From Leptotrichia sp. oral taxon 212 (GTDB lineage: Bacteria; Fusobacteriota; Fusobacteriia; Fusobacteriales; Leptotrichiaceae): DNA of 64,000 nt. Shown here in pieces: positions 1-64,000 of the stretch. Within the stretch, counting starts at the first letter, position 1. The number at the start of each line of letters is the position of its first letter. The notes beneath the pieces are model-generated. The model saw nothing but the letters and a program-made list of their open reading frames with translations. It was not told the origin of the DNA and made no database searches. The DNA lies in the NCBI RefSeq assembly GCF_001274535.1, contig NZ_CP012410.1, positions 682,001-746,000 of the forward strand. Direction: 5' to 3'. The position numbers were made by a program, and so were the translations under genes.

Positions 1-1998
1 TCAGCACTGGGACCAGGAGGACTTTCAAGAGAGAGAGCAGGATTTGAAGTCCGTGACGTACATAATTCACATTATGGAAGAATATGCCCTATAGAAACTC
101 CGGAAGGACCAAATATAGGACTTATAGGTTCATTATCCACTTATGGGAAAGTTAATAAATATGGATTTATAGAAACTCCATTTGTTAAAATAAAAGACGG
201 TAAAGCAAAATTTGACGATATAGAATATCTTGGAGCAGATGAAGAGGAAGGAAAGTTTATTGCACAGGCAGATACATTAATAGATGAAGACGGAAACTTC
301 CTTACAGATGAAGTGGTATGCCGTTATGGTGAGGAAATAGTAAATATAGATAAATCAAAAGTTGATTTGCTTGATGTATCGCCAAAACAGCTTGTATCTG
401 TTTCAGCAGGACTGATACCATTCCTTGAGCATGATGATGCCAACCGTGCACTTATGGGATCAAACATGCAGCGTCAGGCAGTACCGTTATTGAAAACACA
501 GGCTCCTTATGTAGGAACTGGACTTGAAAGAAAGGTTGCTATAGATTCAGGAGCGGTGATAACTTCAAAAGCTACAGGAAGAGTTACTTATGTTGATGCA
601 AATAGAATAACTGTAACTGACAAAAATGGTGAGGAACATAACCACAGACTACTTAATTTTGAAAAGTCAAACCAGTCAATGTGTCTACATCAGAAACCAA
701 TAGTAGATTTAGATGAAAAAGTTAAAAAAGGCGATATTATAGCTGATGGACCTTCAACAGCCGGTGGAGACCTGGCACTTGGGAAAAATATCCTGCTGGC
801 GTTCATGCCTTGGGAAGGATACAATTTCGAGGATGGAATTCTAATATCTGAAAGACTTAGAAAAGATGATGTATTCACATCCTTACATATTGAAGAATTT
901 GATATTGAAGCAAGAACAACAAAACTTGGAGATGAAGAAATAACTAGGGAAATACCTAATGTTTCTGAAGAAGCGCTTAAAAATCTTGATGAAAATGGAA
1001 TTATAAGAATAGGTGCACATGTTACTCCGGATGACATTCTTGTAGGTAAAGTAACTCCTAAAGGAGAAAGTGAACCACCTGCAGAAGAAAAACTTTTAAG
1101 AGCAATTTTTGGAGAAAAAGCCAAAGATGTAAGAGATACTTCATTAAGATTACCGCATGGTGTAAAAGGAACAGTAGTTGATGTACTTGTATTATCCAAA
1201 GAAAATGGGGATGACCTTAAAGCAGGAGTAAATCAGCTTGTAAGAATATATATTGCAGAAAAAAGAAAGATAATGGTTGGAGATAAAATGTCAGGAAGAC
1301 ATGGAAATAAAGGGGTTATATCAAGAGTGCTTCCTATAGAAGATATGCCACATTTGGAAAATGGTACCCCAATCGATATATGTCTTAATCCGCTAGGGGT
1401 TCCATCACGTATGAATATAGGACAGGTATTGGAAGTCCATCTGGGGCTTGCAATCGGAGATATGGATAAATATATTGCAACTCCTGTATTTGACGGAGCC
1501 AGCGAAGAGGATGTAAAAGATTTCCTTGAAGATGCCGGATACAGCAGAACAGGAAAAGTAAAGCTTATAGATGGAAGAACAGGGGAACCATTTGATAATC
1601 CTGTAACTGTAGGAAGAATGTACATGCTTAAGCTTCACCATCTGGTTGAGGACAAAATGCATGCCAGAGCAATTGGACCGTACTCACTTGTTACACAGCA
1701 GCCTCTTGGAGGTAAAGCACAGTTTGGTGGACAAAGATTGGGAGAAATGGAAGTATGGGCTCTTGAAGCATATGGAGCATCAAATATACTTCAGGAAATG
1801 CTTACAGTAAAATCGGATGATATAGGTGGAAGAACAAAAACATATGAAGCAATAGTAAAAGGACAGGCAATGCCTGAAGCAGACGCACCTGAATCATTCA
1901 GAGTATTGATTAAGGAATTCCAGTCTTTAGGATTAGATGTTACACTTTATGACAAGGATGAAAATCCTATAGAACTTGATAAAAATGTAGATTTATAG
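1..1998 (+). CDS. rpoB: RNA polymerase beta subunit, 3' part (5' end outside window)
   Basis: The frame is open from base 1, so the upstream Met at 313 is internal and not the start. The first residues ([17 protein letters not shown]) match the conserved core of RpoB near E. coli residue 531, so roughly the N-terminal half lies outside the window. Further family motifs follow, including [30 protein letters not shown] and, near the C-terminus, [20 protein letters not shown]. With beta' it forms the catalytic core of RNA polymerase and lines the rifampicin pocket. The stop at 1996-1998 is 12 nt before an unrelated gene that separates it from rpoC, which is unusual. Identity is certain; only the 5' end is unknown. 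Confidence 0.98.
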
Positions 1999-2010
1999 TA
2001 CAGAGGAAAA

Positions 2011-2772
2011 ATGACTAAAAATGTATTTATTTATTCTGATGAAGGAACAGATAAGACAGGGATAGCTTCAATTGAAGAAAACTGCAGAAAAAGATTGAAG
2101 CTTCCTTATAGACAAATAAAATCAGAAGATATTATTGAAGATGTATTACAGGGAAAAAATATATTTGTAATGCCGGGAGGTGCAGACCTTCCCTATTGTA
2201 AAAAACTGAATGGAATTGGAAATGAAAAAATAAGAAAATTTATTGAAGATGGAGGTTTTTATATAGGAATATGTGCCGGTGCTTATTATGCCTGCAAAAG
2301 AATAAATTTTAAGGGAAAAGATTATGATGTCAGTGGTGACAGGGAACTTGGACTTTTTGAAGGAACAGCAGAAGGTTCGTTGCCATTTTTGACGGACGGA
2401 AATTATTTCAGTGATAGCGGGACAGAATCTAAAGCCATGATTTCACTGAAATTTAAAGAAAAATTATCTGAAGAATATTTTTACTATCATGGAGGTCCCG
2501 TATTTATTCCTGATTCAATAACAAATGGGAAATACAGTGTAATTGCAAAATATGAAGATAATACCCCTGCGGTAATTAAAGGAAAGATTGGAAAAGGAAA
2601 CTATCTTCTTTCAGCAGTTCATTTTGAATTTGAAAAGGAACAGTATAGGAAATTTGTTCTGGAAAAGTCTGAAATAAAGGATAAAGACAAGGAAGAAGAA
2701 ATCTGTAGCCATTTCACTGAAAATTATGGAAATAGAATCTGGGATGAAATAGTAAAAATAATAAAACAATGA
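2011..2772 (+). CDS. BPL_N (biotin-protein-ligase N-terminal, glutamine-amidotransferase-like) domain protein
   Basis: A 253-residue protein starting 12 nt after the rpoB stop with its own SD (agaggaaaa-ATG). The sequence VMPGGADLPY followed by GFYIGICAGAYYAC has the nucleophile-elbow look of class-I glutamine-amidotransferase folds, as in the N-terminal region of fungal biotin-protein ligases and stand-alone BPL_N proteins. The Cys in GICAGA is the candidate nucleophile. A later stretch, YYHGGPVFIPDS, also suits this family. There is no biotin-ligase catalytic domain. The substrate is unknown and biotin activity should not be assumed. It sits inside the rpoB-rpoC operon and is probably cotranscribed. 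Codon use matches its neighbours. The fold assignment is fairly secure; function is open. Confidence 0.75.
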   Translation: MTKNVFIYSDEGTDKTGIASIEENCRKRLKLPYRQIKSEDIIEDVLQGKNIFVMPGGADLPYCKKLNGIGNEKIRKFIEDGGFYIGICAGAYYACKRINFKGKDYDVSGDRELGLFEGTAEGSLPFLTDGNYFSDSGTESKAMISLKFKEKLSEEYFYYHGGPVFIPDSITNGKYSVIAKYEDNTPAVIKGKIGKGNYLLSAVHFEFEKEQYRKFVLEKSEIKDKDKEEEICSHFTENYGNRIWDEIVKIIKQ

Positions 2773-2847
2773 AATATAGAACATAAACAGTATGCAGTTT
2801 GTCAGCTTTTAAGAAGCTGAAATATATATTAAGGAGGCTCTTTCTTA

Positions 2848-5800
2848 ATGAGTATAAGAGATTTTGACAGTATTCAAATTAAATTGGCTTCACCTGAAAA
2901 GATACTTGAATGGTCTTATGGTGAAATTACAAAGGCTGAAACAATAAACTACAGAACATTGAAACCTGAAATGGATGGATTATTCTGTGAAAAAATATTC
3001 GGGCCATCAAAGGATTACGAATGTTCATGTGGAAAATACAAAAGAATGAGATACAAAGGAATGACCTGTGAAAAATGTGGAGTTGAAGTTACAACTTCCA
3101 AAGTAAGAAGAGAAAGAATGGGTCATATTAAACTTGCAACACCAATCGCACATATATGGTATTCAAAAGGAACTCCTAATAAAATGAGCTTATTATTAGG
3201 AATAAGTACTAAGGAACTTGAATCTGTGCTGTATTTTTCAAGATATATAGTAACTGATCCAGGAAATACTGAGCTTGAAAAAGGACAAATTTTAACAGAT
3301 AGAGAGTACAAGCTGTATGAAAGTCAGTATAAAAAAGGATTCACTGCTAAAATGGGAGCAGAAGGAATACTTAAATTACTGGAAGAAATAGACTTGAATG
3401 TTCTTGAAAGCGAACTTGAAAATGAAATGGATACAGTAAGCTCTTCCCAGAAAAGAAAAAAGATTATTAAAAGATTGAAAATAGTAAGAGATTTGATACT
3501 GGCTGGAAATAGACCTGAATGGATGATTCTGACAGTACTGCCTGTTATTCCTGCAGACCTGAGACCTATGGTTCAGCTGGATGGAGGAAGATTTGCTACT
3601 TCAGACTTAAATGATCTTTACAGAAGGGTTATAAATAGAAATATAAGATTACAGAAACTTATGTCAATAAAAGCTCCTGAAATAGTAATAAAAAATGAAA
3701 AAAGAATGCTTCAGGAAGCTGTTGATGCATTGATAGATAACGGTAGAAGAGGAAAACCGGTTGTAACTCAGAACAACAGGGAACTGAAATCACTGTCAGA
3801 CATGCTTAAAGGGAAACAGGGAAGATTTAGACAGAACCTCCTGGGAAAAAGGGTCGACTATTCAGGAAGATCGGTTATCGTAGTTGGACCAAGCTTGAAA
3901 ATGAACCAGTGCGGACTTCCTAAAAAAATGGCACTTGAGCTGTATAAGCCATTCCTTATGAGAGAACTTGTAAAGAGGGAACTGGCTTCAAATATTAAGA
4001 TTGCAAAGAAAATGGTAGAAGAAGAAGATGAAAATGTATGGGAACTGATAGAAGAAATCATAAAAAATCATCCGGTACTGTTAAACCGTGCCCCAACATT
4101 ACATAGACTTTCAATACAGGCATTTGAGCCAATTCTGATAGAAGGTAAGGCAATAAGATTGCATCCGTTAGTATGTTCTGCATTTAATGCCGATTTTGAT
4201 GGTGACCAGATGGCAGTTCATCTTGTACTTTCAAATGAAGCACAGATGGAAGCTAAGCTTTTAATGCTTGCAACGAATAATATACTTGCCCCTTCAAGTG
4301 GAAAACCGATTGCAGTGCCTTCTCAGGATATGGTCATGGGATGTTACTACATGACTAAGGAAAGAAAAGGAGAAAAAGGAGAAGGAAAAATTTTCTCAAA
4401 TAAAAATCAGTTAATCACTGCATATCAATCTAAACAAGTGAGTACACATGCACTTGTAAAAGTTAGAATTGATGGAGAATTAGTAGAAACGACACCTGGA
4501 AGATTGATATTCAATACTATGCTTCCTAAAGAGGTGAGAGATTATTCAAAGACTTTTGGGAAAGGGCCGTTAGGAAAACTTATTGCAGATCTTTACAAAA
4601 AATTTGGATTTGCAAAAACTTCAGAACTGATAGATAAAATAAAGGATTTTGGATTCCATTATGGAACAATGGCAGGAATTACAGTAGGAATAGAAGATCT
4701 GGAAATTCCTGAAACTAAGAAGGCTATACTTGAAAAGGCAGAAGCTGATGTTACAGAAGTCGAACAGCAGTATAAATCAGGAGAAATAATAGATGCTGAA
4801 AGATATAGAAGAACTGTTGCAATTTGGTCAGAAGCAGTTGCTAAAGTTACGCATGAAATGATGGATAATCTTGACGAATTTAACCCGGTTTACATGATGG
4901 CAAATTCAGGAGCCAGAGGATCTATTGCCCAGATGAGACAGCTTGGAGGAATGCGTGGACTGATGTCAGATACACAGGGACGTATTATAGAAGTACCTAT
5001 AAAGGCGAACTTCAGGGAAGGACTTAATATACTGGAATTCTTCATGTCATCTCACGGAGCGAGAAAAGGTCTTGCAGATACGGCATTAAGAACAGCGGAT
5101 TCAGGATATCTTACTCGTAGGCTTGTAGATATTTCTCATGAAGTTATAGTAAATCATGATGATTGTGGTTGCGATGGTGGAATAGTAGTTTCTGATCTTG
5201 TTGATGCAGGAAAAGTAATAGAAAAGCTTGGAGAGAGAATATATGGAAGAAACCTTGCTGAAGATCTTGTATATAACGGAGAAGTAATTGCTACTAGAAA
5301 TACTTTGATAATGGAAGATTTAATACAGAAAATTGAAGAACTTGAAATAAGGGAAGTAAAAATAAGAACACCTTTAACATGTAAGCTTGAAAAGGGAGTA
5401 TGTAAGAAATGTTATGGAGTGGATCTGTCCAATCATAAAGAAATACTTAAGGGAGAAGCTGTTGGAGTTGTTGCGGCACAGTCAATAGGAGAGCCTGGTA
5501 CACAGCTTACAATGCGTACTTTTCATACAGGAGGAGTTGCCACTGCAGCTGAAGTCCAGTCTGACTATAAGGCTGAAGCAGCAGGAAAAGTAAAGCTTAA
5601 GGATATAAAAACTCTTGAAAATGAAAAAGGAATAGAAGTAGTAGTTTCACAGACAGGAAGAATAATCATAGGAAAGCACAGATATGAAGTGCCTTCAGGG
5701 TCAGTTCTTAAAGTAAAGGATGGAGAAAGTGTAAAAAGAGGTCAGCTTTTAGTTGAATTTGATCCTTATCAGATACCGATAATTACTTCTGAAGCAGGGA

Positions 5801-6846
5801 AAGTAGAATTCAGAGATATTTATGTAAGAGAAAATGTTGATATAAAATACGGAGTTACAGAAAGAATTGCTATAAAACCAGTAGAAAGTAGCGATGTAAA
5901 CCCTAGAATTATAATTTACAGCAAAAATAAAAAAGTTGCTGAATATAGTGTACCATATGGAGCATATTTAATGGTGAAAGAAGGGGATACAGTTAAAAAA
6001 GGTCAGATAATAACAAAAATCTTGAAAACAGGGGAAGGAAACAAGGATATTACAGGAGGTCTTCCAAGAGTACAGGAGCTGTTTGAAGCACGTAATCCAA
6101 AAGGAAAGTCCACTCTGTCGGAAGTATCAGGACGTGTCGTATTCTCAGATAAGAAGAGAAAGGGTATGAGACTTATAACAATTGAAGATCCTGAATCAGG
6201 AAAGGTTATCAAGGAATATACAGTTCCGGTAGGTGAACACCTTGTAGTAACAAATGAAATGCTTATTGAAAAAGGTGCAAAAATAACTGATGGTCCTGTA
6301 TCGCCACATGATATTTTAAAAATAAAAGGGCTTGTAGCCGCCCAGCAGTTTATATTAGAATCGGTACAGCAGGTTTATAGGGAACAGGGAGTTCCAATAA
6401 ACGATAAGCATATTGAAATAATCGTTAAACAGATGTTCCAGAAGGTTAAGATAAAAGAAGCAGGAGATACATTATTCCTTGAAGATGAATTAATCGACAA
6501 GAAAATAGTGGAAAGAGAAAATACTAAATTGATTGAAAAAGGAAAAACTCCTGCAACATATGAACCTGTAATACAAGGTATAACTAAAGCGGCAGTAAAT
6601 ACAGAAAGCTTTATTTCAGCATCATCATTCCAGGAAACAACAAAAGTTCTTGCAAATGCTGCAGTTGAAGGAAAGATAGATAAACTTGAAGGATTAAAGG
6701 AAAATGTAATCATAGGTAAGAAAATACCGAGTGGAACAGGATTTAAAGATTATAAGCACATAAAAGTAAAGCTGAAAAATGAAGTAATAGAAAATGAAAT
6801 TCCTTCAGAAGAAACATCAGAGGAAATTATAGTAGTTGAAGAATAA
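2848..6846 (+). CDS. rpoC: RNA polymerase beta' subunit
   Basis: 1332 residues, full length for a short-type bacterial RpoC. The N-terminal zinc site is visible as [19 protein letters not shown] (Cys59, 61, 74, 77). The catalytic magnesium loop [12 protein letters not shown] has Asp449, Asp451 and Asp453. A second cysteine cluster lies in the C-terminal half (CGCDGG, then [13 protein letters not shown]), followed by the bridge-helix/trigger-loop region ([18 protein letters not shown]). The start is set by a strong SD (aaggagg) 11 nt upstream. A small inverted repeat (CAGCTT/AAGCTG, 2804-2820) lies just before that SD. Together with RpoB it forms the elongating core enzyme. No anomalies were seen in the gene itself. 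Confidence 0.99.
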
Positions 6847-6860
6847 AATAATAAGTTATT

Positions 6861-6910
6861 GAATGAAGGCTGAAATTATTGAGAATATAAATTTTTCCAG
6901 CCTTTCATTC
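6861..6910 (+). promoter_or_regulatory. Long inverted repeat between rpoC and gmk
   Basis: GAATGAAGGCTG (6861-6872) pairs with CAGCCTTTCATTC (6898-6910), leaving one bulged base and a loop of about 25 nt. It lies in the 81-nt gap between rpoC and gmk, just upstream of the gmk SD (agaggt). There is no clear U-tract, so it is not a typical intrinsic terminator. It could be an RNA processing or attenuation element. The pairing is seen directly; the role is inferred. Confidence 0.4.
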
Positions 6911-6927
6911 TATAAAAAGAGGTTTAT

Positions 6928-7473
6928 ATGAAAGGAAAACTAATTATAGTATCAGGACCTAGCGGTTCAGGTAAGTCTACAGTGACTAAAATTGTAAAAG
7001 ATAAACTTAACATTCCTCTTTCAATTTCTGCAACTACAAGAAATCCAAGAGATGGAGAAATTGACGGTAAAGATTATTTTTTTCTTTCTGAAGAGGAATT
7101 TAAGAATAAAATTGCCAATGATGAATTTTATGAATATGCAAAAGTTCATGGAAATTACTATGGTACATTAAAAAAAACAGTAGAGGACAATCTTAATAAA
7201 GGTCTTAATGTAATATTGGAAATTGATGTTCAGGGAGCACTTATAGCCAAGGAAAAAAAGAAAGATGCAATTTTAGTATTTTTTAGGACAAAAGATATGG
7301 AAGTCCTTGAAAAAAGACTACGTGACAGAAAAACAGATTCAGAAGAAGTAATACAGACAAGATTGAAAAATGCTGAAACTGAACTGAAGTATGAAAATAA
7401 ATATAATTATACAATTGTAAATGAAAATTTGGAAAATTCAATACAGGAGTTAATAGATATAATAGAAGGATAA
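6928..7473 (+). CDS. gmk: Guanylate kinase
   Basis: 181 residues, slightly shorter than the common 200-210. It catalyses ATP + GMP to ADP + GDP in the cytoplasm. The P-loop GPSGSGKST is at residues 10-18, followed by the GMP-binding stretch (SATTRNPRDGEIDGKDYFF) and the conserved EIDVQGA motif. It starts at ATG 6928 with SD agaggt. It is followed at once by rpoZ, the common gmk-rpoZ pairing, which supports both calls. No anomalies. Confidence 0.97.
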   Translation: MKGKLIIVSGPSGSGKSTVTKIVKDKLNIPLSISATTRNPRDGEIDGKDYFFLSEEEFKNKIANDEFYEYAKVHGNYYGTLKKTVEDNLNKGLNVILEIDVQGALIAKEKKKDAILVFFRTKDMEVLEKRLRDRKTDSEEVIQTRLKNAETELKYENKYNYTIVNENLENSIQELIDIIEG

Positions 7474-7503
7474 ATTTTGAATTATTCCCTGAATGGAGGA
7501 AAA

Positions 7504-7683
7504 ATGAAAAAAGATAAGATAACTATTGATGACTTATTATCAAAAATACCTAATAAATATGAATTAGCAATAGTTGCAGGAAAAGTAGCAAAAAAAGAAT
7601 TTGTAAAAGGTCATGATAAATTTAAAATAATGGATAATGTATTTGAAGATATCATGAATGATGAAATCGAGATTAAAGAATAA
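7504..7683 (+). CDS. rpoZ: RNA polymerase omega subunit
   Basis: 59 residues starting at ATG 7504, preceded by SD ggagg with a 4-nt spacer. An in-frame upstream TTG at 7477 would put the SD inside the gene, so it was rejected. The core IDDLLSKIPNKYELAIVAGKVAKKE is the typical omega N-terminal helix bundle that clamps the beta' C-terminus and assists core assembly. Position directly after gmk is the usual bacterial arrangement. The protein is short but normal for this family. Confidence 0.93.
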   Translation: MKKDKITIDDLLSKIPNKYELAIVAGKVAKKEFVKGHDKFKIMDNVFEDIMNDEIEIKE

Positions 7684-7761
7684 ATAAATTTTAGTTGAAT
7701 ATATTGACTATTTAGAAATATAAAATATACTTATAGTGGGATTAAATAACTGAGGTGATTT

Positions 7762-9564
7762 ATGTATAAAGATGAAGAAATAGAAAAGTTTCTTGAAAAT
7801 CTGGATATAGTACAGGTCATAGGAGAATATGTTACATTAAAAAAGACAGGTGCCAACTATAAAGGATTTTCTCCATTTAAAGGAGAAAGAACACCGTCTT
7901 TTGTTGTAAGTCCCACAAAAAATATATTTAAGGATTTTAGTACAGGAATAGGCGGAAATGCTATATCCTTTTACATGAAAATAAATAACATCACTTTCTA
8001 TGAGGCCATAGAAGAATTATCTGCAAAATATAATGTACCTATAAGAAAATTAAATATAAGTAAAAAAAGTTCATTCCAGAATGAAAAATACTACGAAATA
8101 ATGAGAGAGGCTCAGGAGATTTTCAGTAATAATATTCTGAAATCCGAACAGGCATTGAGATATATGGAGAATCGGGGGTTTTCACTGGAAGAAATAAAAA
8201 AGTACGGAATAGGATTTTCATTTGATACATGGGATAGTTTGCTAAATGCGCTTAGGGAAAAAGGATATTCAGAAGAGGATATGCTGGAATTAGGACTTGT
8301 TAGAAAAAATGAGAGAGGAAATGTTTTCGACTATTTCAGAAACAGGATAATGTTTCCTATATATAATGAAACAATGAAACCTGTCGGATTTGGTGGAAGA
8401 ATTATTACAAGTAATGATAATTCTCCAAAGTATTTGAATTCTCCGGATTCTAAAATCTTTAAAAAAGGAAATGAGTTATTCGGTTTATACAACAGAGGGG
8501 AAAATATAAGGAAAAAGGGACTAGCTATATTGATGGAAGGATATTTGGATGTTCTGTCAGCTCATAAAAATAACTTTTCCAATGCGGTAGCCAGTCTAGG
8601 AACATCTTTTACTGAAGGACAGGCAAAACTTTTAAAAAAGTATACAAATAATATAATAATAGCCTATGACAATGACAATGCAGGTAAGGAGGCAGTACTA
8701 AAAGCTGCAAATATACTGAAAAAAGATGATTTTAATATACGATGCCTGTCAATAGAAGGAGAAGTAAAAGATCCGGATGAATATTTAAGAAAATATGGAA
8801 GAAAGAATTTTTTAGAAATACTGAAAACATCAAAAGGAATTTTTGATTTTCTATTTGATGAGTTTTCTAAAGAGCTGAATCTGAATGAAATAACAGGAAA
8901 AAGAAAAATGATTGAAAGATTCAGAAGTTTTTTTTCCAATGTAACAAATAATACAGAAAAGAATCTGTACGCAAGTAAACTTTCTGTTGAACTGGGAATA
9001 GACAAGGAAGTTCTTATGGGAGAACTTGGTAATTTTTCCACTACTCAGAAGAAGTCTAAAAAATATTTGAAAAAAGAAGAAAAAGTTTTAAGTAAAGCAA
9101 AAAAAGATGAATTTTATAATTCCCTTGAAATAGAAACTTTAAAGTTTCTATTAAAGTTTAAAAATAACCTTTCTTCAGAAAAACAGGAACATTGTGAAAA
9201 GTTTGATGATAAAGTATTTGAAAATGTTATATACAAAGATATTGTGGAAAAATTGAAGACAATAAACTTTGAAATAACGAAATTGGATAGCCTGACACTT
9301 GAAGAAGAAGAGAGGGAATTGATAACGACTATGAAATTAAAAGCGGAAGCAGATATTGAAAATGAAGGAAGGCATTATAAAGATATTTTTGTAGGATGGT
9401 TTTTAAGAGAAATTGATCATATGCGTGAAATTATTGACAGAAAAGATAAGATGTATGTAATTTTGAGACGGTTGGAATCCGAATTGAAAATAATTCATAA
9501 CATTGAGGAAATAGAAAAAATGTATAAAGAATTTAAGTTGATAAGGAGATCAGATTATGTCTGA
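7762..9564 (+). CDS. dnaG: DNA primase with a zinc-less N-terminal domain
   Basis: 600 residues. DnaG makes the RNA primers for replication together with the replicative helicase. The N-terminal CHC2 domain is recognisable ([16 protein letters not shown], then [14 protein letters not shown]), but all four expected zinc ligands are replaced: Ser37, Lys40, Asp58 and Thr61 stand where Cys, His, Cys and Cys are usual. The TOPRIM catalytic core is intact, with EGYLDV and the acidic DNDNAG motif. The divergent C-terminal part should hold the helicase-interaction domain. SD gaggtg precedes ATG 7762. The gene overlaps rpoD by 8 nt, so the two are translationally coupled in a macromolecular-synthesis operon. 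Confidence 0.95.
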
Positions 9565-10738
9565 GAAAAATGAAAACCTAAGAAGTAACCTTGCTAATTT
9601 TATAAAAAAAGCTAAAGAAGATAAAATTGTCAGCTATGAAGAAATTAATTCAGTTCTATCAGATGAGTTTTCTGTTGAAAAAACAGAAAAACTAATAAAA
9701 AAATTGATAGATGTCGGAGTTCAGATAGTAGATACATTAAAAGATAAGCAGGATTTGATGGAAAGTGTAGAACTTCTTGAAGAACTGGAAAATGGAGAAA
9801 TTGATGTCTCTGAAATGGATATGGATGATGAATTTGTTGAAAGTGAAATAGATGAATCAGAAGTTGACAAACTTCTTCAGACAGATTTGTTAAAAATGGC
9901 AGAAAGCATGGATGTAGATGAACCTATTAAGATGTATTTGAGAGAAATAGGTCAGATACCTCTGCTCAGTTATGATGAAGAAATAGAATATGCTCAGCGA
10001 GTGCTAAAAGGTGATGAAGAAGCAAAACAGAAACTGATAGAGTCAAATTTAAGGCTAGTAGTAAGTATAGCTAAAAAGCATACAAACAGAGGGCTAAAAA
10101 TGCTAGATTTAATTCAGGAAGGAAATATGGGATTAATGAAAGCTGTAGAAAAATTTGAATATGAAAAAGGGTTTAAGTTTTCTACATATGCTACATGGTG
10201 GATAAGACAGGCTATTACACGTGCAATTGCTGATCAGGGAAGAACTATAAGAATACCGGTACATATGATAGAAACTATAAATAAAATAAAAAAAGAAAGC
10301 AGAATCATACTTCAGGAAACAGGAAAAGAGCCTACTGCTGAAGAATTGGCAAAAAAGCTTGAAATACCTGTGGATAAAGTAAAAAATATTCTGGAAATGA
10401 ATCAGGATCCTATTTCACTGGAAACACCTGTAGGAAGTGAAGAAGACAGTGAGCTTGGAGATTTTGTTGAAGATGACAAGTTTGCCAATCCTTATGATGC
10501 CACAACAAGGGTGCTACTGAAAGAGCAGCTGGATGAAGTGTTGAAAACTCTTAATGAAAGAGAAGAGATGGTTCTAAGATATAGATATGGTCTTGATGAC
10601 GGTTCGCAAAAAACACTTGAAGAAGTTGGAAAAATTTTTAATGTAACGAGGGAACGTATCAGACAGATAGAAGTTAAGGCATTGAGAAAATTAAGACATC
10701 CAAGTAGAAGAAAAAAATTGGAAGATTACAGGAGCTAA
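9557..10738 (+). CDS. rpoD: Principal RNA polymerase sigma factor (sigma-70/SigA)
   Basis: 393 residues. Region 1.2 begins near [17 protein letters not shown]. Region 2 holds the core-binding and -10 melting motifs ([43 protein letters not shown]). Region 4 has the -35 helix-turn-helix ([21 protein letters not shown]) ending in [10 protein letters not shown]. It directs core polymerase to housekeeping promoters; TTGACA/TATAAT-like elements elsewhere in the window fit this sigma. ATG 9557 lies inside the last codons of dnaG with SD aaggag. No missing regions. Confidence 0.98.
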
Positions 10739-10787
10739 GTAAAAATTGGCTCCTTTAATAATAAATAGATAAAACAAGGGGAAAAGA

Positions 10788-11750
10788 ATGATTGAAAGAA
10801 TAGTAGAAGATGTAAGGAAAAAAGGAAGCTTCAGTTTTGAAAAGATAATTGAGAATAATAATCTTTCTGATGAAGAATTTTTTGAATTCTTGAAGTTTGT
10901 CTATCAGGGTAATATTCCGGAAGTCAGAACATCGGTCGATGGGAATGATTTTATTATTCTGGAAGATGAAAATTATTATGTTGAAGAAAAGGAAACTATA
11001 AAAGCCTATCTTGAAAATGTAAAGGAAAAAAATGAAGAGGTATTTGATAAAACTGAAAAAACTGCAATAACTGATGAAAACAGGACTGAAATGATAGAAA
11101 AATATTTAAAAATTGCTGTAAGAGAAAGTCTACTTTATTCCAAATATGGTTTTTCGTTTTTAGATATGGTACAGGAAGCAACTTTAGGAGTAATCACAGC
11201 TTTAAATTATTATGATAAAATATCTTTAATGACTGAAGAAATAGATTTTTTCATTAAAAACTTTGCAGTAAAATATATACTGGAATTTCAGAAAGGTATT
11301 TTAAAGGATATAAAGGCCTCTGAGCTTTCCTACATTTTATATTTAAAAATTAAAGTAGATAAGGAATTAGGACATACAGTGGAGGAAATAAGTAAACGCA
11401 TGAACATAACAAAGGAATATATTGAAAAGCTGGAGAAATTATTTGATAATGTAGAACAGGATGAACTGATAGAAAGTGGTCAGATATTTGAAAAAGCAAA
11501 TAAAATAACACAGATGTATATACTGGAAAATATTCCTAAAAAGCTGAGCTACATTGATGAAAGAATCCTGGTCATGTTTTATGGACTTGATGATAAAATC
11601 TATTCAGAAAATGAAATTGCAAAAACACTTAATATAGCAAAGCACAATGTAAATATACTTAAGGAAAAGGCATTGAATAAGTTATCGATTGATCTTTTAA
11701 AGAATGAATTTATGAAAAATAGGGAAGAATCAGAATATACAGTAAACTAA
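10788..11750 (+). CDS. Degenerate sigma-70-like paralogue downstream of rpoD
   Basis: 320 residues, 49 nt after rpoD, SD aagggg. It can be aligned by eye with sigma-70 regions. A region-2-like helix pair (YSKYGFSFLDMVQEATLGV) parallels the Rpo[12 protein letters not shown] segment. A region-3-like stretch (KELGHTVEEISKRMNITKEY) and a region-4-like C-terminus (YIDERILVMFYGLDDKIYSE, then EIAKTLNIAKHNVNILKEKA) follow. The aromatic -10 melting motif (FSTYATWW in RpoD) is absent, and the region-4 recognition helix has lost its usual arginines. It may be a sigma factor of altered specificity, a polymerase-binding regulator or a decaying duplicate. The intact frame argues against simple decay. Confidence 0.65.
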   Translation: MIERIVEDVRKKGSFSFEKIIENNNLSDEEFFEFLKFVYQGNIPEVRTSVDGNDFIILEDENYYVEEKETIKAYLENVKEKNEEVFDKTEKTAITDENRTEMIEKYLKIAVRESLLYSKYGFSFLDMVQEATLGVITALNYYDKISLMTEEIDFFIKNFAVKYILEFQKGILKDIKASELSYILYLKIKVDKELGHTVEEISKRMNITKEYIEKLEKLFDNVEQDELIESGQIFEKANKITQMYILENIPKKLSYIDERILVMFYGLDDKIYSENEIAKTLNIAKHNVNILKEKALNKLSIDLLKNEFMKNREESEYTVN

Positions 11751-11770
11751 ACAGAATATTAAAACAGTAA

Positions 11771-11817
11771 AGGAGGGTAGAGATAAATATTCATATATTT
11801 ATCTTATAGAAAAAATG
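11771..11817 (+). promoter_or_regulatory. Hairpin-spaced ribosome-binding site of the Nif3-like gene
   Basis: The SD AGGAGG (11771-11776) is 38 nt from ATG 11815, far beyond normal spacing. Between them is a perfect 10-bp hairpin: AGATAAATAT (11781-11790), loop TCAT, ATATTTATCT (11795-11804). Excluding the hairpin leaves 14 nt. No nearer SD is visible. One of five such sites in the window. Confidence 0.7.
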
Positions 11818-12624
11818 AGGCTAAAAGATATAGCAGGAGAATTACAGACAATTTATAATCCGAAACTGGCAGAAGACTGGGATAATGTAGGACTTCTTGT
11901 TGGTAATGAAAATACTGACATAAATACAATACTTTTATGTCTTGATATTACCGAAGAAGTTGTAGACAGGGCAGTAAAAGAAAATGCAGATTTAATAATT
12001 TCACATCATCCTTTTATATTCAGTGGATTAAAAAAAATCACAAGTGAAACTGTACATGGCAGAAAAATACTGAAGCTTATTGAGAATAAAATAGCGGTGT
12101 ATTCAGGACATACAAATGTAGATTTTGGAATAAACGGTTTAAATGATTATATATTTTATAAGCTCGATTTAAATGGAAAAGTGGAAATATACAATGAATT
12201 TGAATATGAAGACTATAATTTTATAAAGCATAGAAATGAACATGTAAAAGGTGGAACAGTCAGAATAAAGATTCTAGATCATGAAATAGAATTAACAAAT
12301 TTGATTAGAATAATAAAGGAGAAACTTGGACTTGATTTTGTAAGATATGTCGGAGAAAACAGAAAAATTCGTAGAATAGGTCTCGTTACAGGTGGAGGAA
12401 GTTCTTTTATGCACAGTGTAAAAAAAAATATAGATGTTTTTTTAACAGGAGATCTGAGGTACCATGAAGCACTTGATGTATTGGAAGAAGGCGGTATGCT
12501 TATAGACATAGGACATTATGAAAGTGAATATCTGTTTGCTGAATTAATGGAACTTCAGGTTTCACAGTTTTTCAAAGGTAAAATAATAAAACATTTTGGA
12601 GAACCTGTGTTTAAATTAGGCTAA
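11815..12624 (+). CDS. Nif3-like dinuclear metal-centre protein (YqfO/YbgI family)
   Basis: 269 residues, matching the short form of the family. AEDWDNVGLLVGN near residue 20, the metal-binding IISHHPFIFSGLKKI (His64, His65), YSGHTNVDF and the C-terminal IGHYESEYLF supply the usual histidine/glutamate ligands of a di-metal site. Family members form hexameric toroids. They are often labelled GTP cyclohydrolase I type 2, but the cellular role is not settled. ATG 11815 was chosen because the protein aligns from MRLKDIAGEL; the only SD is separated from it by a hairpin. It follows the rpoD and sigma-like genes, probably in the same operon. Confidence 0.88.
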   Translation: MRLKDIAGELQTIYNPKLAEDWDNVGLLVGNENTDINTILLCLDITEEVVDRAVKENADLIISHHPFIFSGLKKITSETVHGRKILKLIENKIAVYSGHTNVDFGINGLNDYIFYKLDLNGKVEIYNEFEYEDYNFIKHRNEHVKGGTVRIKILDHEIELTNLIRIIKEKLGLDFVRYVGENRKIRRIGLVTGGGSSFMHSVKKNIDVFLTGDLRYHEALDVLEEGGMLIDIGHYESEYLFAELMELQVSQFFKGKIIKHFGEPVFKLG

Positions 12625-12692
12625 AAGTTTCCTGAGTGTAAAAAATCAATAAAGAGATGATAGTGGACAATGTAAAATAAAGAGATAACTAA

Positions 12693-12720
12693 TTGAAAAA
12701 AAATATTCTAAAGATATAAT
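12693..12720 (+). promoter_or_regulatory. Sigma-70 promoter before the small lipoprotein gene
   Basis: TTGAAA (12693-12698) and a perfect TATAAT (12715-12720) are separated by 16 nt. The site is 38 nt upstream of ATG 12758, so the small lipoprotein gene has its own promoter. Confidence 0.65.
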
Positions 12721-12757
12721 ATAGTGCAATAAAATAAATAAAAAAAGAGGTAGAGTT

Positions 12758-12895
12758 ATGACGAAGAAAAGAATTTTAATATTATTTGGACTTATAATTT
12801 TAGCTGTAAATTCCTGTCTGGCAGTCGCGGCCGCAGGAGCTGGTGCTGGAATTGGATATTATTGCGGTTCAACATCAAGATGTTCAGGAAAATAA
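12758..12895 (+). CDS. Tiny glycine-rich lipoprotein (45 residues)
   Basis: A 45-residue ORF from ATG 12758 (SD agaggt) to TAA 12893-12895. After MTKKR comes a hydrophobic stretch (ILILFGLIILAV) ending in the lipobox-like VNSC, with Cys20 as the expected lipidated residue. The mature peptide would be only about 26 residues: an Ala/Gly-rich GAGAGIGYY segment reminiscent of glycine-zipper membrane motifs, plus two further cysteines (YYCGSTSRCSGK) that could form a disulphide. It has its own promoter and lies just before rnpB. I do not recognise a named family. The lipoprotein call rests on the signal; function is unknown. Confidence 0.65.
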   Translation: MTKKRILILFGLIILAVNSCLAVAAAGAGAGIGYYCGSTSRCSGK

Positions 12896-12900
12896 AAAAA

Positions 12901-12909
12901 TGTTATAAT
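12901..12909 (+). promoter_or_regulatory. Extended -10 promoter of rnpB
   Basis: TGTTATAAT fits an extended -10 (TGn-TATAAT) and lies 7-8 nt before the expected 5' end of RNase P RNA. No good -35 is visible, which is normal for extended -10 promoters. Confidence 0.65.
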
Positions 12910-12916
12910 AAAAAAT

Positions 12917-13258
12917 AAAAGGTTTCGGAGTCAATCGCCTGAAAATTTCAGGAGGAAAGTCCGGACTTCGCAGGGCAAGGGAGACAGTTAACGACTGTTG
13001 GAAGAAATTCTAAGGAAAGTGCCACAGAAAATATACCGCCTGAAATTCAGGTAAGGGTGAAATGGTAGTGTAAGAGACTACCGGTGATTTAAGAAATTAA
13101 ATCAGCCAGGTAAACCCCTCCCGGAGCAAGAATAAGTAGAAAGTGGTTAAGAGGCTGCCCGTCTTCACTTAATGGGTAATTCGCTAAAACCGGTAGGTAA
13201 CTGCCTGTTTAGATAAATGATTGACAAATACAGAATCCGGCTTATGCCGAAACCTTTT
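12917..13258 (+). ncRNA. rnpB: RNase P RNA (bacterial class A-like)
   Basis: About 342 nt. The 5' strand AAAGGTTTCGG (12918-12928) pairs with CCGAAACCTTT (13247-13257), forming the closing P1 helix. Inside, the universally conserved GAGGAAAGTCCGGAC with CGCAGGG follows, then later core pieces: a CCACAGAAA-like segment, AAGGGTGAAA, and the CCTCCCGGAGCAAG P15 loop region whose GG-CC pairing binds the 3' CCA of tRNA. It is the catalytic RNA that matures tRNA 5' ends. The mature ends are set by P1 pairing and may be off by a few nt. An extended -10 lies just upstream and an intrinsic terminator about 65 nt downstream. Confidence 0.95.
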
Positions 13259-13322
13259 AAATAAAAACTGTTAAAAAGTTATGGAAGATATTACGGAACT
13301 GATATAGCATTAATTTGATAGA

Positions 13323-13348
13323 AAGAGTGTTTTTGGCACTCTTCTTTT
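13323..13348 (+). terminator. Intrinsic terminator after rnpB
   Basis: AAGAGTG (13323-13329) pairs with CACTCTT (13337-13343) around a 7-nt loop, followed by CTTTTAAT. It fits the end of the rnpB precursor. Confidence 0.7.
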
Positions 13349-13428
13349 AATATTAAAAAAATATTTAGTAGAAAAAATTATTTAAAAATGTTACAATTAC
13401 AATAAACAAATTAAACAAAGAGGCGAAT

Positions 13429-14277
13429 ATGGAAAATAAAATAAAAGTTTCAAAAAGTAGTAGCCAGAAAAAAATAATAAATAAAATAAATAGAGTGAAA
13501 ATTATAAGAAAAGAATATTTAGAAGAAGATAAGCTTATTCATTTTTATGATTACATGAAATTAAATAAAATAGAGGAAACTGAAGATACTGAAAAAGCAG
13601 ATTTAATTATTTCTTTTGGAGGAGATGGAACATTACTTATTGCCGCAAAAGAAGCTTTGAAGAAGGATATTCCGGTAATGGCTGTAAATATGGGAACTTT
13701 AGGATATTTAGCAGATATTTCTTCCAAAGATGTTATTCAGATGATGGAAAAATATAAAAAAAATCAATATATTGTAGATGAAAGGACATTCCTGAAGGTA
13801 AAGTATAATGAAAAAGAGTACTATGCCTTAAATGATCTTGTTATAAGCAAGGGAGGTATAGCTTCCCAGATAATTAATGTGGAAGTTTATGCTAATGGAA
13901 CATTTGTAAATAAGTACAGGGCTGATGGAATAATCATAGCTACTCCTACAGGTTCAACTGCATATTCGCTTTCAGCAGGAGGTTCGATAGTTCATCCTAA
14001 TTTAAGGGCTTTAAGTATAACCCCACTGTCAGCTCAGAGCTTGACAGCAAGACCTATTATTATAGACGGTAATGAAGTACTGAGCTTTAAAGTTTTTTCA
14101 CGGGATAATGACACTCACTTGAATATAGATGGGAGAATAAATTTCAGGATAAAATTAGAGGATGAAATTTCAGCAGTAATGTCCAGTAAAAAAGTGAGAA
14201 TAATAAGAAGAGGCAAAAGTGATTATTATGGTATATTAAGGGAAAAACTGAGATGGGGAGAATCATCGGTAAAATAG
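13429..14277 (+). CDS. nadK: NAD kinase
   Basis: 282 residues. It phosphorylates NAD to NADP. The diagnostic GGDGT motif is in LIISFGGDGTLLIAAKEA; the second conserved region reads RADGIIIATPTGSTAYSLSA. Both the nucleotide-binding aspartate and the Gly-rich C-terminal beta-sheet domain are recognisable. Start ATG 13429 follows SD agaggcg. It is transcribed in the same direction as recN 39 nt downstream; nadK-recN neighbours are common in several phyla, consistent with one operon. Confidence 0.96.
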   Translation: MENKIKVSKSSSQKKIINKINRVKIIRKEYLEEDKLIHFYDYMKLNKIEETEDTEKADLIISFGGDGTLLIAAKEALKKDIPVMAVNMGTLGYLADISSKDVIQMMEKYKKNQYIVDERTFLKVKYNEKEYYALNDLVISKGGIASQIINVEVYANGTFVNKYRADGIIIATPTGSTAYSLSAGGSIVHPNLRALSITPLSAQSLTARPIIIDGNEVLSFKVFSRDNDTHLNIDGRINFRIKLEDEISAVMSSKKVRIIRRGKSDYYGILREKLRWGESSVK

Positions 14278-14316
14278 AAAAGGGGAAATAAACAGAAAAG
14301 GTGAGAGGAAAGTAAA

Positions 14317-15975
14317 ATGCTGAGAGAATTAAGATTAAACAATTTAGCAATAATAAAAAATTTAGATTTGGAATTTAATGAAGGACTGATTTCACTGACA
14401 GGTGAAACTGGAGCCGGAAAATCCATTATACTGGATGGAATTTCCCTTCTAATAGGGGAAAGATCTAATCTTGAAATGATAAGAACTGGTGAAGACAGCC
14501 TTTTTGCAGAAGGAGTTTTTGACTTAAGTGAAGTCCAGAAAGAAAAGCTTAATAAACTAGGTTTTGAAATAGAAGATGATGAACTGATTATTTCGAGACA
14601 TTTTTATAGAAACTCAAAATCAAAAATAACAGTTAACGGAATGAGAATGACTGTATCCAAATTAAAGGAGCTTATGGGAAATATTCTGGATCTTGTAGGG
14701 CAGCATGAGCATCAGTATCTTTTAAATAAAAACTATCATTTAGGATTACTGGATAGATTTCTGAATAAGAATGGACAGGAATTGGTAAAGGAAATAAGAA
14801 ATAATGTTTTAGATTTGAAAAGAATAAACAAAAAAATAGAAGAAATAGAAAATGAAAAATTTCAAATAATGGAAAAAAAAGATATTCTGGAATTTCAATC
14901 TAATGAAATAACTAATTTAGGACTTAAAGAAGATGAGGATAATGAGCTTGAAGAAGAATACAGAATTCTTTTTAACGCAGGAAAAATAGGAGAAAAGCTT
15001 GAGGATTCCATTCAGAGGCTAAAGGAAGGTGAATATTCAGTTGTAAATTCACTTGGAAAAATAAAGAAAAACCTCGAACAGCTTTCTGATATATCTGAAA
15101 CATATTTAGAAATAAAGGAAAAAATCGAAAATATCATCTATGAAATAGATGATATAGGCTATTTACTTGAAGACGCGGCAGAAAATGTGGAAAGTGATGA
15201 TATCAGGCTTGAAAAAGTAGTAAGCAGAATAGATGAAATAAATAAGCTGAAACTTAAATATGGTTCAACCATAAAGGAGATACTGTCATTCAGGGATGAA
15301 AATGAAAAAAAGCTGTCTCTTATAAAGTTTGAAAACAATGAACTGGAAGATTTAAAGAAGGAAAAGGAAGAAAAAACAAAACTTTATTTTGAAAATAGTC
15401 ATAAGTTACGTGAAATAAGAAAAAAAGTTGCAGAAAAACTTGAAAAAACAATAAATATACAATTAAAGGACTTAAATATGGTAAATTCACAGTTTAAAGT
15501 TGCATTCTCAGAAAAAACTTTAATTTCTTCAAAAGGGATGGATGATGTGGAATTTATGATGGTTACCAATCTTGGAGAAAATTATAAACCACTTGCAAAA
15601 ATTGCATCCGGTGGGGAAATTTCAAGAATTATGCTTGCCTTGAAAACGGTATTTTCTGCTGTTGACAATATTTCAGTACTTATATTTGATGAAATAGATA
15701 CTGGGATTTCCGGAGAAACAGTAAGAAAAGTTGCAGAAAAGCTGAAGGAACTTTCTGGAACAGTTCAGGTTATCTGTGTTACACATTCTCCTCAAATTGC
15801 AGGAAAATCAAATCAGCAGTTTTTCATAAAAAAAGAAATTGAAAACAAGGTAACTGAAACAAAGGTAAGAGAACTGGATACAGAAGAAAGAATAAGAGAA
15901 ATAGCAAGAATAATTTCAGGAGACAATATAACGGAAACCTCCATAAAACACGCAAAAGAAATTATGGAACTATAA
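14317..15975 (+). CDS. recN: DNA repair ATPase RecN
   Basis: 552 residues, full length. An SMC-like ABC ATPase acting early in double-strand break repair. The N-terminal Walker A is LTGETGAGKSIILDG; the central part is a long coiled coil rich in Glu/Lys. The C-terminal half-site carries the ABC signature IASGGEISRIMLAL and Walker B VLIFDEIDTGISG, then the H-loop region VTHSPQIAG. Both halves fold together to form the ATP site. Start ATG 14317 has SD gagagga. No defects. Confidence 0.97.
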   Translation: MLRELRLNNLAIIKNLDLEFNEGLISLTGETGAGKSIILDGISLLIGERSNLEMIRTGEDSLFAEGVFDLSEVQKEKLNKLGFEIEDDELIISRHFYRNSKSKITVNGMRMTVSKLKELMGNILDLVGQHEHQYLLNKNYHLGLLDRFLNKNGQELVKEIRNNVLDLKRINKKIEEIENEKFQIMEKKDILEFQSNEITNLGLKEDEDNELEEEYRILFNAGKIGEKLEDSIQRLKEGEYSVVNSLGKIKKNLEQLSDISETYLEIKEKIENIIYEIDDIGYLLEDAAENVESDDIRLEKVVSRIDEINKLKLKYGSTIKEILSFRDENEKKLSLIKFENNELEDLKKEKEEKTKLYFENSHKLREIRKKVAEKLEKTINIQLKDLNMVNSQFKVAFSEKTLISSKGMDDVEFMMVTNLGENYKPLAKIASGGEISRIMLALKTVFSAVDNISVLIFDEIDTGISGETVRKVAEKLKELSGTVQVICVTHSPQIAGKSNQQFFIKKEIENKVTETKVRELDTEERIREIARIISGDNITETSIKHAKEIMEL

Positions 15976-15997
15976 AAATGGGAGTTATAGTAAATAA

Positions 15998-16927
15998 ATG
16001 AATAAAGACGAAGAGAAAATAAATTTAAAAAATGCAAAGATGAAAGAAACAAGGATTGAATGGGAAAATAATCTGTATATTAAGGAATTTTTATCCTATC
16101 TTGCTTTTGAAAAGGGAAATTCCGGTAATACTATCGCAGGATATGAAAGAGACTTAAAGATATTTTCCAAACATGTAAATAAAAATTTAACAGAAGTTAT
16201 AGAAGAAGATATTTATAGTTATATCAGGGAAATGAATGATAAATTGAAAAAAAATTCTGTATTGAGAAAAGTTGCAACAATAAGAAATTTTTATAAATTC
16301 TGTTATCTCAATAAAATTATTAAGGAAGATCCTACAGGCATGATAAGGTCAATGAAAAGGGAAAAAAGACTGCCGGAAGTTCTTTCTCTTGAAGAAGTAA
16401 AGAAAATAGTAGATAACTGTAAGCACACACCTGGTGGGATGAGAGACAGGCTAATTATTAAATTTTTAATAGCAACAGGAGCAAGAATTTCTGAAATTTT
16501 AAATTTAAAAATAAGTGATGTGGAAAATCAGAACTATGAATTTATAAAAGTTCTTGGAAAAGGCTCAAAATATAGAGTTATACCAATTTACGACAGTCTG
16601 GAAAAGGAAATAAAGGAATTTATACAGGACTATAGAACTAAACTGAAGGGTGCAGATGAAACTTTCAACTTATTTCCAGGAGCAAGACGTGAAAATTTTT
16701 GGAAAAGACTAAAGGTCATTGCAAAAAATGCAGGAATTGAAAAGAATATTTATCCGCATATATTTAGACATTCATTGGCAACTGTACTTTTGAGTAACGG
16801 GGCAGATATAAGGATAGTGCAGGAAATATTGGGACATTCAAATATAAGTACCACAGAAATATACACACATGTGGAAAAATCAAAACTAAAAAATATTTAC
16901 AATAACATAAAATTGGGGGATGAATAA
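15998..16927 (+). CDS. Tyrosine recombinase of the XerC/XerD type
   Basis: 309 residues, typical of Xer proteins. It has the N-terminal SAM-like DNA-binding domain (LSYLAFEKGNSGNTIAGYER) and a C-terminal catalytic domain: Arg in ATGARISEIL, Lys in LGKGSKYRVIP, HxxR in HIFRHSLATVLL, His in LGHSNISTTEIYTHV with the nucleophile Tyr there. It probably resolves chromosome dimers at dif. XerC and XerD cannot be separated with confidence from one copy. The SD is weak (gggag, 13-nt spacer), 22 nt after recN, so translation may be coupled. No mobile-element context is visible, which favours a housekeeping role. Confidence 0.88.
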   Translation: MNKDEEKINLKNAKMKETRIEWENNLYIKEFLSYLAFEKGNSGNTIAGYERDLKIFSKHVNKNLTEVIEEDIYSYIREMNDKLKKNSVLRKVATIRNFYKFCYLNKIIKEDPTGMIRSMKREKRLPEVLSLEEVKKIVDNCKHTPGGMRDRLIIKFLIATGARISEILNLKISDVENQNYEFIKVLGKGSKYRVIPIYDSLEKEIKEFIQDYRTKLKGADETFNLFPGARRENFWKRLKVIAKNAGIEKNIYPHIFRHSLATVLLSNGADIRIVQEILGHSNISTTEIYTHVEKSKLKNIYNNIKLGDE

Positions 16928-16995
16928 ACCAGCAATTTAAATTATGTCTAATAAAAAAGGGTTCCAATTATAGAAAAAATAAGGCAGGAGGAAAA

Positions 16996-17418
16996 ATGTA
17001 CTCTAAAAAAAATGAAAATGAAAATTATAGAAAAGAAAGAATTGTTTTACTTATAAGTACGATTATAGGGTATTTTACTGTTTTTGCATTAAAAAAAGCA
17101 GATATTATTAATTCATATATAGGAGCTATAGTATTGATTTTTCTATACATGTATTTAGATTTTAATATAACTAATATATTTTTTACTAGTAAAAGAACTA
17201 CCTTTAAAATATATATATTCATGGTACTTGAAATAATGCATTTTTTTATGACAGCTTTTACTTTAAAAAATATTTTTGTATATTTTCTTGGACTGGGAAT
17301 ACTGACTTATTTAATAACAGTAGATGAAGGAAAAAACGAACTTACGAAAATATATCAGTTTGTGGGATTATATACATTAATAAAAGTGATTTTTGCATTA
17401 ACATGGATAATTTTTTAA
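16996..17418 (+). CDS. Small integral membrane protein, unknown family
   Basis: 140 residues with SD caggagg and ATG 16996. A charged N-terminus (MYSKKNENENYRKER) is followed by about four or five hydrophobic segments, such as IVLLISTIIGYFTVFAL, YIGAIVLIFLYMYL and FVYFLGLGILTYLI. The last segment lies at the C-terminus. No motif was recognised. It lies between the Xer recombinase and a DUF1694-like gene in a same-strand cluster. Membrane location is clear from hydrophobicity; function is unknown. Confidence 0.7.
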   Translation: MYSKKNENENYRKERIVLLISTIIGYFTVFALKKADIINSYIGAIVLIFLYMYLDFNITNIFFTSKRTTFKIYIFMVLEIMHFFMTAFTLKNIFVYFLGLGILTYLITVDEGKNELTKIYQFVGLYTLIKVIFALTWIIF

Positions 17419-17478
17419 AATTACCTATTTAAAAATATTCAAATTTATGATAAAATCTCTTTTGTGAATGGAGATAAA

Positions 17479-18066
17479 ATGGACGATAATAAAAAAACAA
17501 ATGTTGATGTAATGAAAGATATAGAAAAAGCAAAAGATAGGGTGTTGGCAACTACAATTGAAAGAAACAGTTTTTTAGGGGAATATAAAGAAAGAGTACT
17601 TGCGGCACTTACATTTGATGAAGTAAGGGAAAAAGGAATATATGGTGAGATAGAAAAAGCACTTGAGAATAAAGAGGCAAAAAAAATGATAGTATCAAGG
17701 GAAGTAGATTTTAAATGCATAAAGAAATATCTTGATATGGCAAAAAATAAACATGTTTCCTGCAAGATGATGGATAATCTATTAAATACAGGTGAAGTGT
17801 GTCTGGTAGTAGCTTCAGATGAGGCATTGAGCCACCCTCTTGAAAATCCAATTGTAGAATCAAAAATTGAAAAAATAAGGGAAAAAAATTTGCCGGATAT
17901 ATATTATAAGGCAATGGGAAATAAAATATGTAATTTTCATTCAGATATAATAGAGAAGGAAATACCTGAATATAGAAATTATTATGGAAAAATAGAATTT
18001 CTGGACAGTCTCTTTGGGACAAAGTGCCCTATATGCCAAAAAATAGGAGGAAAAAAACGTGGTTGA
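17479..18066 (+). CDS. DUF1694 (YueI-like) protein
   Basis: 195 residues from ATG 17479 with SD ggag; a GTG 15 nt further upstream would overlap that SD. The region YKERVLAALTFDEVREKGIY followed later by EVCLVVASDEAL resembles the YueI/DUF1694 family, whose fold is related to ribosomal L7Ae-like or YlxR-like RNA-binding proteins; its role is not known. An extra C-terminal CPICQKIGG could bind metal as half of a zinc site. The gene ends overlapping the start of murA (GTG 18059), so the two are probably translationally coupled. Family assignment is moderate. Confidence 0.65.
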   Translation: MDDNKKTNVDVMKDIEKAKDRVLATTIERNSFLGEYKERVLAALTFDEVREKGIYGEIEKALENKEAKKMIVSREVDFKCIKKYLDMAKNKHVSCKMMDNLLNTGEVCLVVASDEALSHPLENPIVESKIEKIREKNLPDIYYKAMGNKICNFHSDIIEKEIPEYRNYYGKIEFLDSLFGTKCPICQKIGGKKRG

Positions 18067-19327
18067 TGGATTTAAAATTAAAGGAAAAACACCTTTAAAC
18101 GGAGTAATAAAAGTAAGTGGAGCTAAAAATGCAGCTCTTCCAATAATAATAGCAACATTAGTTTCAAAAGGAGAGTATATATTAAAAAATGTACCAAATT
18201 TGAGGGATATAAGAATATTAATGAAACTTCTTGAAGATCTGGGAATGGAGACTCAGAAATTAGATGATACTACATACAAGATAGTAAATAATGGATTTAA
18301 AAGAAATGAAGCAAGTTATGAAATAGTTAAACAGATGAGAGCTTCTTTTCTTGTAATGGGTCCTATGATTGCGAATCTTGAAGAATCAATTGTTTCGCTT
18401 CCTGGAGGATGTGCCATAGGTTCAAGACCTGTAGATTTGCATTTAAAAGGGTTTGAAGCGTTAGGAGCTGAAATAACAAGAGTTCATGGATATATCCATG
18501 CAAAGTCTGATAAGCTTAAAGGAGCACAAATACCTCTTGGATTCCCAAGTGTAGGAGCTACACAGAACTTAATGATGGCGGCAGTTAAAATTCCTGGGAA
18601 AACTGTTATTTCAAATGCGGCAAGAGAGCCTGAAATTGTAGATTTAGGAAATTTCCTGAATAAGATGGGAGCAAAGATAACAGGATTGGGGACACCTAAC
18701 ATTGAAATAGAAGGTGTTGAAGAATTACATGGAGTGGAGTATTCAATAATGCCTGACAGAATTGAGGCGGGAACATACGTAATAGCTTCGTTGATTACTG
18801 AAGGAAATCTGAAAATAGAGAATGTTAATTTAGATGATTTAGGAGTATTTAAATCAGAGCTGGAATCAATGGGTGTAAGATTTGAACAGGATGGAAATAT
18901 TTTGTCAGTAATAGGAAATCTGAAAGAGCTGAAACCTTCAAAAATAAGAACAATGCCTCATCCAGGTTTTCCTACAGATATGCAGCCTCAGATGATGCTT
19001 CTTCAGACACTTGTAAATGGTGCAAGTTCAATGGAAGAAACAGTATTTGAAAATAGATTTATGCATGTACCTGAATTTAATAGAATGGGAGCAGATATTG
19101 TAATAAGACATGGTGTTGCCATGATAAATGGAGGATTACCGTTAACAGGTGCAGAAGTTATGTCTTCAGACTTAAGGGCAGGAGCGGCACTTGTGCTGGC
19201 AGGACTTGCAGCTGATGGAGAAACTACACTTAATAGAGTGTACCATATAGACCGTGGATACGACAAGCTTGAAGAAAAACTTAACGGTGTCGGTGCTGAC
19301 ATAAGAAGAGTTAAGTTAGATATCTAG
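18059..19327 (+). CDS. murA: UDP-N-acetylglucosamine 1-carboxyvinyltransferase
   Basis: 422 residues. MurA adds enolpyruvate from PEP to UDP-GlcNAc, the first committed step of peptidoglycan synthesis. The N-terminal SGAKNAALPIIIATL is diagnostic. The catalytic loop reads LPGGCAIGSRPVDLH with Cys118 present, so fosfomycin sensitivity would be expected. RAGAALVLAGLAADGET near the C-terminus completes the inside-out barrel. The start is GTG 18059, 7-8 nt from SD aggagg and overlapping the previous gene by 8 nt. An elaborate hairpin with a U-tract follows the stop. Confidence 0.97.
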   Translation: MVDGFKIKGKTPLNGVIKVSGAKNAALPIIIATLVSKGEYILKNVPNLRDIRILMKLLEDLGMETQKLDDTTYKIVNNGFKRNEASYEIVKQMRASFLVMGPMIANLEESIVSLPGGCAIGSRPVDLHLKGFEALGAEITRVHGYIHAKSDKLKGAQIPLGFPSVGATQNLMMAAVKIPGKTVISNAAREPEIVDLGNFLNKMGAKITGLGTPNIEIEGVEELHGVEYSIMPDRIEAGTYVIASLITEGNLKIENVNLDDLGVFKSELESMGVRFEQDGNILSVIGNLKELKPSKIRTMPHPGFPTDMQPQMMLLQTLVNGASSMEETVFENRFMHVPEFNRMGADIVIRHGVAMINGGLPLTGAEVMSSDLRAGAALVLAGLAADGETTLNRVYHIDRGYDKLEEKLNGVGADIRRVKLDI

Positions 19328-19361
19328 TGATAAAAGTAATAGTTTGTATAATAAAAGTCTT

Positions 19362-19446
19362 AAAAAAACTGCACGAAAATCTTGAACTGTACTGAACTTA
19401 AAAAGTTGGCTACAGGACTGGAGGTGCAGTTTTTTAATGGTAAAAT
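19362..19446 (+). terminator. Structured terminator after murA
   Basis: CTGCAC (19369-19374) pairs with GTGCAG (19434-19439) and is followed by seven T. Inside the roughly 60-nt loop are a CTGTA/TACAG pair and a terminal AACTT-AAA-AAGTT hairpin, so the whole element can fold as one long interrupted stem. It terminates murA; the extra internal pairing is unusual for a simple terminator. Confidence 0.6.
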
Positions 19447-19471
19447 TAACAGAAAGCAATAAAATAAAAAG

Positions 19472-19511
19472 GAGACTGTTTCAACATAAGATTATCTTAT
19501 AAAACAGTCTC
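19472..19511 (-). terminator. Terminator of the pcp-DUF979-DUF969 operon
   Basis: GAGACTGTTT (19472-19481) pairs perfectly with AAACAGTCTC (19502-19511), with an inner palindrome ATAAGATTATCTTAT in the loop. Reading the minus strand, the stem is followed by CTTTTTATTTT, so it serves the leftward operon. Confidence 0.75.
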
Positions 19512-19527
19512 AGATAAAACTAGATTA

Positions 19528-20169
19528 TTAGCATACTGTTCCGCCAACTTCCTTGATATCTTCATTATTTTTAACAATTGCCTCAATAGCTGCAGTAAGA
19601 CCTTTTACAATTGTATTTAATTCCATTGATGGCATATTTCTTTTATCAACAACCTGCTGAGGTAAAAATGGAATGTGAATAAATCCTGATTTTTTACCTT
19701 TATATTTTTTCTCAATAAGATAAAGAACTCCATATAGGACATGATTACATACAAAAGTTCCGGCAGTATAGGAAACAGAAGCAGGAATATTGTTTTTTTG
19801 CACATTCTGAACCATAGCCTTGACAGGTAACTTAACAAAATAAGAATTTTCTCCATCAGGAAAAATAGGTTCGTCTATAATCTGATTTCCTTCATTGTCA
19901 GGAATACGGAAGTCATCAAGATTGATTCCAACACGTTCAATAGAAATATCAAACCTTCCTCCCGCCTGTCCAATTGAAAGAATAACGTCAGGATTATGTT
20001 CATTTATAGCTTTTTCTATTTTTTCCAGAGATTTTTTTCTAACTGTAGGTATTTCCAGTTTAATAATCTCTGCCCCTGCAATATTATCAGGAAGTCTTTT
20101 TACTGACTCAATAGCAGGATTTATCGGTTCTCCTCCAAAAGGATCAAACCCTGTAACAAGTATTTTCAT
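19528..20169 (-). CDS. pcp: Pyroglutamyl-peptidase I
   Basis: 213 residues. A cytoplasmic cysteine peptidase (family C15) that removes N-terminal pyroglutamate. The N-terminus [16 protein letters not shown] is diagnostic. The catalytic triad is visible as Glu78 (ISIERVG), Cys141 (GTFVCNH) and His165 (FIHIPFLP). SD aaagga precedes ATG 20169. It is the last gene of a three-gene leftward operon with DUF979 and DUF969 membrane proteins, a recurring arrangement. That suggests uptake of pyroglutamyl compounds or peptides linked to their hydrolysis. Confidence 0.96.
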
Positions 20170-20195
20170 AATTTTTCCTTTCTTAGCTGCAATTA

Positions 20196-21134
20196 TTATG
20201 CCTTAAATAAGAGCAGCATAAATATAATATGTATAATTAACATTGCAATTCCCATTGGTAACTGTGTTTTAATAATACCATTCTTATCTTTTATTTCAAG
20301 AATGGATGCAGGAACAATATTAAAGTTTGCAGCCATAGGTGTCATAAGAGTTCCACAGTAACCTGCAGTCATACCTAATGCCCCAATAGCGGCAGGGTTT
20401 CCACCATGTTTTAATATAAATGGAACTCCGATACCGACAGTTATTACTGAAAATGCCGCAAATGCATTTCCCATAATCATAGTGAATAATGCCATACCAA
20501 CTGCGTAAATAACAATTCCTATAAAAATATTACCTGAAGGTACTACTGATGAAATGCTCTGTGCTATTACCTTTCCAACTCCGGCTTTTGTAAATACAGC
20601 TCCCAGAGCGGCAAGTAGCTGAGGCAGAAGAGCAGTTGCACCAATCTGCATTAACAGTCTCGAAGTATCTTCCGATGTTTCACTGAACTTAGGTTTTATA
20701 ATGGCAGTAGCTACAAGAAGTGCAATCAGTGCTCCACCACCTATACCAACTGCTGATGGAATAGCAACCTTTCCAATTTTAAACTGCAGTATAAGGAAGG
20801 CTGAAATTCCAATTAATGCAGCAGGAAGAAATATTTTATTTTTAAATTTTTCACTTTGTGCCACTTTGAATTCATGTGTAATTTCCTTAAATGTTCCCAC
20901 CTGTAACTGTTTTGTTACAGTAATCAGCGCTAAAATTACAAGCAGTCCTCCTGTAACTGCGTATGGGATAGTTTTTCCCAAAATGAATATAACCCCTAGG
21001 ATAAACCAGAATAAAAATGTTCCAACTCTTGCTTTTTCATTTTTTAGTCCTCTAATTGCCACACTGATGCTGACAAGTCCACAGAGGATATAAATAATTT
21101 CTGTTAAAATATTAAGAAATGCTTTTAAGTCCAT
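20196..21134 (-). CDS. DUF979 membrane protein (putative permease subunit)
   Basis: 312 residues with about nine hydrophobic segments, including [29 protein letters not shown] and a C-terminal [15 protein letters not shown]. The stretch [20 protein letters not shown] resembles substrate-binding loops of organic-ion transporters. It begins at ATG 21134, one base overlapping the end of the DUF969 gene, with SD aaggagg, so the two are coupled and probably form one transporter. Association with pcp implies a pyroglutamate- or peptide-related substrate; that is inference only. Confidence 0.8.
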
Positions 21135-21814
21135 TATTTATTACCTCCTTTATTTGACATAATTTTTTTATCATAAATAAATGCCTGAATAATAGTAAAT
21201 ATTATGGCAACAATTCCCATTGGAATAGAAAATAATGAAAGATCCTTAAGGGAAACATTGTATCCACTTTCCTGTAGAGTTCCCTGAATTAAAAGCAGTC
21301 CTGATGCCCCGACAAATATATTCTGAGCGAAGAAGTTACCGTAGTTTTCAATTGCGGCACTTAAACTTTTCAGGTCTTCAGTTTCTTTTTCTGTTAAATC
21401 ATTATGTTTGTGTGATTTTGCAGCAGCTTCAGCCATTGGAAAAATAAGAGGTCTGATAAACTGTATATGTCCACCTATTCTGATTGACAGAGCACTTGCA
21501 ATTGAACGAATAATCATGTAAAGCCCCAAAATCTTACCTGCAGTAGCATTTTTAAGATTTCCAATTAGCGTTGCACTTCTTTCCCTCAATCCGTATCTTT
21601 CAAGTACGGCAATAACTGGCAGGCTGATTAGGAAAATAGACATAAGTCTGTTATCCACAAAAGCTTTACCAATAATTTCGAGAATGTCTAAAAGATTCAT
21701 TTTGGCTGCCAATCCTGTAGCAATCCCCGCAGTAAGAACAACAGCAAGAACGTCAAGTTTCAGAGAGAAACCGACAACGATAATAACGATACCTATAAGT
21801 ATCAGTAAATTCAT
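21134..21814 (-). CDS. DUF969 membrane protein (putative permease subunit)
   Basis: 226 residues, hydrophobic throughout: LLILIGIVIIVVGFSLKL at the start, ILGLYMIIRSIASALSIRIGGH in the middle and a C-terminal IVAIIFTIIQAFIYDK. It carries the LPVIAVLERYGLRERSA motif typical of the family. First gene of the leftward DUF969-DUF979-pcp operon, with SD aaggagg before ATG 21814. Probably the partner half of a two-protein permease with DUF979. Confidence 0.8.
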   Translation of the reverse strand: MNLLILIGIVIIVVGFSLKLDVLAVVLTAGIATGLAAKMNLLDILEIIGKAFVDNRLMSIFLISLPVIAVLERYGLRERSATLIGNLKNATAGKILGLYMIIRSIASALSIRIGGHIQFIRPLIFPMAEAAAKSHKHNDLTEKETEDLKSLSAAIENYGNFFAQNIFVGASGLLLIQGTLQESGYNVSLKDLSLFSIPMGIVAIIFTIIQAFIYDKKIMSNKGGNK

Positions 21815-21923
21815 AAATATTCCTCCTTAGTTTAAAATTTATAATATATATTATACATATAAAAAAGGATAAATTCAATAGATAGAATAAAAATTTATAA
21901 AAAAATTTAGAAAATTTATTTTA

Positions 21924-22535
21924 CTATCTTTTAAAAATATTCAATGACTTTTTATTATTGTCAGATTTTTTTAAAATTTCTTCAAGTTTTTTATCTAAAT
22001 TATCCAATTTATTTTCTAAAAATTCAAGTTTTGATTTATTTTCAGAAACAAGTGAAAAATTTTCCCTAAAATTATCATTTGTTTTTTCATACTGTTCACT
22101 TTCTGAAGAAAAATAATTTTCTATTCTGTTTTCCAGGTTATCGGTTTTAATTTCTAAATTCTGAATTTTTTCAGAAATACTTTCTGTGAACTTCTGAAAT
22201 TTGTGTGATAGAATTTCATTAGATTTATTTATATCCATTCTAAAGTCAATAAGAGCTTTTTCTATTGAGGAAAGACGGTTACGCAGAAAACTGTAGTCAA
22301 AGTTTTTCAAGATTTCATTAGAGTGTTTTATTAATTCCAGATATTCCTGTATTTCACTGAAATCAAATTTTTCAGATTTTAATTTGGAAACTTTCCGGTT
22401 ATTTGAAAGTTCTTTTACAATGTAAATTTTATTCCCTTCCTTTACAGTTTTTAGAAGCCCCTTTTCTATTCGATTGTAAATAGTCTGCCTTGAGACATTA
22501 TTACTTTTCATGTATTCTTTTATTGACACTTTCAA
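21924..22535 (-). CDS. Helix-turn-helix protein with long coiled coil
   Basis: 203 residues if it starts at TTG 22535, preceded by SD agaggtgatta; the GTG at 22544 would overlap that SD. The N-terminal 45 residues form a DNA-binding-like unit (IKEYMKSNNVSRQTIYNRIE followed by a wing-like EGNKIYIVKEL). The rest is almost entirely Glu/Lys/Asn-rich coiled coil ending in SLNIFKR. The layout resembles plasmid-replication or partition accessory proteins and some MerR-like regulators, but no named family is recognised. It is divergent from the metallophosphoesterase gene. Confidence 0.6.
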   Translation of the reverse strand: MKVSIKEYMKSNNVSRQTIYNRIEKGLLKTVKEGNKIYIVKELSNNRKVSKLKSEKFDFSEIQEYLELIKHSNEILKNFDYSFLRNRLSSIEKALIDFRMDINKSNEILSHKFQKFTESISEKIQNLEIKTDNLENRIENYFSSESEQYEKTNDNFRENFSLVSENKSKLEFLENKLDNLDKKLEEILKKSDNNKKSLNIFKR

Positions 22536-22615
22536 TATAATCACCTCTTCCTTAGTATTATATATAAAAATCTAAGGATAGTAAAGAAATTTTTGAAAAA
22601 GCTGTATAAATTTGA

Positions 22616-22644
22616 TTGACAACAGGAGTCAAAAAAGGTAGAAT
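22616..22644 (+). promoter_or_regulatory. Sigma-70 promoter of the metallophosphoesterase operon
   Basis: TTGACA (22616-22621) and TAGAAT (22639-22644) are separated by exactly 17 nt, 31 nt before the TTG start at 22675. Confidence 0.7.
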
Positions 22645-22674
22645 TTAAGTAATAAAATGAAAAGGTGATTAAAT

Positions 22675-23418
22675 TTGAAGATTGAAAAGATAGATGAAAA
22701 TAACTATGAAAGAATATTTCTGACAAGTGATATACATGGTCATTATTCAATGTTTGAAAAACTATTGGATACAATAAATCTTACAAGAAAAGATTTGCTT
22801 ATTATACTTGGAGACTCATGTGACAGAGGTTCTCAGTCATATGAGCTGTATAAAAAATATTATGAATTAAAAAAAGAAGGATATAATATAAAGCATCTGA
22901 GAGGAAATCATGAGGATATGCTTTTAAAAGCTATAGAATCAGGAGATAATGAACACTGGTACCGTAATGGTGGAGAAAAAACACAGGAATCATTTTATAA
23001 TAATTCAGAAAGCAGGGATACCTTAAGTTTTGAAGAATGGATAAAGTGTGAGGGAATAAAAAGTGTAAAATGGTTCATGGAATGGCTTGACAGAATTCCA
23101 ATAATGATTTCAGGTAAAAAGAGCTTATTTGTACATGCGGCATTTGACACTACTAAAGGTGAGGATGAGCAGGGACATAGATTTCTCATATGGGACAGAA
23201 ATGATTTCTGGACAAATAACAGGACAGGAAAGGCAATATACTTTGGGCATACTCCTAGCAAGGACGGAAAGATAAAACATTATGTAAATGATGTACATTG
23301 TATTGATACAGGATCATATAAAAATGGAATTATAGCCTGTGTAGAACTTAAAACAGGAAAAGAAATGTATATTAAGGACAAGAAAATTGATAAAGGAAAG
23401 GAAAATTCTGAAGACTGA
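22675..23418 (+). CDS. Calcineurin-like metallophosphoesterase (bacterial PPP-type phosphatase)
   Basis: 247 residues. The PPP signature is complete: TSDIHGHY (DxH), LIILGDSCDRG (GDxxDRG), HLRGNHEDML (GNHE), then the later metal-ligand histidines in LFVHAAFD and YFGHTPS. These bind a di-metal centre. Enzymes of this type dephosphorylate proteins or diadenosine tetraphosphate; the substrate cannot be told here. It starts at TTG 22675 with SD aaaggtgatta. It overlaps the next gene by one base and so is coupled to the RNA methyltransferase. Confidence 0.88.
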   Translation: MKIEKIDENNYERIFLTSDIHGHYSMFEKLLDTINLTRKDLLIILGDSCDRGSQSYELYKKYYELKKEGYNIKHLRGNHEDMLLKAIESGDNEHWYRNGGEKTQESFYNNSESRDTLSFEEWIKCEGIKSVKWFMEWLDRIPIMISGKKSLFVHAAFDTTKGEDEQGHRFLIWDRNDFWTNNRTGKAIYFGHTPSKDGKIKHYVNDVHCIDTGSYKNGIIACVELKTGKEMYIKDKKIDKGKENSED

Positions 23419-23981
23419 TGAGAGACAATATTTATGTTGGACTTGTTCACTATCCTGTCTATAACAGGAACAGTGATGTTGTAGCAACATCTATAACTAA
23501 CTTTGATATTCATGATATATCGAGAACATGCAGAACATATGATATAAAAAAATATTTTATAATAACACCTGTAGATGCACAGCAGGAACTTACAAACAGG
23601 ATAATTAACTATTGGACTGAAGGGGATGGAATAGAATTTAATAAAAATAGGAAGGAAGCATTTGAAAATACAGATCTGTCTGATTCTGTAGAAGCTGCAG
23701 TGGCCACAATAACCGAAGTTGAGGGGAAAAAACCTAAAATAATAACAACTTCAGCCAAAATATTTCAAAATACAGTGTCTTATGACTTGATTGGAAAGGA
23801 AATGACAGAAGATGAAACGCCTTATCTCATACTTTTTGGTACAGGATGGGGACTGACAAACGAAATAATGGATATGTCATATAAAATTCTGGAACCGATA
23901 AGGGGAAAGACAAAATATAATCATTTATCTGTGAGAAGTGCTGTATCCATAATATTAGACAGGCTTTTAGGAGAAAATTAG
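23418..23981 (+). CDS. RNA methyltransferase, COG4752 family
   Basis: 187 residues. IYVGLVHYPVYNRNSDVVAT at the start and YLILFGTGWGLTNEIMD plus YNHLSVRSAVSIILDRLLG near the end fit the SPOUT-like COG4752 family (knotted SAM-binding C-terminus). In several bacteria the family sits near rimM-trmD, as here (rimM begins 475 nt downstream). Its RNA target is not known to me. The ATG overlaps the preceding stop by one base. Family call fairly secure, target unknown. Confidence 0.8.
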   Translation: MRDNIYVGLVHYPVYNRNSDVVATSITNFDIHDISRTCRTYDIKKYFIITPVDAQQELTNRIINYWTEGDGIEFNKNRKEAFENTDLSDSVEAAVATITEVEGKKPKIITTSAKIFQNTVSYDLIGKEMTEDETPYLILFGTGWGLTNEIMDMSYKILEPIRGKTKYNHLSVRSAVSIILDRLLGEN

Positions 23982-24028
23982 AGAGAAGAAGAAAGATTAT
24001 AAAATCAGAAAGGAGGATTTTTGAAATA

Positions 24029-24442
24029 ATGGAAACTAGTAAAAATGGATTGGTAGGTCTTGTTGTAGTGAGCCATAGCAACAAATTGGCAGAGGAAATC
24101 ATAAATTTTGCAAAATTGCTGCAGCAGGAGGATTTCAAAATTGAAAATGGAGGCAATATAAATCAGGAAATTTATGGGGCAACTGTTTCTACAATTAAAG
24201 ATGCTATAAAAAGAGCAGATAAAGGTCAAGGAGTCTTAGTATTTGTAGATATGGGAAGTTCTATATTCCATGCAGTTAAAGCAGTAGAAGAACTCAGAGG
24301 AGAAGTTGAAGCTGAAATTGCAGACGCCCCTTTAGTTGAAGGGATTATATCAGCTGTTGCCGCTAACTTTGATGAAATGTCTCTTCCTGAACTGAAGGAA
24401 ATAGCTGAAGGAAGCAGAAATTTTAAAAAAATAAAAAAATAG
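24029..24442 (+). CDS. DhaM-like PTS EIIA (mannose-fold) protein
   Basis: 137 residues. LVGLVVVSHSNKLAEEIINF with His16 matches the phosphorylatable histidine of the EIIA-man/DhaM fold. Further matches are VLVFVDMGSSIFHAVKAVEEL and ADAPLVEGIISAVAAN. In dihydroxyacetone kinase systems DhaM passes PTS phosphate to DhaL-ADP, but no dhaK or dhaL gene is in this window, so the partner is elsewhere. SD aggagg precedes ATG 24029 by 12 nt. It lies between the methyltransferase and rimM on the same strand. Confidence 0.8.
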   Translation: METSKNGLVGLVVVSHSNKLAEEIINFAKLLQQEDFKIENGGNINQEIYGATVSTIKDAIKRADKGQGVLVFVDMGSSIFHAVKAVEELRGEVEAEIADAPLVEGIISAVAANFDEMSLPELKEIAEGSRNFKKIKK

Positions 24443-24455
24443 ATAAGGAATATAG

Positions 24456-24965
24456 ATGGAAAATTTAATAAATATAGGGACAATTATAGGAACTCATCAT
24501 TTACTTGGAAGCGTGAAAATGAATTCGATTTTTATAGAAACTGAGTTGATTATAGGTGAAAAAGTTCTGCTTGAAAAAGAGGATAAAAGGAAGCTTCTTA
24601 CAATAAAAAATATTAAGAGGCTCAATGAAAAAAAACTAATTGTGGATTTTGAAGAAATTGGAAATATTGATCAGGCAAAGGAGCTGAATGGCTTTCAGAT
24701 GAAAATAAGGAGAGATCTGCTGCCTGAAAAAAACGAAGATGAGTTTTACATAAAGGATCTTCTTGGAGTTGAAGTTTTTTCTGATAATGAAAAAATAGGT
24801 GAAGTTACTGATGTAATGGATACAGCAGCACATAACATACTTATAATCGAAGATATTGTGACTAAAAAGGAAGTAATGATACCTTTAGTAGATGAATTTG
24901 TCAAAAAGATAGATTTTAAAAACAACAGGATAGAAGTAGAATTAATAGAAGGAATGAGAGAATAA
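24456..24965 (+). CDS. rimM: 16S rRNA processing protein RimM
   Basis: 169 residues. LINIGTIIGTHHLLGSVKMN is the typical RimM N-terminus; the PRC-barrel C-terminal domain is seen in EFYIKDLLGVEVFSDNEKIG and AAHNILIIE. It assists maturation of the 30S head by binding S19. SD aagga precedes ATG 24456. Its stop is followed directly by ATG of trmD (24966), the common rimM-trmD coupling. Confidence 0.95.
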   Translation: MENLINIGTIIGTHHLLGSVKMNSIFIETELIIGEKVLLEKEDKRKLLTIKNIKRLNEKKLIVDFEEIGNIDQAKELNGFQMKIRRDLLPEKNEDEFYIKDLLGVEVFSDNEKIGEVTDVMDTAAHNILIIEDIVTKKEVMIPLVDEFVKKIDFKNNRIEVELIEGMRE

Positions 24966-25699
24966 ATGAAATTTACTGTTTTAACTTTATTTCCTGAGCT
25001 TTTTGAATTATATCTGTCTCAGACAATTATTCAAAGGGCAGTTGATGCGGAAATAATAGATTATGATATTGTAAATATAAGAGATTATAGTGGAAATAAG
25101 CATGGTCAGATGGATGATGTCCCATTTGGAGGGGGGCAGGGATGGTTCTGAAACCGGAAGCCTACTGGAATTTTTTTAAGGAAAGATACAGTGAAAGTGA
25201 AAAACCTTACACGGTATTTGTTTCTCCACAGGGAAAAAGACTGGATCATCGGAAGGTGACAGAACTGGTTAAAAAAAAAGAAATAGCTGTAATTTCTGGA
25301 AGATACGAAGGTCTTGATCAGAGAGTTATTGACAAGTTTGTCGATGAGGAAATATCAATAGGAGATTACGTACTTAGTAGTGGAGATTTACCAACACTTG
25401 TACTTATGGATTCCATAACGAGAATAAAGGAAGGTGTTATAAAAAAGGAGTCTTTTGAAACAGATTCATTTTACAATGGACTTTTAGGTTTTCCTCAGTA
25501 TACTCGTCCGCCTGAAATAGAAGGGCATGAAGTCCCGGAGGTATTAAGAAGTGGAAATCATGCTAAAATAGATGAATACAGATTATTGAAATCTATCGAG
25601 AAAACTATTAAAAATAGACCGGATCTGATGGAGAAAAAACTTTCAGAAGATGAGGAATTTAAGAAAATGTACATGAAACTGATGAAAAAAAAGAAGTGA
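24966..25699 (+). CDS. trmD: tRNA (guanine37-N1)-methyltransferase, interrupted by a -1 frameshift in a G6 run
   Basis: TrmD methylates G37 next to the anticodon and is normally essential. Frame 1 gives MKFTVLTLFPELFELYL to DVPFGGGQGWF and stops at 25151. The remainder continues from 25142 as MVLKPEAYW to the end at 25699. The canonical family sequence across this point is GGGAGMVLKP. It is restored exactly if one extra G (or a -1 slip) occurs in the run of six G at 25131-25136: gga-ggg-ggg-gca-ggg-atg. The joined product would be 244 residues, the normal size, with SGRYEGLDQRV and ISIGDYVLSSGDLP intact. It may be a sequencing error, a real mutation or slippage-dependent expression. Everything else looks functional. 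Confidence 0.85.
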
Positions 25700-25750
25700 T
25701 GTTATATTAACTGATGCAAAAAATGTAGAAAGATTGAGAGGAGGAAAGAA

Positions 25751-26269
25751 ATGATTTATCAGCTTGGAGATAGAAAGCCTAAAATTTCAGGTGAAGTTTT
25801 TGTTGCAGAAAGTGCAGATGTCATAGGTGATGTGGAGCTTCATGATGGTGTAAATGTGTGGTTTGGCGCAGTCATAAGGGGAGATGTGGAAAAAATAACA
25901 ATAGGAAAAAATAGCAACATTCAGGATAATGCTACCGTACACACAGATTTTGGACTTACATGTACAGTCGGAGAAAATGTGACAGTAGGGCATAATGTTA
26001 TACTTCACAGCTGTGAAATAGGTAATAATGTTATTATTGGAATGGGCAGCACAATCTTAAATGGAGCTAAAATAGCCTCCGACTGCATGGTGGGAGCAAA
26101 TTCCCTTGTAACCCATAAAATTCCTTATGAAGAAGGTGTCCTGATTTTAGGAAGTCCGGCTAAAGTTGTAAGAAAGCTGACTGAGGAAGAAAAAGCCCAT
26201 TTAAAGAAAAATGGACAGCATTATGTAGAAAATGGAAAATTATATACAAAAAAACTGAAAAAAATATAA
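25751..26269 (+). CDS. Gamma-carbonic-anhydrase-like hexapeptide-repeat protein
   Basis: 172 residues of left-handed beta-helix: repeated hexapeptides such as VIGDVE, TIGKNS, TVGENV and EIGNNV. The three metal histidines of the gamma-CA/YrdA family are placed in DNATVHTDFG and TVGHNVILHSCEI. The C-terminus ends in a charged helix. Family members bind zinc or iron; true carbonic anhydrase activity is shown for few. SD gaggagg before ATG 25751. Last gene before a convergent terminator. Confidence 0.88.
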   Translation: MIYQLGDRKPKISGEVFVAESADVIGDVELHDGVNVWFGAVIRGDVEKITIGKNSNIQDNATVHTDFGLTCTVGENVTVGHNVILHSCEIGNNVIIGMGSTILNGAKIASDCMVGANSLVTHKIPYEEGVLILGSPAKVVRKLTEEEKAHLKKNGQHYVENGKLYTKKLKKI

Positions 26270-26275
26270 TAAAAA

Positions 26276-26344
26276 AGGGCTGTTTTAAATAAAATTTGAT
26301 AAAAAAAATCTATTTTTCATTTTAATTATTTTTAGAATAGCCCT
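26276..26344. terminator. Convergent bidirectional terminator
   Basis: AGGGCT (26276-26281) pairs with AGCCCT (26339-26344), and the AT-rich arms continue pairing imperfectly for about 15 more bp. U-tracts occur on both strands (ATTTTA on plus, TTTTTTATT on minus). It separates the rightward gamma-CA gene from the leftward secreted-protein gene. Confidence 0.65.
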
Positions 26345-26353
26345 ATTTTAATG

Positions 26354-26947
26354 TTATTTACTTAATTGCTTTATATCCAGTATTTCCCATCTGTTTCCTT
26401 TCTTTATCAATTCTACAGTATAATCGACATAACTGTATTTTACCGTTGCGGCAAGTTTTTCATCTACCACTTCAGCCATTGCACTATTAAAATCAGCTAT
26501 CGTCTTTTTTGTTTCTTCTTCTGATAATTTTTGGTTTTTAAGAGTTTCTATAGATTTACCAGTTTTTTGCTTATATCTTTTTGCCGCCTCTTCGTCAAGT
26601 TTTTTCGAGGTAAAATTTTCCGGATCAGGAGAAATTATAGTAACAATGGAAAGAACTTTTTTATTTGGCAGAAATCTTATTTCTTTTATTACATTTTGTA
26701 TATTTTTTGTAATAACATCCCACTTACTTGCATAATATTCCTGATATTCTTTGGGTTCATACTGAAGAAATTCCTTTATCATTTTATCCTGTGAAAATTC
26801 TTTTTTTATTACTTTTTCAATTTCTACGCTACTGTTTTCCTGTTCTGTTTTAGAAATTTTTACATTATAGTCTGCTATTATTTTATATTCATCAGAAAAA
26901 CTGGGAATGCTAAAAATTGAAAGTAGAACAAATATTACTTTTTTCAT
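26354..26947 (-). CDS. Secreted protein of unknown function (paralogue of the gene at 28477)
   Basis: 197 residues. A clear signal peptide (MKKVIFVLLSIFSIPSFS, cleavage probably before DEYK) precedes a lysine/glutamate-rich helical region and a C-terminal beta-like segment (YSYVDYTVELIKKGNRWEIL). By eye it shares layout and phrases with the protein at 28477: an N-terminal YK...NVK.S segment, a central EI.FL..K motif and a basic W-containing end. That suggests a small periplasmic family. Start ATG 26947 has SD aaagga. No named domain recognised. Confidence 0.7.
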   Translation of the reverse strand: MKKVIFVLLSIFSIPSFSDEYKIIADYNVKISKTEQENSSVEIEKVIKKEFSQDKMIKEFLQYEPKEYQEYYASKWDVITKNIQNVIKEIRFLPNKKVLSIVTIISPDPENFTSKKLDEEAAKRYKQKTGKSIETLKNQKLSEEETKKTIADFNSAMAEVVDEKLAATVKYSYVDYTVELIKKGNRWEILDIKQLSK

Positions 26948-27027
26948 ATGGACTTTCCTTTCTATAAATTTTTTATATATACGATTTTATTTTTTAGATT
27001 ATTTTTATATAGAATATTGAAATAAAA

Positions 27028-27570
27028 TTAACCTAACTGATTTATCTCTTCTATATTGGATTTTAAAAATTTTTCATTAGTTACTTGAATAATAACCATT
27101 GTTCTTTCTGATTCATATTTTACATAAAGCATAATTGAAGAATTATAATATAAAATTGCATTTGCATTTTTATTTTCAATCTTTGTCAGGTCAGTTCTTT
27201 TTCCATAATATCTTTTATATGTTTCAAGTATTCTTTTATGTTCGCTGGGAGTTGTCTCGTGAGAAAAAACACATGACATTAAATGATTACTTAAAAATAA
27301 AAAACTGGAAAGGCTGTAGTTATAATTAAAAGGACCTCTCACATTTTCATAGGCATAGATTAGTCCTCCACCTCCCTGTGTACTGTAAAATGACTTTTTT
27401 TTAAGAGTATCTTCAAGTTCTTTTCTGTTCATAAAAAATCTGATTCCAGGCATAACAATATGATTTTCATCGGCAATTTTGTTTTCAGGAGATTTCCAGG
27501 TATTATTTTTTTGTTCAGCAAATACAGAAAATGAAAAGAAAATCATAATAATACAAATAATTTTTTTCAT
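27028..27570 (-). CDS. Secreted protein, tandem paralogue of the gene at 27814
   Basis: 180 residues from ATG 27570 (SD tggagg); the ATG 15 nt upstream would place the SD inside the gene. Signal peptide MKKIICIIMIFFSFSVFA, then a mature domain containing IRFFMNRKELEDTLKKK and, near the C-terminus, LTKIENKNANAILYYN, which is repeated almost unchanged in the neighbour at 27814. The coding DNA for that motif contains a 35-nt stretch identical between the two genes (27155-27189 and 27947-27981). No known family. Probably a periplasmic or surface protein. Confidence 0.7.
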   Translation of the reverse strand: MKKIICIIMIFFSFSVFAEQKNNTWKSPENKIADENHIVMPGIRFFMNRKELEDTLKKKSFYSTQGGGGLIYAYENVRGPFNYNYSLSSFLFLSNHLMSCVFSHETTPSEHKRILETYKRYYGKRTDLTKIENKNANAILYYNSSIMLYVKYESERTMVIIQVTNEKFLKSNIEEINQLG

Positions 27571-27721
27571 ATTTACCTCCAACATTTTATTATTAATTAT
27601 ACCATAAAAAAAACAACTTTAAAATAAGTTGAAACAGAGTATGAGAAAAAAATATTAAAAATGAAATATAAAAGCGGAAATTACAAAATAAAAAATGATA
27701 TAAATGTTTAAAAATTAAATC

Positions 27722-27778
27722 AGGGCATGCATTCTGAAATTTTCTAATTTTATTTTTAGATTTTCAGAAATATGCCCT
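27722..27778 (-). terminator. Terminator of the leftward gene at 27814
   Basis: AGGGCAT (27722-27728) pairs with ATGCCCT (27772-27778), with an inner TCTGAAA/TTTCAGA stem. The T-run lies beyond the plus-strand 3' arm (CCCTTTTTAT), and the minus-strand copy also has AT-rich flanks. Placed just downstream of the 27814 gene. Confidence 0.55.
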
Positions 27779-27813
27779 TTTTATATAAAAACTTCGAATA
27801 GTAAAAAAAATTA

Positions 27814-28338
27814 TTATTTTAGATTGTTGATTTCAGTAATTCTCATATCTAGAAGTTCTTTGTTTGCTAACTGAACTACAGAAACAGTTGAGTTATTGGT
27901 TTTGTCATAATATACAAGTAGAAGCATTGCATTGTTATAATACAGTATTGCATTTGCATTTTTATTTTCAATCTTTGTCAGATTATTTTTTGGTGTATTT
28001 TTGAAAAAATTCACATAAGAATTTACAATTTTTTTATGTTCTGACAGTGTAGAAGGTTTCATAAATACAGATGAAAGCAGCTGATCATCTGCAAATAAAA
28101 AACTTGCATTTTTATTGACATTGTTTAACATATCGGGTACATCTGTGTAGGCATAGATTTTACTGGATTCTTCAATCATGCTGTCTACAGGACTCTTTTT
28201 AATTGAATCTTCCAGCTGTTTTTTAGTCATGAAAAAACTGATTTTTGGTGTAATTTCAAGATTAAGACCTTCTTTTTCATTTGCACCGAACATTGAGAAA
28301 CATAAAACAAATAATAATAAGTAAATATACTTTTTCAT
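27814..28338 (-). CDS. Secreted protein, tandem paralogue of the gene at 27028
   Basis: 174 residues. Signal peptide MKKYIYLLLFVLCFSMFG followed by a mature domain aligned with its neighbour: ISFFMTKKQLEDSIKK, SFLFADDQLLSSVF, and LTKIENKNANAILYYN. SD aggagg precedes ATG 28338. The two genes are a tandem duplication within a group of four small exported proteins (26354-29112). The duplicate has its own terminator, so regulation may differ. Function unknown. Confidence 0.7.
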   Translation of the reverse strand: MKKYIYLLLFVLCFSMFGANEKEGLNLEITPKISFFMTKKQLEDSIKKSPVDSMIEESSKIYAYTDVPDMLNNVNKNASFLFADDQLLSSVFMKPSTLSEHKKIVNSYVNFFKNTPKNNLTKIENKNANAILYYNNAMLLLVYYDKTNNSTVSVVQLANKELLDMRITEINNLK

Positions 28339-28476
28339 AGTAGCCTCCTAAATTTTTATTATCTGTATAATAACATACGAAAATGAAAATAAACTGAAAA
28401 AAATTAATTTTTTGAAAATAAAGTAGAAAAAAGATAACAAATAGATTATAATAAAATAAAAAATTAAGGAGATGGA

Positions 28477-29112
28477 ATGATTAAAAGAAGAATTGCAATC
28501 TTATTTTTATTATTATTTTCACTGGGGTTTACAGCACAATACAAAACAGTAAAAGGAAAAAATGTGAAAATGTCACAGCAGGAAATGGATAGAAATGCAG
28601 CTGAGATAGTGGAACTTTTAAAATTTTTAGATATGGATGAAGTCAAGCAGGAAACAATAAAAGAAATAAAAGAAGATATGAAAAGAAAAACTGGAGCAGG
28701 AGAGAATTATCTTCAAAGCCGAGTTTTTGAAATAGTTAGAGATATAATGGGAATAATAATTGAAAATAGAGAAACGACAGTTACAGAAATAACTTTTTTA
28801 TCAGGTAAAGAAGCAGATGTGGAAATTGAGATAAAAACACCGGAAGTATTAGATGAGAAAAGTGGTTTTCTTGAAAAAAATATAGAAAAAGCAGTCGACG
28901 AGGAATATATAAAAAAATATGGAGAAATGCCAAATTTTTCAAAAGTTAAAAATTCTTCGAAAAATGAGCAGAAGAAAATAATGGACAGGATAGATTCTAT
29001 TGCAAAAGAAGTAATAAAAAATAACATAAGAAATAAAAGAGTTAATTATAATTTTTTACATGGTAAGTTAAAAGTAATAAAATCGAATGACGGATGGAAA
29101 GTTAAAGGATAA
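28477..29112 (+). CDS. Secreted protein, divergent paralogue of the gene at 26354
   Basis: 211 residues, SD aaggag before ATG 28477 and a TATAAT-like -10 near 28446. Signal peptide MIKRRIAILFLLLFSLGFTA. The mature part is highly charged and mostly helical, with TTVTEITFLSGKEADVEIE in the middle and VIKSNDGWKVKG at the end, the same plan as the 26354 protein. Divergently oriented to the tandem pair. Probably a periplasmic protein; no domain recognised. Confidence 0.7.
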   Translation: MIKRRIAILFLLLFSLGFTAQYKTVKGKNVKMSQQEMDRNAAEIVELLKFLDMDEVKQETIKEIKEDMKRKTGAGENYLQSRVFEIVRDIMGIIIENRETTVTEITFLSGKEADVEIEIKTPEVLDEKSGFLEKNIEKAVDEEYIKKYGEMPNFSKVKNSSKNEQKKIMDRIDSIAKEVIKNNIRNKRVNYNFLHGKLKVIKSNDGWKVKG

Positions 29113-29122
29113 AAAATTAGAG

Positions 29123-29177
29123 AAAGGAGTAAATATATCGTAATTTATTTATACGATATATTTTGAAAAGAAAAATG
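29123..29177 (+). promoter_or_regulatory. Hairpin-spaced ribosome-binding site of the rlmB-like gene
   Basis: SD AAAGGAG (29123-29129) is 45 nt from ATG 29175. A perfect 12-bp hairpin fills the gap: AAATATATCGTA (29131-29142), loop of 9 nt, TACGATATATTT (29152-29163). Excluding it leaves 12 nt. The alternative TTG 29163 overlaps the hairpin and is less likely as the start. Confidence 0.7.
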
Positions 29178-29873
29178 GAAAAAATTATAGGAATAAATCC
29201 GGTTCTTGAGATTCTCAGATCGGATAAGAATATAGAAAAAATAGAAGTATATAAAGGAATAAAGAAAGATACAATAAAAGAAATATTAAATCTGGCAAGT
29301 AAAAGAAACATAAAAATATTTTATACAGACAGAAGAATTGAAAACTCCCAGGGAGTTACAGCTCTGGTGTCAGAATTTGATTATTATATGGATTTGTCTG
29401 ATTTTTTAGGAAAAGTACTGGCAAAGGACAAATCGATAGTAGTAATTTTGGATCAGATACAGGATCCAAGAAATTTTGGAGCAATAATAAGAAGTGCTGA
29501 ATGTTTTGGAGCTGATGGAATCGTAATTCAGGACAGGAACAATGTAAAGGTTACAGAAACTGTTGTAAAGTCATCTACTGGAGCAATAGAGCATGTTGAC
29601 ATTGTAAAAGTTACGAATATTTCAGATACAATTGACAGATTTAAAAAGTATGGATATAGAGTCTACGGAGCGGAAGCTGACGGAGAAAATTTCTATTATG
29701 AGGAGGACTATCCTGACAAAGTCTGCCTTGTTCTTGGAAGTGAAGGAAACGGAATGAGAAAGAAAGTTAAGGACCACTGTGACAAAATAGTAAAGATACA
29801 CCTTAAAGGTCATATAAATTCCCTGAATGTATCAGTTGCAGGTGGAATAATACTGGCTGAAATGGCGAAGTAG
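29175..29873 (+). CDS. SpoU-family RNA 2'-O-ribose methyltransferase (RlmB/TrmH type)
   Basis: 232 residues from ATG 29175; MEKIIGINPVLEIL aligns with family N-termini, and the in-frame TTG 12 nt upstream lies at the hairpin edge. The three SPOUT motifs are present: VVILDQIQDPRNFGAIIRSA, CLVLGSEGNGM and INSLNVSVAGGIILAEM. It methylates a ribose 2'-OH of rRNA or tRNA using SAM. The short N-terminal substrate-binding domain suits RlmB (23S G2251), but the target is not proven. The ribosome-binding site is unusual (see 29123-29177). Confidence 0.9.
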   Translation: MEKIIGINPVLEILRSDKNIEKIEVYKGIKKDTIKEILNLASKRNIKIFYTDRRIENSQGVTALVSEFDYYMDLSDFLGKVLAKDKSIVVILDQIQDPRNFGAIIRSAECFGADGIVIQDRNNVKVTETVVKSSTGAIEHVDIVKVTNISDTIDRFKKYGYRVYGAEADGENFYYEEDYPDKVCLVLGSEGNGMRKKVKDHCDKIVKIHLKGHINSLNVSVAGGIILAEMAK

Positions 29874-29919
29874 GTGTAGATAGAAGTTTAAAAGATTTAA
29901 TTAAATAACACAACAATCA

Positions 29920-29948
29920 TTGAAAAATTAAAGCTGAAATGCTATACT
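29920..29948 (+). promoter_or_regulatory. Sigma-70 promoter of leuS
   Basis: TTGAAA (29920-29925) and TATACT (29943-29948), 17-nt spacer, about 98 nt before the leuS ATG. No T-box features are evident in the short leader. Confidence 0.6.
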
Positions 29949-30011
29949 GTATAGAAAATATACATATTTACTGAAAAATATAAAAATTAAGAGACAGTAA
30001 TATATAAAGTG

Positions 30012-30048
30012 AAAGGAGAAAAGACTTTTAAAGTCGTGAATACAAATG
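30012..30048 (+). promoter_or_regulatory. Hairpin-spaced ribosome-binding site of leuS
   Basis: SD AAAGGAG (30012-30018) is 27 nt from ATG 30046. A short hairpin GACTT-TTA-AAGTC (30023-30035) lies between. Excluding it leaves 14 nt. Confidence 0.55.
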
Positions 30049-32733
30049 GTAAAAGAATATAAACCGGAACAGATTGAAAAAAAGTGGCAGGAAAAATGGC
30101 AGGAAAAGAATGTTTTTAAAAGTGAAAATAAAGTAGAGGGAAAGCAGAACTACTACACTCTTGAAATGTTTGCTTATCCTTCAGGAAAGCTGCACGTGGG
30201 GCATTTAAGAAACTACGCTATAGGAGATGCCATTGCAAGATATAAGAAAATGAAGGGGTTTAATGTATTGCATCCATTTGGATGGGACAGTTTCGGACTT
30301 CCCGCTGAAAATGCCGCAATTGATAATGGGGCACATCCTGGGCAATGGACAAAAGCTAATATTGACAATATGAGAAGACAGCTTAAATTAATGGGGCTTT
30401 CATATGACTGGGACAGGGAAATAAGTACATACACTCCTGAATATTATAAATGGAATCAGCTGTTCTTCATAGAGATGTATAAAAAAGGACTTGTTTACAA
30501 GAAAAGATCTTATGTAAACTGGTGTCCTGACTGCAATACAGTTCTAGCAAATGAACAGGTTGAAGATGGAAAATGCTGGAGACACAGTAAAACAGATGTA
30601 ATTCAGAAAGAACTTTCACAATGGTATCTGAAAATAACTGACTATGCAGAAGAACTGCTTCAGGGACATGAAGAACTGAAGGGACACTGGCCGGATAAAG
30701 TTCTTGCAATGCAGAAAAACTGGATTGGAAAATCTATAGGAAGTGAAATAAATTTTGTACTTGATTACAAATTTGATGGCAATAGCAGAGATAAAGAAAG
30801 TAATCTGAACATAGGAAATGATGGAGAAGTTATAATTCCTGTATTTACAACGAGGGCAGATACCCTGTTCGGTGTAACTTATGCAGTAATTGCACCTGAA
30901 CATCCACTTGTTGAAGAAATTGTCTTAAAAGAAAATCCTTCATTAAAAGATGCTGTCGATAAAATGATAAACGAGGACAAAATAAACCGTACAGCAGAAG
31001 ACAAGGAAAAAGAAGGAATGTTTACAGGACTTTATGTTATAAACCCTGTAAATAATGAAAAAGTACCTTTATGGATAGGAAACTATGTATTAATGGATTA
31101 CGGAACAGGGGCAGTTATGGCGGTTCCTGCACATGATGAAAGAGACTTTTTCTTTGCAAAGAAATATAACCTTCCTGTAAGAATAGTCATAAATCCTGTT
31201 GATAAGGACGGAAATCCTGAAAAAATAGTTGTCGAAGAAATGGAAGGGGCATATACTTTAAATGGAATTCTGGTTAATTCAGATGAATTTGACGGAATGA
31301 AAAATACAGAAGCAAAGGTAAAAATAACTGAAAAACTTGAAAAAGAAGGAAAAGGAAAGAAAACTGTAAATTACAGACTTCACGACTGGCTAATAAGCAG
31401 ACAGAGATACTGGGGAACTCCTATTCCTGTAATTTATGATGAAGATGGAAATATTTACTTGGAAGAAAAGGAAAATTTACCTGTAAAATTGCCAACTGAT
31501 ATTGAATTTAGCGGGAAAGGGAATCCGCTTGAAACTTCTGAGGAATTTAAAAATGTGATTCTGCCAAACGGTAAAAAAGGTAGAAGAGAGACTGATACAA
31601 TGGATACTTTCGTTGATTCTTCATGGTACTATCTGAGATATCTGGATTCACATAATACTGAAAAACCTTTTGAAAAGGAAAATGCAGACAGCTGGACTCC
31701 TGTAGATCAATATATTGGTGGAATAGAACATGCGGTAATGCACCTTCTTTATGCGAGATTCTTCCATAAAGCATTGAGAGATATGGGTCTTGTTGCAACA
31801 AATGAGCCGTTTAAGAGACTGCTTACACAGGGAATGGTTTTAGGGCCTTCATATTATTCACAGAATGAAAGAAAGTTCTATTTTCCTAAAGACGTTGAAA
31901 TAAAAGATACAAAAGCATTCTCTAAATCAACAGGAGAAGAACTTACTGTAAAAATTGAAAAAATGAGTAAGTCTAAAAATAATGGAGTAGATCCTGAGGA
32001 AATTGTAAAAGAATATGGAGCAGATCCAGCAAGAGTCTTTACATTATTTGCTGCACCGCCTGAAAAGGAACTTGAGTGGAATGTGAACGGCCTGGCAGGA
32101 GCTTACAGATTTATAAACAGACTATTCCTGATTATATCAGATTCATTTGAATTTACTGATAAGAATGCCGGAAAAGAAAATAATTATGGAATTGATTTAA
32201 GTAAAAGAAGTGAGAAAGATGAAGAAATACAGAAAAAATTACATCAGACAGTTAAGAAAGTTACTGAAAGCATAGAGGATGACTTCCACTTTAATACTGC
32301 AATTGCAGCTGTTATGGAACTTCTGAATGACATGACTACTTACAAGCAGGAAGTAATTGATAAAAATGATGTTTCTACAGAATCAAAAAAAATATGGAAG
32401 GAAGTACTGGACAAGGTTATACTTCTAATTGCACCTTTCGCTCCTCACATTGCTGATGAACTGTGGGAAATTATAGGAAATACAACGTTTACTTTTGAGG
32501 AGAAATGGCCTACATTTGAGGAAGAACTGACAAAGGAACATAAAATGAACCTTGTTGTTCAGATAAATGGAAAAATCCGTGAGACAATACCGGCAAAAAT
32601 TGGACTTACGAAAGAAGAATATGAAAAATTGGCTTTTGATTCGGAAAAGATAAAGAAAGCTGTAGAAGGAAAAGAAATTGTAAAAGTAATTGTTGTGCCA
32701 AATAAACTGGTAAATATTGTGGTAAAAGGATAA
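30046..32733 (+). CDS. leuS: Leucyl-tRNA synthetase
   Basis: 895 residues, typical for the bacterial class-Ia enzyme. The HIGH signature is in FAYPSGKLHVGHLRNY and the KMSKS loop in KMSKSKNNGVDPEEIVKEYG. The CP1 editing domain is recognisable from TTRADTLFGVTYAVIAPEHP and GTGAVMAVPAHDERD. A small zinc-like knot (NWCPDCNTVL) sits in the N-terminal part. Own promoter at 29920 and an SD separated from the ATG by a hairpin. No defects. Confidence 0.98.
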   Translation: MVKEYKPEQIEKKWQEKWQEKNVFKSENKVEGKQNYYTLEMFAYPSGKLHVGHLRNYAIGDAIARYKKMKGFNVLHPFGWDSFGLPAENAAIDNGAHPGQWTKANIDNMRRQLKLMGLSYDWDREISTYTPEYYKWNQLFFIEMYKKGLVYKKRSYVNWCPDCNTVLANEQVEDGKCWRHSKTDVIQKELSQWYLKITDYAEELLQGHEELKGHWPDKVLAMQKNWIGKSIGSEINFVLDYKFDGNSRDKESNLNIGNDGEVIIPVFTTRADTLFGVTYAVIAPEHPLVEEIVLKENPSLKDAVDKMINEDKINRTAEDKEKEGMFTGLYVINPVNNEKVPLWIGNYVLMDYGTGAVMAVPAHDERDFFFAKKYNLPVRIVINPVDKDGNPEKIVVEEMEGAYTLNGILVNSDEFDGMKNTEAKVKITEKLEKEGKGKKTVNYRLHDWLISRQRYWGTPIPVIYDEDGNIYLEEKENLPVKLPTDIEFSGKGNPLETSEEFKNVILPNGKKGRRETDTMDTFVDSSWYYLRYLDSHNTEKPFEKENADSWTPVDQYIGGIEHAVMHLLYARFFHKALRDMGLVATNEPFKRLLTQGMVLGPSYYSQNERKFYFPKDVEIKDTKAFSKSTGEELTVKIEKMSKSKNNGVDPEEIVKEYGADPARVFTLFAAPPEKELEWNVNGLAGAYRFINRLFLIISDSFEFTDKNAGKENNYGIDLSKRSEKDEEIQKKLHQTVKKVTESIEDDFHFNTAIAAVMELLNDMTTYKQEVIDKNDVSTESKKIWKEVLDKVILLIAPFAPHIADELWEIIGNTTFTFEEKWPTFEEELTKEHKMNLVVQINGKIRETIPAKIGLTKEEYEKLAFDSEKIKKAVEGKEIVKVIVVPNKLVNIVVKG

Positions 32734-32790
32734 AACAGATTTTTAAATAAAAGAAAGATTTTTGAAAAAACTGATTTAGAGGTGATTAAA

Positions 32791-33630
32791 ATGCCTAAAA
32801 TAGCAGTAACAGGAGTAACGGGAAATTTAGGTGGAATGGTTGCAAGATTATGTAAGAAAAATAAAATTGAAGTAAGAAATTTGGCTAGAAATGTTGAAAA
32901 AGCAGAAAAACTCGGTTTTCCTAATGTTTTCAAGTCAAGTTATGATAAATCTGCGGATACCTTGAAATCATTAGAGGGAATAGAAGTACTTTTTATGGTT
33001 TCCGGCTCTGAAAATCCTAATCGTGTTCAGCAGCATAAAGATTTTATTGATGCGGCTAAAATAGCAGGAGTTTCCCATATTATTTATCTTTCTTTTTACA
33101 ATGCTTCAAAAAATTCTATATTTACATTGGGAAGAGACCACTATGCAACTGAAGAGTATATAAAAGAAAATGGATTTAAATATACATTTTTAAGAGATAA
33201 TTTTTATGCAGATTTCTTTGTAGATTTGTGCAGGAAATACGGTGAAATAAAAGGTCCTGCAGGAAAAGGAAAAGTTTCTGCCGTAGTACGTTCAGATGTT
33301 TCAGAAGTGGCAGCTAAAATTTTGGAAAATCCAGGAAAATGGGAAAATCAAACTTTAAATATGACAGGACCTGAAGAATTATCAATGGATGAAATTGTAA
33401 AAGCTGTAAGTAAATATTTTGGAAAAGAAATTAAATATATTGAAGAAACAGTAGAGGAAGCTTATGAATCACGTAAAATCTGGAAAGCAGAGCAATGGGA
33501 ATATGATTCGTGGGTCTCAACTTATACAGCGATTTCAGAAAATGAACAGTCAGGTATTTCCAATGATATTGAAAAGGTTCTGGGACGAAAAGCTACTTCA
33601 TTAGTGGAGTATTTGAAAAAGATAGTTTAA
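32791..33630 (+). CDS. NmrA-like SDR family NAD(P)-binding protein
   Basis: 279 residues from ATG 32791 (SD agaggtgatta); the GTG at 32782 falls within that SD. The N-terminal Rossmann motif is IAVTGVTGNLGGMVAR. VLFMVSGSENPN, HIIYLSFYNAS and FLRDNFYADFF follow the atypical SDR/NmrA pattern, as in quinone oxidoreductase-like YtfG or azoreductase-type proteins. The catalytic Tyr/Lys pair of classical SDRs is not obvious, so it may be a redox sensor or reductase. Monocistronic, ending before a strong terminator. Confidence 0.8.
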   Translation: MPKIAVTGVTGNLGGMVARLCKKNKIEVRNLARNVEKAEKLGFPNVFKSSYDKSADTLKSLEGIEVLFMVSGSENPNRVQQHKDFIDAAKIAGVSHIIYLSFYNASKNSIFTLGRDHYATEEYIKENGFKYTFLRDNFYADFFVDLCRKYGEIKGPAGKGKVSAVVRSDVSEVAAKILENPGKWENQTLNMTGPEELSMDEIVKAVSKYFGKEIKYIEETVEEAYESRKIWKAEQWEYDSWVSTYTAISENEQSGISNDIEKVLGRKATSLVEYLKKIV

Positions 33631-33687
33631 TTAAATGTTTTTATAGCATCTATATTTATTAAATGAAAAAAATAAAGTTAAATTTAT

Positions 33688-33714
33688 AATAAGGGGGCAA
33701 AAGACCCCCTTATT
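33688..33714. terminator. Strong bidirectional terminator
   Basis: AATAAGGGGG (33688-33697) pairs perfectly with CCCCCTTATT (33705-33714) around a 7-nt loop. It separates the rightward NmrA-like gene from the leftward pair that follows. Confidence 0.75.
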
Positions 33715-33773
33715 AAATATAGTATATGAAATTTATAAAAGTCATGACATACAATTAAAATCTGGAGTACACA

Positions 33774-34217
33774 TTAAAGAGTGTATATGACAAACTCCTG
33801 AAGTTCATTTTCACGAATTGTATCTAAATATTTTTTAAATTGAATTTTTCCCAAAGATTCAGTTATTTTAAATTCAGATAATAGATATACGTGCAATTCA
33901 AATTTTGTCTGTGTTCCGCATATCCATATAGTCCCTTTTGATAAATCTGTAAATGCATATCCTACATTACTATTTTTGTGCCATTTAAAAGTTTTATTTT
34001 TTGGAACTGGAATTTTTGACATTCTTCTGATAAGTTCCTTTTCAATTACAGTATCGCAAGCACTTGTAGCGAAAATGAGAAAAAACGAAATTATAGTATA
34101 AACAGCAATCATAAAAGTCCCTTCTTTCAAAAGAAGCGGTTTTAAAATAAAAACTAGAAAAATAAGGTATCTGGCAAAATAAGCTAAATTTATATATTTA
34201 TAATTTTTTAAAATCAT
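33774..34217 (-). CDS. Small membrane protein cotranscribed with the J-domain gene
   Basis: 147 residues with two hydrophobic segments at the N-terminus (YLIFLVFILKPLLL and FMIAVYTIISFFLIFATS), then a soluble domain containing WHKNSNVGYAFTDLSKGTIW and YLLSEFKITESLG. SD gaggag before ATG 34217, four bases overlapping the end of the J-domain gene. No family recognised. Tight coupling suggests it works with the J-domain membrane protein. Confidence 0.65.
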   Translation of the reverse strand: MILKNYKYINLAYFARYLIFLVFILKPLLLKEGTFMIAVYTIISFFLIFATSACDTVIEKELIRRMSKIPVPKNKTFKWHKNSNVGYAFTDLSKGTIWICGTQTKFELHVYLLSEFKITESLGKIQFKKYLDTIRENELQEFVIYTL

Positions 34218-34972
34218 TTTCTTTCTCCTCGTTTCATTAAATAATATTCTAACTGCTCTTTCAAAAATTCGTTTATTTCATTAATTTTTTGAGCTTGTTC
34301 AGTAGTGTTGCCTGTATTTTTATCAGGATGCACTTCTTTCATTTTCTTTCTATACGCCTTTTTTATAATTCCATCATTTATTTCTCCATTTTTATCAATT
34401 CCAAAAATAGAAAGATATTCTTCAAATTTTTGAATAATTCCTCCATCATTTGTATATTGATAATTGAAATGTGAATTATTATTCTGCTTTTCATATTTCT
34501 GTCTTGATTCTTCTTGTTCTGAATATCTTTGTCTTGAGTATTCCTGATACTGCTGTTTTCGGTATTGCTCTTCCCAGAAACGCTGTTCTTCATATTTCTG
34601 TCTCTGATATTCTTCCTGCGCTTTTTTCCTTCTTTCAAATTCCTGATATTTTACATTTTCATACCATTGTTCATATTCTTCATAGATTTTTTTGTTCTCT
34701 TTTCTTTCATTTAAAATAGTTCCCATAATAAGATTTAAAATTGTTGGAATAAACTGAGCAATTAGAAAAATACCGAAAGTTGCTAGCACTAAAATAAGTG
34801 TATATATAACTCCATCCCATTTTCCGGAAAAAATAACTAAAAGAAAGGCTCCTAACGCATAAATTGGCAATGCAATATAAAATCCTATAGCCATTATCAT
34901 TAACCATATTGAATTAAAAATTTCAACAATCTCATTTAATAAAAATTGAATTATTCTTATTAATGTTTTCAC
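34214..34972 (-). CDS. Membrane-anchored protein with C-terminal J-domain
   Basis: 252 residues beginning at GTG 34972 (SD aaggag, 7-nt spacer). Two or three transmembrane segments (IWLMIMAIGFYIALPIYALG, VIYTLILVLATFGIFLIAQF) lead into a long Gln/Glu/Arg/Tyr-rich linker with repeats such as YEEQRFWEEQYRKQQYQEYS. The C-terminus is a J-domain: GIIKKAYRKKMKEVHPDKNT with an intact HPD motif. It would recruit an Hsp70 (DnaK) to the membrane. A C-terminal J-domain reverses the DnaJ order but occurs in other membrane J-proteins. Confidence 0.8.
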   Translation of the reverse strand: MKTLIRIIQFLLNEIVEIFNSIWLMIMAIGFYIALPIYALGAFLLVIFSGKWDGVIYTLILVLATFGIFLIAQFIPTILNLIMGTILNERKENKKIYEEYEQWYENVKYQEFERRKKAQEEYQRQKYEEQRFWEEQYRKQQYQEYSRQRYSEQEESRQKYEKQNNNSHFNYQYTNDGGIIQKFEEYLSIFGIDKNGEINDGIIKKAYRKKMKEVHPDKNTGNTTEQAQKINEINEFLKEQLEYYLMKRGERK

Positions 34973-35181
34973 TATTTATCTCCTTTTTAAATTTCTATAT
35001 TTTATAAATTTGTTGTACTTCATCATATTATTTCTCTACAAAATTGATAGCTAATAAAAAAATCGATGAATTAGTACTATTTTACTTAATTGGATACTAA
35101 ATGTCAACTTTTTATATTTCTGAATTATTCAAAAATATAGTTTTGTGTTAATTTTTAAGTTTTTTTGAGACAGCCCCTTTT

Positions 35182-36699
35182 CTATTTCTTAATAATCCCC
35201 GTACTTTTCAAATATTCTCTCGCAACATCTTCCGCTTTTTCACCTTTCACAGAAACACGATAATTCATCGATGACATTTCCTCATCTGAAATTTTACCAC
35301 TCAGTTTTTCCAAAATATTTTTCAATTCAGGATATTTTTTCAGAGTTACTTCCCTCATCATTGGAGAACCTTGATACGGCGGGAATAGATGCTTGTCATC
35401 CTTCAATACTACCATATTATACTGAGCAAGTTCAGCATCAGTAGAGTAAGCATCAATAAGATTAATATCTCCACTTTGGACAGCAACATAACGAAGTTTT
35501 GGCTCAAATTCCTTAATATCTGGAATTTCAAAATTATACAGTTTTTTCAATCCAAGGTATCCGTCTTCTCTGTCATTGAACTCCCTTGTAAATCCGGCTT
35601 TTATCTTATTCTTAACTTTTGCCAAATCAGAAATTGTTTTTAAATTATTCTCATCAGCAAATTTTTTACTTACAGCAATTGCATAAGTATTATTGTAGCT
35701 CATAGGTTTTAACATAATCATATTAAATTTAGATTCCATGCCTTTTTGAGCCTGTGCAAAAACATCGGCAGCGTTGTTATTTACAGGAGTTTCATTCAGG
35801 AAGGTGAAAACTGCGGTTCCTGAAAATTCAGGATAAATATCAATATCGCCATTTTTTAAAGCATTGAATACAAATGAAGTTTTTCCAAGGCCAGGTTTCA
35901 GTTCAACTTCTAAATTGCTATTTTCTTCAATTAATATTTTATACATATTTATAAGGATTTCCGGCTCAGAACCAAGTTTTCCTGAAATTATCAGTTTGTC
36001 TTTTTTTGGAGTGTTGAAACTGCTTATTGATCCAAAAATACAAACAAATGTAATTAAAACTAGGAAAATCAGTATTTTTCTGATACTCAGTTTTTCCAGC
36101 TGTTTAAAGACGAAATCAAATAAAATCGCAAGTAAGGCGGCAGGAATAGCCCCTAATAAAATTAAATAGTTATTATTTCTATCTAAACCAAGTAAAATCA
36201 GCTTTCCAAGTCCTCCGGCCCCAACAAGGGAAGCCAGTGTGGCAGTCCCAATAATTAAAACCGCTGCTGTTCTGACTCCTGTCATTATGACAGGCATTGC
36301 AAGGGGAAGCTGAACTTTTGTCAGTTGCTGAAATTTATTCATTCCTAAAGCTCTTGAAGTTACCATGTACATTGAATCGACACCAGTAATACCAGTGTAA
36401 GTGTTATGTAAAATTGGCAGCAGTGCATAAAGTATTAATGCGATTATTGCAGGTTTTCTTCCAATTCCAACTAAAGGAATTAAAAGAGCTAAAATTGCCA
36501 ATGACGGTATAGTCTGAATAACACCGTTAATTGCAATAACAATATTTGCAAGCTTTTTGTGGTAGCTTAAATAAATTCCAAGAGGAATGGCGATAATTAG
36601 AGCAATTATTAGTGCAATAAAGGAAATCTGGATATGCTCTGTAATTCCACTTAAAAGCTCATTTTTTCTTTCTAAAAGGGTTAAAATTAATTTATTCAT
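35182..36699 (-). CDS. Osmolyte ABC transporter permease fused to substrate-binding protein (OpuC/ProW-X type)
   Basis: 505 residues. The first about 210 are a permease with five or six membrane segments and the EAA-like loop ([20 protein letters not shown]). After a further membrane segment ([18 protein letters not shown]) comes an OpuAC-like binding domain ([20 protein letters not shown], then [13 protein letters not shown] and [19 protein letters not shown]). Permease-binding protein fusions are known for glycine betaine/choline/carnitine transporters. It overlaps the ATPase gene by 8 nt. Likely imports betaine or choline for osmoprotection and possibly to feed the betaine-reductase module. 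Confidence 0.9.
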
Positions 36700-37438
36700 G
36701 GGCTTCGCCTTCTTTCTTTTTGATAGCTATAAATTTTTTCACAAAATCATTTTTAGGATTTGAGATTATTTCCTGTTTTGTTCCAGACTGAATTAATTCT
36801 CCGTCCTGAATAATACAAATTTTATCCCCTAATAAAAATGCTTCCTCAATATCGTGAGTTACAAAAACGATTGTTTTATGAATTTGTTTCTGAAGCTTTT
36901 TAACATCTTTCTGTAAACTTGCACGAGTAATTGGATCTAATGCGCTAAAAGGCTCATCCATAAGGATAATTTTCGGATCAGCGGCCAGAGCTCTTGCAAT
37001 TCCAACTCTTTGTGCCTCACCACCAGATAATTCAGAAGGCTTTCTTTTTCGATATTTTTCAGGTTCAAGGCCTACCATATTTAACAATTCATCAATTCTT
37101 GCATTAATTTTTTCTTTTTTCCATTTTTTCAGTTCAGGTACAATCGCAATATTTTCTTCAACATTCATGTGCGGGAACAGAGCAACCTGCTGCAAAGCGT
37201 ATCCGATATCCCAACGCATTTTATGAATATTGTATTCTTTTACATTTTTCCCGTTAATTTTTACTTCGCCGGTCGTATTGTCCTCCAGACGGTTTATCAT
37301 TTTCAGAAGAGTAGTTTTTCCACTACCGGACGGTCCAATGAAAACTGTTATTTCAGATTCATTTATAGTTAAGTTTATATTTTTTAATCCTACATTTCCA
37401 CATGGATAAGTCATTCCGACATTAATAAATTCTATCAT
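36692..37438 (-). CDS. Osmolyte ABC transporter ATP-binding protein
   Basis: 248 residues. Walker [16 protein letters not shown]-loop [17 protein letters not shown], signature [17 protein letters not shown] and Walker [16 protein letters not shown] are intact. It resembles the OpuCA/ProV subfamily but lacks the C-terminal CBS domains used as an ionic-strength sensor. The missing domains suggest control by transcription, perhaps by the neighbouring MarR protein, rather than by direct osmosensing. SD tggagg before ATG 37438. Confidence 0.9.
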
Positions 37439-37488
37439 TTATTTACCTCCAATTAGATACTGAATAATCTTTATTTATTCAATTCTTT

Positions 37489-37941
37489 TTATTGTTTCTT
37501 ACTAAATTCCTGTTCAGCCTTTTCAAGATTGTGCAGAACATTTTCTAAAGTCTTCTCAAAAGCTAATCTTTCATCTTCTGAAATACCTTCAAAAGAAATT
37601 TTAGTCATTTTTTCAGAAATCTCATCATATTCATTTTTTAAAGAATTTGCATAATCTGTCAAAAAAAGTAAACATTTCCGCTTATCTTTAGGGCAACCTT
37701 TTCGGGTCAATAAGTTTTTTTCTTCCATCCTTTCAAGCATTGTTGTAAGCGAACTCATAGCTAGTCCGGATTTTTTAGACAATTCCTGATTACTGATTCC
37801 GTCATTTTCCCAAAGCACATGTAAAATTCTTCCCTGCTCCCCGTTAAATGCCGTTATATTTTTCTGTGCCAGAAATTTATTTAAAAGTCTCGTATTTATC
37901 TGTTTTATCCTGCTTATATAAAATCCTGAGTTTGATTTCAT
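37489..37941 (-). CDS. MarR-family transcriptional regulator
   Basis: 150 residues. Winged helix-turn-helix: ISNQELSKKSGLAMSSLTTM followed by LERMEEKNLLTRKGCPKDKR (recognition helix and wing). It is the first gene upstream of the osmolyte ABC genes on the same strand (gap 51 nt), and its promoter region holds two near-perfect palindromes (37992-38026). It probably represses itself and the transporter, possibly also the divergent mnmA. Ligand unknown. Confidence 0.88.
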   Translation of the reverse strand: MKSNSGFYISRIKQINTRLLNKFLAQKNITAFNGEQGRILHVLWENDGISNQELSKKSGLAMSSLTTMLERMEEKNLLTRKGCPKDKRKCLLFLTDYANSLKNEYDEISEKMTKISFEGISEDERLAFEKTLENVLHNLEKAEQEFSKKQ

Positions 37942-37991
37942 AGATTCTCCTTTACAAAATTACTGCTATATGATAATATTATTGTAAAATA

Positions 37992-38026
37992 TTACTATAT
38001 AGTAAAATTATATTACCATATAGTAA
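37992..38026. promoter_or_regulatory. Paired MarR-type operators
   Basis: TTACTATATAGTAA (37992-38005) is a perfect 14-bp palindrome; TTACCATATAGTAA (38013-38026) differs from it by one base. The two are offset by exactly 21 bp, two helical turns, so dimers would bind on the same DNA face. They lie between marR and mnmA and fit MarR-dimer operators. Confidence 0.7.
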
Positions 38027-38087
38027 TAAAAAAGTCAAATTTTAAAAATAATCTTTTAATATAGAAATAGTTTTAAGAAGGATAAAA

Positions 38088-39149
38088 ATGGAAAATAAAA
38101 AAGTAATAGTCGGAATGAGCGGTGGGATAGACAGTTCAGTGGCGGCGTTAATGTTACAGCAGCAGGGATATGAAGTGATAGGGGTTACATTGAAGCATCT
38201 GCCTGATGAATTATCGGAAAATCCCGGTAAGACATGCTGTTCACTGGATGATATAAATGATGCAAGATACACATGCTATAATCTGGGAATCCCTCATTAT
38301 GTTATAAATGTTGTAGATGAATTCAAAAAAGAGGTAATGGAATATTTTGTAAAAATGTATAATGAAGGGAAAACTCCTTCACCTTGTGTAATCTGTGATG
38401 AAAAGGTGAAAATAAAGAAACTGGTGGAATTTGCAGATAAGATGGGAATAAGATATATTGCGACAGGTCATTACTCGAAAAAGAGCATGAACGGACTTTT
38501 AATGTGGGATAAGGAAAACAGGAAAGATCAGTCATATATGCTTTATAGGCTTAATAAGGATATTGTGGAGAGATTTCTGTTTCCGTTATCAGAGTATGAA
38601 AAACCGCAAGTAAGGGAAATAGCACGGCAACATGGTATCCACACCCATGATAAACCTGACAGTCAAGGAATCTGTTTTGCACCGGATGGCTACATTCCTT
38701 ATTTACAGAAAGTTCTTGGCAATGATGTTCAAAAGGGAAATTATGTGGATAAAGAAGGAAATATAATAGGTCAGCACATGGGATATCAGTTTTATACTAT
38801 CGGACAGCGACGTGGACTGGGACTTAATTTAGGAAGACCTTTTTTCGTTTCAGAAATACGCCCGGAAACTAATGAAATTGTTGTGGGAGATTTTGAAGAA
38901 CTGCTAATAGACGAGATTGAAGTGATTAATTACAAGCTGTATTATGAATTGGAAGAGTTACTGGATAAGGAAATTATCGCAAGACCAAGATTTTCATCAA
39001 AAGGGCTGAAAGGCAAACTGATTTTAAAAGATAGCTCACTGCATTTTAGATTTAATGAAAAAACGCATGAAAACTCGGAAGGTCAGCATATCGTATTTTA
39101 TTTGAATGATGAATTAATCGGAGGCGGAGAAATAAAAACGGGAAAATAA
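38088..39149 (+). CDS. mnmA: tRNA 2-thiouridylase MnmA
   Basis: 353 residues. MnmA adds sulfur at position 2 of the wobble uridine in tRNAs for Lys, Glu and Gln. The PP-loop is GMSGGIDSSVAALML; the catalytic cysteines are in PSPCVICDEKVK and SQGICFAPDG. TGHYSKK and QFYTIGQRRGLGL are also diagnostic. SD agaagga before ATG 38088. It is divergent from marR, with the putative operators in the shared region. An N-terminal CCSLDDINDARYTC stretch gives extra cysteines also seen in some homologues. Confidence 0.95.
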   Translation: MENKKVIVGMSGGIDSSVAALMLQQQGYEVIGVTLKHLPDELSENPGKTCCSLDDINDARYTCYNLGIPHYVINVVDEFKKEVMEYFVKMYNEGKTPSPCVICDEKVKIKKLVEFADKMGIRYIATGHYSKKSMNGLLMWDKENRKDQSYMLYRLNKDIVERFLFPLSEYEKPQVREIARQHGIHTHDKPDSQGICFAPDGYIPYLQKVLGNDVQKGNYVDKEGNIIGQHMGYQFYTIGQRRGLGLNLGRPFFVSEIRPETNEIVVGDFEELLIDEIEVINYKLYYELEELLDKEIIARPRFSSKGLKGKLILKDSSLHFRFNEKTHENSEGQHIVFYLNDELIGGGEIKTGK

Positions 39150-39284
39150 AAGGGGAAGAAATCGTTAAATATATAAAAGAAATAAATAATAATATATTTA
39201 TTTTAAATTTTACTAATGAACCTTAAAGTGATAAAATATAAAAGTTGAAATCAAAAAATATAGGAAAGTATGGAGGTAAAACAA

Positions 39285-40217
39285 ATGGATTTTATGAAAT
39301 ATGCTTATTTTAAAAATGAAATTACTGAATTTGAAAAAGCTACAGTAAGCATAGCAACACACAGTTTACAGTATGGAACAACTTGTTTTGGAGGAGTAAG
39401 GGGATATTACAGAAATGGAAAGGTGTCTATATTCAGGCTTGAAGATCATTATATTAGATTGATTAATGCCTCTAAAATGCTGGGGTTTGAATTTTATATA
39501 AGCTGGGATGAGTTTAAAAATATTGTAACGGAACTGGTTAAGAAAAATGAAATTAAGGAAGATTTCTACATGAGACCTTTTATATTCTGCAGTGAGCCAA
39601 GAATATCGCCTAAAAAGGCAGGACTTACTTTTGAGCTGGCAATCTACATGCTTCCTCTTGCAGATTATGTAAATACAGATAATGGTGGAATGAAATTCAT
39701 GAGTTCCACTTATAGAAAATATAATGATGCTGCGATTCCTACAAAGGCAAAAGCAGGAGGATCTTACATTAACTCATTCCTTGCAACAAGTGATGCACAG
39801 AGAAACGGATATGATGAAGCGCTTATGTTTGATGATGCAGGAAACGTTGTAGAAGCTTCTGTTGCAAATCTTATATTAATTTACAGGGATAAGGTAATTA
39901 TACCTGATACAGGTTCGGCGGCACTTGAAGGAATTACTGTAAGGTCAATGCTGGAAATTCTTGAATATAACGGATATGATATTCAGAGGGGAAAAATCGA
40001 CAGATCAATGGTGTTTACAGCTGATGAATTACTTGTGACGGGAACTGCAATGAAAATAGTATATGCAGAATCGTTGGACGGAAGACCTATAGGGCAGCTT
40101 GACTATTCAGCAAAAGCATTACCTGGAAAATTTTATAAATTACTTAAATCAGAATTTGAAAAAATAATTTCCGGAGGACATGAACTTTCTAAAAAATGGT
40201 TATTTGAAATTAAGTAG
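39285..40217 (+). CDS. ilvE: Branched-chain amino acid aminotransferase
   Basis: 310 residues from ATG 39285 (SD tggagg); an ATG 15 nt upstream overlaps the SD. PLP fold type IV. MLPLADYV, the catalytic-lysine region AIPTKAKAGGSYINSFLA, MFDDAGNVVEASVANLILI and ITVRSMLEIL are typical of BCAT. It interconverts Leu/Ile/Val and their 2-oxo acids. In an amino-acid fermenter it could run in the degradative direction to feed Stickland-type oxidation; that is inference. Confidence 0.9.
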   Translation: MDFMKYAYFKNEITEFEKATVSIATHSLQYGTTCFGGVRGYYRNGKVSIFRLEDHYIRLINASKMLGFEFYISWDEFKNIVTELVKKNEIKEDFYMRPFIFCSEPRISPKKAGLTFELAIYMLPLADYVNTDNGGMKFMSSTYRKYNDAAIPTKAKAGGSYINSFLATSDAQRNGYDEALMFDDAGNVVEASVANLILIYRDKVIIPDTGSAALEGITVRSMLEILEYNGYDIQRGKIDRSMVFTADELLVTGTAMKIVYAESLDGRPIGQLDYSAKALPGKFYKLLKSEFEKIISGGHELSKKWLFEIK

Positions 40218-40372
40218 AATAACAGGGGAAAATTTTCATAAGACTTTATTTGACTGAAAATAATGAATAATACAAAATAGGATATAGAAATAGATAATTA
40301 CTAACCTTGAATAGATTTAAAATAAAGGCTTGAAAAAAAATTCAAAAAAAACATTTTTTTTTGAAAAAATTC

Positions 40373-40401
40373 TTGACAATGAAAAAAATATATGGTATAA
40401 C
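40373..40401 (+). promoter_or_regulatory. Consensus sigma-70 promoter of a candidate small RNA
   Basis: Perfect TTGACA (40373-40378), a 17-nt spacer and TATAAC (40396-40401). One of the best promoter matches in the window. Transcription should start near 40408, where the first RNA stem begins. Confidence 0.75.
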
Positions 40402-40407
40402 TATGTT

Positions 40408-40483
40408 GTCTAAGAGAGACGCCCCATCTCTACATTTAGACTTCTTTCATACAAGAAACGAGCACACGGCTCGTTTTTTATTT
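40408..40483 (+). ncRNA. Candidate small RNA of about 75 nt
   Basis: Starting just after a consensus promoter, GTCTAA (40408-40413) pairs with TTAGAC (40436-40441), and within it AGAGA (40415-40419) pairs with TCTCT (40427-40431). That leaves a 7-nt CGCCCCA loop. A short linker leads to an intrinsic terminator: AACGAGC (40457-40463), loop, GCTCGTT (40169-equivalent arm at 40469-40475), then a T-rich tail. No ORF of meaningful length fits inside. The C-rich loop could pair with G-rich SD sequences. It does not match tRNA, 6S, SRP RNA or tmRNA as far as I can tell. A transcription attenuator of the downstream flavoprotein gene is the alternative. Confidence 0.6.
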
Positions 40484-40674
40484 TATAATAAAAAATACAA
40501 AAGTCTGTATTAAAAATGATTTGAGAAAGAAGTTTGAAATTAAGATATTGTTATTTAAACAATGTTTCTAAATTTGCTTTTAAATACATTTCATTATATA
40601 ATTGATATGAAAAAAATAGCGAAAAAAGAAAATGAAAAAATTTCAGATAACAAATTAATATTGAAGGAGAGTTT
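40484..40674. other. AT-rich spacer before the flavoprotein gene
   Basis: About 190 nt after the candidate small-RNA terminator. It is very AT-rich, with no convincing ORF or inverted repeat. It ends in SD gaaggag for the gene at 40675. Confidence 0.5.
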
Positions 40675-41892
40675 ATGAAAACTGAAATAGCAGTTATAGG
40701 CGGAGGAGCTTCAGGAATGATGGCGGCAATTACTGCAAGGAAATCCGGAAAAGAAGTCGTAATACTGGAAAGAAAGGACAGAATTCTGAAAAAAGTTCTG
40801 ATTACAGGAAATGGTAGATGTAATATAACAAATGTGAATGCAGATATATCCAATTATTTTGGAAAAAATATTTCTTCTGTGGAAAATATATTGAACAGCT
40901 TTAATCCACAAGATACAATGGATTTTTTTAATGGACTGGGAATTATGTGCAATGAGGAAAATAGAGGGAAGGTTTATCCGCTAAGCGGACAGGCGTCTTC
41001 AGTTGTGGATGCCTTGAGATTTGAGGCTGAAAGACTGGGAGTAAGAATAGAGACAGAATTCTACGTGAGAAAGATTGAAAAGGAAGGGTTTAAGTTTAAG
41101 ATTTATTCAGAAGAAAGAAAAAAGATAGAAGCAGGAAGAGTTATCATTGCGGCAGGAGGACAGTCGTATCCCGAACTTGGTTCAAATGGTTCTGGATTTG
41201 AACTGGCAAAGGAACTAGGACATAGTGTGACAAAGCTAAGTCCATCCATTGTACAGCTGAAGAGTGAAAAGCATCAGGTGAAGGGGCTTCAGGGAATAAA
41301 AACAGATGTAGCGGTTACAGCATACGGAGATAATAAAAAAATATGTACATATGACGGAGAGCTTCTTTTTACTGATTATGGAATTTCAGGGAATGTAGTA
41401 TTTAATATTTCATTTGTTATGCCTTTATATAAAAATGTTGAATTTGAAATTGATTTTATGGAAAAATTTGACTATAATGAATTGTATGAAATACTGAAAG
41501 AAAGAAAGAAAATGATGTCACATCTGACAATGGAAAATTACTTTAATGGAATGATAAATAAAAAATTAGGTCAGTTTCTTTCAAAAGTATCAGGAATTGA
41601 AAAACTTTCAAAACCTGTAAAAGATTTAAATGACAGTGAAATAAGGAAACTCTGTACAGTGTTGAAAAAATACAGGATAAAAATACTGGACACAACAGGA
41701 TTTAGGAATGCGCAGGTAACAGCGGGAGGAGTTTCACTCGATGAAGTAAATTCTGAAACTCTGGAATCCAGAATAGTAAAAGGACTTTATTTTTCAGGAG
41801 AAGTTCTTGATGTCTACGGAGAATGCGGAGGATTTAACTTGCAGTGGGCATGGGCTTCAGGATATATTGCCGGAAAAAATGTGGCGAAATAA
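40675..41892 (+). CDS. HI0933/BaiN-family flavoprotein
   Basis: 405 residues. The FAD-binding Rossmann motif is IAVIGGGASGMMAAITARKSG. ITGNGRCNITNVN, GRVIIAAGGQSYPELGSNGS and the C-terminal VTAGGVSLDEVNSETLESR and GEVLDVYGECGGFNLQWAWAS are signatures of the HI0933 (BaiN-like) family, related to flavoenzymes acting on alkene bonds. Physiological substrate unknown. It lies 21 nt before a second FAD protein on the same strand. Confidence 0.88.
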   Translation: MKTEIAVIGGGASGMMAAITARKSGKEVVILERKDRILKKVLITGNGRCNITNVNADISNYFGKNISSVENILNSFNPQDTMDFFNGLGIMCNEENRGKVYPLSGQASSVVDALRFEAERLGVRIETEFYVRKIEKEGFKFKIYSEERKKIEAGRVIIAAGGQSYPELGSNGSGFELAKELGHSVTKLSPSIVQLKSEKHQVKGLQGIKTDVAVTAYGDNKKICTYDGELLFTDYGISGNVVFNISFVMPLYKNVEFEIDFMEKFDYNELYEILKERKKMMSHLTMENYFNGMINKKLGQFLSKVSGIEKLSKPVKDLNDSEIRKLCTVLKKYRIKILDTTGFRNAQVTAGGVSLDEVNSETLESRIVKGLYFSGEVLDVYGECGGFNLQWAWASGYIAGKNVAK

Positions 41893-41913
41893 ATTAATAA
41901 TCAAGAGGGGAAT

Positions 41914-43521
41914 ATGTTAAGAATAAATAATATAAAAATGCCCATAAATCATAATGACGGTGATCTTAAAAAATCAGTAATAAAGATGATGGACATAAGT
42001 GAAAGTCAGCTGAAAAGCTTTGAAATAACAGGACAGGCAATAGATGCCAGAAATAAAAACAATATAATATATGTTTATGCAGTGGATATTGAACTGGATG
42101 ATGAAGAAAAATATAAAGATTTTCCTAATGTGAGGGAAATAGAAAAAGCTGAGTACATTGTTGAGAAAATGGAACTTGGAAACAGGAAACGTCCAGTAGT
42201 AGTAGGTAGCGGGCCTTCAGGGCTGTTTGCAGCTCTTATACTTGCCGAAGCAGGATTAAAGCCTATAATACTTGAACAGGGTAAAAATGTGGATGAAAGA
42301 CAGAAGGATGTATACAGTTTCTTTAAAAATGGAAAATTTAATAAATATTCCAATGTCCAGTTTGGAGAAGGTGGAGCTGGAACTTTTTCCGATGGTAAAC
42401 TTACGACAAATACAAACAATTTCCGTATGCAGAAAATATACTCGGAACTTATACTGGCAGGAGCTGAAAAAAGGATAGCCTACATGTCTAAGCCTCATGT
42501 TGGAACTGATAAATTAATCGGAATAATGAAAAATATAAGAAAAAAGATTGAAAGTCTTGGCGGAGAATATAGATTTCAGAATAAACTTATATCGATAGAA
42601 TATGAAAATAATAAAATCTCAAAGGCAATAGTGGAAATGATATCGGATAATGATTCTGAAAGGGAAAAAGAAATATATAAAATAGATGCGGATGTTATTG
42701 TACTTGCAATAGGGCACAGTTCAAGGGATACCTTTTATATGTTAAATGATAAGGAGGTAAAAATGGAAAGAAAAACTTTTTCAGTAGGTGTAAGGATAGA
42801 ACATAAACAATCCATGATAAACCGTTCACAGTATGGAAAATTTGCTGATAGACTTCCTGCGGCAGAATACAAGCTGAATGCGAAGGCGAAAAATGGAAGA
42901 GGGGTCTACACATTCTGTATGTGCCCGGGAGGGGTTGTTGTTCCTGCAGCAAGCGAAGAAGGAAGACTTGTTGTAAATGGAATGAGTTATTCAGGAAGAA
43001 ACCTTGAAAATGCCAATTCTGCTATTTTAGTAAATGTATATCCGGAAGACTTTGGAGAAGGTGGAGTTCTTGCCGGAGTTGAGTTCCAGAGAAGACTGGA
43101 AGAAAAGGCCTTTGAGCTGGGTGGATGTGATTATAAGGCTCCTGTCCAGCTGTTTGGGGATTTTGTGAAAAACGTAAAATCTGAAAAACTTGGGAAAGTA
43201 AAACCGAGCTATGCAAAAGGATATAGATTTGCCAATCTGAATGAGTGCTTTCCAGAATATATAAATGAATCACTGAAAGAAGGGATTCAGCAGATGGATA
43301 GGAAAATAAAGGGATTTGCCAGTTATGATACAGTTTTATCTGCTGTAGAGAGCAGAAGTTCATCTCCTGTCAGAATTCCTAGAGATGGAGAAATGTTTTC
43401 AAATATTAGAGGACTTATTCCATGCGGTGAAGGAGCAGGATATGCAGGTGGCATAATGTCGGCTGCTGTAGATGGTGTTAAATGTGCCGAGTATGTTATA
43501 AAATATTATAAAAACTTATAA
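41914..43521 (+). CDS. FAD-dependent dehydrogenase, COG2509 family
   Basis: 535 residues. An N-terminal domain (about 90 residues) precedes the Rossmann motif VVVGSGPSGLFAALILAEAG and NVQFGEGGAGTFSDGKLTT. C-terminal GAGYAGGIMSAAVDGVKCA completes the FAD site. It matches the large uncharacterised NAD(P)/FAD-dependent oxidoreductases of COG2509. SD agagggg before ATG 41914. Probably cotranscribed with the preceding flavoprotein. Substrate unknown. Confidence 0.85.
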   Translation: MLRINNIKMPINHNDGDLKKSVIKMMDISESQLKSFEITGQAIDARNKNNIIYVYAVDIELDDEEKYKDFPNVREIEKAEYIVEKMELGNRKRPVVVGSGPSGLFAALILAEAGLKPIILEQGKNVDERQKDVYSFFKNGKFNKYSNVQFGEGGAGTFSDGKLTTNTNNFRMQKIYSELILAGAEKRIAYMSKPHVGTDKLIGIMKNIRKKIESLGGEYRFQNKLISIEYENNKISKAIVEMISDNDSEREKEIYKIDADVIVLAIGHSSRDTFYMLNDKEVKMERKTFSVGVRIEHKQSMINRSQYGKFADRLPAAEYKLNAKAKNGRGVYTFCMCPGGVVVPAASEEGRLVVNGMSYSGRNLENANSAILVNVYPEDFGEGGVLAGVEFQRRLEEKAFELGGCDYKAPVQLFGDFVKNVKSEKLGKVKPSYAKGYRFANLNECFPEYINESLKEGIQQMDRKIKGFASYDTVLSAVESRSSSPVRIPRDGEMFSNIRGLIPCGEGAGYAGGIMSAAVDGVKCAEYVIKYYKNL

Positions 43522-43768
43522 TTTGAAATGTAGATAGATTAAAATTACAGGCTTACAAGAAATAAAATGACACGGAGTATTATAATCTATCAGATAAAAA
43601 ATAAAAAAATTCAACGTTGTAAAATCTTAAAATAAGGAGTATAATAAAAAACAGATATATAAATGAAATACAAAAAATAGCTGGTATACCCCAATTTGAA
43701 ATAGAACTGGCTTAAATATTTAATATAAGATAATTGATATAACATATATTAATATAAAAATACGAAGG
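43522..43768. other. AT-rich intergenic region
   Basis: About 250 nt without a credible ORF. It presumably carries the promoter of the peptidase gene, but no single good -35/-10 pair stands out. Confidence 0.4.
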
Positions 43769-43806
43769 AAAGGAGAGTATGAGAAATCATACATGGTGGA
43801 AAAATG
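43769..43806 (+). promoter_or_regulatory. Hairpin-spaced ribosome-binding site of the Xaa-Pro peptidase gene
   Basis: SD AAAGGAG (43769-43775) is 28 nt from ATG 43804. The hairpin GTATGA-GAAA-TCATAC (43777-43792), with a GNRA tetraloop, lies between; excluding it leaves 12 nt. An overlapping 13-codon ORF (ATG 43779 to TGA 43820, product MRNHTWWKNGKKN) could also use this SD, but its spacer would be only 3 nt. Confidence 0.65.
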
Positions 43807-44886
43807 GAAAAAAGAACTGAAAAATTGACAAAATTATTGGATGAATTGAATTTGGACGCATTATTTCTTACGGATTTGTATAATCTGAGATATTTTGCGG
43901 GATTCACAGGAACGACAGGAGTAGGTCTTGCCACTAGAAAAGGAAATTTTTTCTATTCGGATTTTAGATATAGAAGTCAGGCTGAGGCTCAAGTTACTAA
44001 GATGGGATTTGAATTTGTGGAAGTTTCGAGAGGCTCTTTAAAATTTGTAGGTGAGCATGCTGAAAAACTGGGATTGAAAAAAATAGGGTTTGAAGATCAC
44101 AACGTGACATTTTCATCGTATCAGACATTAAAAGAAGTATTTAAAGCTGAACTTGTTCCCATAGGAGATAAAATAACGTATGTAAGAATGATAAAATCTG
44201 ATGAAGAAATTGGATTTATCAAAAAAGCAATAGAAATAAGTGATGTTGCGTTCAGTGAAGCATTAAAGATAATAAAAGAAGGTGTTTCTGAAAAGGAAAT
44301 AGCCGGATACATGGAATATATTCAAAGAAAATTAGGTGCAGAAGACAGGTCGTTTGAAACAATTCTGGCAAGTGGTGTAAGATCTGCAATGCCTCATGGA
44401 GTTGCATCGGATAAGAAAATCCAGAAGGAAGAATTTATTACAATGGATTTTGGAGCGTATTATAATGGATATGTTTCAGATATGACAAGAACAGTTTATT
44501 ATGGAAACAACATTACTGAAAAACATAAGGAAATATATAATCTTGTCCTTGAAGCACAGATTCTTGGAATTAATACTATAAAAGAGGGAATAATGTCAGA
44601 TGATGTTGATAAAGTTGTAAGAAATTTCCTGACTGAAAAAGGCTATGGAAAAGAATTCGGACATGGACTTGGACATGGAATAGGACTGGAAATTCATGAA
44701 TTGCCATACTTATCTTCAGTTACTCATATAGAATTAAAAGAAAATATGGTTGTCACTTCAGAACCTGGACTTTATTTTGACGGATGGGGTGGAGTAAGAA
44801 TTGAAGATGATGTTGTAGTCAAAAAAGATGGAAGGGAAGTTCTGAATAAAAGTAACAAGGAACTGATAATAATAGAAGCAAAATAG
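43804..44886 (+). CDS. Xaa-Pro aminopeptidase (M24 family)
   Basis: 360 residues, the short YpdF/PepQ-like form. N-terminal creatinase-like domain (LFLTDLYNLRYFAGFTGTTG) and a pita-bread catalytic domain with the five metal ligands: Asp in FITMDFGAYYNGYVSDMTR, His in GHGLGHGIGLEIHELP, Glu in VTSEPGLYF and GGVRIEDDVVV. It removes N-terminal residues next to proline. It ends before an intrinsic terminator. The ribosome-binding site carries an inserted hairpin. Confidence 0.93.
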   Translation: MEKRTEKLTKLLDELNLDALFLTDLYNLRYFAGFTGTTGVGLATRKGNFFYSDFRYRSQAEAQVTKMGFEFVEVSRGSLKFVGEHAEKLGLKKIGFEDHNVTFSSYQTLKEVFKAELVPIGDKITYVRMIKSDEEIGFIKKAIEISDVAFSEALKIIKEGVSEKEIAGYMEYIQRKLGAEDRSFETILASGVRSAMPHGVASDKKIQKEEFITMDFGAYYNGYVSDMTRTVYYGNNITEKHKEIYNLVLEAQILGINTIKEGIMSDDVDKVVRNFLTEKGYGKEFGHGLGHGIGLEIHELPYLSSVTHIELKENMVVTSEPGLYFDGWGGVRIEDDVVVKKDGREVLNKSNKELIIIEAK

Positions 44887-44895
44887 AAATAAAAT

Positions 44896-44931
44896 GGAGC
44901 TAAGATGCATAGTATCAATGCTCCTTTTTTT
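44896..44931 (+). terminator. Terminator after the Xaa-Pro peptidase gene
   Basis: GGAGC (44896-44900) pairs with GCTCC (44920-44924), followed by seven T. The loop is long (19 nt) and contains GATGCAT-like inner pairing. Confidence 0.65.
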
Positions 44932-45035
44932 AAATAACTATTAGAACAGGTATAGTTATGGTGCTAAAAAAGATAATTATGTAAAAAATTGATGGATTCA
45001 GTATAAAATTAAAAGTAGACAGGAGAAAATTAAAA

Positions 45036-45851
45036 ATGCAGAAAACATTAACAAAAAATAATGTAAAAAAAGATATTTCTTTAATTTTATGTATAATATA
45101 TTTTTGTTATCTTATATTTAAAATATTTATTCAAAAAGAAATAATAAGAACAGATAACAGTATATTGAAAACAATGTATTTTTTCAGAATAGATAAATTA
45201 TTATTTTGTGTTCCAATTTTTTATTACTTCATTAAAACTAATAAAGAAAACAGATATTTTAAAGTGAATAAAAAATTGAATATAGCAGATATCATTACAT
45301 ATTTTGCATTGATTTTCTGGATAAATCTTTTTTTAAATCTCATAATTTTATTTGCAATTAACATTGAGGGGCAGAAATTTACAGTACAGAGACCTATATA
45401 TACAGATATAATTTATGCAATATGTATAGCACCTATTTTAGAAGAAGTTGTATTTCGTGGTGTTCTGATGACAAATTTAAAAAAATATGGAATTAAAACA
45501 GCTATAGTCATTAGTTCATTATTTTTTGGAATATCTCATTATAATATATACATGATTATTCCGGCATTTTTTATAGGTATTGTATTAGCTTGTGTTTCAT
45601 ATAAATATTCTATAAAGTATTCTGTTTTATTGCATATATTGATGAATATAGCTGCTAATATGTCTAAAATTATATTTGTCTTAAAAGGAGAAAAGAATAT
45701 AGTTTATCTTTTAGGGACAATTTCTATGTCGCTATCTGTATTATGTTTGATTTTCTTTATAATTGGACTGAAAAGGAAAAATTATCAGGATGTATTCTTC
45801 TCTTTTAAATTAAACAATGTGAAGATAGGGAAAATATGGTTATCTTTTTAA
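45036..45851 (+). CDS. CPBP-family intramembrane protease
   Basis: 271 residues with seven or eight membrane segments. The Abi/CPBP motifs are APILEEVVFRGVLM (EExxxR), LFFGISHYNIYMI (FxxxH) and LHILMNIAAN (HxxxN/D type). These form a glutamic-protease-like site related to Rce1; bacterial members are linked to bacteriocin immunity or membrane-protein processing. SD caggag before ATG 45036. No bacteriocin gene seen nearby. Its base composition is even richer in A+T than neighbours. Confidence 0.88.
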   Translation: MQKTLTKNNVKKDISLILCIIYFCYLIFKIFIQKEIIRTDNSILKTMYFFRIDKLLFCVPIFYYFIKTNKENRYFKVNKKLNIADIITYFALIFWINLFLNLIILFAINIEGQKFTVQRPIYTDIIYAICIAPILEEVVFRGVLMTNLKKYGIKTAIVISSLFFGISHYNIYMIIPAFFIGIVLACVSYKYSIKYSVLLHILMNIAANMSKIIFVLKGEKNIVYLLGTISMSLSVLCLIFFIIGLKRKNYQDVFFSFKLNNVKIGKIWLSF

Positions 45852-45928
45852 GAAATAACATATTATATGTATTGATAATATTTGTTATTGTGATTACTAG
45901 TTTATTATTTAATTATAAATTATTTTGA
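45836..45928 (+). CDS. Possible 30-residue single-span membrane peptide
   Basis: An ORF (MVIFLRNNILYVLIIFVIVI, then TSLLFNYKLF) starts inside the last codons of the CPBP gene in another frame, preceded by a weak ataggg SD. The middle is a perfect single transmembrane span with basic ends. It may be a translationally coupled small membrane protein or chance in AT-rich DNA. No homologue is known to me. Confidence 0.25.
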   Translation: MVIFLRNNILYVLIIFVIVITSLLFNYKLF

Positions 45929-46134
45929 AAATACTCTCAAAAAAATAGAATTTAATATAAAAACTATATTTATGTACTAAAATTTTACTTATATAAAACA
46001 GTCATTCATTAAGAAAAAATCAAAAACTCGGCTAAAGTCTCAGACAATGATTTTTTCTAAGTTCATCTCCTATTTTATATTGTGAAATTTTAATTAACTC
46101 ATAAATATAGTTTTTTCTATTTTAGATAGTTTAT

Positions 46135-47361
46135 CTAATAAAAGAAAGTTGCAATTACAAGAATTACAGTACTCATAAAAATAACCAGTAAAATAAGTTT
46201 TGCAAGGAATTTAATCCATACAATAATATCTATACGTGCAATTGCAAGAGCTCCCATTACTACACCGGATGTTGGAGTGAATAAATTTAGTACTCCAGAA
46301 GCAGCCTGAAATGCAGTGATAACAAGATGAGATCTTACATGGACAAATTCTGCCATAGGACCAAGAAGCCCCATTGTTGCTCCTGCAAGACTTGATGTAC
46401 CTGGAATTAGGAAAGACATAGGTAAGTAGAATAAATATGTAAGAGTTATAAACAACTGTGGAGAAAGTCCCTTAAGTCCTATTTCCCCCCAATGAAGAAT
46501 AGTTGCAGTTATAAGTCCATCATTCATAATTATTTGAATACCACGTGATACGGCACATATTAATGCAACACCTATTAAATCTGCCGATCCTTTTAAAAAT
46601 ACTTCTAAAAACTTATCTTCAGACATCCCGTAAACGACACCTATTAATACTGAAGAAACGAAGAAAAGCATTGTAATTTCTGAGAAATACCATGTTCCAA
46701 AAGGAGCTGCGTGTCTAAAAAGACCTCCAATAACTGGCAATCCAAGCAAAGCATCATTAAACTGTTCAAATATTTTTATACCGAAATCTCCCCATGGAAT
46801 TAGGCTTAGTATCATTATAAAGAAAGTCAAGATAAAAATCCATAATATATAAAGCTGTTTCTTAGTCATTGTTGAGGAGTTTTCAGGTATCTTAAAGAAT
46901 TCAAGATCTTCTTTTCTTTGAGAATAGACAAATGATTTTTCAGGATTTTTTTCTATTTTAGTGGCATATCTGTATACATACAAGATAGAGATTGCAAGCA
47001 TTACCACCAAAAATACGAGTCTCCATACTATACCATCAGCAATACTAATACCTGCAGTATCTGAGGCAACTCCTGTGGCAAATGGATTTACAGTAGATGC
47101 CAGACATCCAATTTGTGAACCTACTAAAATAACAGCAACTGCAGTGACTGTATCAAATCCTACTCCTATCATGATTGGAATAAGAAGAGGATAGAAAGCA
47201 ATAGTTTCTTCAGCCATTCCATATGTAGTTCCTCCAATGGCAAAAAGTATCATCAATAGAGGAATAAGCCTTTTTTCTTTTCCTTTATTTTTCTTGATGA
47301 CAGAAGCAATTCCTATATCTAAAGCTCCTGTTTCAGTAATTACACCTAGAAAACCTCCTAT
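46135..47361 (-). pseudogene. YfcC/ArcD-like carrier, 5'-truncated
   Basis: The frame is open for about 408 codons from 47358 down to 46135, but its upstream end is a TAA (47359-47361), not a start. Translation reads IGGFLGVITETGALDIGIAS, then a basic linker and LIPLLMILFAIGGTTYGMAEE, which are internal sequences of the YfcC family of 12-span amino-acid/C4-dicarboxylate carriers (usual length 460-510). The first 70-100 residues, with the first membrane span, are missing. Upstream of the stop the same frame still reads SIIIDISNSVFKFFL, resembling the deleted region, so a small deletion plus stop is likely. Internal TTG/ATG near 47251-47256 lack an SD. Probably a decaying gene. Confidence 0.7.
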
Positions 47362-47607
47362 TTATAAAAAAAATTTAAAAACGGAATTTGAAATGTCTAT
47401 AATTATACTTCGTGGCGTTATTAAAAAATATTCTAAGTAATATTTCTCAATCTAAGTATACAATGACTTTTTATTTTGTCAATAATAATGTGTAATATAG
47501 AAAAATAAATATATATCTATTTTATTCTGAATTTTTTCTTAAAAATTATGATACGAATATATAAAATATGTTATAATAAATATATTTTTAATAGGAGAAA
47601 AACTCTA

Positions 47608-48432
47608 ATGAAAAAATTTAAGATAAAAACTAGACCGTCTGAAGATATTAGAATGGCAATAAACGGAGAACTTGATGATAGATTTATAAGTGAAAATATG
47701 AAAAAAATGATTGAAGAGGCATACGAAATCTTTACTCATAATTTAAATGGGAAACTGACTGTGTGTACACCTTGCTGCGTGAGTGAAGAAAATGTAGAAA
47801 AACTCATAAAGACACCGGTTAAAGAATTATCAAGGAAGTTGATGCAGGAATATCTGGATGCTGTAAATTATGATGAAACAGGACTTGAGATAAAGCATTT
47901 TCTTCCTAAAATAATTGAATTTATAGTAAAACATGCAGAAATAAGACTTGATACTTCCCTTATTCTTGACAAATGCAATTTTGAAAGGGAAATCTGGAAT
48001 GGAACGGAACTGGATTTTATGTATAGATTTTCAAAAGAATTTATGATGGAAATACTTAAAACAAATCCTAAAACAGCAAGAATGGAAAATTTTTCAGTCT
48101 ATATGACTATGTTCAATCTGGGAGGCTTGAAAACAGAGCATCTTTTTGATATTGAAATGTGGAAGAAAGCAAGTGAAGATATAAATACATTGTGGCATTT
48201 TGAAGAAATGATGTATTCTTATACTAAAGATTATACTTACTATTCTTATGCTTTTTCTTCCAATCCTGAATTCAATGAACAGATGAATCTGTGGATGAAT
48301 AGCAGGGAAATTGCAAGGCTATTCATACCGGTTATTGAAAAGTATTATTTTGAAAATCCTGATATGGACTACAATGAACAGTGGCGTCTGGATCAGCTTT
48401 ACTATGTACTTGAAAAAAATCTGAAAAAATAA
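47608..48432 (+). CDS. Conserved-looking hypothetical protein
   Basis: 274 residues from ATG 47608 (SD aggag, TGTTATAAT extended -10 near 47570); longer upstream frames cross the promoter and were rejected. The protein is soluble and mainly helical, with CTPCCVSEENVEKLI, DAVNYDETGLEIKHFLPKII and a tyrosine-rich FEEMMYSYTKDYTYYSYAF. No family recognised. The CTPCC cluster is conspicuous. Likely a standalone transcript. Confidence 0.65.
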   Translation: MKKFKIKTRPSEDIRMAINGELDDRFISENMKKMIEEAYEIFTHNLNGKLTVCTPCCVSEENVEKLIKTPVKELSRKLMQEYLDAVNYDETGLEIKHFLPKIIEFIVKHAEIRLDTSLILDKCNFEREIWNGTELDFMYRFSKEFMMEILKTNPKTARMENFSVYMTMFNLGGLKTEHLFDIEMWKKASEDINTLWHFEEMMYSYTKDYTYYSYAFSSNPEFNEQMNLWMNSREIARLFIPVIEKYYFENPDMDYNEQWRLDQLYYVLEKNLKK

Positions 48433-48569
48433 AAAAATTTCAGACAGGACAAATATTTATTTCAATAAAATAAAGAAAAAAATAGATAAATGCTTTCAAA
48501 TATAGTATAATAGTTTTGGTAAAAAATAAGGATATTAAAATAGAAAGATAAGTATGAAAGGAGAAGGTA

Positions 48570-49913
48570 ATGAAAGAAAAGATACAAACTCTAATAAATG
48601 AAAAAAAATTTTCAGAAATTAGGGAAGAGTTCAGAAAATTAAATAACGTGGAAATTTCAGATTTGCTGAATCAATTTGATAAATCGGAATTAATAATAAT
48701 TTTCAGGCTGCTGTCCAAAGATCAGAGTGCGGATGTATTTTCATATTTGGAACCAGAACAGCAGGAAATTATTATTAATGCCGTGACAGACCGCGAGACC
48801 GAAGTTCTTTTCAGAAATCTTTATTTTGATGATATGATAGATATTATAGAAGAAATGCCTTCAAATCTGGTAAAGAAAATATTGAAGAACACAAATTCCG
48901 AAGATAGATATCTTATAAATCAGTTTTTAAATTATCCTGAAAATTCAGCAGGAAGTATAATGACAACTGAGTATGTGGATTTAAAGAAAAATATGAAGGT
49001 ATCTCAGGCGATTAAAGTAATAAGAGATACTGTTGAAGAAAAAGAAAATATATACACATGTTATGTAATAAGTGAAGACAGAAAGCTTGAAGGGGTTGTT
49101 TCACTTAAAGAGCTGATTACGAGTGAAGATGACGTAACTATAGAAAGTATTATGAACCGTAATTTTGTGAGTGCTCATGCAAATGATGATCAGGAAATGG
49201 TTGCTGATGTAATCAAAAAATATGATCTGATTATTTTACCTGTAGTGGATATTGAAAACAGGCTACTAGGAATTATAACAATAGATGATATTATTGATGT
49301 AATTGAGCAGGAAGATACAGAAGATTTTCATAAAATGGCAGGGATATCTCCTGTAGAAGAGACTTATTTAAAGACAAGTGCATTTACAATGGCAAGGCAG
49401 AGAATAATGTGGCTTATAGTTCTTATGATTTCTGCAACCTTTACAGGAAGAATTATAAAAAGTTATGAAGAGGTGCTTCAGTCAGTAGTAGTTCTAGCTT
49501 CTTTTATTCCTATGCTTATGGATACTGGTGGAAATGCAGGAGCACAGTCTTCCACTACAGTAATTCGTGCTTTATCATTAGGAGATGTAGAAACAAAAGA
49601 TATATTTAAGATATTACGAAAAGAGTTCTTTACTTCAATTATTGTAGCAATAGTTCTGGCAGCAATCAATTATCTGAGACTTATAACTCTGACTAAGATA
49701 AGTCTTGATGTTGCTTTGGTTGTTTCAGTAACACTTATACTAGTGGTTATAATTTCGAAAGTAATAGGAGCTTTTTTACCAGTTATTGCAAAAATTTTCA
49801 AATTAGATCCTGCAATTATGGCAGGACCATTAATAACAACTATACTTGATGCTCTGACACTAACGATTTACTTTAAATTTGCCACTATATTTTTAGGCAC
49901 TATAATTAAGTAG
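48570..49913 (+). CDS. mgtE: MgtE-type magnesium transporter (copy 1)
   Basis: 447 residues. Order: N-terminal helical superhelix (IIFRLLSKDQSADVFSYL), two CBS domains that sense Mg (AGSIMTTEYVDL, LPVVDIENRLLGIITIDDII), a linker and five membrane helices with the pore segment MLMDTGGNAGAQSSTTVIRA. The conserved acidic residue in PAIMAGPLITTILDALTL lies in the last part. It exports no protons; it is a Mg2+-gated channel. SD aaaggag before ATG 48570. Followed 14 nt later by a paralogue. Confidence 0.94.
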   Translation: MKEKIQTLINEKKFSEIREEFRKLNNVEISDLLNQFDKSELIIIFRLLSKDQSADVFSYLEPEQQEIIINAVTDRETEVLFRNLYFDDMIDIIEEMPSNLVKKILKNTNSEDRYLINQFLNYPENSAGSIMTTEYVDLKKNMKVSQAIKVIRDTVEEKENIYTCYVISEDRKLEGVVSLKELITSEDDVTIESIMNRNFVSAHANDDQEMVADVIKKYDLIILPVVDIENRLLGIITIDDIIDVIEQEDTEDFHKMAGISPVEETYLKTSAFTMARQRIMWLIVLMISATFTGRIIKSYEEVLQSVVVLASFIPMLMDTGGNAGAQSSTTVIRALSLGDVETKDIFKILRKEFFTSIIVAIVLAAINYLRLITLTKISLDVALVVSVTLILVVIISKVIGAFLPVIAKIFKLDPAIMAGPLITTILDALTLTIYFKFATIFLGTIIK

Positions 49914-49927
49914 AGAAGGAGGAACTG

Positions 49928-51286
49928 ATGGAAGAAATGAAAGAAATGAGAGAAATAATTGAAGCTCTAGTAAAAGAAAAAAAATATTTTGAAATAAGAA
50001 AACAGTTAAATGAACTAAACGGAGTTGAAATTTCTGAAATAATAAACGATTTTGAGATTCCGGAACTTGTAATAATGATATTCAGACTTCTTAAAAAAGA
50101 TAAAGCGGCTGTTGTATTTTCATATCTGGATTCTGAACATCAGGAAATGATAATTTACGCATCAACAGATATTGAGACAAAAAATATATTTGACGAACTT
50201 TATTTTGATGATATAGTAGATATAATAGAAGAAATGCCTGCAGATGTGGTAAAAAAAATATTAAAAAATACAGACCCAAAGGACAGACATCTTATAAATC
50301 AGCTTTTGAAATATCCTGAAAATTCAGCAGGAAGTATAATGACAACAGAGTATGTTGACCTGGAAAAAGGAATGAGAGTATCAGATGCTATAAGTCGTAT
50401 AAGAAAAACTGGAAAAGACAAAGCTAACATATACACATGTTATGTTACAAATGAAGAAGGAAAACTTGAAGGTGCTATTTCTCTTAAGGAATTGATTGGT
50501 AAGAAAGATGATACTTTAATAGAAGATATTATGGAACGTAGTTTTGCAAGTGTACTAACTAATTCCAACCAGGAAGAAGTAGTAGCTGTATTTAAGAAAT
50601 ATGATTTGATAGTACTTCCAGTTACTGATAATGAAAATAGAATTTTGGGAATAATAACAGCAGATGATGTAATGCATGTAGTAGAACAGGAAGCTACGGA
50701 AGATTTTCATAAAATGGCGGGAATTACTGCGCCTGCAGAAGAATCTTATTTGAAAACAAATGTATTTACAGTAGCAAAACAGAGAATAGGATGGCTTGCT
50801 GTACTTATGATTTCTGATACAATATCTGGAAATATAATACAGGGATATGAAAAGGTTCTGGCACAGTCGATTATACTTACTGCATTTGTTCCAATGCTTA
50901 TGTCAACTGGAGGAAATGTTGGTTCACAGTCATCAACAGTGGTAATACGTTCACTTGCCTTAGGGGAAATTTCTCCTAAGGATGCCTTCAGAGTTTTAAA
51001 AAAAGAATTCTCAATTTCGTTAATGGTATCAATAGTTTTGTCAGCTCTTAATTTCTTCAGACTGATATGGTTTGAAAAAATAGATGTTATGATAGCACTT
51101 ACAGTATCGGTAACATTAATATTTACAGTAATAGTTTCAAAAATTGTAGGAGCGTTGCTTCCACTTGGAGCAAAACTTCTGAAAACGGATCCTGCTGTTA
51201 TGGCAACTCCTTTAATAACAACAATATCAGACGCCGTAACACTTGTTATTTATTTTAAATTTGCAACGATGTTTCTTAAAATCTAA
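49928..51286 (+). CDS. mgtE: MgtE-type magnesium transporter (copy 2)
   Basis: 452 residues, same domain order as its upstream neighbour and clearly its paralogue: MIFRLLKKDKAAVVFSYLDS, LPVTDNENRILGIITADDVM, pore MLMSTGGNVGSQSSTVVIRS and PAVMATPLITTISDAVTLV. The conserved ATPLITT versus AGPLITT difference falls in the metal-path segment, so selectivity or gating may differ. The two proteins could form heterodimers. It ends before a long-stem terminator. Confidence 0.93.
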   Translation: MEEMKEMREIIEALVKEKKYFEIRKQLNELNGVEISEIINDFEIPELVIMIFRLLKKDKAAVVFSYLDSEHQEMIIYASTDIETKNIFDELYFDDIVDIIEEMPADVVKKILKNTDPKDRHLINQLLKYPENSAGSIMTTEYVDLEKGMRVSDAISRIRKTGKDKANIYTCYVTNEEGKLEGAISLKELIGKKDDTLIEDIMERSFASVLTNSNQEEVVAVFKKYDLIVLPVTDNENRILGIITADDVMHVVEQEATEDFHKMAGITAPAEESYLKTNVFTVAKQRIGWLAVLMISDTISGNIIQGYEKVLAQSIILTAFVPMLMSTGGNVGSQSSTVVIRSLALGEISPKDAFRVLKKEFSISLMVSIVLSALNFFRLIWFEKIDVMIALTVSVTLIFTVIVSKIVGALLPLGAKLLKTDPAVMATPLITTISDAVTLVIYFKFATMFLKI

Positions 51287-51302
51287 TATATGAGTTATAT
51301 TA

Positions 51303-51392
51303 AAAATAACAGCTATAATTTTTTACAATCTTACAGTCTAATAAATAGATAGTAGAAAATAATTTGAATGAGTAGCTGTTATTTTATTTTTA
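51303..51392 (+). terminator. Terminator after the mgtE pair
   Basis: AAAATAACAGCTA (51303-51315) pairs perfectly with TAGCTGTTATTTT (51373-51385), 13 bp, followed by ATTTTT. The loop is long (57 nt). It isolates the mgtE pair from the reductase module; the rest of the 330-nt gap is the grdE promoter region. Confidence 0.65.
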
Positions 51393-51446
51393 TATATTAA
51401 TATTTTTTTCACAATATTTTTCATCTCTAAGTATTGTAAAATAACG

Positions 51447-51568
51447 TTTTGTATATAAAAATAAATTAAACTTTAATAAAAAAATTTTTTGAAAAAATTG
51501 ACAAAATAAAAAAACGGGGTAAAATATACTATACATATCATGATATATTGTAATAATTTTGCCGGTAA
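51447..51568 (+). promoter_or_regulatory. Promoter and leader of reductase module I, homologous to that of module II
   Basis: TTGACA (51498-51503), 16-nt spacer rich in A ending GGGG, TAAAAT (51520-51525). The perfect palindrome ATATCATGATAT (51535-51546) overlaps the expected start site. A 21-nt block ending TTGCCGGTAA-like sequence (51548-51568) follows. Upstream TTTTGTATATA and TAAACTTT blocks are also shared with 57581-57703, with similar distances to the -35. It looks like a common operator/leader. Confidence 0.7.
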
Positions 51569-51616
51569 AAGTTATTATGACTAAAATAAGAGAATGTCAT
51601 AAGGAGGTAATATTTT

Positions 51617-52903
51617 ATGAAACTGGAACTTGGAAAAATTAAAATAAACGATATTCGGTTTTCTGACAAAACATATGTAGAAAACCATATTTTACATGTC
51701 AATAAAGAAGAAGTAGAGAAATTAGTTTTAGAAGACGATAAGTTAATAGGGTGTAATCTTGAAATAGCAAAGCCAGGAGAAAAAACAAGAATAACTCCAG
51801 TTAAGGATGTAATAGAACCTCGTGTTAAAGTAAGTGGAGGAGAAATATTTCCAGGAGTTATCGGAAAAGTAAGTCCTGCAGTAGGAGAAGGAAGAACTCA
51901 TGCACTTGATGGTTGCTGTGTTGTTACAGTTGGACGTATAGTGGGATTCCAGGAAGGTGTAATAGATATGAGTGGACCTGCAGCTGACTATTGTCCTTTC
52001 TCAAAAACAGTAAACCTATGTGTAGTAATAGAGCCTAGAGAAGGACTTGAAACACATGTATATGAAAAAGCAGGACGTCTTGCCGGATTAAAAGTAGCGG
52101 CTTTCCTAGGTGAAACTGTAAGAAATGTTGAACCTGACACTTTAGAAGTATTTGAAACAAAACCAATATTTGAACAGGCGGCAATGTATCCGGATTTACC
52201 TAAAATTGGATATGTTCATATGTTGCAGTCTCAAGGACTATTACATGATACATACTACTATGGAGTAGATGCAAAACAGTTTGTGCCTACATTCATGTAT
52301 CCAACTGAAATTATGGATGGTGCCATTGTTTCAGGTAACTGTGTTGCTCCTTGTGATAAGGTTACTACATATCACCACTTACACAATCCTGTTATAGAAG
52401 ATTGTTATAAACATCATGGAAAAGACATTAACTTTATGGGAGTAATCCTCACAAATGAAAATGTATTTCTTGCAGATAAGGAACGTCATTCAGATATGGT
52501 TGCAAAACTTGCAGAATGGATGCAGCTTGATGGAGTTCTTATAACAGAAGAAGGATATGGAAATCCTGATACAGACCTTATGATGAATTGTCGTAAAGTA
52601 GAGAGAAAGGGAGTAAAAGTTGTTCTGATAACAGATGAATTCCCAGGAAAAGACGGTAAATCACAATCGCTTGCAGATACCTGTGAAGAGGCGACAGCTC
52701 TTGCATCATGCGGACAGGGAAATGCAACTTTAAAATTTCCGGTTATGGACAGAATAATAGGAACTATGGAATACATAGAAAACCAAATCGGAGGTTGGGC
52801 AGGATGTGTTAATGAAGACGGTTCATTTGAAGCTGAAATTCAGATTATAATAGCATCTACTATAGCAAATGGATTTAATAAATTAGCTGCAAGAGGATAT
52901 TAA
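51617..52903 (+). CDS. grdE: Glycine reductase protein B, GrdE-type proprotein
   Basis: 428 residues. In Stickland-type glycine reduction, protein B binds the substrate through a pyruvoyl group and passes a carboxymethyl group to selenoprotein A. GrdE is made as a proprotein cut at an Asn-Cys bond, the Cys becoming the pyruvoyl. That site is visible: SGNCVAPCDKVTTY with Asn241-Cys242, matching the position I recall for Eubacterium acidaminophilum GrdE. Start ATG 51617 with strong SD aaggagg. Followed by grdB 13 nt later. The transporter downstream (NSS type) suits glycine; a sarcosine-specific GrdG cannot be wholly excluded. Confidence 0.88.
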   Translation: MKLELGKIKINDIRFSDKTYVENHILHVNKEEVEKLVLEDDKLIGCNLEIAKPGEKTRITPVKDVIEPRVKVSGGEIFPGVIGKVSPAVGEGRTHALDGCCVVTVGRIVGFQEGVIDMSGPAADYCPFSKTVNLCVVIEPREGLETHVYEKAGRLAGLKVAAFLGETVRNVEPDTLEVFETKPIFEQAAMYPDLPKIGYVHMLQSQGLLHDTYYYGVDAKQFVPTFMYPTEIMDGAIVSGNCVAPCDKVTTYHHLHNPVIEDCYKHHGKDINFMGVILTNENVFLADKERHSDMVAKLAEWMQLDGVLITEEGYGNPDTDLMMNCRKVERKGVKVVLITDEFPGKDGKSQSLADTCEEATALASCGQGNATLKFPVMDRIIGTMEYIENQIGGWAGCVNEDGSFEAEIQIIIASTIANGFNKLAARGY

Positions 52904-52916
52904 GGAGGAATGTAGC

Positions 52917-54236
52917 ATGAAAAAATATAAGATAGTTCATTATATAAACCAATTCTTTGCCGGTATAGGTGGAGAAGAAAAAGCAGATTACAAACCAGAG
53001 CTTAGAGAAGGAAATGTTGGACCTGGATTAGCTCTTGATACTGCACTTGGAGACGATTATGAAGTAGTTGCAACAATAATATGTGGGGATAACTACTTTG
53101 GAGAAAATCTCGAAGCTGCTACAGATACAGTTCTTGAAATGGTAAAAAAATATAATCCTGATGTATTTGTTGCCGGACCGGCATTTAATGCAGGACGTTA
53201 TGGAGTTGCCTGTGGAACTGTATGTAAAGCTGTAGAAGAAAGACTGGGTATTCCTTCAGTTACTGCTGAGTATGAAGAAAATCCTGGAGTAGACATGTTC
53301 AGAAAAGATGTTATCATCGTTAAAACTGGAAATTCAGCTGCAGATATGAGAAAAGCAGTTAAAAATATTGCTTCTATTGTTAAAAAACTTGCAACTGGTG
53401 AAGAAATATTAGGACCAGCTATAGAAGGTTACCATGAAAGAGGTATAAGGGTTAACTACTTTGCAGAAGAAAGAGCTTCTGAAAGAGCTATCCAGATGAT
53501 GATTAAAAAATTAAAAGGTGAACCTTTTGAAACAGATCTGCCTATGCCAAAATTTGACAGAGTAGATCCTGCTGAACCGATAAAAGATATTAAGAAAGCT
53601 AAAATAGCTATAGTTACTTCAGGAGGAATAGTTCCTCATGGGAACCCTGACCATATAGAATCTTCAAATGCAACAAGATTTGGGGCATATTCTATAGAAG
53701 GTATGGATGAGCTTTCAGCAAAAGACTTTACAACAATTCATGGAGGATATGACCGTCAGTTTGTTATGGAAAATCCTAATCTTGTTGTTCCATTGGACGT
53801 TTTAAGAGAAATGGAAAAAGCTGGGGAATTTGGAGAACTTTATCATACATTCTTTACTACAACAGGTACAGGAACATCAACTGGTTCTGCAGCAAAATTC
53901 GGTACTGAAATAGGACAGAAGCTGATAGATGAACATGTAGATGGAGTAATTCTTGTAAGTACCTGAGGAACTTGTACACGTTGCGGTGCAACTATGGTAA
54001 AAGGAATTGAAAAATATGGTATTCCAGTAGTTCATATGGCTACAGTAGTTCCTATATCATTAACAATAGGAGCAAACAGAATTATCCCAGGAGTAGGTAT
54101 TCCATATCCATTAGGAGATCCTACACAAGGTGAAGTGGATTCTAAAAATATACGTAGAAAAATGGTAAAAAGAGCTCTAAAAGTGTTACAAACACCTGTT
54201 ACTGGACAAACAGTTTTTGAAAAAGATGATTTTTAA
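52917..54236 (+). CDS. grdB: Selenoprotein GrdB of glycine reductase (UGA 53964-53966 = selenocysteine 350)
   Basis: Read through the in-frame TGA the protein has 439 residues. Before the codon: HYINQFFAGIGGEEKADYKP (family N-terminus) and IVTSGGIVPHGNPDHIES. At the codon: VSTU-GTCTRCGATMVK, the UxxCxxC redox motif of the GrdB/GrdF/GrdH family, with the selenocysteine at position 350 as known for glycine reductase. After it: GIPYPLGDPTQGEVDS. A SECIS-like stem-loop follows the UGA. Calling this two ORFs would be wrong: the second half has no SD. SD aaggagg before ATG 52917. It forms protein B with GrdE and needs GrdA, GrdC/GrdD and SelA-D, all outside the window. Confidence 0.95.
53964..53992 (+). 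promoter_or_regulatory. Selenocysteine codon and SECIS-like stem-loop of grdB
   Basis: UGA at 53964-53966; after 13 nt comes GTTGC (53980-53984), loop GGT, GCAAC (53988-53992). Position and size suit a bacterial SECIS that recruits SelB. The same 13-nt hairpin recurs at 56547 and 61729. Confidence 0.8.
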
Positions 54237-54313
54237 TACAGTAAAAATTATCTTTAAAATAGAGCAATAATACACTATTTTTGTGAATATGTTATACAAG
54301 GAGGTATAATATT

Positions 54314-55657
54314 ATGGAAAAACAAAGAGAAGCTTGGGGTAGTAGATTTGCATTTATCATGGCAGCTGCTGGATTTGCCATAGGACTCGGAAATATGTGG
54401 AGATTCCCTTATCTTACAGGTACACATGGTGGAGGAGCATTTGTTTTAGTTTATGTAACAGTATGTGTTTTAATAGGGATTCCTGTATTCACAATGGAAA
54501 TTGCTCTCGGAAGAAAAGCCAGAGCAGGTAATATTCTTGGAATGAGAAAGCTAACTAAAAAAGGTAGTCCATGGGTAGCATTTGGATGGCTCGGTGTATT
54601 AGCGGCATTCTTTATATGTACATATTATATGCAGATAATGGGATGGTTATTTGGATATATAGTAAAAACAGCTACTGGACAGCTTAGTGGATTAACTTCT
54701 GAACAGTACAAAGCAGCATTTGATGGATTTATGGCAAATCCAGTAGAATTGACAATATATACTGCTATATGTATGGCAATTGTAGCATTTATATCTGCAA
54801 GAGGTATAAAGAACGGTATAGAAAAAGTCTGTAATGTACTTATGCCTTTACTGTTTGTAATGTTAATAATACTTGCAATAAGATCAGTTACATTACCTGG
54901 TGCAATGGAAGGAGTAAAATGGTATCTGAAGATAGATTTTTCTAAAATAGATGGTCAGACAGTACTTGATGCACTAGGACAGGCATTTTTCTCAATAGGT
55001 ATAGCAAGTGGTGGAGGATTTATTTATGGTTCATATCTTGAAAAAGATTCAAATGTTCCATCAGATGGTCTTCTGGTAGTAGTGGCAGATACTTGTGCAG
55101 CACTTCTTTCAGGATTTGTTATGTTCCCTGCAATATTTGCACTTGGCCTCGAACCTGGACAAGGAAAACAGCTTTTATTTGTAACTATGTCAAATCTATT
55201 TGACAAGATGCCTGGAGGAATTATTTTTGCAATGATGTTCTTTACATTAGTATTTTTTGCAGCACTTTTGTCAGCAATAGGTTATTTTGAACCAGTACTT
55301 ACAACTCTTGAAGATTTGTTGAAATGGGACAGGGTAAAAGCAACTTGGATAGGTATAACTATAGTATTTATAGTTGGATTTCCTACTATACTTGCACATA
55401 ATGTATGGAAAGATATAACTATAATGGGAATGAACATATTTGATTTTGATGATTATCTGTCTGGAAATATACTGATGCCTCTTGGTGCTATAGTGCTTGC
55501 ACTTTATACAGTATTTGTATGGAAATTTGAAAACTTTAAAAATGATTCAAATGCTTCAGAAAAAGGTTACAGGGTTATGAACTGGTGGAAACCGCTAGTT
55601 ATGTTCCTTATACCTGCAGCACTTATTATAATACTTGTAAGAGGAGTATTCTTCTAG
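54314..55657 (+). CDS. Sodium-dependent transporter, NSS/SNF family
   Basis: 447 residues, 12 hydrophobic segments. AGFAIGLGNMWRFPYLTGTHGGGAF (here from Ala to Phe, shown in part as GNMWRFPYLT) is the family hallmark with sodium- and substrate-binding residues in helix 1. Members import amino acids; the LeuT fold is expected. SD aaggagg before ATG 54314. Placed between grdB and grdX, so it most likely imports glycine or a related amino acid for reductase module I. Confidence 0.9.
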   Translation: MEKQREAWGSRFAFIMAAAGFAIGLGNMWRFPYLTGTHGGGAFVLVYVTVCVLIGIPVFTMEIALGRKARAGNILGMRKLTKKGSPWVAFGWLGVLAAFFICTYYMQIMGWLFGYIVKTATGQLSGLTSEQYKAAFDGFMANPVELTIYTAICMAIVAFISARGIKNGIEKVCNVLMPLLFVMLIILAIRSVTLPGAMEGVKWYLKIDFSKIDGQTVLDALGQAFFSIGIASGGGFIYGSYLEKDSNVPSDGLLVVVADTCAALLSGFVMFPAIFALGLEPGQGKQLLFVTMSNLFDKMPGGIIFAMMFFTLVFFAALLSAIGYFEPVLTTLEDLLKWDRVKATWIGITIVFIVGFPTILAHNVWKDITIMGMNIFDFDDYLSGNILMPLGAIVLALYTVFVWKFENFKNDSNASEKGYRVMNWWKPLVMFLIPAALIIILVRGVFF

Positions 55658-55756
55658 AATATTATGTAAGAATTAATAAATCTAATAAGGAAGTATTAAA
55701 TAGAAAGTTTTTAGAACAGATTAAATTTAAACAGATGGAAGAATTTTGGAGGAATT

Positions 55757-56146
55757 ATGTATCGACTGGATAAATGTATACTGGTTACTAATAATGATAG
55801 AGTCTATTTAAAATATAGAGATGAGATAAAATGTATACTTTTAGATAATTATGAAGATGTATTAATAAAAGTGAGGGATATGATTTATGATAGGCATATA
55901 CTTTTAACACATCCGCAGGCTTCTAGTTTAAAGCCTAATCAGACACCTTACAGGTCGATAATCGTATATCCGAAAAATAATGAAGATAATATGAATGATG
56001 TATTGCTGATAGAAAAGTGTCTGGAAGTATTTAGAGCATGGCAGGATATTGCCTTGACGCCTAAAAAATATGAAAGTAGAGTTTCAGAAGATTTTAAGAC
56101 AATAGACTTATCAATAATAGAAAATGTAGTTCCACGTATTTACTAG
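55757..56146 (+). CDS. grdX: GrdX family protein
   Basis: 129 residues. CILVTNNDRVYLKY at the start and HILLTHPQASSLKPNQTPYR in the middle are characteristic of GrdX, a small protein encoded with glycine-reductase genes in Clostridia. Its function is unknown; it may aid maturation or regulation. In clostridial operons grdX is usually first; here it is last, after the transporter. SD tggagg before ATG 55757. Confidence 0.85.
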   Translation: MYRLDKCILVTNNDRVYLKYRDEIKCILLDNYEDVLIKVRDMIYDRHILLTHPQASSLKPNQTPYRSIIVYPKNNEDNMNDVLLIEKCLEVFRAWQDIALTPKKYESRVSEDFKTIDLSIIENVVPRIY

Positions 56147-56393
56147 AAAATTAGTAATGTATGAATCTAATATAATTATGATAATGTAGCTTAACCAGAC
56201 TATTACTATAATAAAGTTAAAAAGTAAAAGTGTTCTTATATTTCCCAATAACAAAGTATAAATACTGTGTGTATTTATTTAATAATCAGACATGGTATAA
56301 ATATATTAATTAAAAGGAAAATCTTACATCGAATTATCATATTGAAAATTGAATGGAAAGATGATTTGATATTAATTAGGAGGTATCATACTG

Positions 56394-56738
56394 ATGAATA
56401 ATAGAATAGAACTTAAAACAAAATTGGGAAGATATAATGTACATAGAGTAAAAAAAGATGAAATTATCTGTACAGATTTTAATTTTACAATGTTAGATAA
56501 TGTAACTAGTGTAGTAATAGATTCTACCTGAGGAAATTACATGAGTTGCGGTGCAACTAACGTAAAAGAAATCGAAAAAAATGGAATATCTATAGTTCAA
56601 ATATGTGACTTAGTTTTTGTTGATCTTATGCAAGGAATCAACAAAATAGTTCCTGCAATATCAATTCCTTATCCTTTAGGAGATTCTATTACACCTAAAG
56701 AGGAACAATATGAACTAAGGAGCATAGACTTCCATTAA
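56394..56738 (+). pseudogene. Miniature GrdB-like selenoprotein remnant with conserved UGA and SECIS
   Basis: From ATG 56394 (SD aggagg, 10-nt spacer) to TAA 56736, 114 codons if the TGA at 56529-56531 is read as selenocysteine 46. After the codon the sequence follows GrdH (SCGATNVKEIEKNG, IPYPLGDSITPKEEQYELR), but UxxCxxC has become UxxYxxC, several conserved residues changed, and a one-base deletion near 56718 relative to grdH causes an early stop. The 45 N-terminal residues do not match the family. A terminator follows. It looks like a partial copy of grdH in decay; however the start, the UGA, the SECIS and a terminator are all kept, so a small expressed peptide is possible. Confidence 0.6.
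56529..56559 (+). promoter_or_regulatory. Third UGA plus SECIS-like stem-loop (in the GrdB remnant)
   Basis: UGA 56529-56531 is followed, at about the same distance as in grdB and grdH, by the identical 13-nt hairpin GTTGCGGTGCAAC (about 56545-56557). Retention in the remnant shows its origin; function untested. Confidence 0.6.
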
Positions 56739-56795
56739 CATTATTTAAACATGAAAAATATGAAATATGAATAGATAAAGTTGTGATTATAACTT

Positions 56796-56829
56796 ACAGG
56801 GAACTTCACTAAGAAGTTCCCTGTTTTTA
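56796..56829 (+). terminator. Terminator after the GrdB remnant
   Basis: ACAGGGAACTT (56796-56806) pairs perfectly with AAGTTCCCTGT (56814-56824), 7-nt loop, followed by TTTTTAT. Ends reductase module I. Confidence 0.8.
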
Positions 56830-56844
56830 TATCCATTAACAAAT

Positions 56845-57468
56845 TTATTTTATACAATATTTTTCGGGAATAGTATCACCAGGTTTTAAAATACATTTTA
56901 CCCATTCCTTTTTTATTTCCCATAAGTTAGCCTGTATTTCCCTGCTGTTCCATTCCTCTATATCAAATATTCTGTACCAGCTATCCTTAATTTTTCTTTC
57001 TTCAAGAGGAAATTTTCCTGCATATCTTCCCATGAGAAACTCGTAAGTATTTGAAAATCCTTTTGCTTCCATTTCTCTTATGTATTTTTCCAAATCTTCC
57101 TTGTTTTCAGGAACATAATGATAATTTATAATGTAGTCCCATTTAAAAGAATTGAAATATATTATTTCCTCATCGGGAACTTCGAGAACATAAATAATTT
57201 CATTCTCAATAGGTTTCATACATATGCTGAAATCTGTTACACACCATATCTGATATTGGACATCTTCAGGCTTTCTAATCCTTTTACTTGCTGCAGCAAC
57301 AAACCAGTCATAAGCTTTCAGAATAGTAGGAGCAATACCGTCAAGATGTTTCATTATATATTCCTTTTTATTAATAAACCTTCCATCACGTTTTAGTATA
57401 TCAAGTGACTTACTATTTTGACATGTAAATAATATACTTTTACCATTTCTTGAATTGGGATTTTTCAT
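56845..57468 (-). CDS. DUF3841 family protein
   Basis: 207 residues from ATG 57468 (SD aaggag, 9-nt spacer); the ATG 9 nt upstream touches the SD. The features YQIWCVTDFSICMKP, VLEVPDEEIIYFNSFKWDYI and WYRIFDIEEWNSREIQANLW fit the DUF3841 family, which has no known role. It lies alone on the minus strand between the two reductase modules. Not obviously related to their function. Confidence 0.7.
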   Translation of the reverse strand: MKNPNSRNGKSILFTCQNSKSLDILKRDGRFINKKEYIMKHLDGIAPTILKAYDWFVAAASKRIRKPEDVQYQIWCVTDFSICMKPIENEIIYVLEVPDEEIIYFNSFKWDYIINYHYVPENKEDLEKYIREMEAKGFSNTYEFLMGRYAGKFPLEERKIKDSWYRIFDIEEWNSREIQANLWEIKKEWVKCILKPGDTIPEKYCIK

Positions 57469-57580
57469 ATAAATCATCTCCTTTACTTTAATAAAAGAAA
57501 AATATCTATTAATTATAATTTTTTTTTGATTTTATTATTTTTATATTATATTATAACTTATAAAAATATACAATTCAATA

Positions 57581-57703
57581 TTTTGTATATAGAAAAATAA
57601 TAAACTTTGATAAAAAAATGTTGTTTCGAATTGTTGACAAAGACAAAAAATGGGGTAAAATTATATTGGATATATCATGATGTTGTAATAAAATTGCCGG
57701 TAA
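57581..57703 (+). promoter_or_regulatory. Promoter and leader of reductase module II, homologous to that of module I
   Basis: TTGACA (57634-57639), 16-nt spacer ending GGGG, TAAAAT (57656-57661), then ATATCATGATGT (57672-57683) and a block ending TTGCCGGTAA (57683-57703). Order and spacing mirror 51447-51568. This fills most of the 306-nt gap after the DUF3841 gene. Confidence 0.7.
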
Positions 57704-57731
57704 TGAAGTTAAGAAAGTCAAAATTTAAAAG

Positions 57732-57777
57732 AAGGGAGACATATGATTGAATAATCAATCATATAAAAAAGAGTATG
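57732..57777 (+). promoter_or_regulatory. Hairpin-spaced ribosome-binding site of the BCCT gene
   Basis: SD AAGGGAG (57732-57738) is 36 nt from ATG 57775. The perfect 10-bp hairpin ATATGATTGA-ATAA-TCAATCATAT (57741-57764) lies between, leaving 12 nt. A three-codon ORF, ATG-ATT-GAA-TAA (57743-57754), sits in the hairpin. Confidence 0.7.
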
Positions 57778-59274
57778 AGTGAAAAAGTAAAAGATAATAC
57801 AGTTTATATAATTTCAGTTTCTATCATAACTCTGGTTGTTTTATGTGGTCTCATATTTCCCAAAGGATTTGAAACATCTGCAAATATTCTGTTAAAAGAA
57901 ATAGTACGTAATTTTGGCTGGTTTTACACGTTAGCAATGACATGTTTTATAGTATTTGCTGTCTGGATAGCTTATTTCAGCAAATATAAAGATATGAAAC
58001 TGGGTCCTGAAGATTCCAAGCCGGAATATAGTAATATTTCATGGTTTGCAATGCTGTTTTCAGCTGGTATGGGAATAGGACTGGTATTTTATGGTATATA
58101 TGAACCACTTTACCATTATGTTAATCCTATTGGATTTGATTCAATGTCAGTAGATGCTGCCAAGTTTGCAATGACAAAGTCATTTCTGCACTGGGGATTA
58201 CATCCATGGGCTAATTACAGTATATTAGGTCTGGGACTTGCTATTATGCAGTTCAGAAGAGGTAAGCCTGGACTAATTAGCAGCCTTTTTATACCTCTGA
58301 TAGGAGAAGAAAAAGCAAGAGGCTCTATAGGTAAGCTGATAGATATACTCGCTATATTTGCAACAGCGGCGGGTATGGCAACTTCTTTAGGTTTAGGTAC
58401 ATATCAGATTAGCAGTGGTCTTAACTATATGTTTAAAATACCTGAAACAACAATTGTTCAAATAATAATAGTAGTAGTTATAACTGTCATTTATACTTGG
58501 ACTGCAGTAACAGGTATTGATAAGGGAATAAAACTTATATCAAATTTGAATATGATTCTTGTAATTGCTTTATTGGCTCTATCAATTATATTTGGACCTA
58601 CAGTTGATATTCTTAATATTTTTGGTGAAAGCACAGGAAATTATTTACAGAGTCTGTTATCAAATACATTTGAAATTGGAGCTTTTAGTAAAACTGACTG
58701 GTATGGAGCCTGGACATTATTTTATTGGGCATGGTGGATAGCATGGGCACCATTTACAGGAACTTTTATAGCGAGAATTTCAAAGGGACGTACTATAAAA
58801 GAATTTATAAGCGGTGTTCTTATCGTGCCGTCAATAGTTTCATTTTTCTGGTTCTCAATATTTGGAGCCATAGATTTCTCAGTGGCTAAGGAAGTCCTGA
58901 TAGAAGCTTCAAAAAATGCTTCGACAGCTTTCTTTATTGTTATTAATAACATAACATTAGGAAATGTGATATCTGTTATAGCAATAGCACTGTTATTTAC
59001 ATTCTTCATTACGTCAGCAAATTCTGCAACATTTGTATTGGGTATGCTGTCACATAATGGAGATCTGAATCCTCCTAACTCTAAAAAGTTAGTATGGGGA
59101 ATTATACAGTCTGCATTGGCATTGTCATTAATGGTAGGTTCTGCAAACGGACTTAAGATGTTACAGACAATATCAATAGTTGCGGCTTTCCCTTTTGCTT
59201 TCATAATGCTGCTTACAATAATATCAGTAATGAAGGCGCTGAAGGAAGAGGAACAGTACAGTCAATTAAAATAA
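57775..59274 (+). CDS. BCCT family betaine/carnitine/choline transporter
   Basis: 499 residues, 12 membrane spans. Family marks: SAGMGIGLVFYGIYEPLYHY in the third span and the aromatic signature WYGAWTLFYWAWWIAWAPF (the betaine-binding box), then FIARISKGRTIKEFI. It imports quaternary ammonium compounds. First gene of module II, 13 nt before grdI, so betaine is the likely substrate. The N-terminus lacks a long regulatory tail. Its ribosome-binding site carries an inserted hairpin. Confidence 0.93.
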   Translation: MSEKVKDNTVYIISVSIITLVVLCGLIFPKGFETSANILLKEIVRNFGWFYTLAMTCFIVFAVWIAYFSKYKDMKLGPEDSKPEYSNISWFAMLFSAGMGIGLVFYGIYEPLYHYVNPIGFDSMSVDAAKFAMTKSFLHWGLHPWANYSILGLGLAIMQFRRGKPGLISSLFIPLIGEEKARGSIGKLIDILAIFATAAGMATSLGLGTYQISSGLNYMFKIPETTIVQIIIVVVITVIYTWTAVTGIDKGIKLISNLNMILVIALLALSIIFGPTVDILNIFGESTGNYLQSLLSNTFEIGAFSKTDWYGAWTLFYWAWWIAWAPFTGTFIARISKGRTIKEFISGVLIVPSIVSFFWFSIFGAIDFSVAKEVLIEASKNASTAFFIVINNITLGNVISVIAIALLFTFFITSANSATFVLGMLSHNGDLNPPNSKKLVWGIIQSALALSLMVGSANGLKMLQTISIVAAFPFAFIMLLTIISVMKALKEEEQYSQLK

Positions 59275-59287
59275 TGAGGAGGAAGAT

Positions 59288-60616
59288 ATGAAAAAATTAA
59301 GAATTCATAATTTTCATGTAAAAGATGTCGTATTTGGCGAGAAAACAAAATATGAAAATGAAATTTTGTATATAAACAAGGAAGAAGCTTTAAATTTTAT
59401 AAAGGAAGATAAACACATTACAAGCTTGGATATAGAAATAGCAAAGCCAGGAGAAGATATCCGTATAGTACCTGTAAAAGAAGCTGTTGAACCACGTGCA
59501 AGAAAGGATGGAAGAGCGGCATTTCCCGGAGTGACAGGAGATCTGGCTCCTTGTGGTGAAGGTGATCTTTATGCTCTTAAAGGGGTATCGGTACTTGGTG
59601 TAGGAATGCACTGGGGTTCATTTGGAGATGGACTTGTTGATATGTCAGGAGAAGGGCAGAAATATACAATATACGGAGAATTAATAAATATCTGTCTTGT
59701 TGCTGACACAGATGAAGAATTTGAAAGATATGAACAGCAAAAGAAAAACAGGGCTATAAGATGGGCAAGTCATAAATTTTCTGAATATCTCGCAAAAACA
59801 GTTTTAGAGCAGACAACAAACGACATAGAAGAGTATAATTTTGAAGCTGTAAGAAACAGAAAAGCAGAAATTGAAAAACTTCCAAGTGTTGTTCTTGTAA
59901 TGCAGCCTCAGTCTCAAATGGAAGAAATGGGATATAATGATCTTATATATGGATGGGATTTAAACCATTATGTACCATCATTTGTAAATCCTAATGAAAT
60001 ATTAGATGGAGCTATTATATCAGGTTCATTTATGCCTGCATCATCAAAATGGTCAACATATGATATGCAGAACTTCCCTATAATTAAGGAATTGTACAAG
60101 GAACATGGAAAATCACTTAATTTCCTTGGAGTTATACTTTCAAACCTTAATGTTTCACTGGAGCAGAAAGAAAGATCGGCAATATTTGTAGCGAATCTTG
60201 CAAAAGCTCTGGGAGCAGACGGAGCAATAGTAACTGAGGAAGGATATGGAAATCCTGATACAGATTACATAAGATGTATAGTTGCTCTGGAAGATGTCGG
60301 AGTTAAGGTAGTAGGAATAAGTAATGAATGTACAGGAAGGGATGGAGCGAGTCAGCCGCTTGTTGTACTTGATGAAAAAGCAGATGCTTTAGTTTCTACA
60401 GGAAACGTATCTGAAATGATAGAACTGCCTGCCGCAAAAAAAGTTATAGGGGAGCTTCAGTCATTAGCAAGAGATGGATTATCCGGAGGTTGGGCAGATG
60501 ATGAAATTTTAGGTCCAAGTGTAAGAAAAGATGGTTCAATTATAATGGAAAACAACGCAATGTTCTGTGGAGATGCTATAGCAGGATGGTCTATAAAAAC
60601 AATGAAAGAATTCTAG
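59288..60616 (+). CDS. grdI: Betaine reductase protein B, GrdI-type subunit
   Basis: 442 residues, paralogous to GrdE in module I: IAKPGEDIRIVPVKEAVEPR, AAFPGVTGDLAPCGEGDLYA, VTEEGYGNPDTD. At the place of the GrdE Asn-Cys cleavage site it reads SGSFMPASSKWSTYD (Ser247-Phe248), so no pyruvoyl group can form there. As I recall, betaine-specific protein B is not cleaved, which supports GrdI. The BCCT gene in front agrees. Start ATG 59288, SD gaggagg. With GrdH it activates betaine for reduction to trimethylamine and acetyl phosphate. Confidence 0.88.
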   Translation: MKKLRIHNFHVKDVVFGEKTKYENEILYINKEEALNFIKEDKHITSLDIEIAKPGEDIRIVPVKEAVEPRARKDGRAAFPGVTGDLAPCGEGDLYALKGVSVLGVGMHWGSFGDGLVDMSGEGQKYTIYGELINICLVADTDEEFERYEQQKKNRAIRWASHKFSEYLAKTVLEQTTNDIEEYNFEAVRNRKAEIEKLPSVVLVMQPQSQMEEMGYNDLIYGWDLNHYVPSFVNPNEILDGAIISGSFMPASSKWSTYDMQNFPIIKELYKEHGKSLNFLGVILSNLNVSLEQKERSAIFVANLAKALGADGAIVTEEGYGNPDTDYIRCIVALEDVGVKVVGISNECTGRDGASQPLVVLDEKADALVSTGNVSEMIELPAAKKVIGELQSLARDGLSGGWADDEILGPSVRKDGSIIMENNAMFCGDAIAGWSIKTMKEF

Positions 60617-60668
60617 TATAAATTTTATAAATATCCATTACAGGAAACTCATTTAGAGGAGGGAAATT

Positions 60669-61976
60669 ATGAAAAAAGCGATTCATTATATAAACCAGTT
60701 TTTTGGAGGAATAGGTGGAGAAGATAAGGCCGACTTCAAACCTGTTCTAAAAGAAGGAGTTATAGGTCCAGGAATGGCTCTTAACTCATTAATGAAGGAA
60801 GTTGAGATAACTCATACAATTATCTGTGGAGATAATTATATGGGATCTAATAAGGAAGAAGCTGTATCAGAAATTATGGATCTTATAAAAGATCTGAAAT
60901 TTGACTTCTTTATAGCAGGACCTGCATTTCAGGCAGGAAGATACGGTGTCGCATGTGGTAACATATGTGTAGCTGTAAAAGAAAAATATGATATCCCTGT
61001 ATTGACTTCAATGAATGTTGAAAATCCAGGAGTAGAAATGTTTAAAAAACAGTTGCCGATTTTTAAAGGTGGACATTCAGCCGCTTCGATGAAGGATGAT
61101 GCAAAACTTATTGCAAATTATGCTGATAAATTGGCAAAAAATGAAACACTTGATGGAGCAGAAGAAAACGGATACTTCTCAAGAGGAATAAGACATCAGA
61201 TATGGCTTGACTCTAAAGAAAGTGCTGCTAAGCGTGGTGTAGATATGCTAATTAAAAAACTTAATGGAGAAGAGTTTAAAACAGAATTACCTATATCTAA
61301 GAAGGATTTAATACCTGTTGCAACTCCTATAAAAAATTTAAAAGAAGCTAAGATAGCTCTACTTACGACAGGAGGTATCGTACCTGTGGACAACCCTGAC
61401 AGAATACAGTCTGCATCAGCTACAAGATGGGGAAGATATGATATTTCCAAAATGGATAGACTTAAATCAGGAGAATTTAAAACAATCCACGCCGGATTTG
61501 ACCCTGCAGCGGCAGATAATGATCCAAACGTAATAGTGCCACTTGATGTTATGAAAGATTTACAGAAAAAAGGTGTATATGGTAAACTGCATGATTATTT
61601 CTATAGTACTGTTGGTACTGGAACTACTCAGGCAGAAGCATCGAGAATGGGAAAAGAAATGCTTGAATATCTTAAGGCGGATAATGTAGACGGTGTAATA
61701 ATGGTTTCTACCTGAGGAACTTGTACGCGTTGCGGTGCAACGATAGTAAAAGAAATCGAGAAAGAAGGAATACCTATAGTTCAGATGTGTAACTTAGTTC
61801 CTGTTGCTCTTACTGTAGGAGTCAACAAAATAGTTCCAACAATATCGATTCCTTATCCTTTAGGAGATCCTGCTACGCCTAAAGAGGAACAATATGAACT
61901 AAGGGAACATAGAGTTTCAGTAGCATTAGAAGCATTGACAAAAGATGTGGATGGACAAACTGTATTTAAGGTTTAG
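60669..61976 (+). CDS. grdH: Selenoprotein GrdH of betaine reductase (UGA 61713-61715 = selenocysteine 349)
   Basis: 435 residues when the in-frame TGA is read through. N-terminus HYINQFFGGIGGEDKADFKP; at the codon VSTU-GTCTRCGATIVK with the UxxCxxC motif; C-terminus SIPYPLGDPATPKEEQYELR. Same plan as GrdB in module I. SECIS-like stem-loop after the UGA. SD gaggagg before ATG 60669. Expected to form betaine-specific protein B with GrdI; GrdA, GrdC and GrdD must come from elsewhere. Confidence 0.94.
61713..61742 (+). promoter_or_regulatory. Selenocysteine codon and SECIS-like stem-loop of grdH
   Basis: UGA 61713-61715, then 13 nt, then GTTGC (61729-61733), GGT, GCAAC (61737-61741); an outer C-G pair (61728/61742) makes it 6 bp. 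Confidence 0.8.
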
Positions 61977-61992
61977 ATACATGAAGCTGACT

Positions 61993-62015
61993 GAGGACTC
62001 TTATATGGGTCCTCT
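61993..62015 (+). terminator. Weak terminator-like hairpin between grdH and the DMT gene
   Basis: GAGGAC (61993-61998) pairs with GTCCTC (62009-62014), followed by TTTCT. It could reduce transcription into the transporter gene. Confidence 0.45.
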
Positions 62016-62043
62016 TTCTATAAAATTTCTTGGAGGGCTTTTT

Positions 62044-63126
62044 ATGTCAAAATTAGAAATTGCAAGTACCTCAGCTGATTTAGGAAAAGGAGATTTTAAA
62101 ACAAGTGTAAAATTGGATCTTCGATTTGGAATAGCGATATCAGTTCTTGCAGGAATGTGTTATGGGCTTTATTCTGCTTTTATTTCACTGGCAATGAACA
62201 GAGGAATCTGGAGTGAATGGAAAGGAGCAGGCACTGTACTTTCAAAATTTGCAGTCATATATATTGTCGGAGCGTTAGGAACAGCCTTAAATGACTCTAT
62301 AAGTGCAATCTGGGCATGGATTATAATCATAAAGAAAAGAAAATTTAGAGATGTTTTTGAAGCTCTTAAAACAAAACATGGGAAAAATATTGTTATTGCG
62401 GCAATAATAGGGGCTCCTATTGCAGGAACAGCATATATAACTGCATTACAGATGTCAGGTCCTATTATTATTCCTATTGCATCATTAACACCAGCTACAG
62501 GAGCAATACTGGGAAGAATAGTATTAAAACAGAAATTAAATGCAAGAAAAATTTTCGGAGTTTTTATCTGTGCTTCAGCCGGATTTATGATAGGAATGAG
62601 CAGTGTCAGGGAAATAAATAGTATTAACATATTTTTAGGATTGCTTATTGCGCTTGTTGCAGCTTTTGGATGGGGACTTGAAGGAGCTATAGCTGGTCAT
62701 AGCACAACATTTATTGATTATGAAATTGGAATTACAATTAGACAGACAGTTTCAGGAATTTGTAATTTTTTTGTTATACTGCCAGTTTTAGGTATTCTAA
62801 ATGGTAATATGCTAACTGTATTACAGATGCTGAAAGGAGCTGTAACCGATTCTTCAATCATATTTTTTATTATCAGTGGATTTTTTGGACTTTATGCATT
62901 TTCCTTATGGTATAAGGGAAATTCAATATGTGGTGCGGCACTGGGAATGGCATGTAATGCATCTTCTTTCTGGGGGCCGTTTTTCTGTTGGCTTCTTCTG
63001 GGAGTTATTTTAGGTGAAAAAGGCTGGTCTGTAGCACCCGTAGTATGGGTGGGAGCTGCACTGATAATAACAGGAATAACTTTTATAGCTTTGAATCCCT
63101 TAGATTTCTTTAAAAAGAAAAGCTAG
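62044..63126 (+). CDS. DMT-superfamily (EamA-like) transporter
   Basis: 360 residues from ATG 62044 (SD tggagg); longer upstream frames overlap grdH. About ten membrane spans in two repeats: LDLRFGIAISVLAGMCYGLYS, then IVIAAIIGAPIAGTAYI, and ALVAAFGWGLEGAIAGHS with the C-terminal VAPVVWVGAALIITGITFIA. DMT proteins move small metabolites. As the last gene of the betaine-reductase module it might export a product or import a substrate; no evidence fixes the compound. Confidence 0.8.
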   Translation: MSKLEIASTSADLGKGDFKTSVKLDLRFGIAISVLAGMCYGLYSAFISLAMNRGIWSEWKGAGTVLSKFAVIYIVGALGTALNDSISAIWAWIIIIKKRKFRDVFEALKTKHGKNIVIAAIIGAPIAGTAYITALQMSGPIIIPIASLTPATGAILGRIVLKQKLNARKIFGVFICASAGFMIGMSSVREINSINIFLGLLIALVAAFGWGLEGAIAGHSTTFIDYEIGITIRQTVSGICNFFVILPVLGILNGNMLTVLQMLKGAVTDSSIIFFIISGFFGLYAFSLWYKGNSICGAALGMACNASSFWGPFFCWLLLGVILGEKGWSVAPVVWVGAALIITGITFIALNPLDFFKKKS

Positions 63127-63205
63127 TTCTTTATATTAGCTTTTAGAATTTTCTTTTGGGAAAAGTTTGGTTTTTACATTATTTTTTAAAATAGATTGTA
63201 TATTT

Positions 63206-63904
63206 CTAGAATAAAATTTTCTTTGCCCTTTCTCGCAGATTTTCCTTTTTTAATGAAGCAATACAGACAAGGTCATTTCCTTTTTCATAATAAGGATTTT
63301 TCTGAAGAAAAAATTTTACATGATTATCTCTGAGTTCTTTATTTGTAATGTCAGCAATTCCTTCCTTGAGTGAGTCTTTTATATCATTATATTCAATGAC
63401 TCCTGTAACAGGATTGTATTCTTCAGGGTAGTGGATGCATCCAAAAAAGTCCATCAGGGATTTTATTTCTGGAGGAGTAGTTTCCTTGAAATTTGGATAA
63501 AATTTTTTAAGAAAAGTAGGTAAAATTTTGTAAGTCTTATGACCTTTTACAATGAGAAACCAATAAAAATTATCATACTGTTCTCCATATGTAAAGAAAA
63601 ATTTTGAAAAAACCTGAAACAGTGAAAAGCTTCCCCAGTTTTCCTTATGAATGACCGTATCTCCAGAAAATACACCATGTATATTTTTCCCTTTATAATT
63701 TAATGTTAATATTTTCTGAGTGGAAAATCCTTTTATCCTGTTTTCTCTATCTTTAAGAATAATACAATAGTCTTTCTCTAAAAAATCTTTAAAAAAGTTT
63801 TTTTCAGTAATATTATTGTAAAATTCTACCATTAAAAAATACATTTCTTTAAGCTGTTTTTTTGAAACTTGATTTATTTTTACAATGCTTCCTTCTAAGT
63901 CCAT
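63206..63904 (-). CDS. Hypothetical protein, possibly GNAT-like
   Basis: 232 residues, SD aggag before ATG 63904. KINQVSKKQLKEMYFLMVEF, then CIILKDRENRIKGFSTQKIL and NIHGVFSGDTVIHKENWGSF, resemble the beta-strand order of an acyltransferase of the GNAT type, but the acetyl-CoA loop is not clear. The rest is aromatic and lysine-rich. No named family. Leftward, convergent with the reductase operon. Confidence 0.6.
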   Translation of the reverse strand: MDLEGSIVKINQVSKKQLKEMYFLMVEFYNNITEKNFFKDFLEKDYCIILKDRENRIKGFSTQKILTLNYKGKNIHGVFSGDTVIHKENWGSFSLFQVFSKFFFTYGEQYDNFYWFLIVKGHKTYKILPTFLKKFYPNFKETTPPEIKSLMDFFGCIHYPEEYNPVTGVIEYNDIKDSLKEGIADITNKELRDNHVKFFLQKNPYYEKGNDLVCIASLKKENLRERAKKILF

Positions 63905-64000
63905 AGTAAATCCGCTCCTAAATTTTGAATTATTTTTTAATATATTATCTGATTTATGATTTTTTCAATTTAATTATACTGCTTTATAGAAATATTTACA

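Follow-up and report, generated by a model that had tools for sequence, protein, structure and literature searches.

RNA thermometers and riboswitches that sequester the Shine-Dalgarno (SD) sequence use structure in the initiation region to hide the SD. The closest described systems to the one reported here come from phage T4, where RNA structure shortens the SD-AUG spacing of genes 38 and 25 (the 26-25 junction) from 22 to 5 nt and from 27 to 11 nt, as outlined in the T4 literature (Nivinskas 1999; Malys and Nivinskas 2009; PMC3014915). By the same outline, mutations that destabilise the structure reduce initiation at genes 38 and 25, and, as far as that account goes, the accommodated site is confined to one phage subgroup, with ordinary sites in the others (PMC3014915). 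In E. coli thrS, a hairpin upstream of the SD (-48 to -14) is described as the operator for ThrRS (Sacerdot 1998; PMC3936740), and a map of inverted repeats in E. coli places none just before start codons (PMC6060812). We found no report of a genome-wide bacterial case in the open-access literature; the only earlier examples of a folded spacer that we found are the two phage T4 genes.

Here we analysed a 64,000-nt stretch of DNA (the window), bases 682001-746000 of a 2.44-Mb genome with a G+C content of 30.7% in its sampled part, in which five genes on the + strand carry a hairpin between a distal SD, read from the sequence, and the start codon. The 16S 3' tail is GGATCACCTCCTTTCT, and the full SD is therefore AGAAAGGAGGTGATCC. 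A Nif3-like protein gene (11815-12624; TIGR00486) has its distal SD, AAAGGAGG, which matches this complement of the tail, at 11769-11776, followed by a 10-bp hairpin (AGATAAATAT/ATATTTATCT, 4-nt loop; 11781-11804; MFE -9.3, p≤0.001) to which RNAfold adds a G-U pair (11780-11805). The 23S rRNA 2'-O-methyltransferase gene rlmB (29175-29873; TIGR00186) is preceded by AGAAAGGAG at 29121-29129 and by a 12-bp hairpin seen in the sequence and in the shuffle test (AAATATATCGTA/TACGATATATTT, 9-nt loop; 29131-29163). The weakest of the five hairpins, 5 bp of GACTT/AAGTC with a 3-nt loop (30023-30035; MFE -3.1, p=0.11), lies between GAAAGGAG at 30011-30018 and leuS (30046-32733). The same SD, GAAAGGAG, at 43768-43775 stands ahead of a 6-bp hairpin with a GAAA loop (GTATGA/TCATAC; 43777-43792; MFE -6.2, p=0.001) and of a gene assigned to the M24 family of Xaa-Pro peptidases (PepQ-like; 43804-44886). 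Finally, a gene assigned to the BCCT family of glycine-betaine transporters (57775-59274) has a mismatched SD, AAGGGAG, at 57732-57738 and a 10-bp hairpin (ATATGATTGA/TCAATCATAT, 4-nt loop) at 57741-57764 (MFE -9.5, p=0.001).

In sequence and coordinates these sites are exactly those picked out by an earlier, sequence-only reading of the window; its stem lengths (10, 12, 5, 6 and 10 bp for Nif3, rlmB, leuS, M24 peptidase and BCCT), its unpaired distances (14, 12, 14, 12 and 12 nt in the same order) and its placing of the SD 27-45 nt from the start codon were all reproduced. Its statement that the only strong SD is distal holds at all five genes, with a weak proximal GGTG to be added at the M24 peptidase, a weak GTGA at leuS and the mismatch in the SD of BCCT. 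Starts elsewhere are disfavoured, since alignments of the orthologous proteins begin with residue 1 at these positions and gene finding returns the same ATGs. The BCCT transporter sits within a betaine/sarcosine reductase region, where two selenoprotein B genes, for a GrdF-like sarcosine reductase (52917-54236) and a GrdH-like betaine reductase (60669 to beyond 61715), both appear to end at an in-frame UGA with an Rfam SECIS_4 element directly after it (53967-54004 and 61716-61753). Besides these two elements, Rfam 15 at gathering score matches only the class A RNase P RNA (12919-13260) in the window, and no family at the five sites.

Site by site, 1000 shuffles were scored for an equal or lower MFE and then for that plus the same geometry. 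The hairpins of Nif3 (p of 0.001 and <0.001, respectively), rlmB (0.002 and 0.001), BCCT (0.001 and <0.001) and the M24 peptidase (0.001 and <0.001) are each significant alone, and that of leuS is weak (0.112 and 0.037). Scanning 1.65 Mb of the source genome (1456 genes called, with starts from our own caller) yielded 57 orphan-SD genes, that is, genes that lack a proximal SD and have, in the non-coding DNA 12-75 nt upstream, a strong one. By an untuned statistic (MFE ≤ -6 with 5-15 exterior nt), 23 hairpins were observed against 5.4±2.0 in dinucleotide shuffles (maximum 13 of 300). By a strict geometry (a single stem that begins no more than 5 nt from the SD and leaves 5-13 nt between itself and the start codon), 21 of the 57 genes carry one, against 1.98±1.34 in shuffled spacers (maximum 7 of 400) and 1.77±1.23 expected from real intergenic DNA, taken as equally long DNA upstream of ordinary SDs (maximum 5 of 300); because this geometry was picked after the first list had been seen, the untuned comparison is the cleaner figure. 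By either count the frequency lies far above that of shuffled leaders, the comparison on which the sequence-only reading had staked its proposal, and its remark that ordinary genes lack such hairpins also stands: control genes with a proximal SD show no folding tendency (mean z 0.01, 0 of 71 at p<0.01). Where a gene has no proximal SD, an orphan distal GAAAGGAG at a distance of 14-60 nt is followed by a stem in 13 of 14 cases, the strongest single figure of the analysis, and an orphan distal AAAGGAG at 14-60 nt in 16 of 19, leuS with its weaker stem being among the three exceptions. The other genome scanned at length, 0.8 Mb from another genus (G015), gave 8 against 2.35±1.26 by the untuned test and 6 against 2.6 with a simpler start caller, a smaller excess than in the source genome. 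By extrapolation, some 25-40 chromosomal genes would have a folded spacer.

From gene to gene the stem letters change and the two distances that flank the stem stay fixed, which bears out the constant geometry with unrelated stem sequences that had been described in the window. Every site has its hairpin on the 3' side of the SD, and the median gap is 1 nt between SD core and stem and 9 nt between stem and start codon. The unpaired total, or effective spacing, has a median of 12 nt, as compared with 8 nt at ordinary AGGAG sites and 11 nt at T4 gene 25. Hairpin span ranges from 13 to ~80 nt; in the long-loop cases, those of a lipoate-protein ligase (573976) and an M18 aminopeptidase (641246), loops of tens of nucleotides are closed by a long stem, with flanking distances still as in the short hairpins. 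The stems are AT-rich and are followed by A-rich spacers with no T-run. Hairpin genes also have SDs that are longer on the 5' side, GAAAGGAG being found in 13 of 22 as opposed to 35 of 766 ordinary genes (p about 1e-11 in Fisher's test, somewhat inflated by selection of the hit set for a strong core). Folding in context predicts that the SD or AUG is partly occluded in a few cases (e.g., 239415 and 792734).

The decisive case for pairing that is kept while sequence is free is adk. The arrangement is found in eight species of five genera (the source genome, G015, G006, G010, G009, G011, G017 and G021), and in all eight leaders a stem directly follows GAAAGGAG, with 7-12 effective nucleotides to the ATG. 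The stem sequences have been replaced wholesale, the arms with their complements being TGCACGAT/ATCGTGTA, TACACGA/TCGTGTA, CGATATTTAA, CGGTATTTAA, AGTATGTTT, TATATGACATTT and GTATGATTT; scored over their outer 8 pairs, the 7 distinct sequences are paired in 55 of 56 cells, with variation on both sides of every one of the 8 pairs. MAFFT misplaces the arms of these leaders because the loop lengths differ; the arms were therefore paired by hand, and a script counted the pairs. As hand-pairing favours structure by construction, we added per-species shuffles and an arm permutation, in which 2 of 5040 reassignments of the 3' arms pair as well. In G002 and in all outgroup genera, adk has an ordinary proximal SD and no such stem. 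In G002, Nif3 and rpsA are each split into two frames, and that genome may therefore contain frameshift errors.

The expectation that stems would be kept in orthologues by compensatory change is borne out at adk and BCCT; at Nif3, leuS, gyrA and valS the stem is not conserved. Pairing of the BCCT stem is kept in three species including that of the source genome (L185 of G006 and L186 of G003 being the others), with exchanges to a U-G pair and between A-U and G-C, and with a loop that goes from 4 nt to about 20 nt or more; the high identity in the distant G003 suggests transfer of this gene. At rlmB, one orthologue (L113, G006) has an unrelated hairpin in the same place and two others (L115, L116) have none, and the corresponding place in an orthologue of the M24 peptidase (L164, G009) is taken by a different hairpin, one of 14 bp. 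A 720-aa gene at 935293 and the transaldolase gene have stems in both the source genome and G015, again of different sequence; a provisional naming of the former as nrdD was dropped, there being no NCBIfam or Pfam match. The Nif3 hairpin is absent from orthologues, whose SD-ATG spacers are 6-10 nt with a proximal SD, and the leader in the source genome looks like a lineage-specific insertion of ~28 nt between the GGAG and TTATAG of an ordinary spacer. The relatives examined showed no stem at leuS, gyrA or valS. Relatives that lack the hairpin carry a proximal SD, and, given the ordinary proximal SDs of relatives at several loci, Nif3, leuS and gyrA among them, the trait is gained and lost locus by locus.

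Most hairpin genes are housekeeping genes, including adk, gyrA, valS, asnS, leuS, rlmB, rlmN, aspartate kinase, rpiB, ychF and others. For ychF (1065721), a reading of the leader as upstream coding sequence was unsupported by all-frame translation, and the gene stays a hit. Aminoacyl-tRNA synthetases recur (valS at 483560, leuS at 712046 and asnS at 1055525 in the source genome, and an ArgRS-like gene, identified by eye, at 607414 in G015); perhaps they are enriched among the genes with hairpin ribosome-binding sites. In G015 (L191-L230) we also observed an element, GCGGGAGTATGAGGGYRRCAATGARCCCTCATG, at 133992, 273016, 725919 and 729095, where it precedes genes that by eye are LuxS-like, ProRS-like and, in two cases, adhesin-like.

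The trait is confined to a single supported clade, that of Leptotrichia sensu lato. In a LeuS tree the source genome groups with Leptotrichia and near genera, and the hairpin-bearing genera form one clade with 99/99 support. Outgroups have ordinary SDs, and the same orphan-SD search found no excess in them, with 0 of 1 in the same order and 1 of 19 in other phyla; this search used simpler start calling, with which the source genome gives 16 of 27. As a side observation, ribosomal protein S1, the product of rpsA (G000:C1:2174745-2176478), is ~607-619 aa long in the source genome, G006, G010, G011 and G001, and ~515-550 aa in most outgroups by profile search; the long proteins have an overlapping second profile match, possibly an extra S1 repeat.

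The presence of the hairpins, their excess over chance, geometry, covariation and clade restriction were computed directly, and the last four support the proposal of the sequence-only reading that folding of the RNA would join SD and AUG. We consider it very probable that the hairpins belong to folded ('accommodated' or split) ribosome-binding sites, in which the stem would be looped out and SD and AUG joined constitutively. A strong SD, usually 5'-extended to (A)GAAAGGAG, stands first; the stem-loop comes 0-5 nt later, and the start codon a further 5-13 nt on. The stem would fold in the mRNA and be looped out upon 30S binding, such that the anti-SD and the P site would meet an effective spacer of ~12 nt (range about 6-14) rather than one of 28-90; the ribosome would initiate with the stem folded, and unfolding would lower expression. 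The constraint would then fall on pairing and on the two flanking distances, leaving stem sequence and loop length free. Most likely, short inverted repeats were inserted into ordinary SD-AUG spacers, after which selection on translation would keep the pairing. Such a model predicts what is observed, namely stems that covary, flanks of fixed length, a loop free to vary, and an exchange between hairpin with distal SD and no hairpin with proximal SD; T4 genes 38 and 25 are its experimental precedents. Counted against it are the median effective spacing of 12 nt, longer than the ordinary 8 nt, the partial occlusion of SD or AUG, the unconserved stems of Nif3, leuS, gyrA and valS, and the smaller excess in G015.

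Other explanations account for parts of these observations. Chance in an AT-rich genome is compatible with leuS taken by itself (p=0.11), but it is contradicted by the shuffles, the real intergenic controls, the covariation and the clade restriction; the pattern is not chance, and we regard such an origin as exceedingly improbable. Perfect inverted repeats are common throughout intergenic DNA here, and it is conceivable that they act at the level of DNA or transcript, as operators, terminators, cruciforms or mobile palindromes, with their position being incidental. However, stem sequences vary from gene to gene and from species to species, the flanking distances are fixed and nearly every orphan distal SD carries a stem, and the AT-rich stems lack the U-run of an intrinsic terminator, making a role of this kind very unlikely. 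Some spacers contain an ATG, GTG or TTG a few nucleotides past the SD, for example at BCCT (ATG ATT GAA TAA) and at the M24 peptidase, as would be expected if the distal SD served a short leader frame and the main gene were reached by reinitiation or coupling. Yet many strong cases (Nif3, rlmB, gyrA, rpiB and the adk of the source genome) have no start at a suitable distance, the frames are tiny and unrelated, and perfect, covarying stems would be left unexplained; leader translation is accordingly a highly doubtful account.

It is also unlikely, although less easily set aside, that the hairpins are regulatory elements, be it for a protein, a small RNA, an RNase or as a cold or heat switch, with the joined SD and AUG as the ON state. 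The targets do include aminoacyl-tRNA synthetases and housekeeping enzymes, and autoregulation is known elsewhere for some of these; adk conserves the structure, and the hairpin-split site of E. coli thrS is described as serving autoregulation (PMC3936740). Nevertheless, neither the different genes nor the adk orthologues share an evident loop or stem sequence, hence no common ligand is apparent, no Rfam family is found at the five window sites, and presence is patchy among close relatives. Of the two roles suggested by the sequence-only reading, protein control is unsupported, there being no evident sequence common to the stems or loops, and temperature control is improbable, since at 65 °C the window stems other than that of leuS are predicted in silico to be at least 83% formed. 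The SD lies outside the stem, unlike that of an RNA thermometer, with no melting predicted in the physiological range, and at no site is the hairpin upstream of the SD as in a thrS-type operator. Stems are predicted to be formed at all growth temperatures, which favours a constitutive cis-acting spacer over a switch.

It is reasonably likely that the hairpins make up a clade-wide class of ribosome-binding site, independent of sequence and dependent on structure, at dozens of housekeeping genes. Stems inserted in SD-AUG spacers would be folded out by or before the 30S, kept by compensatory evolution and lost again, possibly with help from clade-specific ribosome features, e.g., an altered S1. 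Gene finders, ribosome-binding-site calculators and textbooks treat SD-AUG spacing as a linear distance. Dozens of covarying natural examples would make the capacity of the 30S for folded RNA between SD and P site, and the cost of carrying it, directly testable; furthermore, the longer SDs suggest that loop-out cost is traded against anti-SD pairing to an extent that could be measured. The paired orthologues with and without the hairpin would be a natural series, and start-site annotation and expression models could be corrected in this clade.

Set beside known systems, these sites share with thermometers and riboswitches a cis-acting RNA structure in the initiation region, and differ in having the SD outside a stem that is predicted to help. 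As in the E. coli map (PMC6060812), inverted repeats were surveyed genome-wide around starts, but here a subset of genes has repeats before the start codon, with the SD moved outside. The likeness to thrS, as described, is that the ribosome accommodates a folded hairpin within its binding region; here, however, the hairpin is between SD and AUG, with no evident operator. With T4 genes 25 and 38 the sites share, on the published outline, an extended SD-AUG gap that intervening RNA structure would shorten, and the good SD is distal only (19 orphan AAAGGAG genes, at 14-60 nt) with the stem wholly between SD and AUG; pairing is kept in relatives at adk and BCCT and not at Nif3 and leuS. The T4 arrangement concerns two phage genes, whereas here it would extend, by extrapolation, to ~25-40 chromosomal genes, and, unlike in T4, the stems turn over completely among species and genes.
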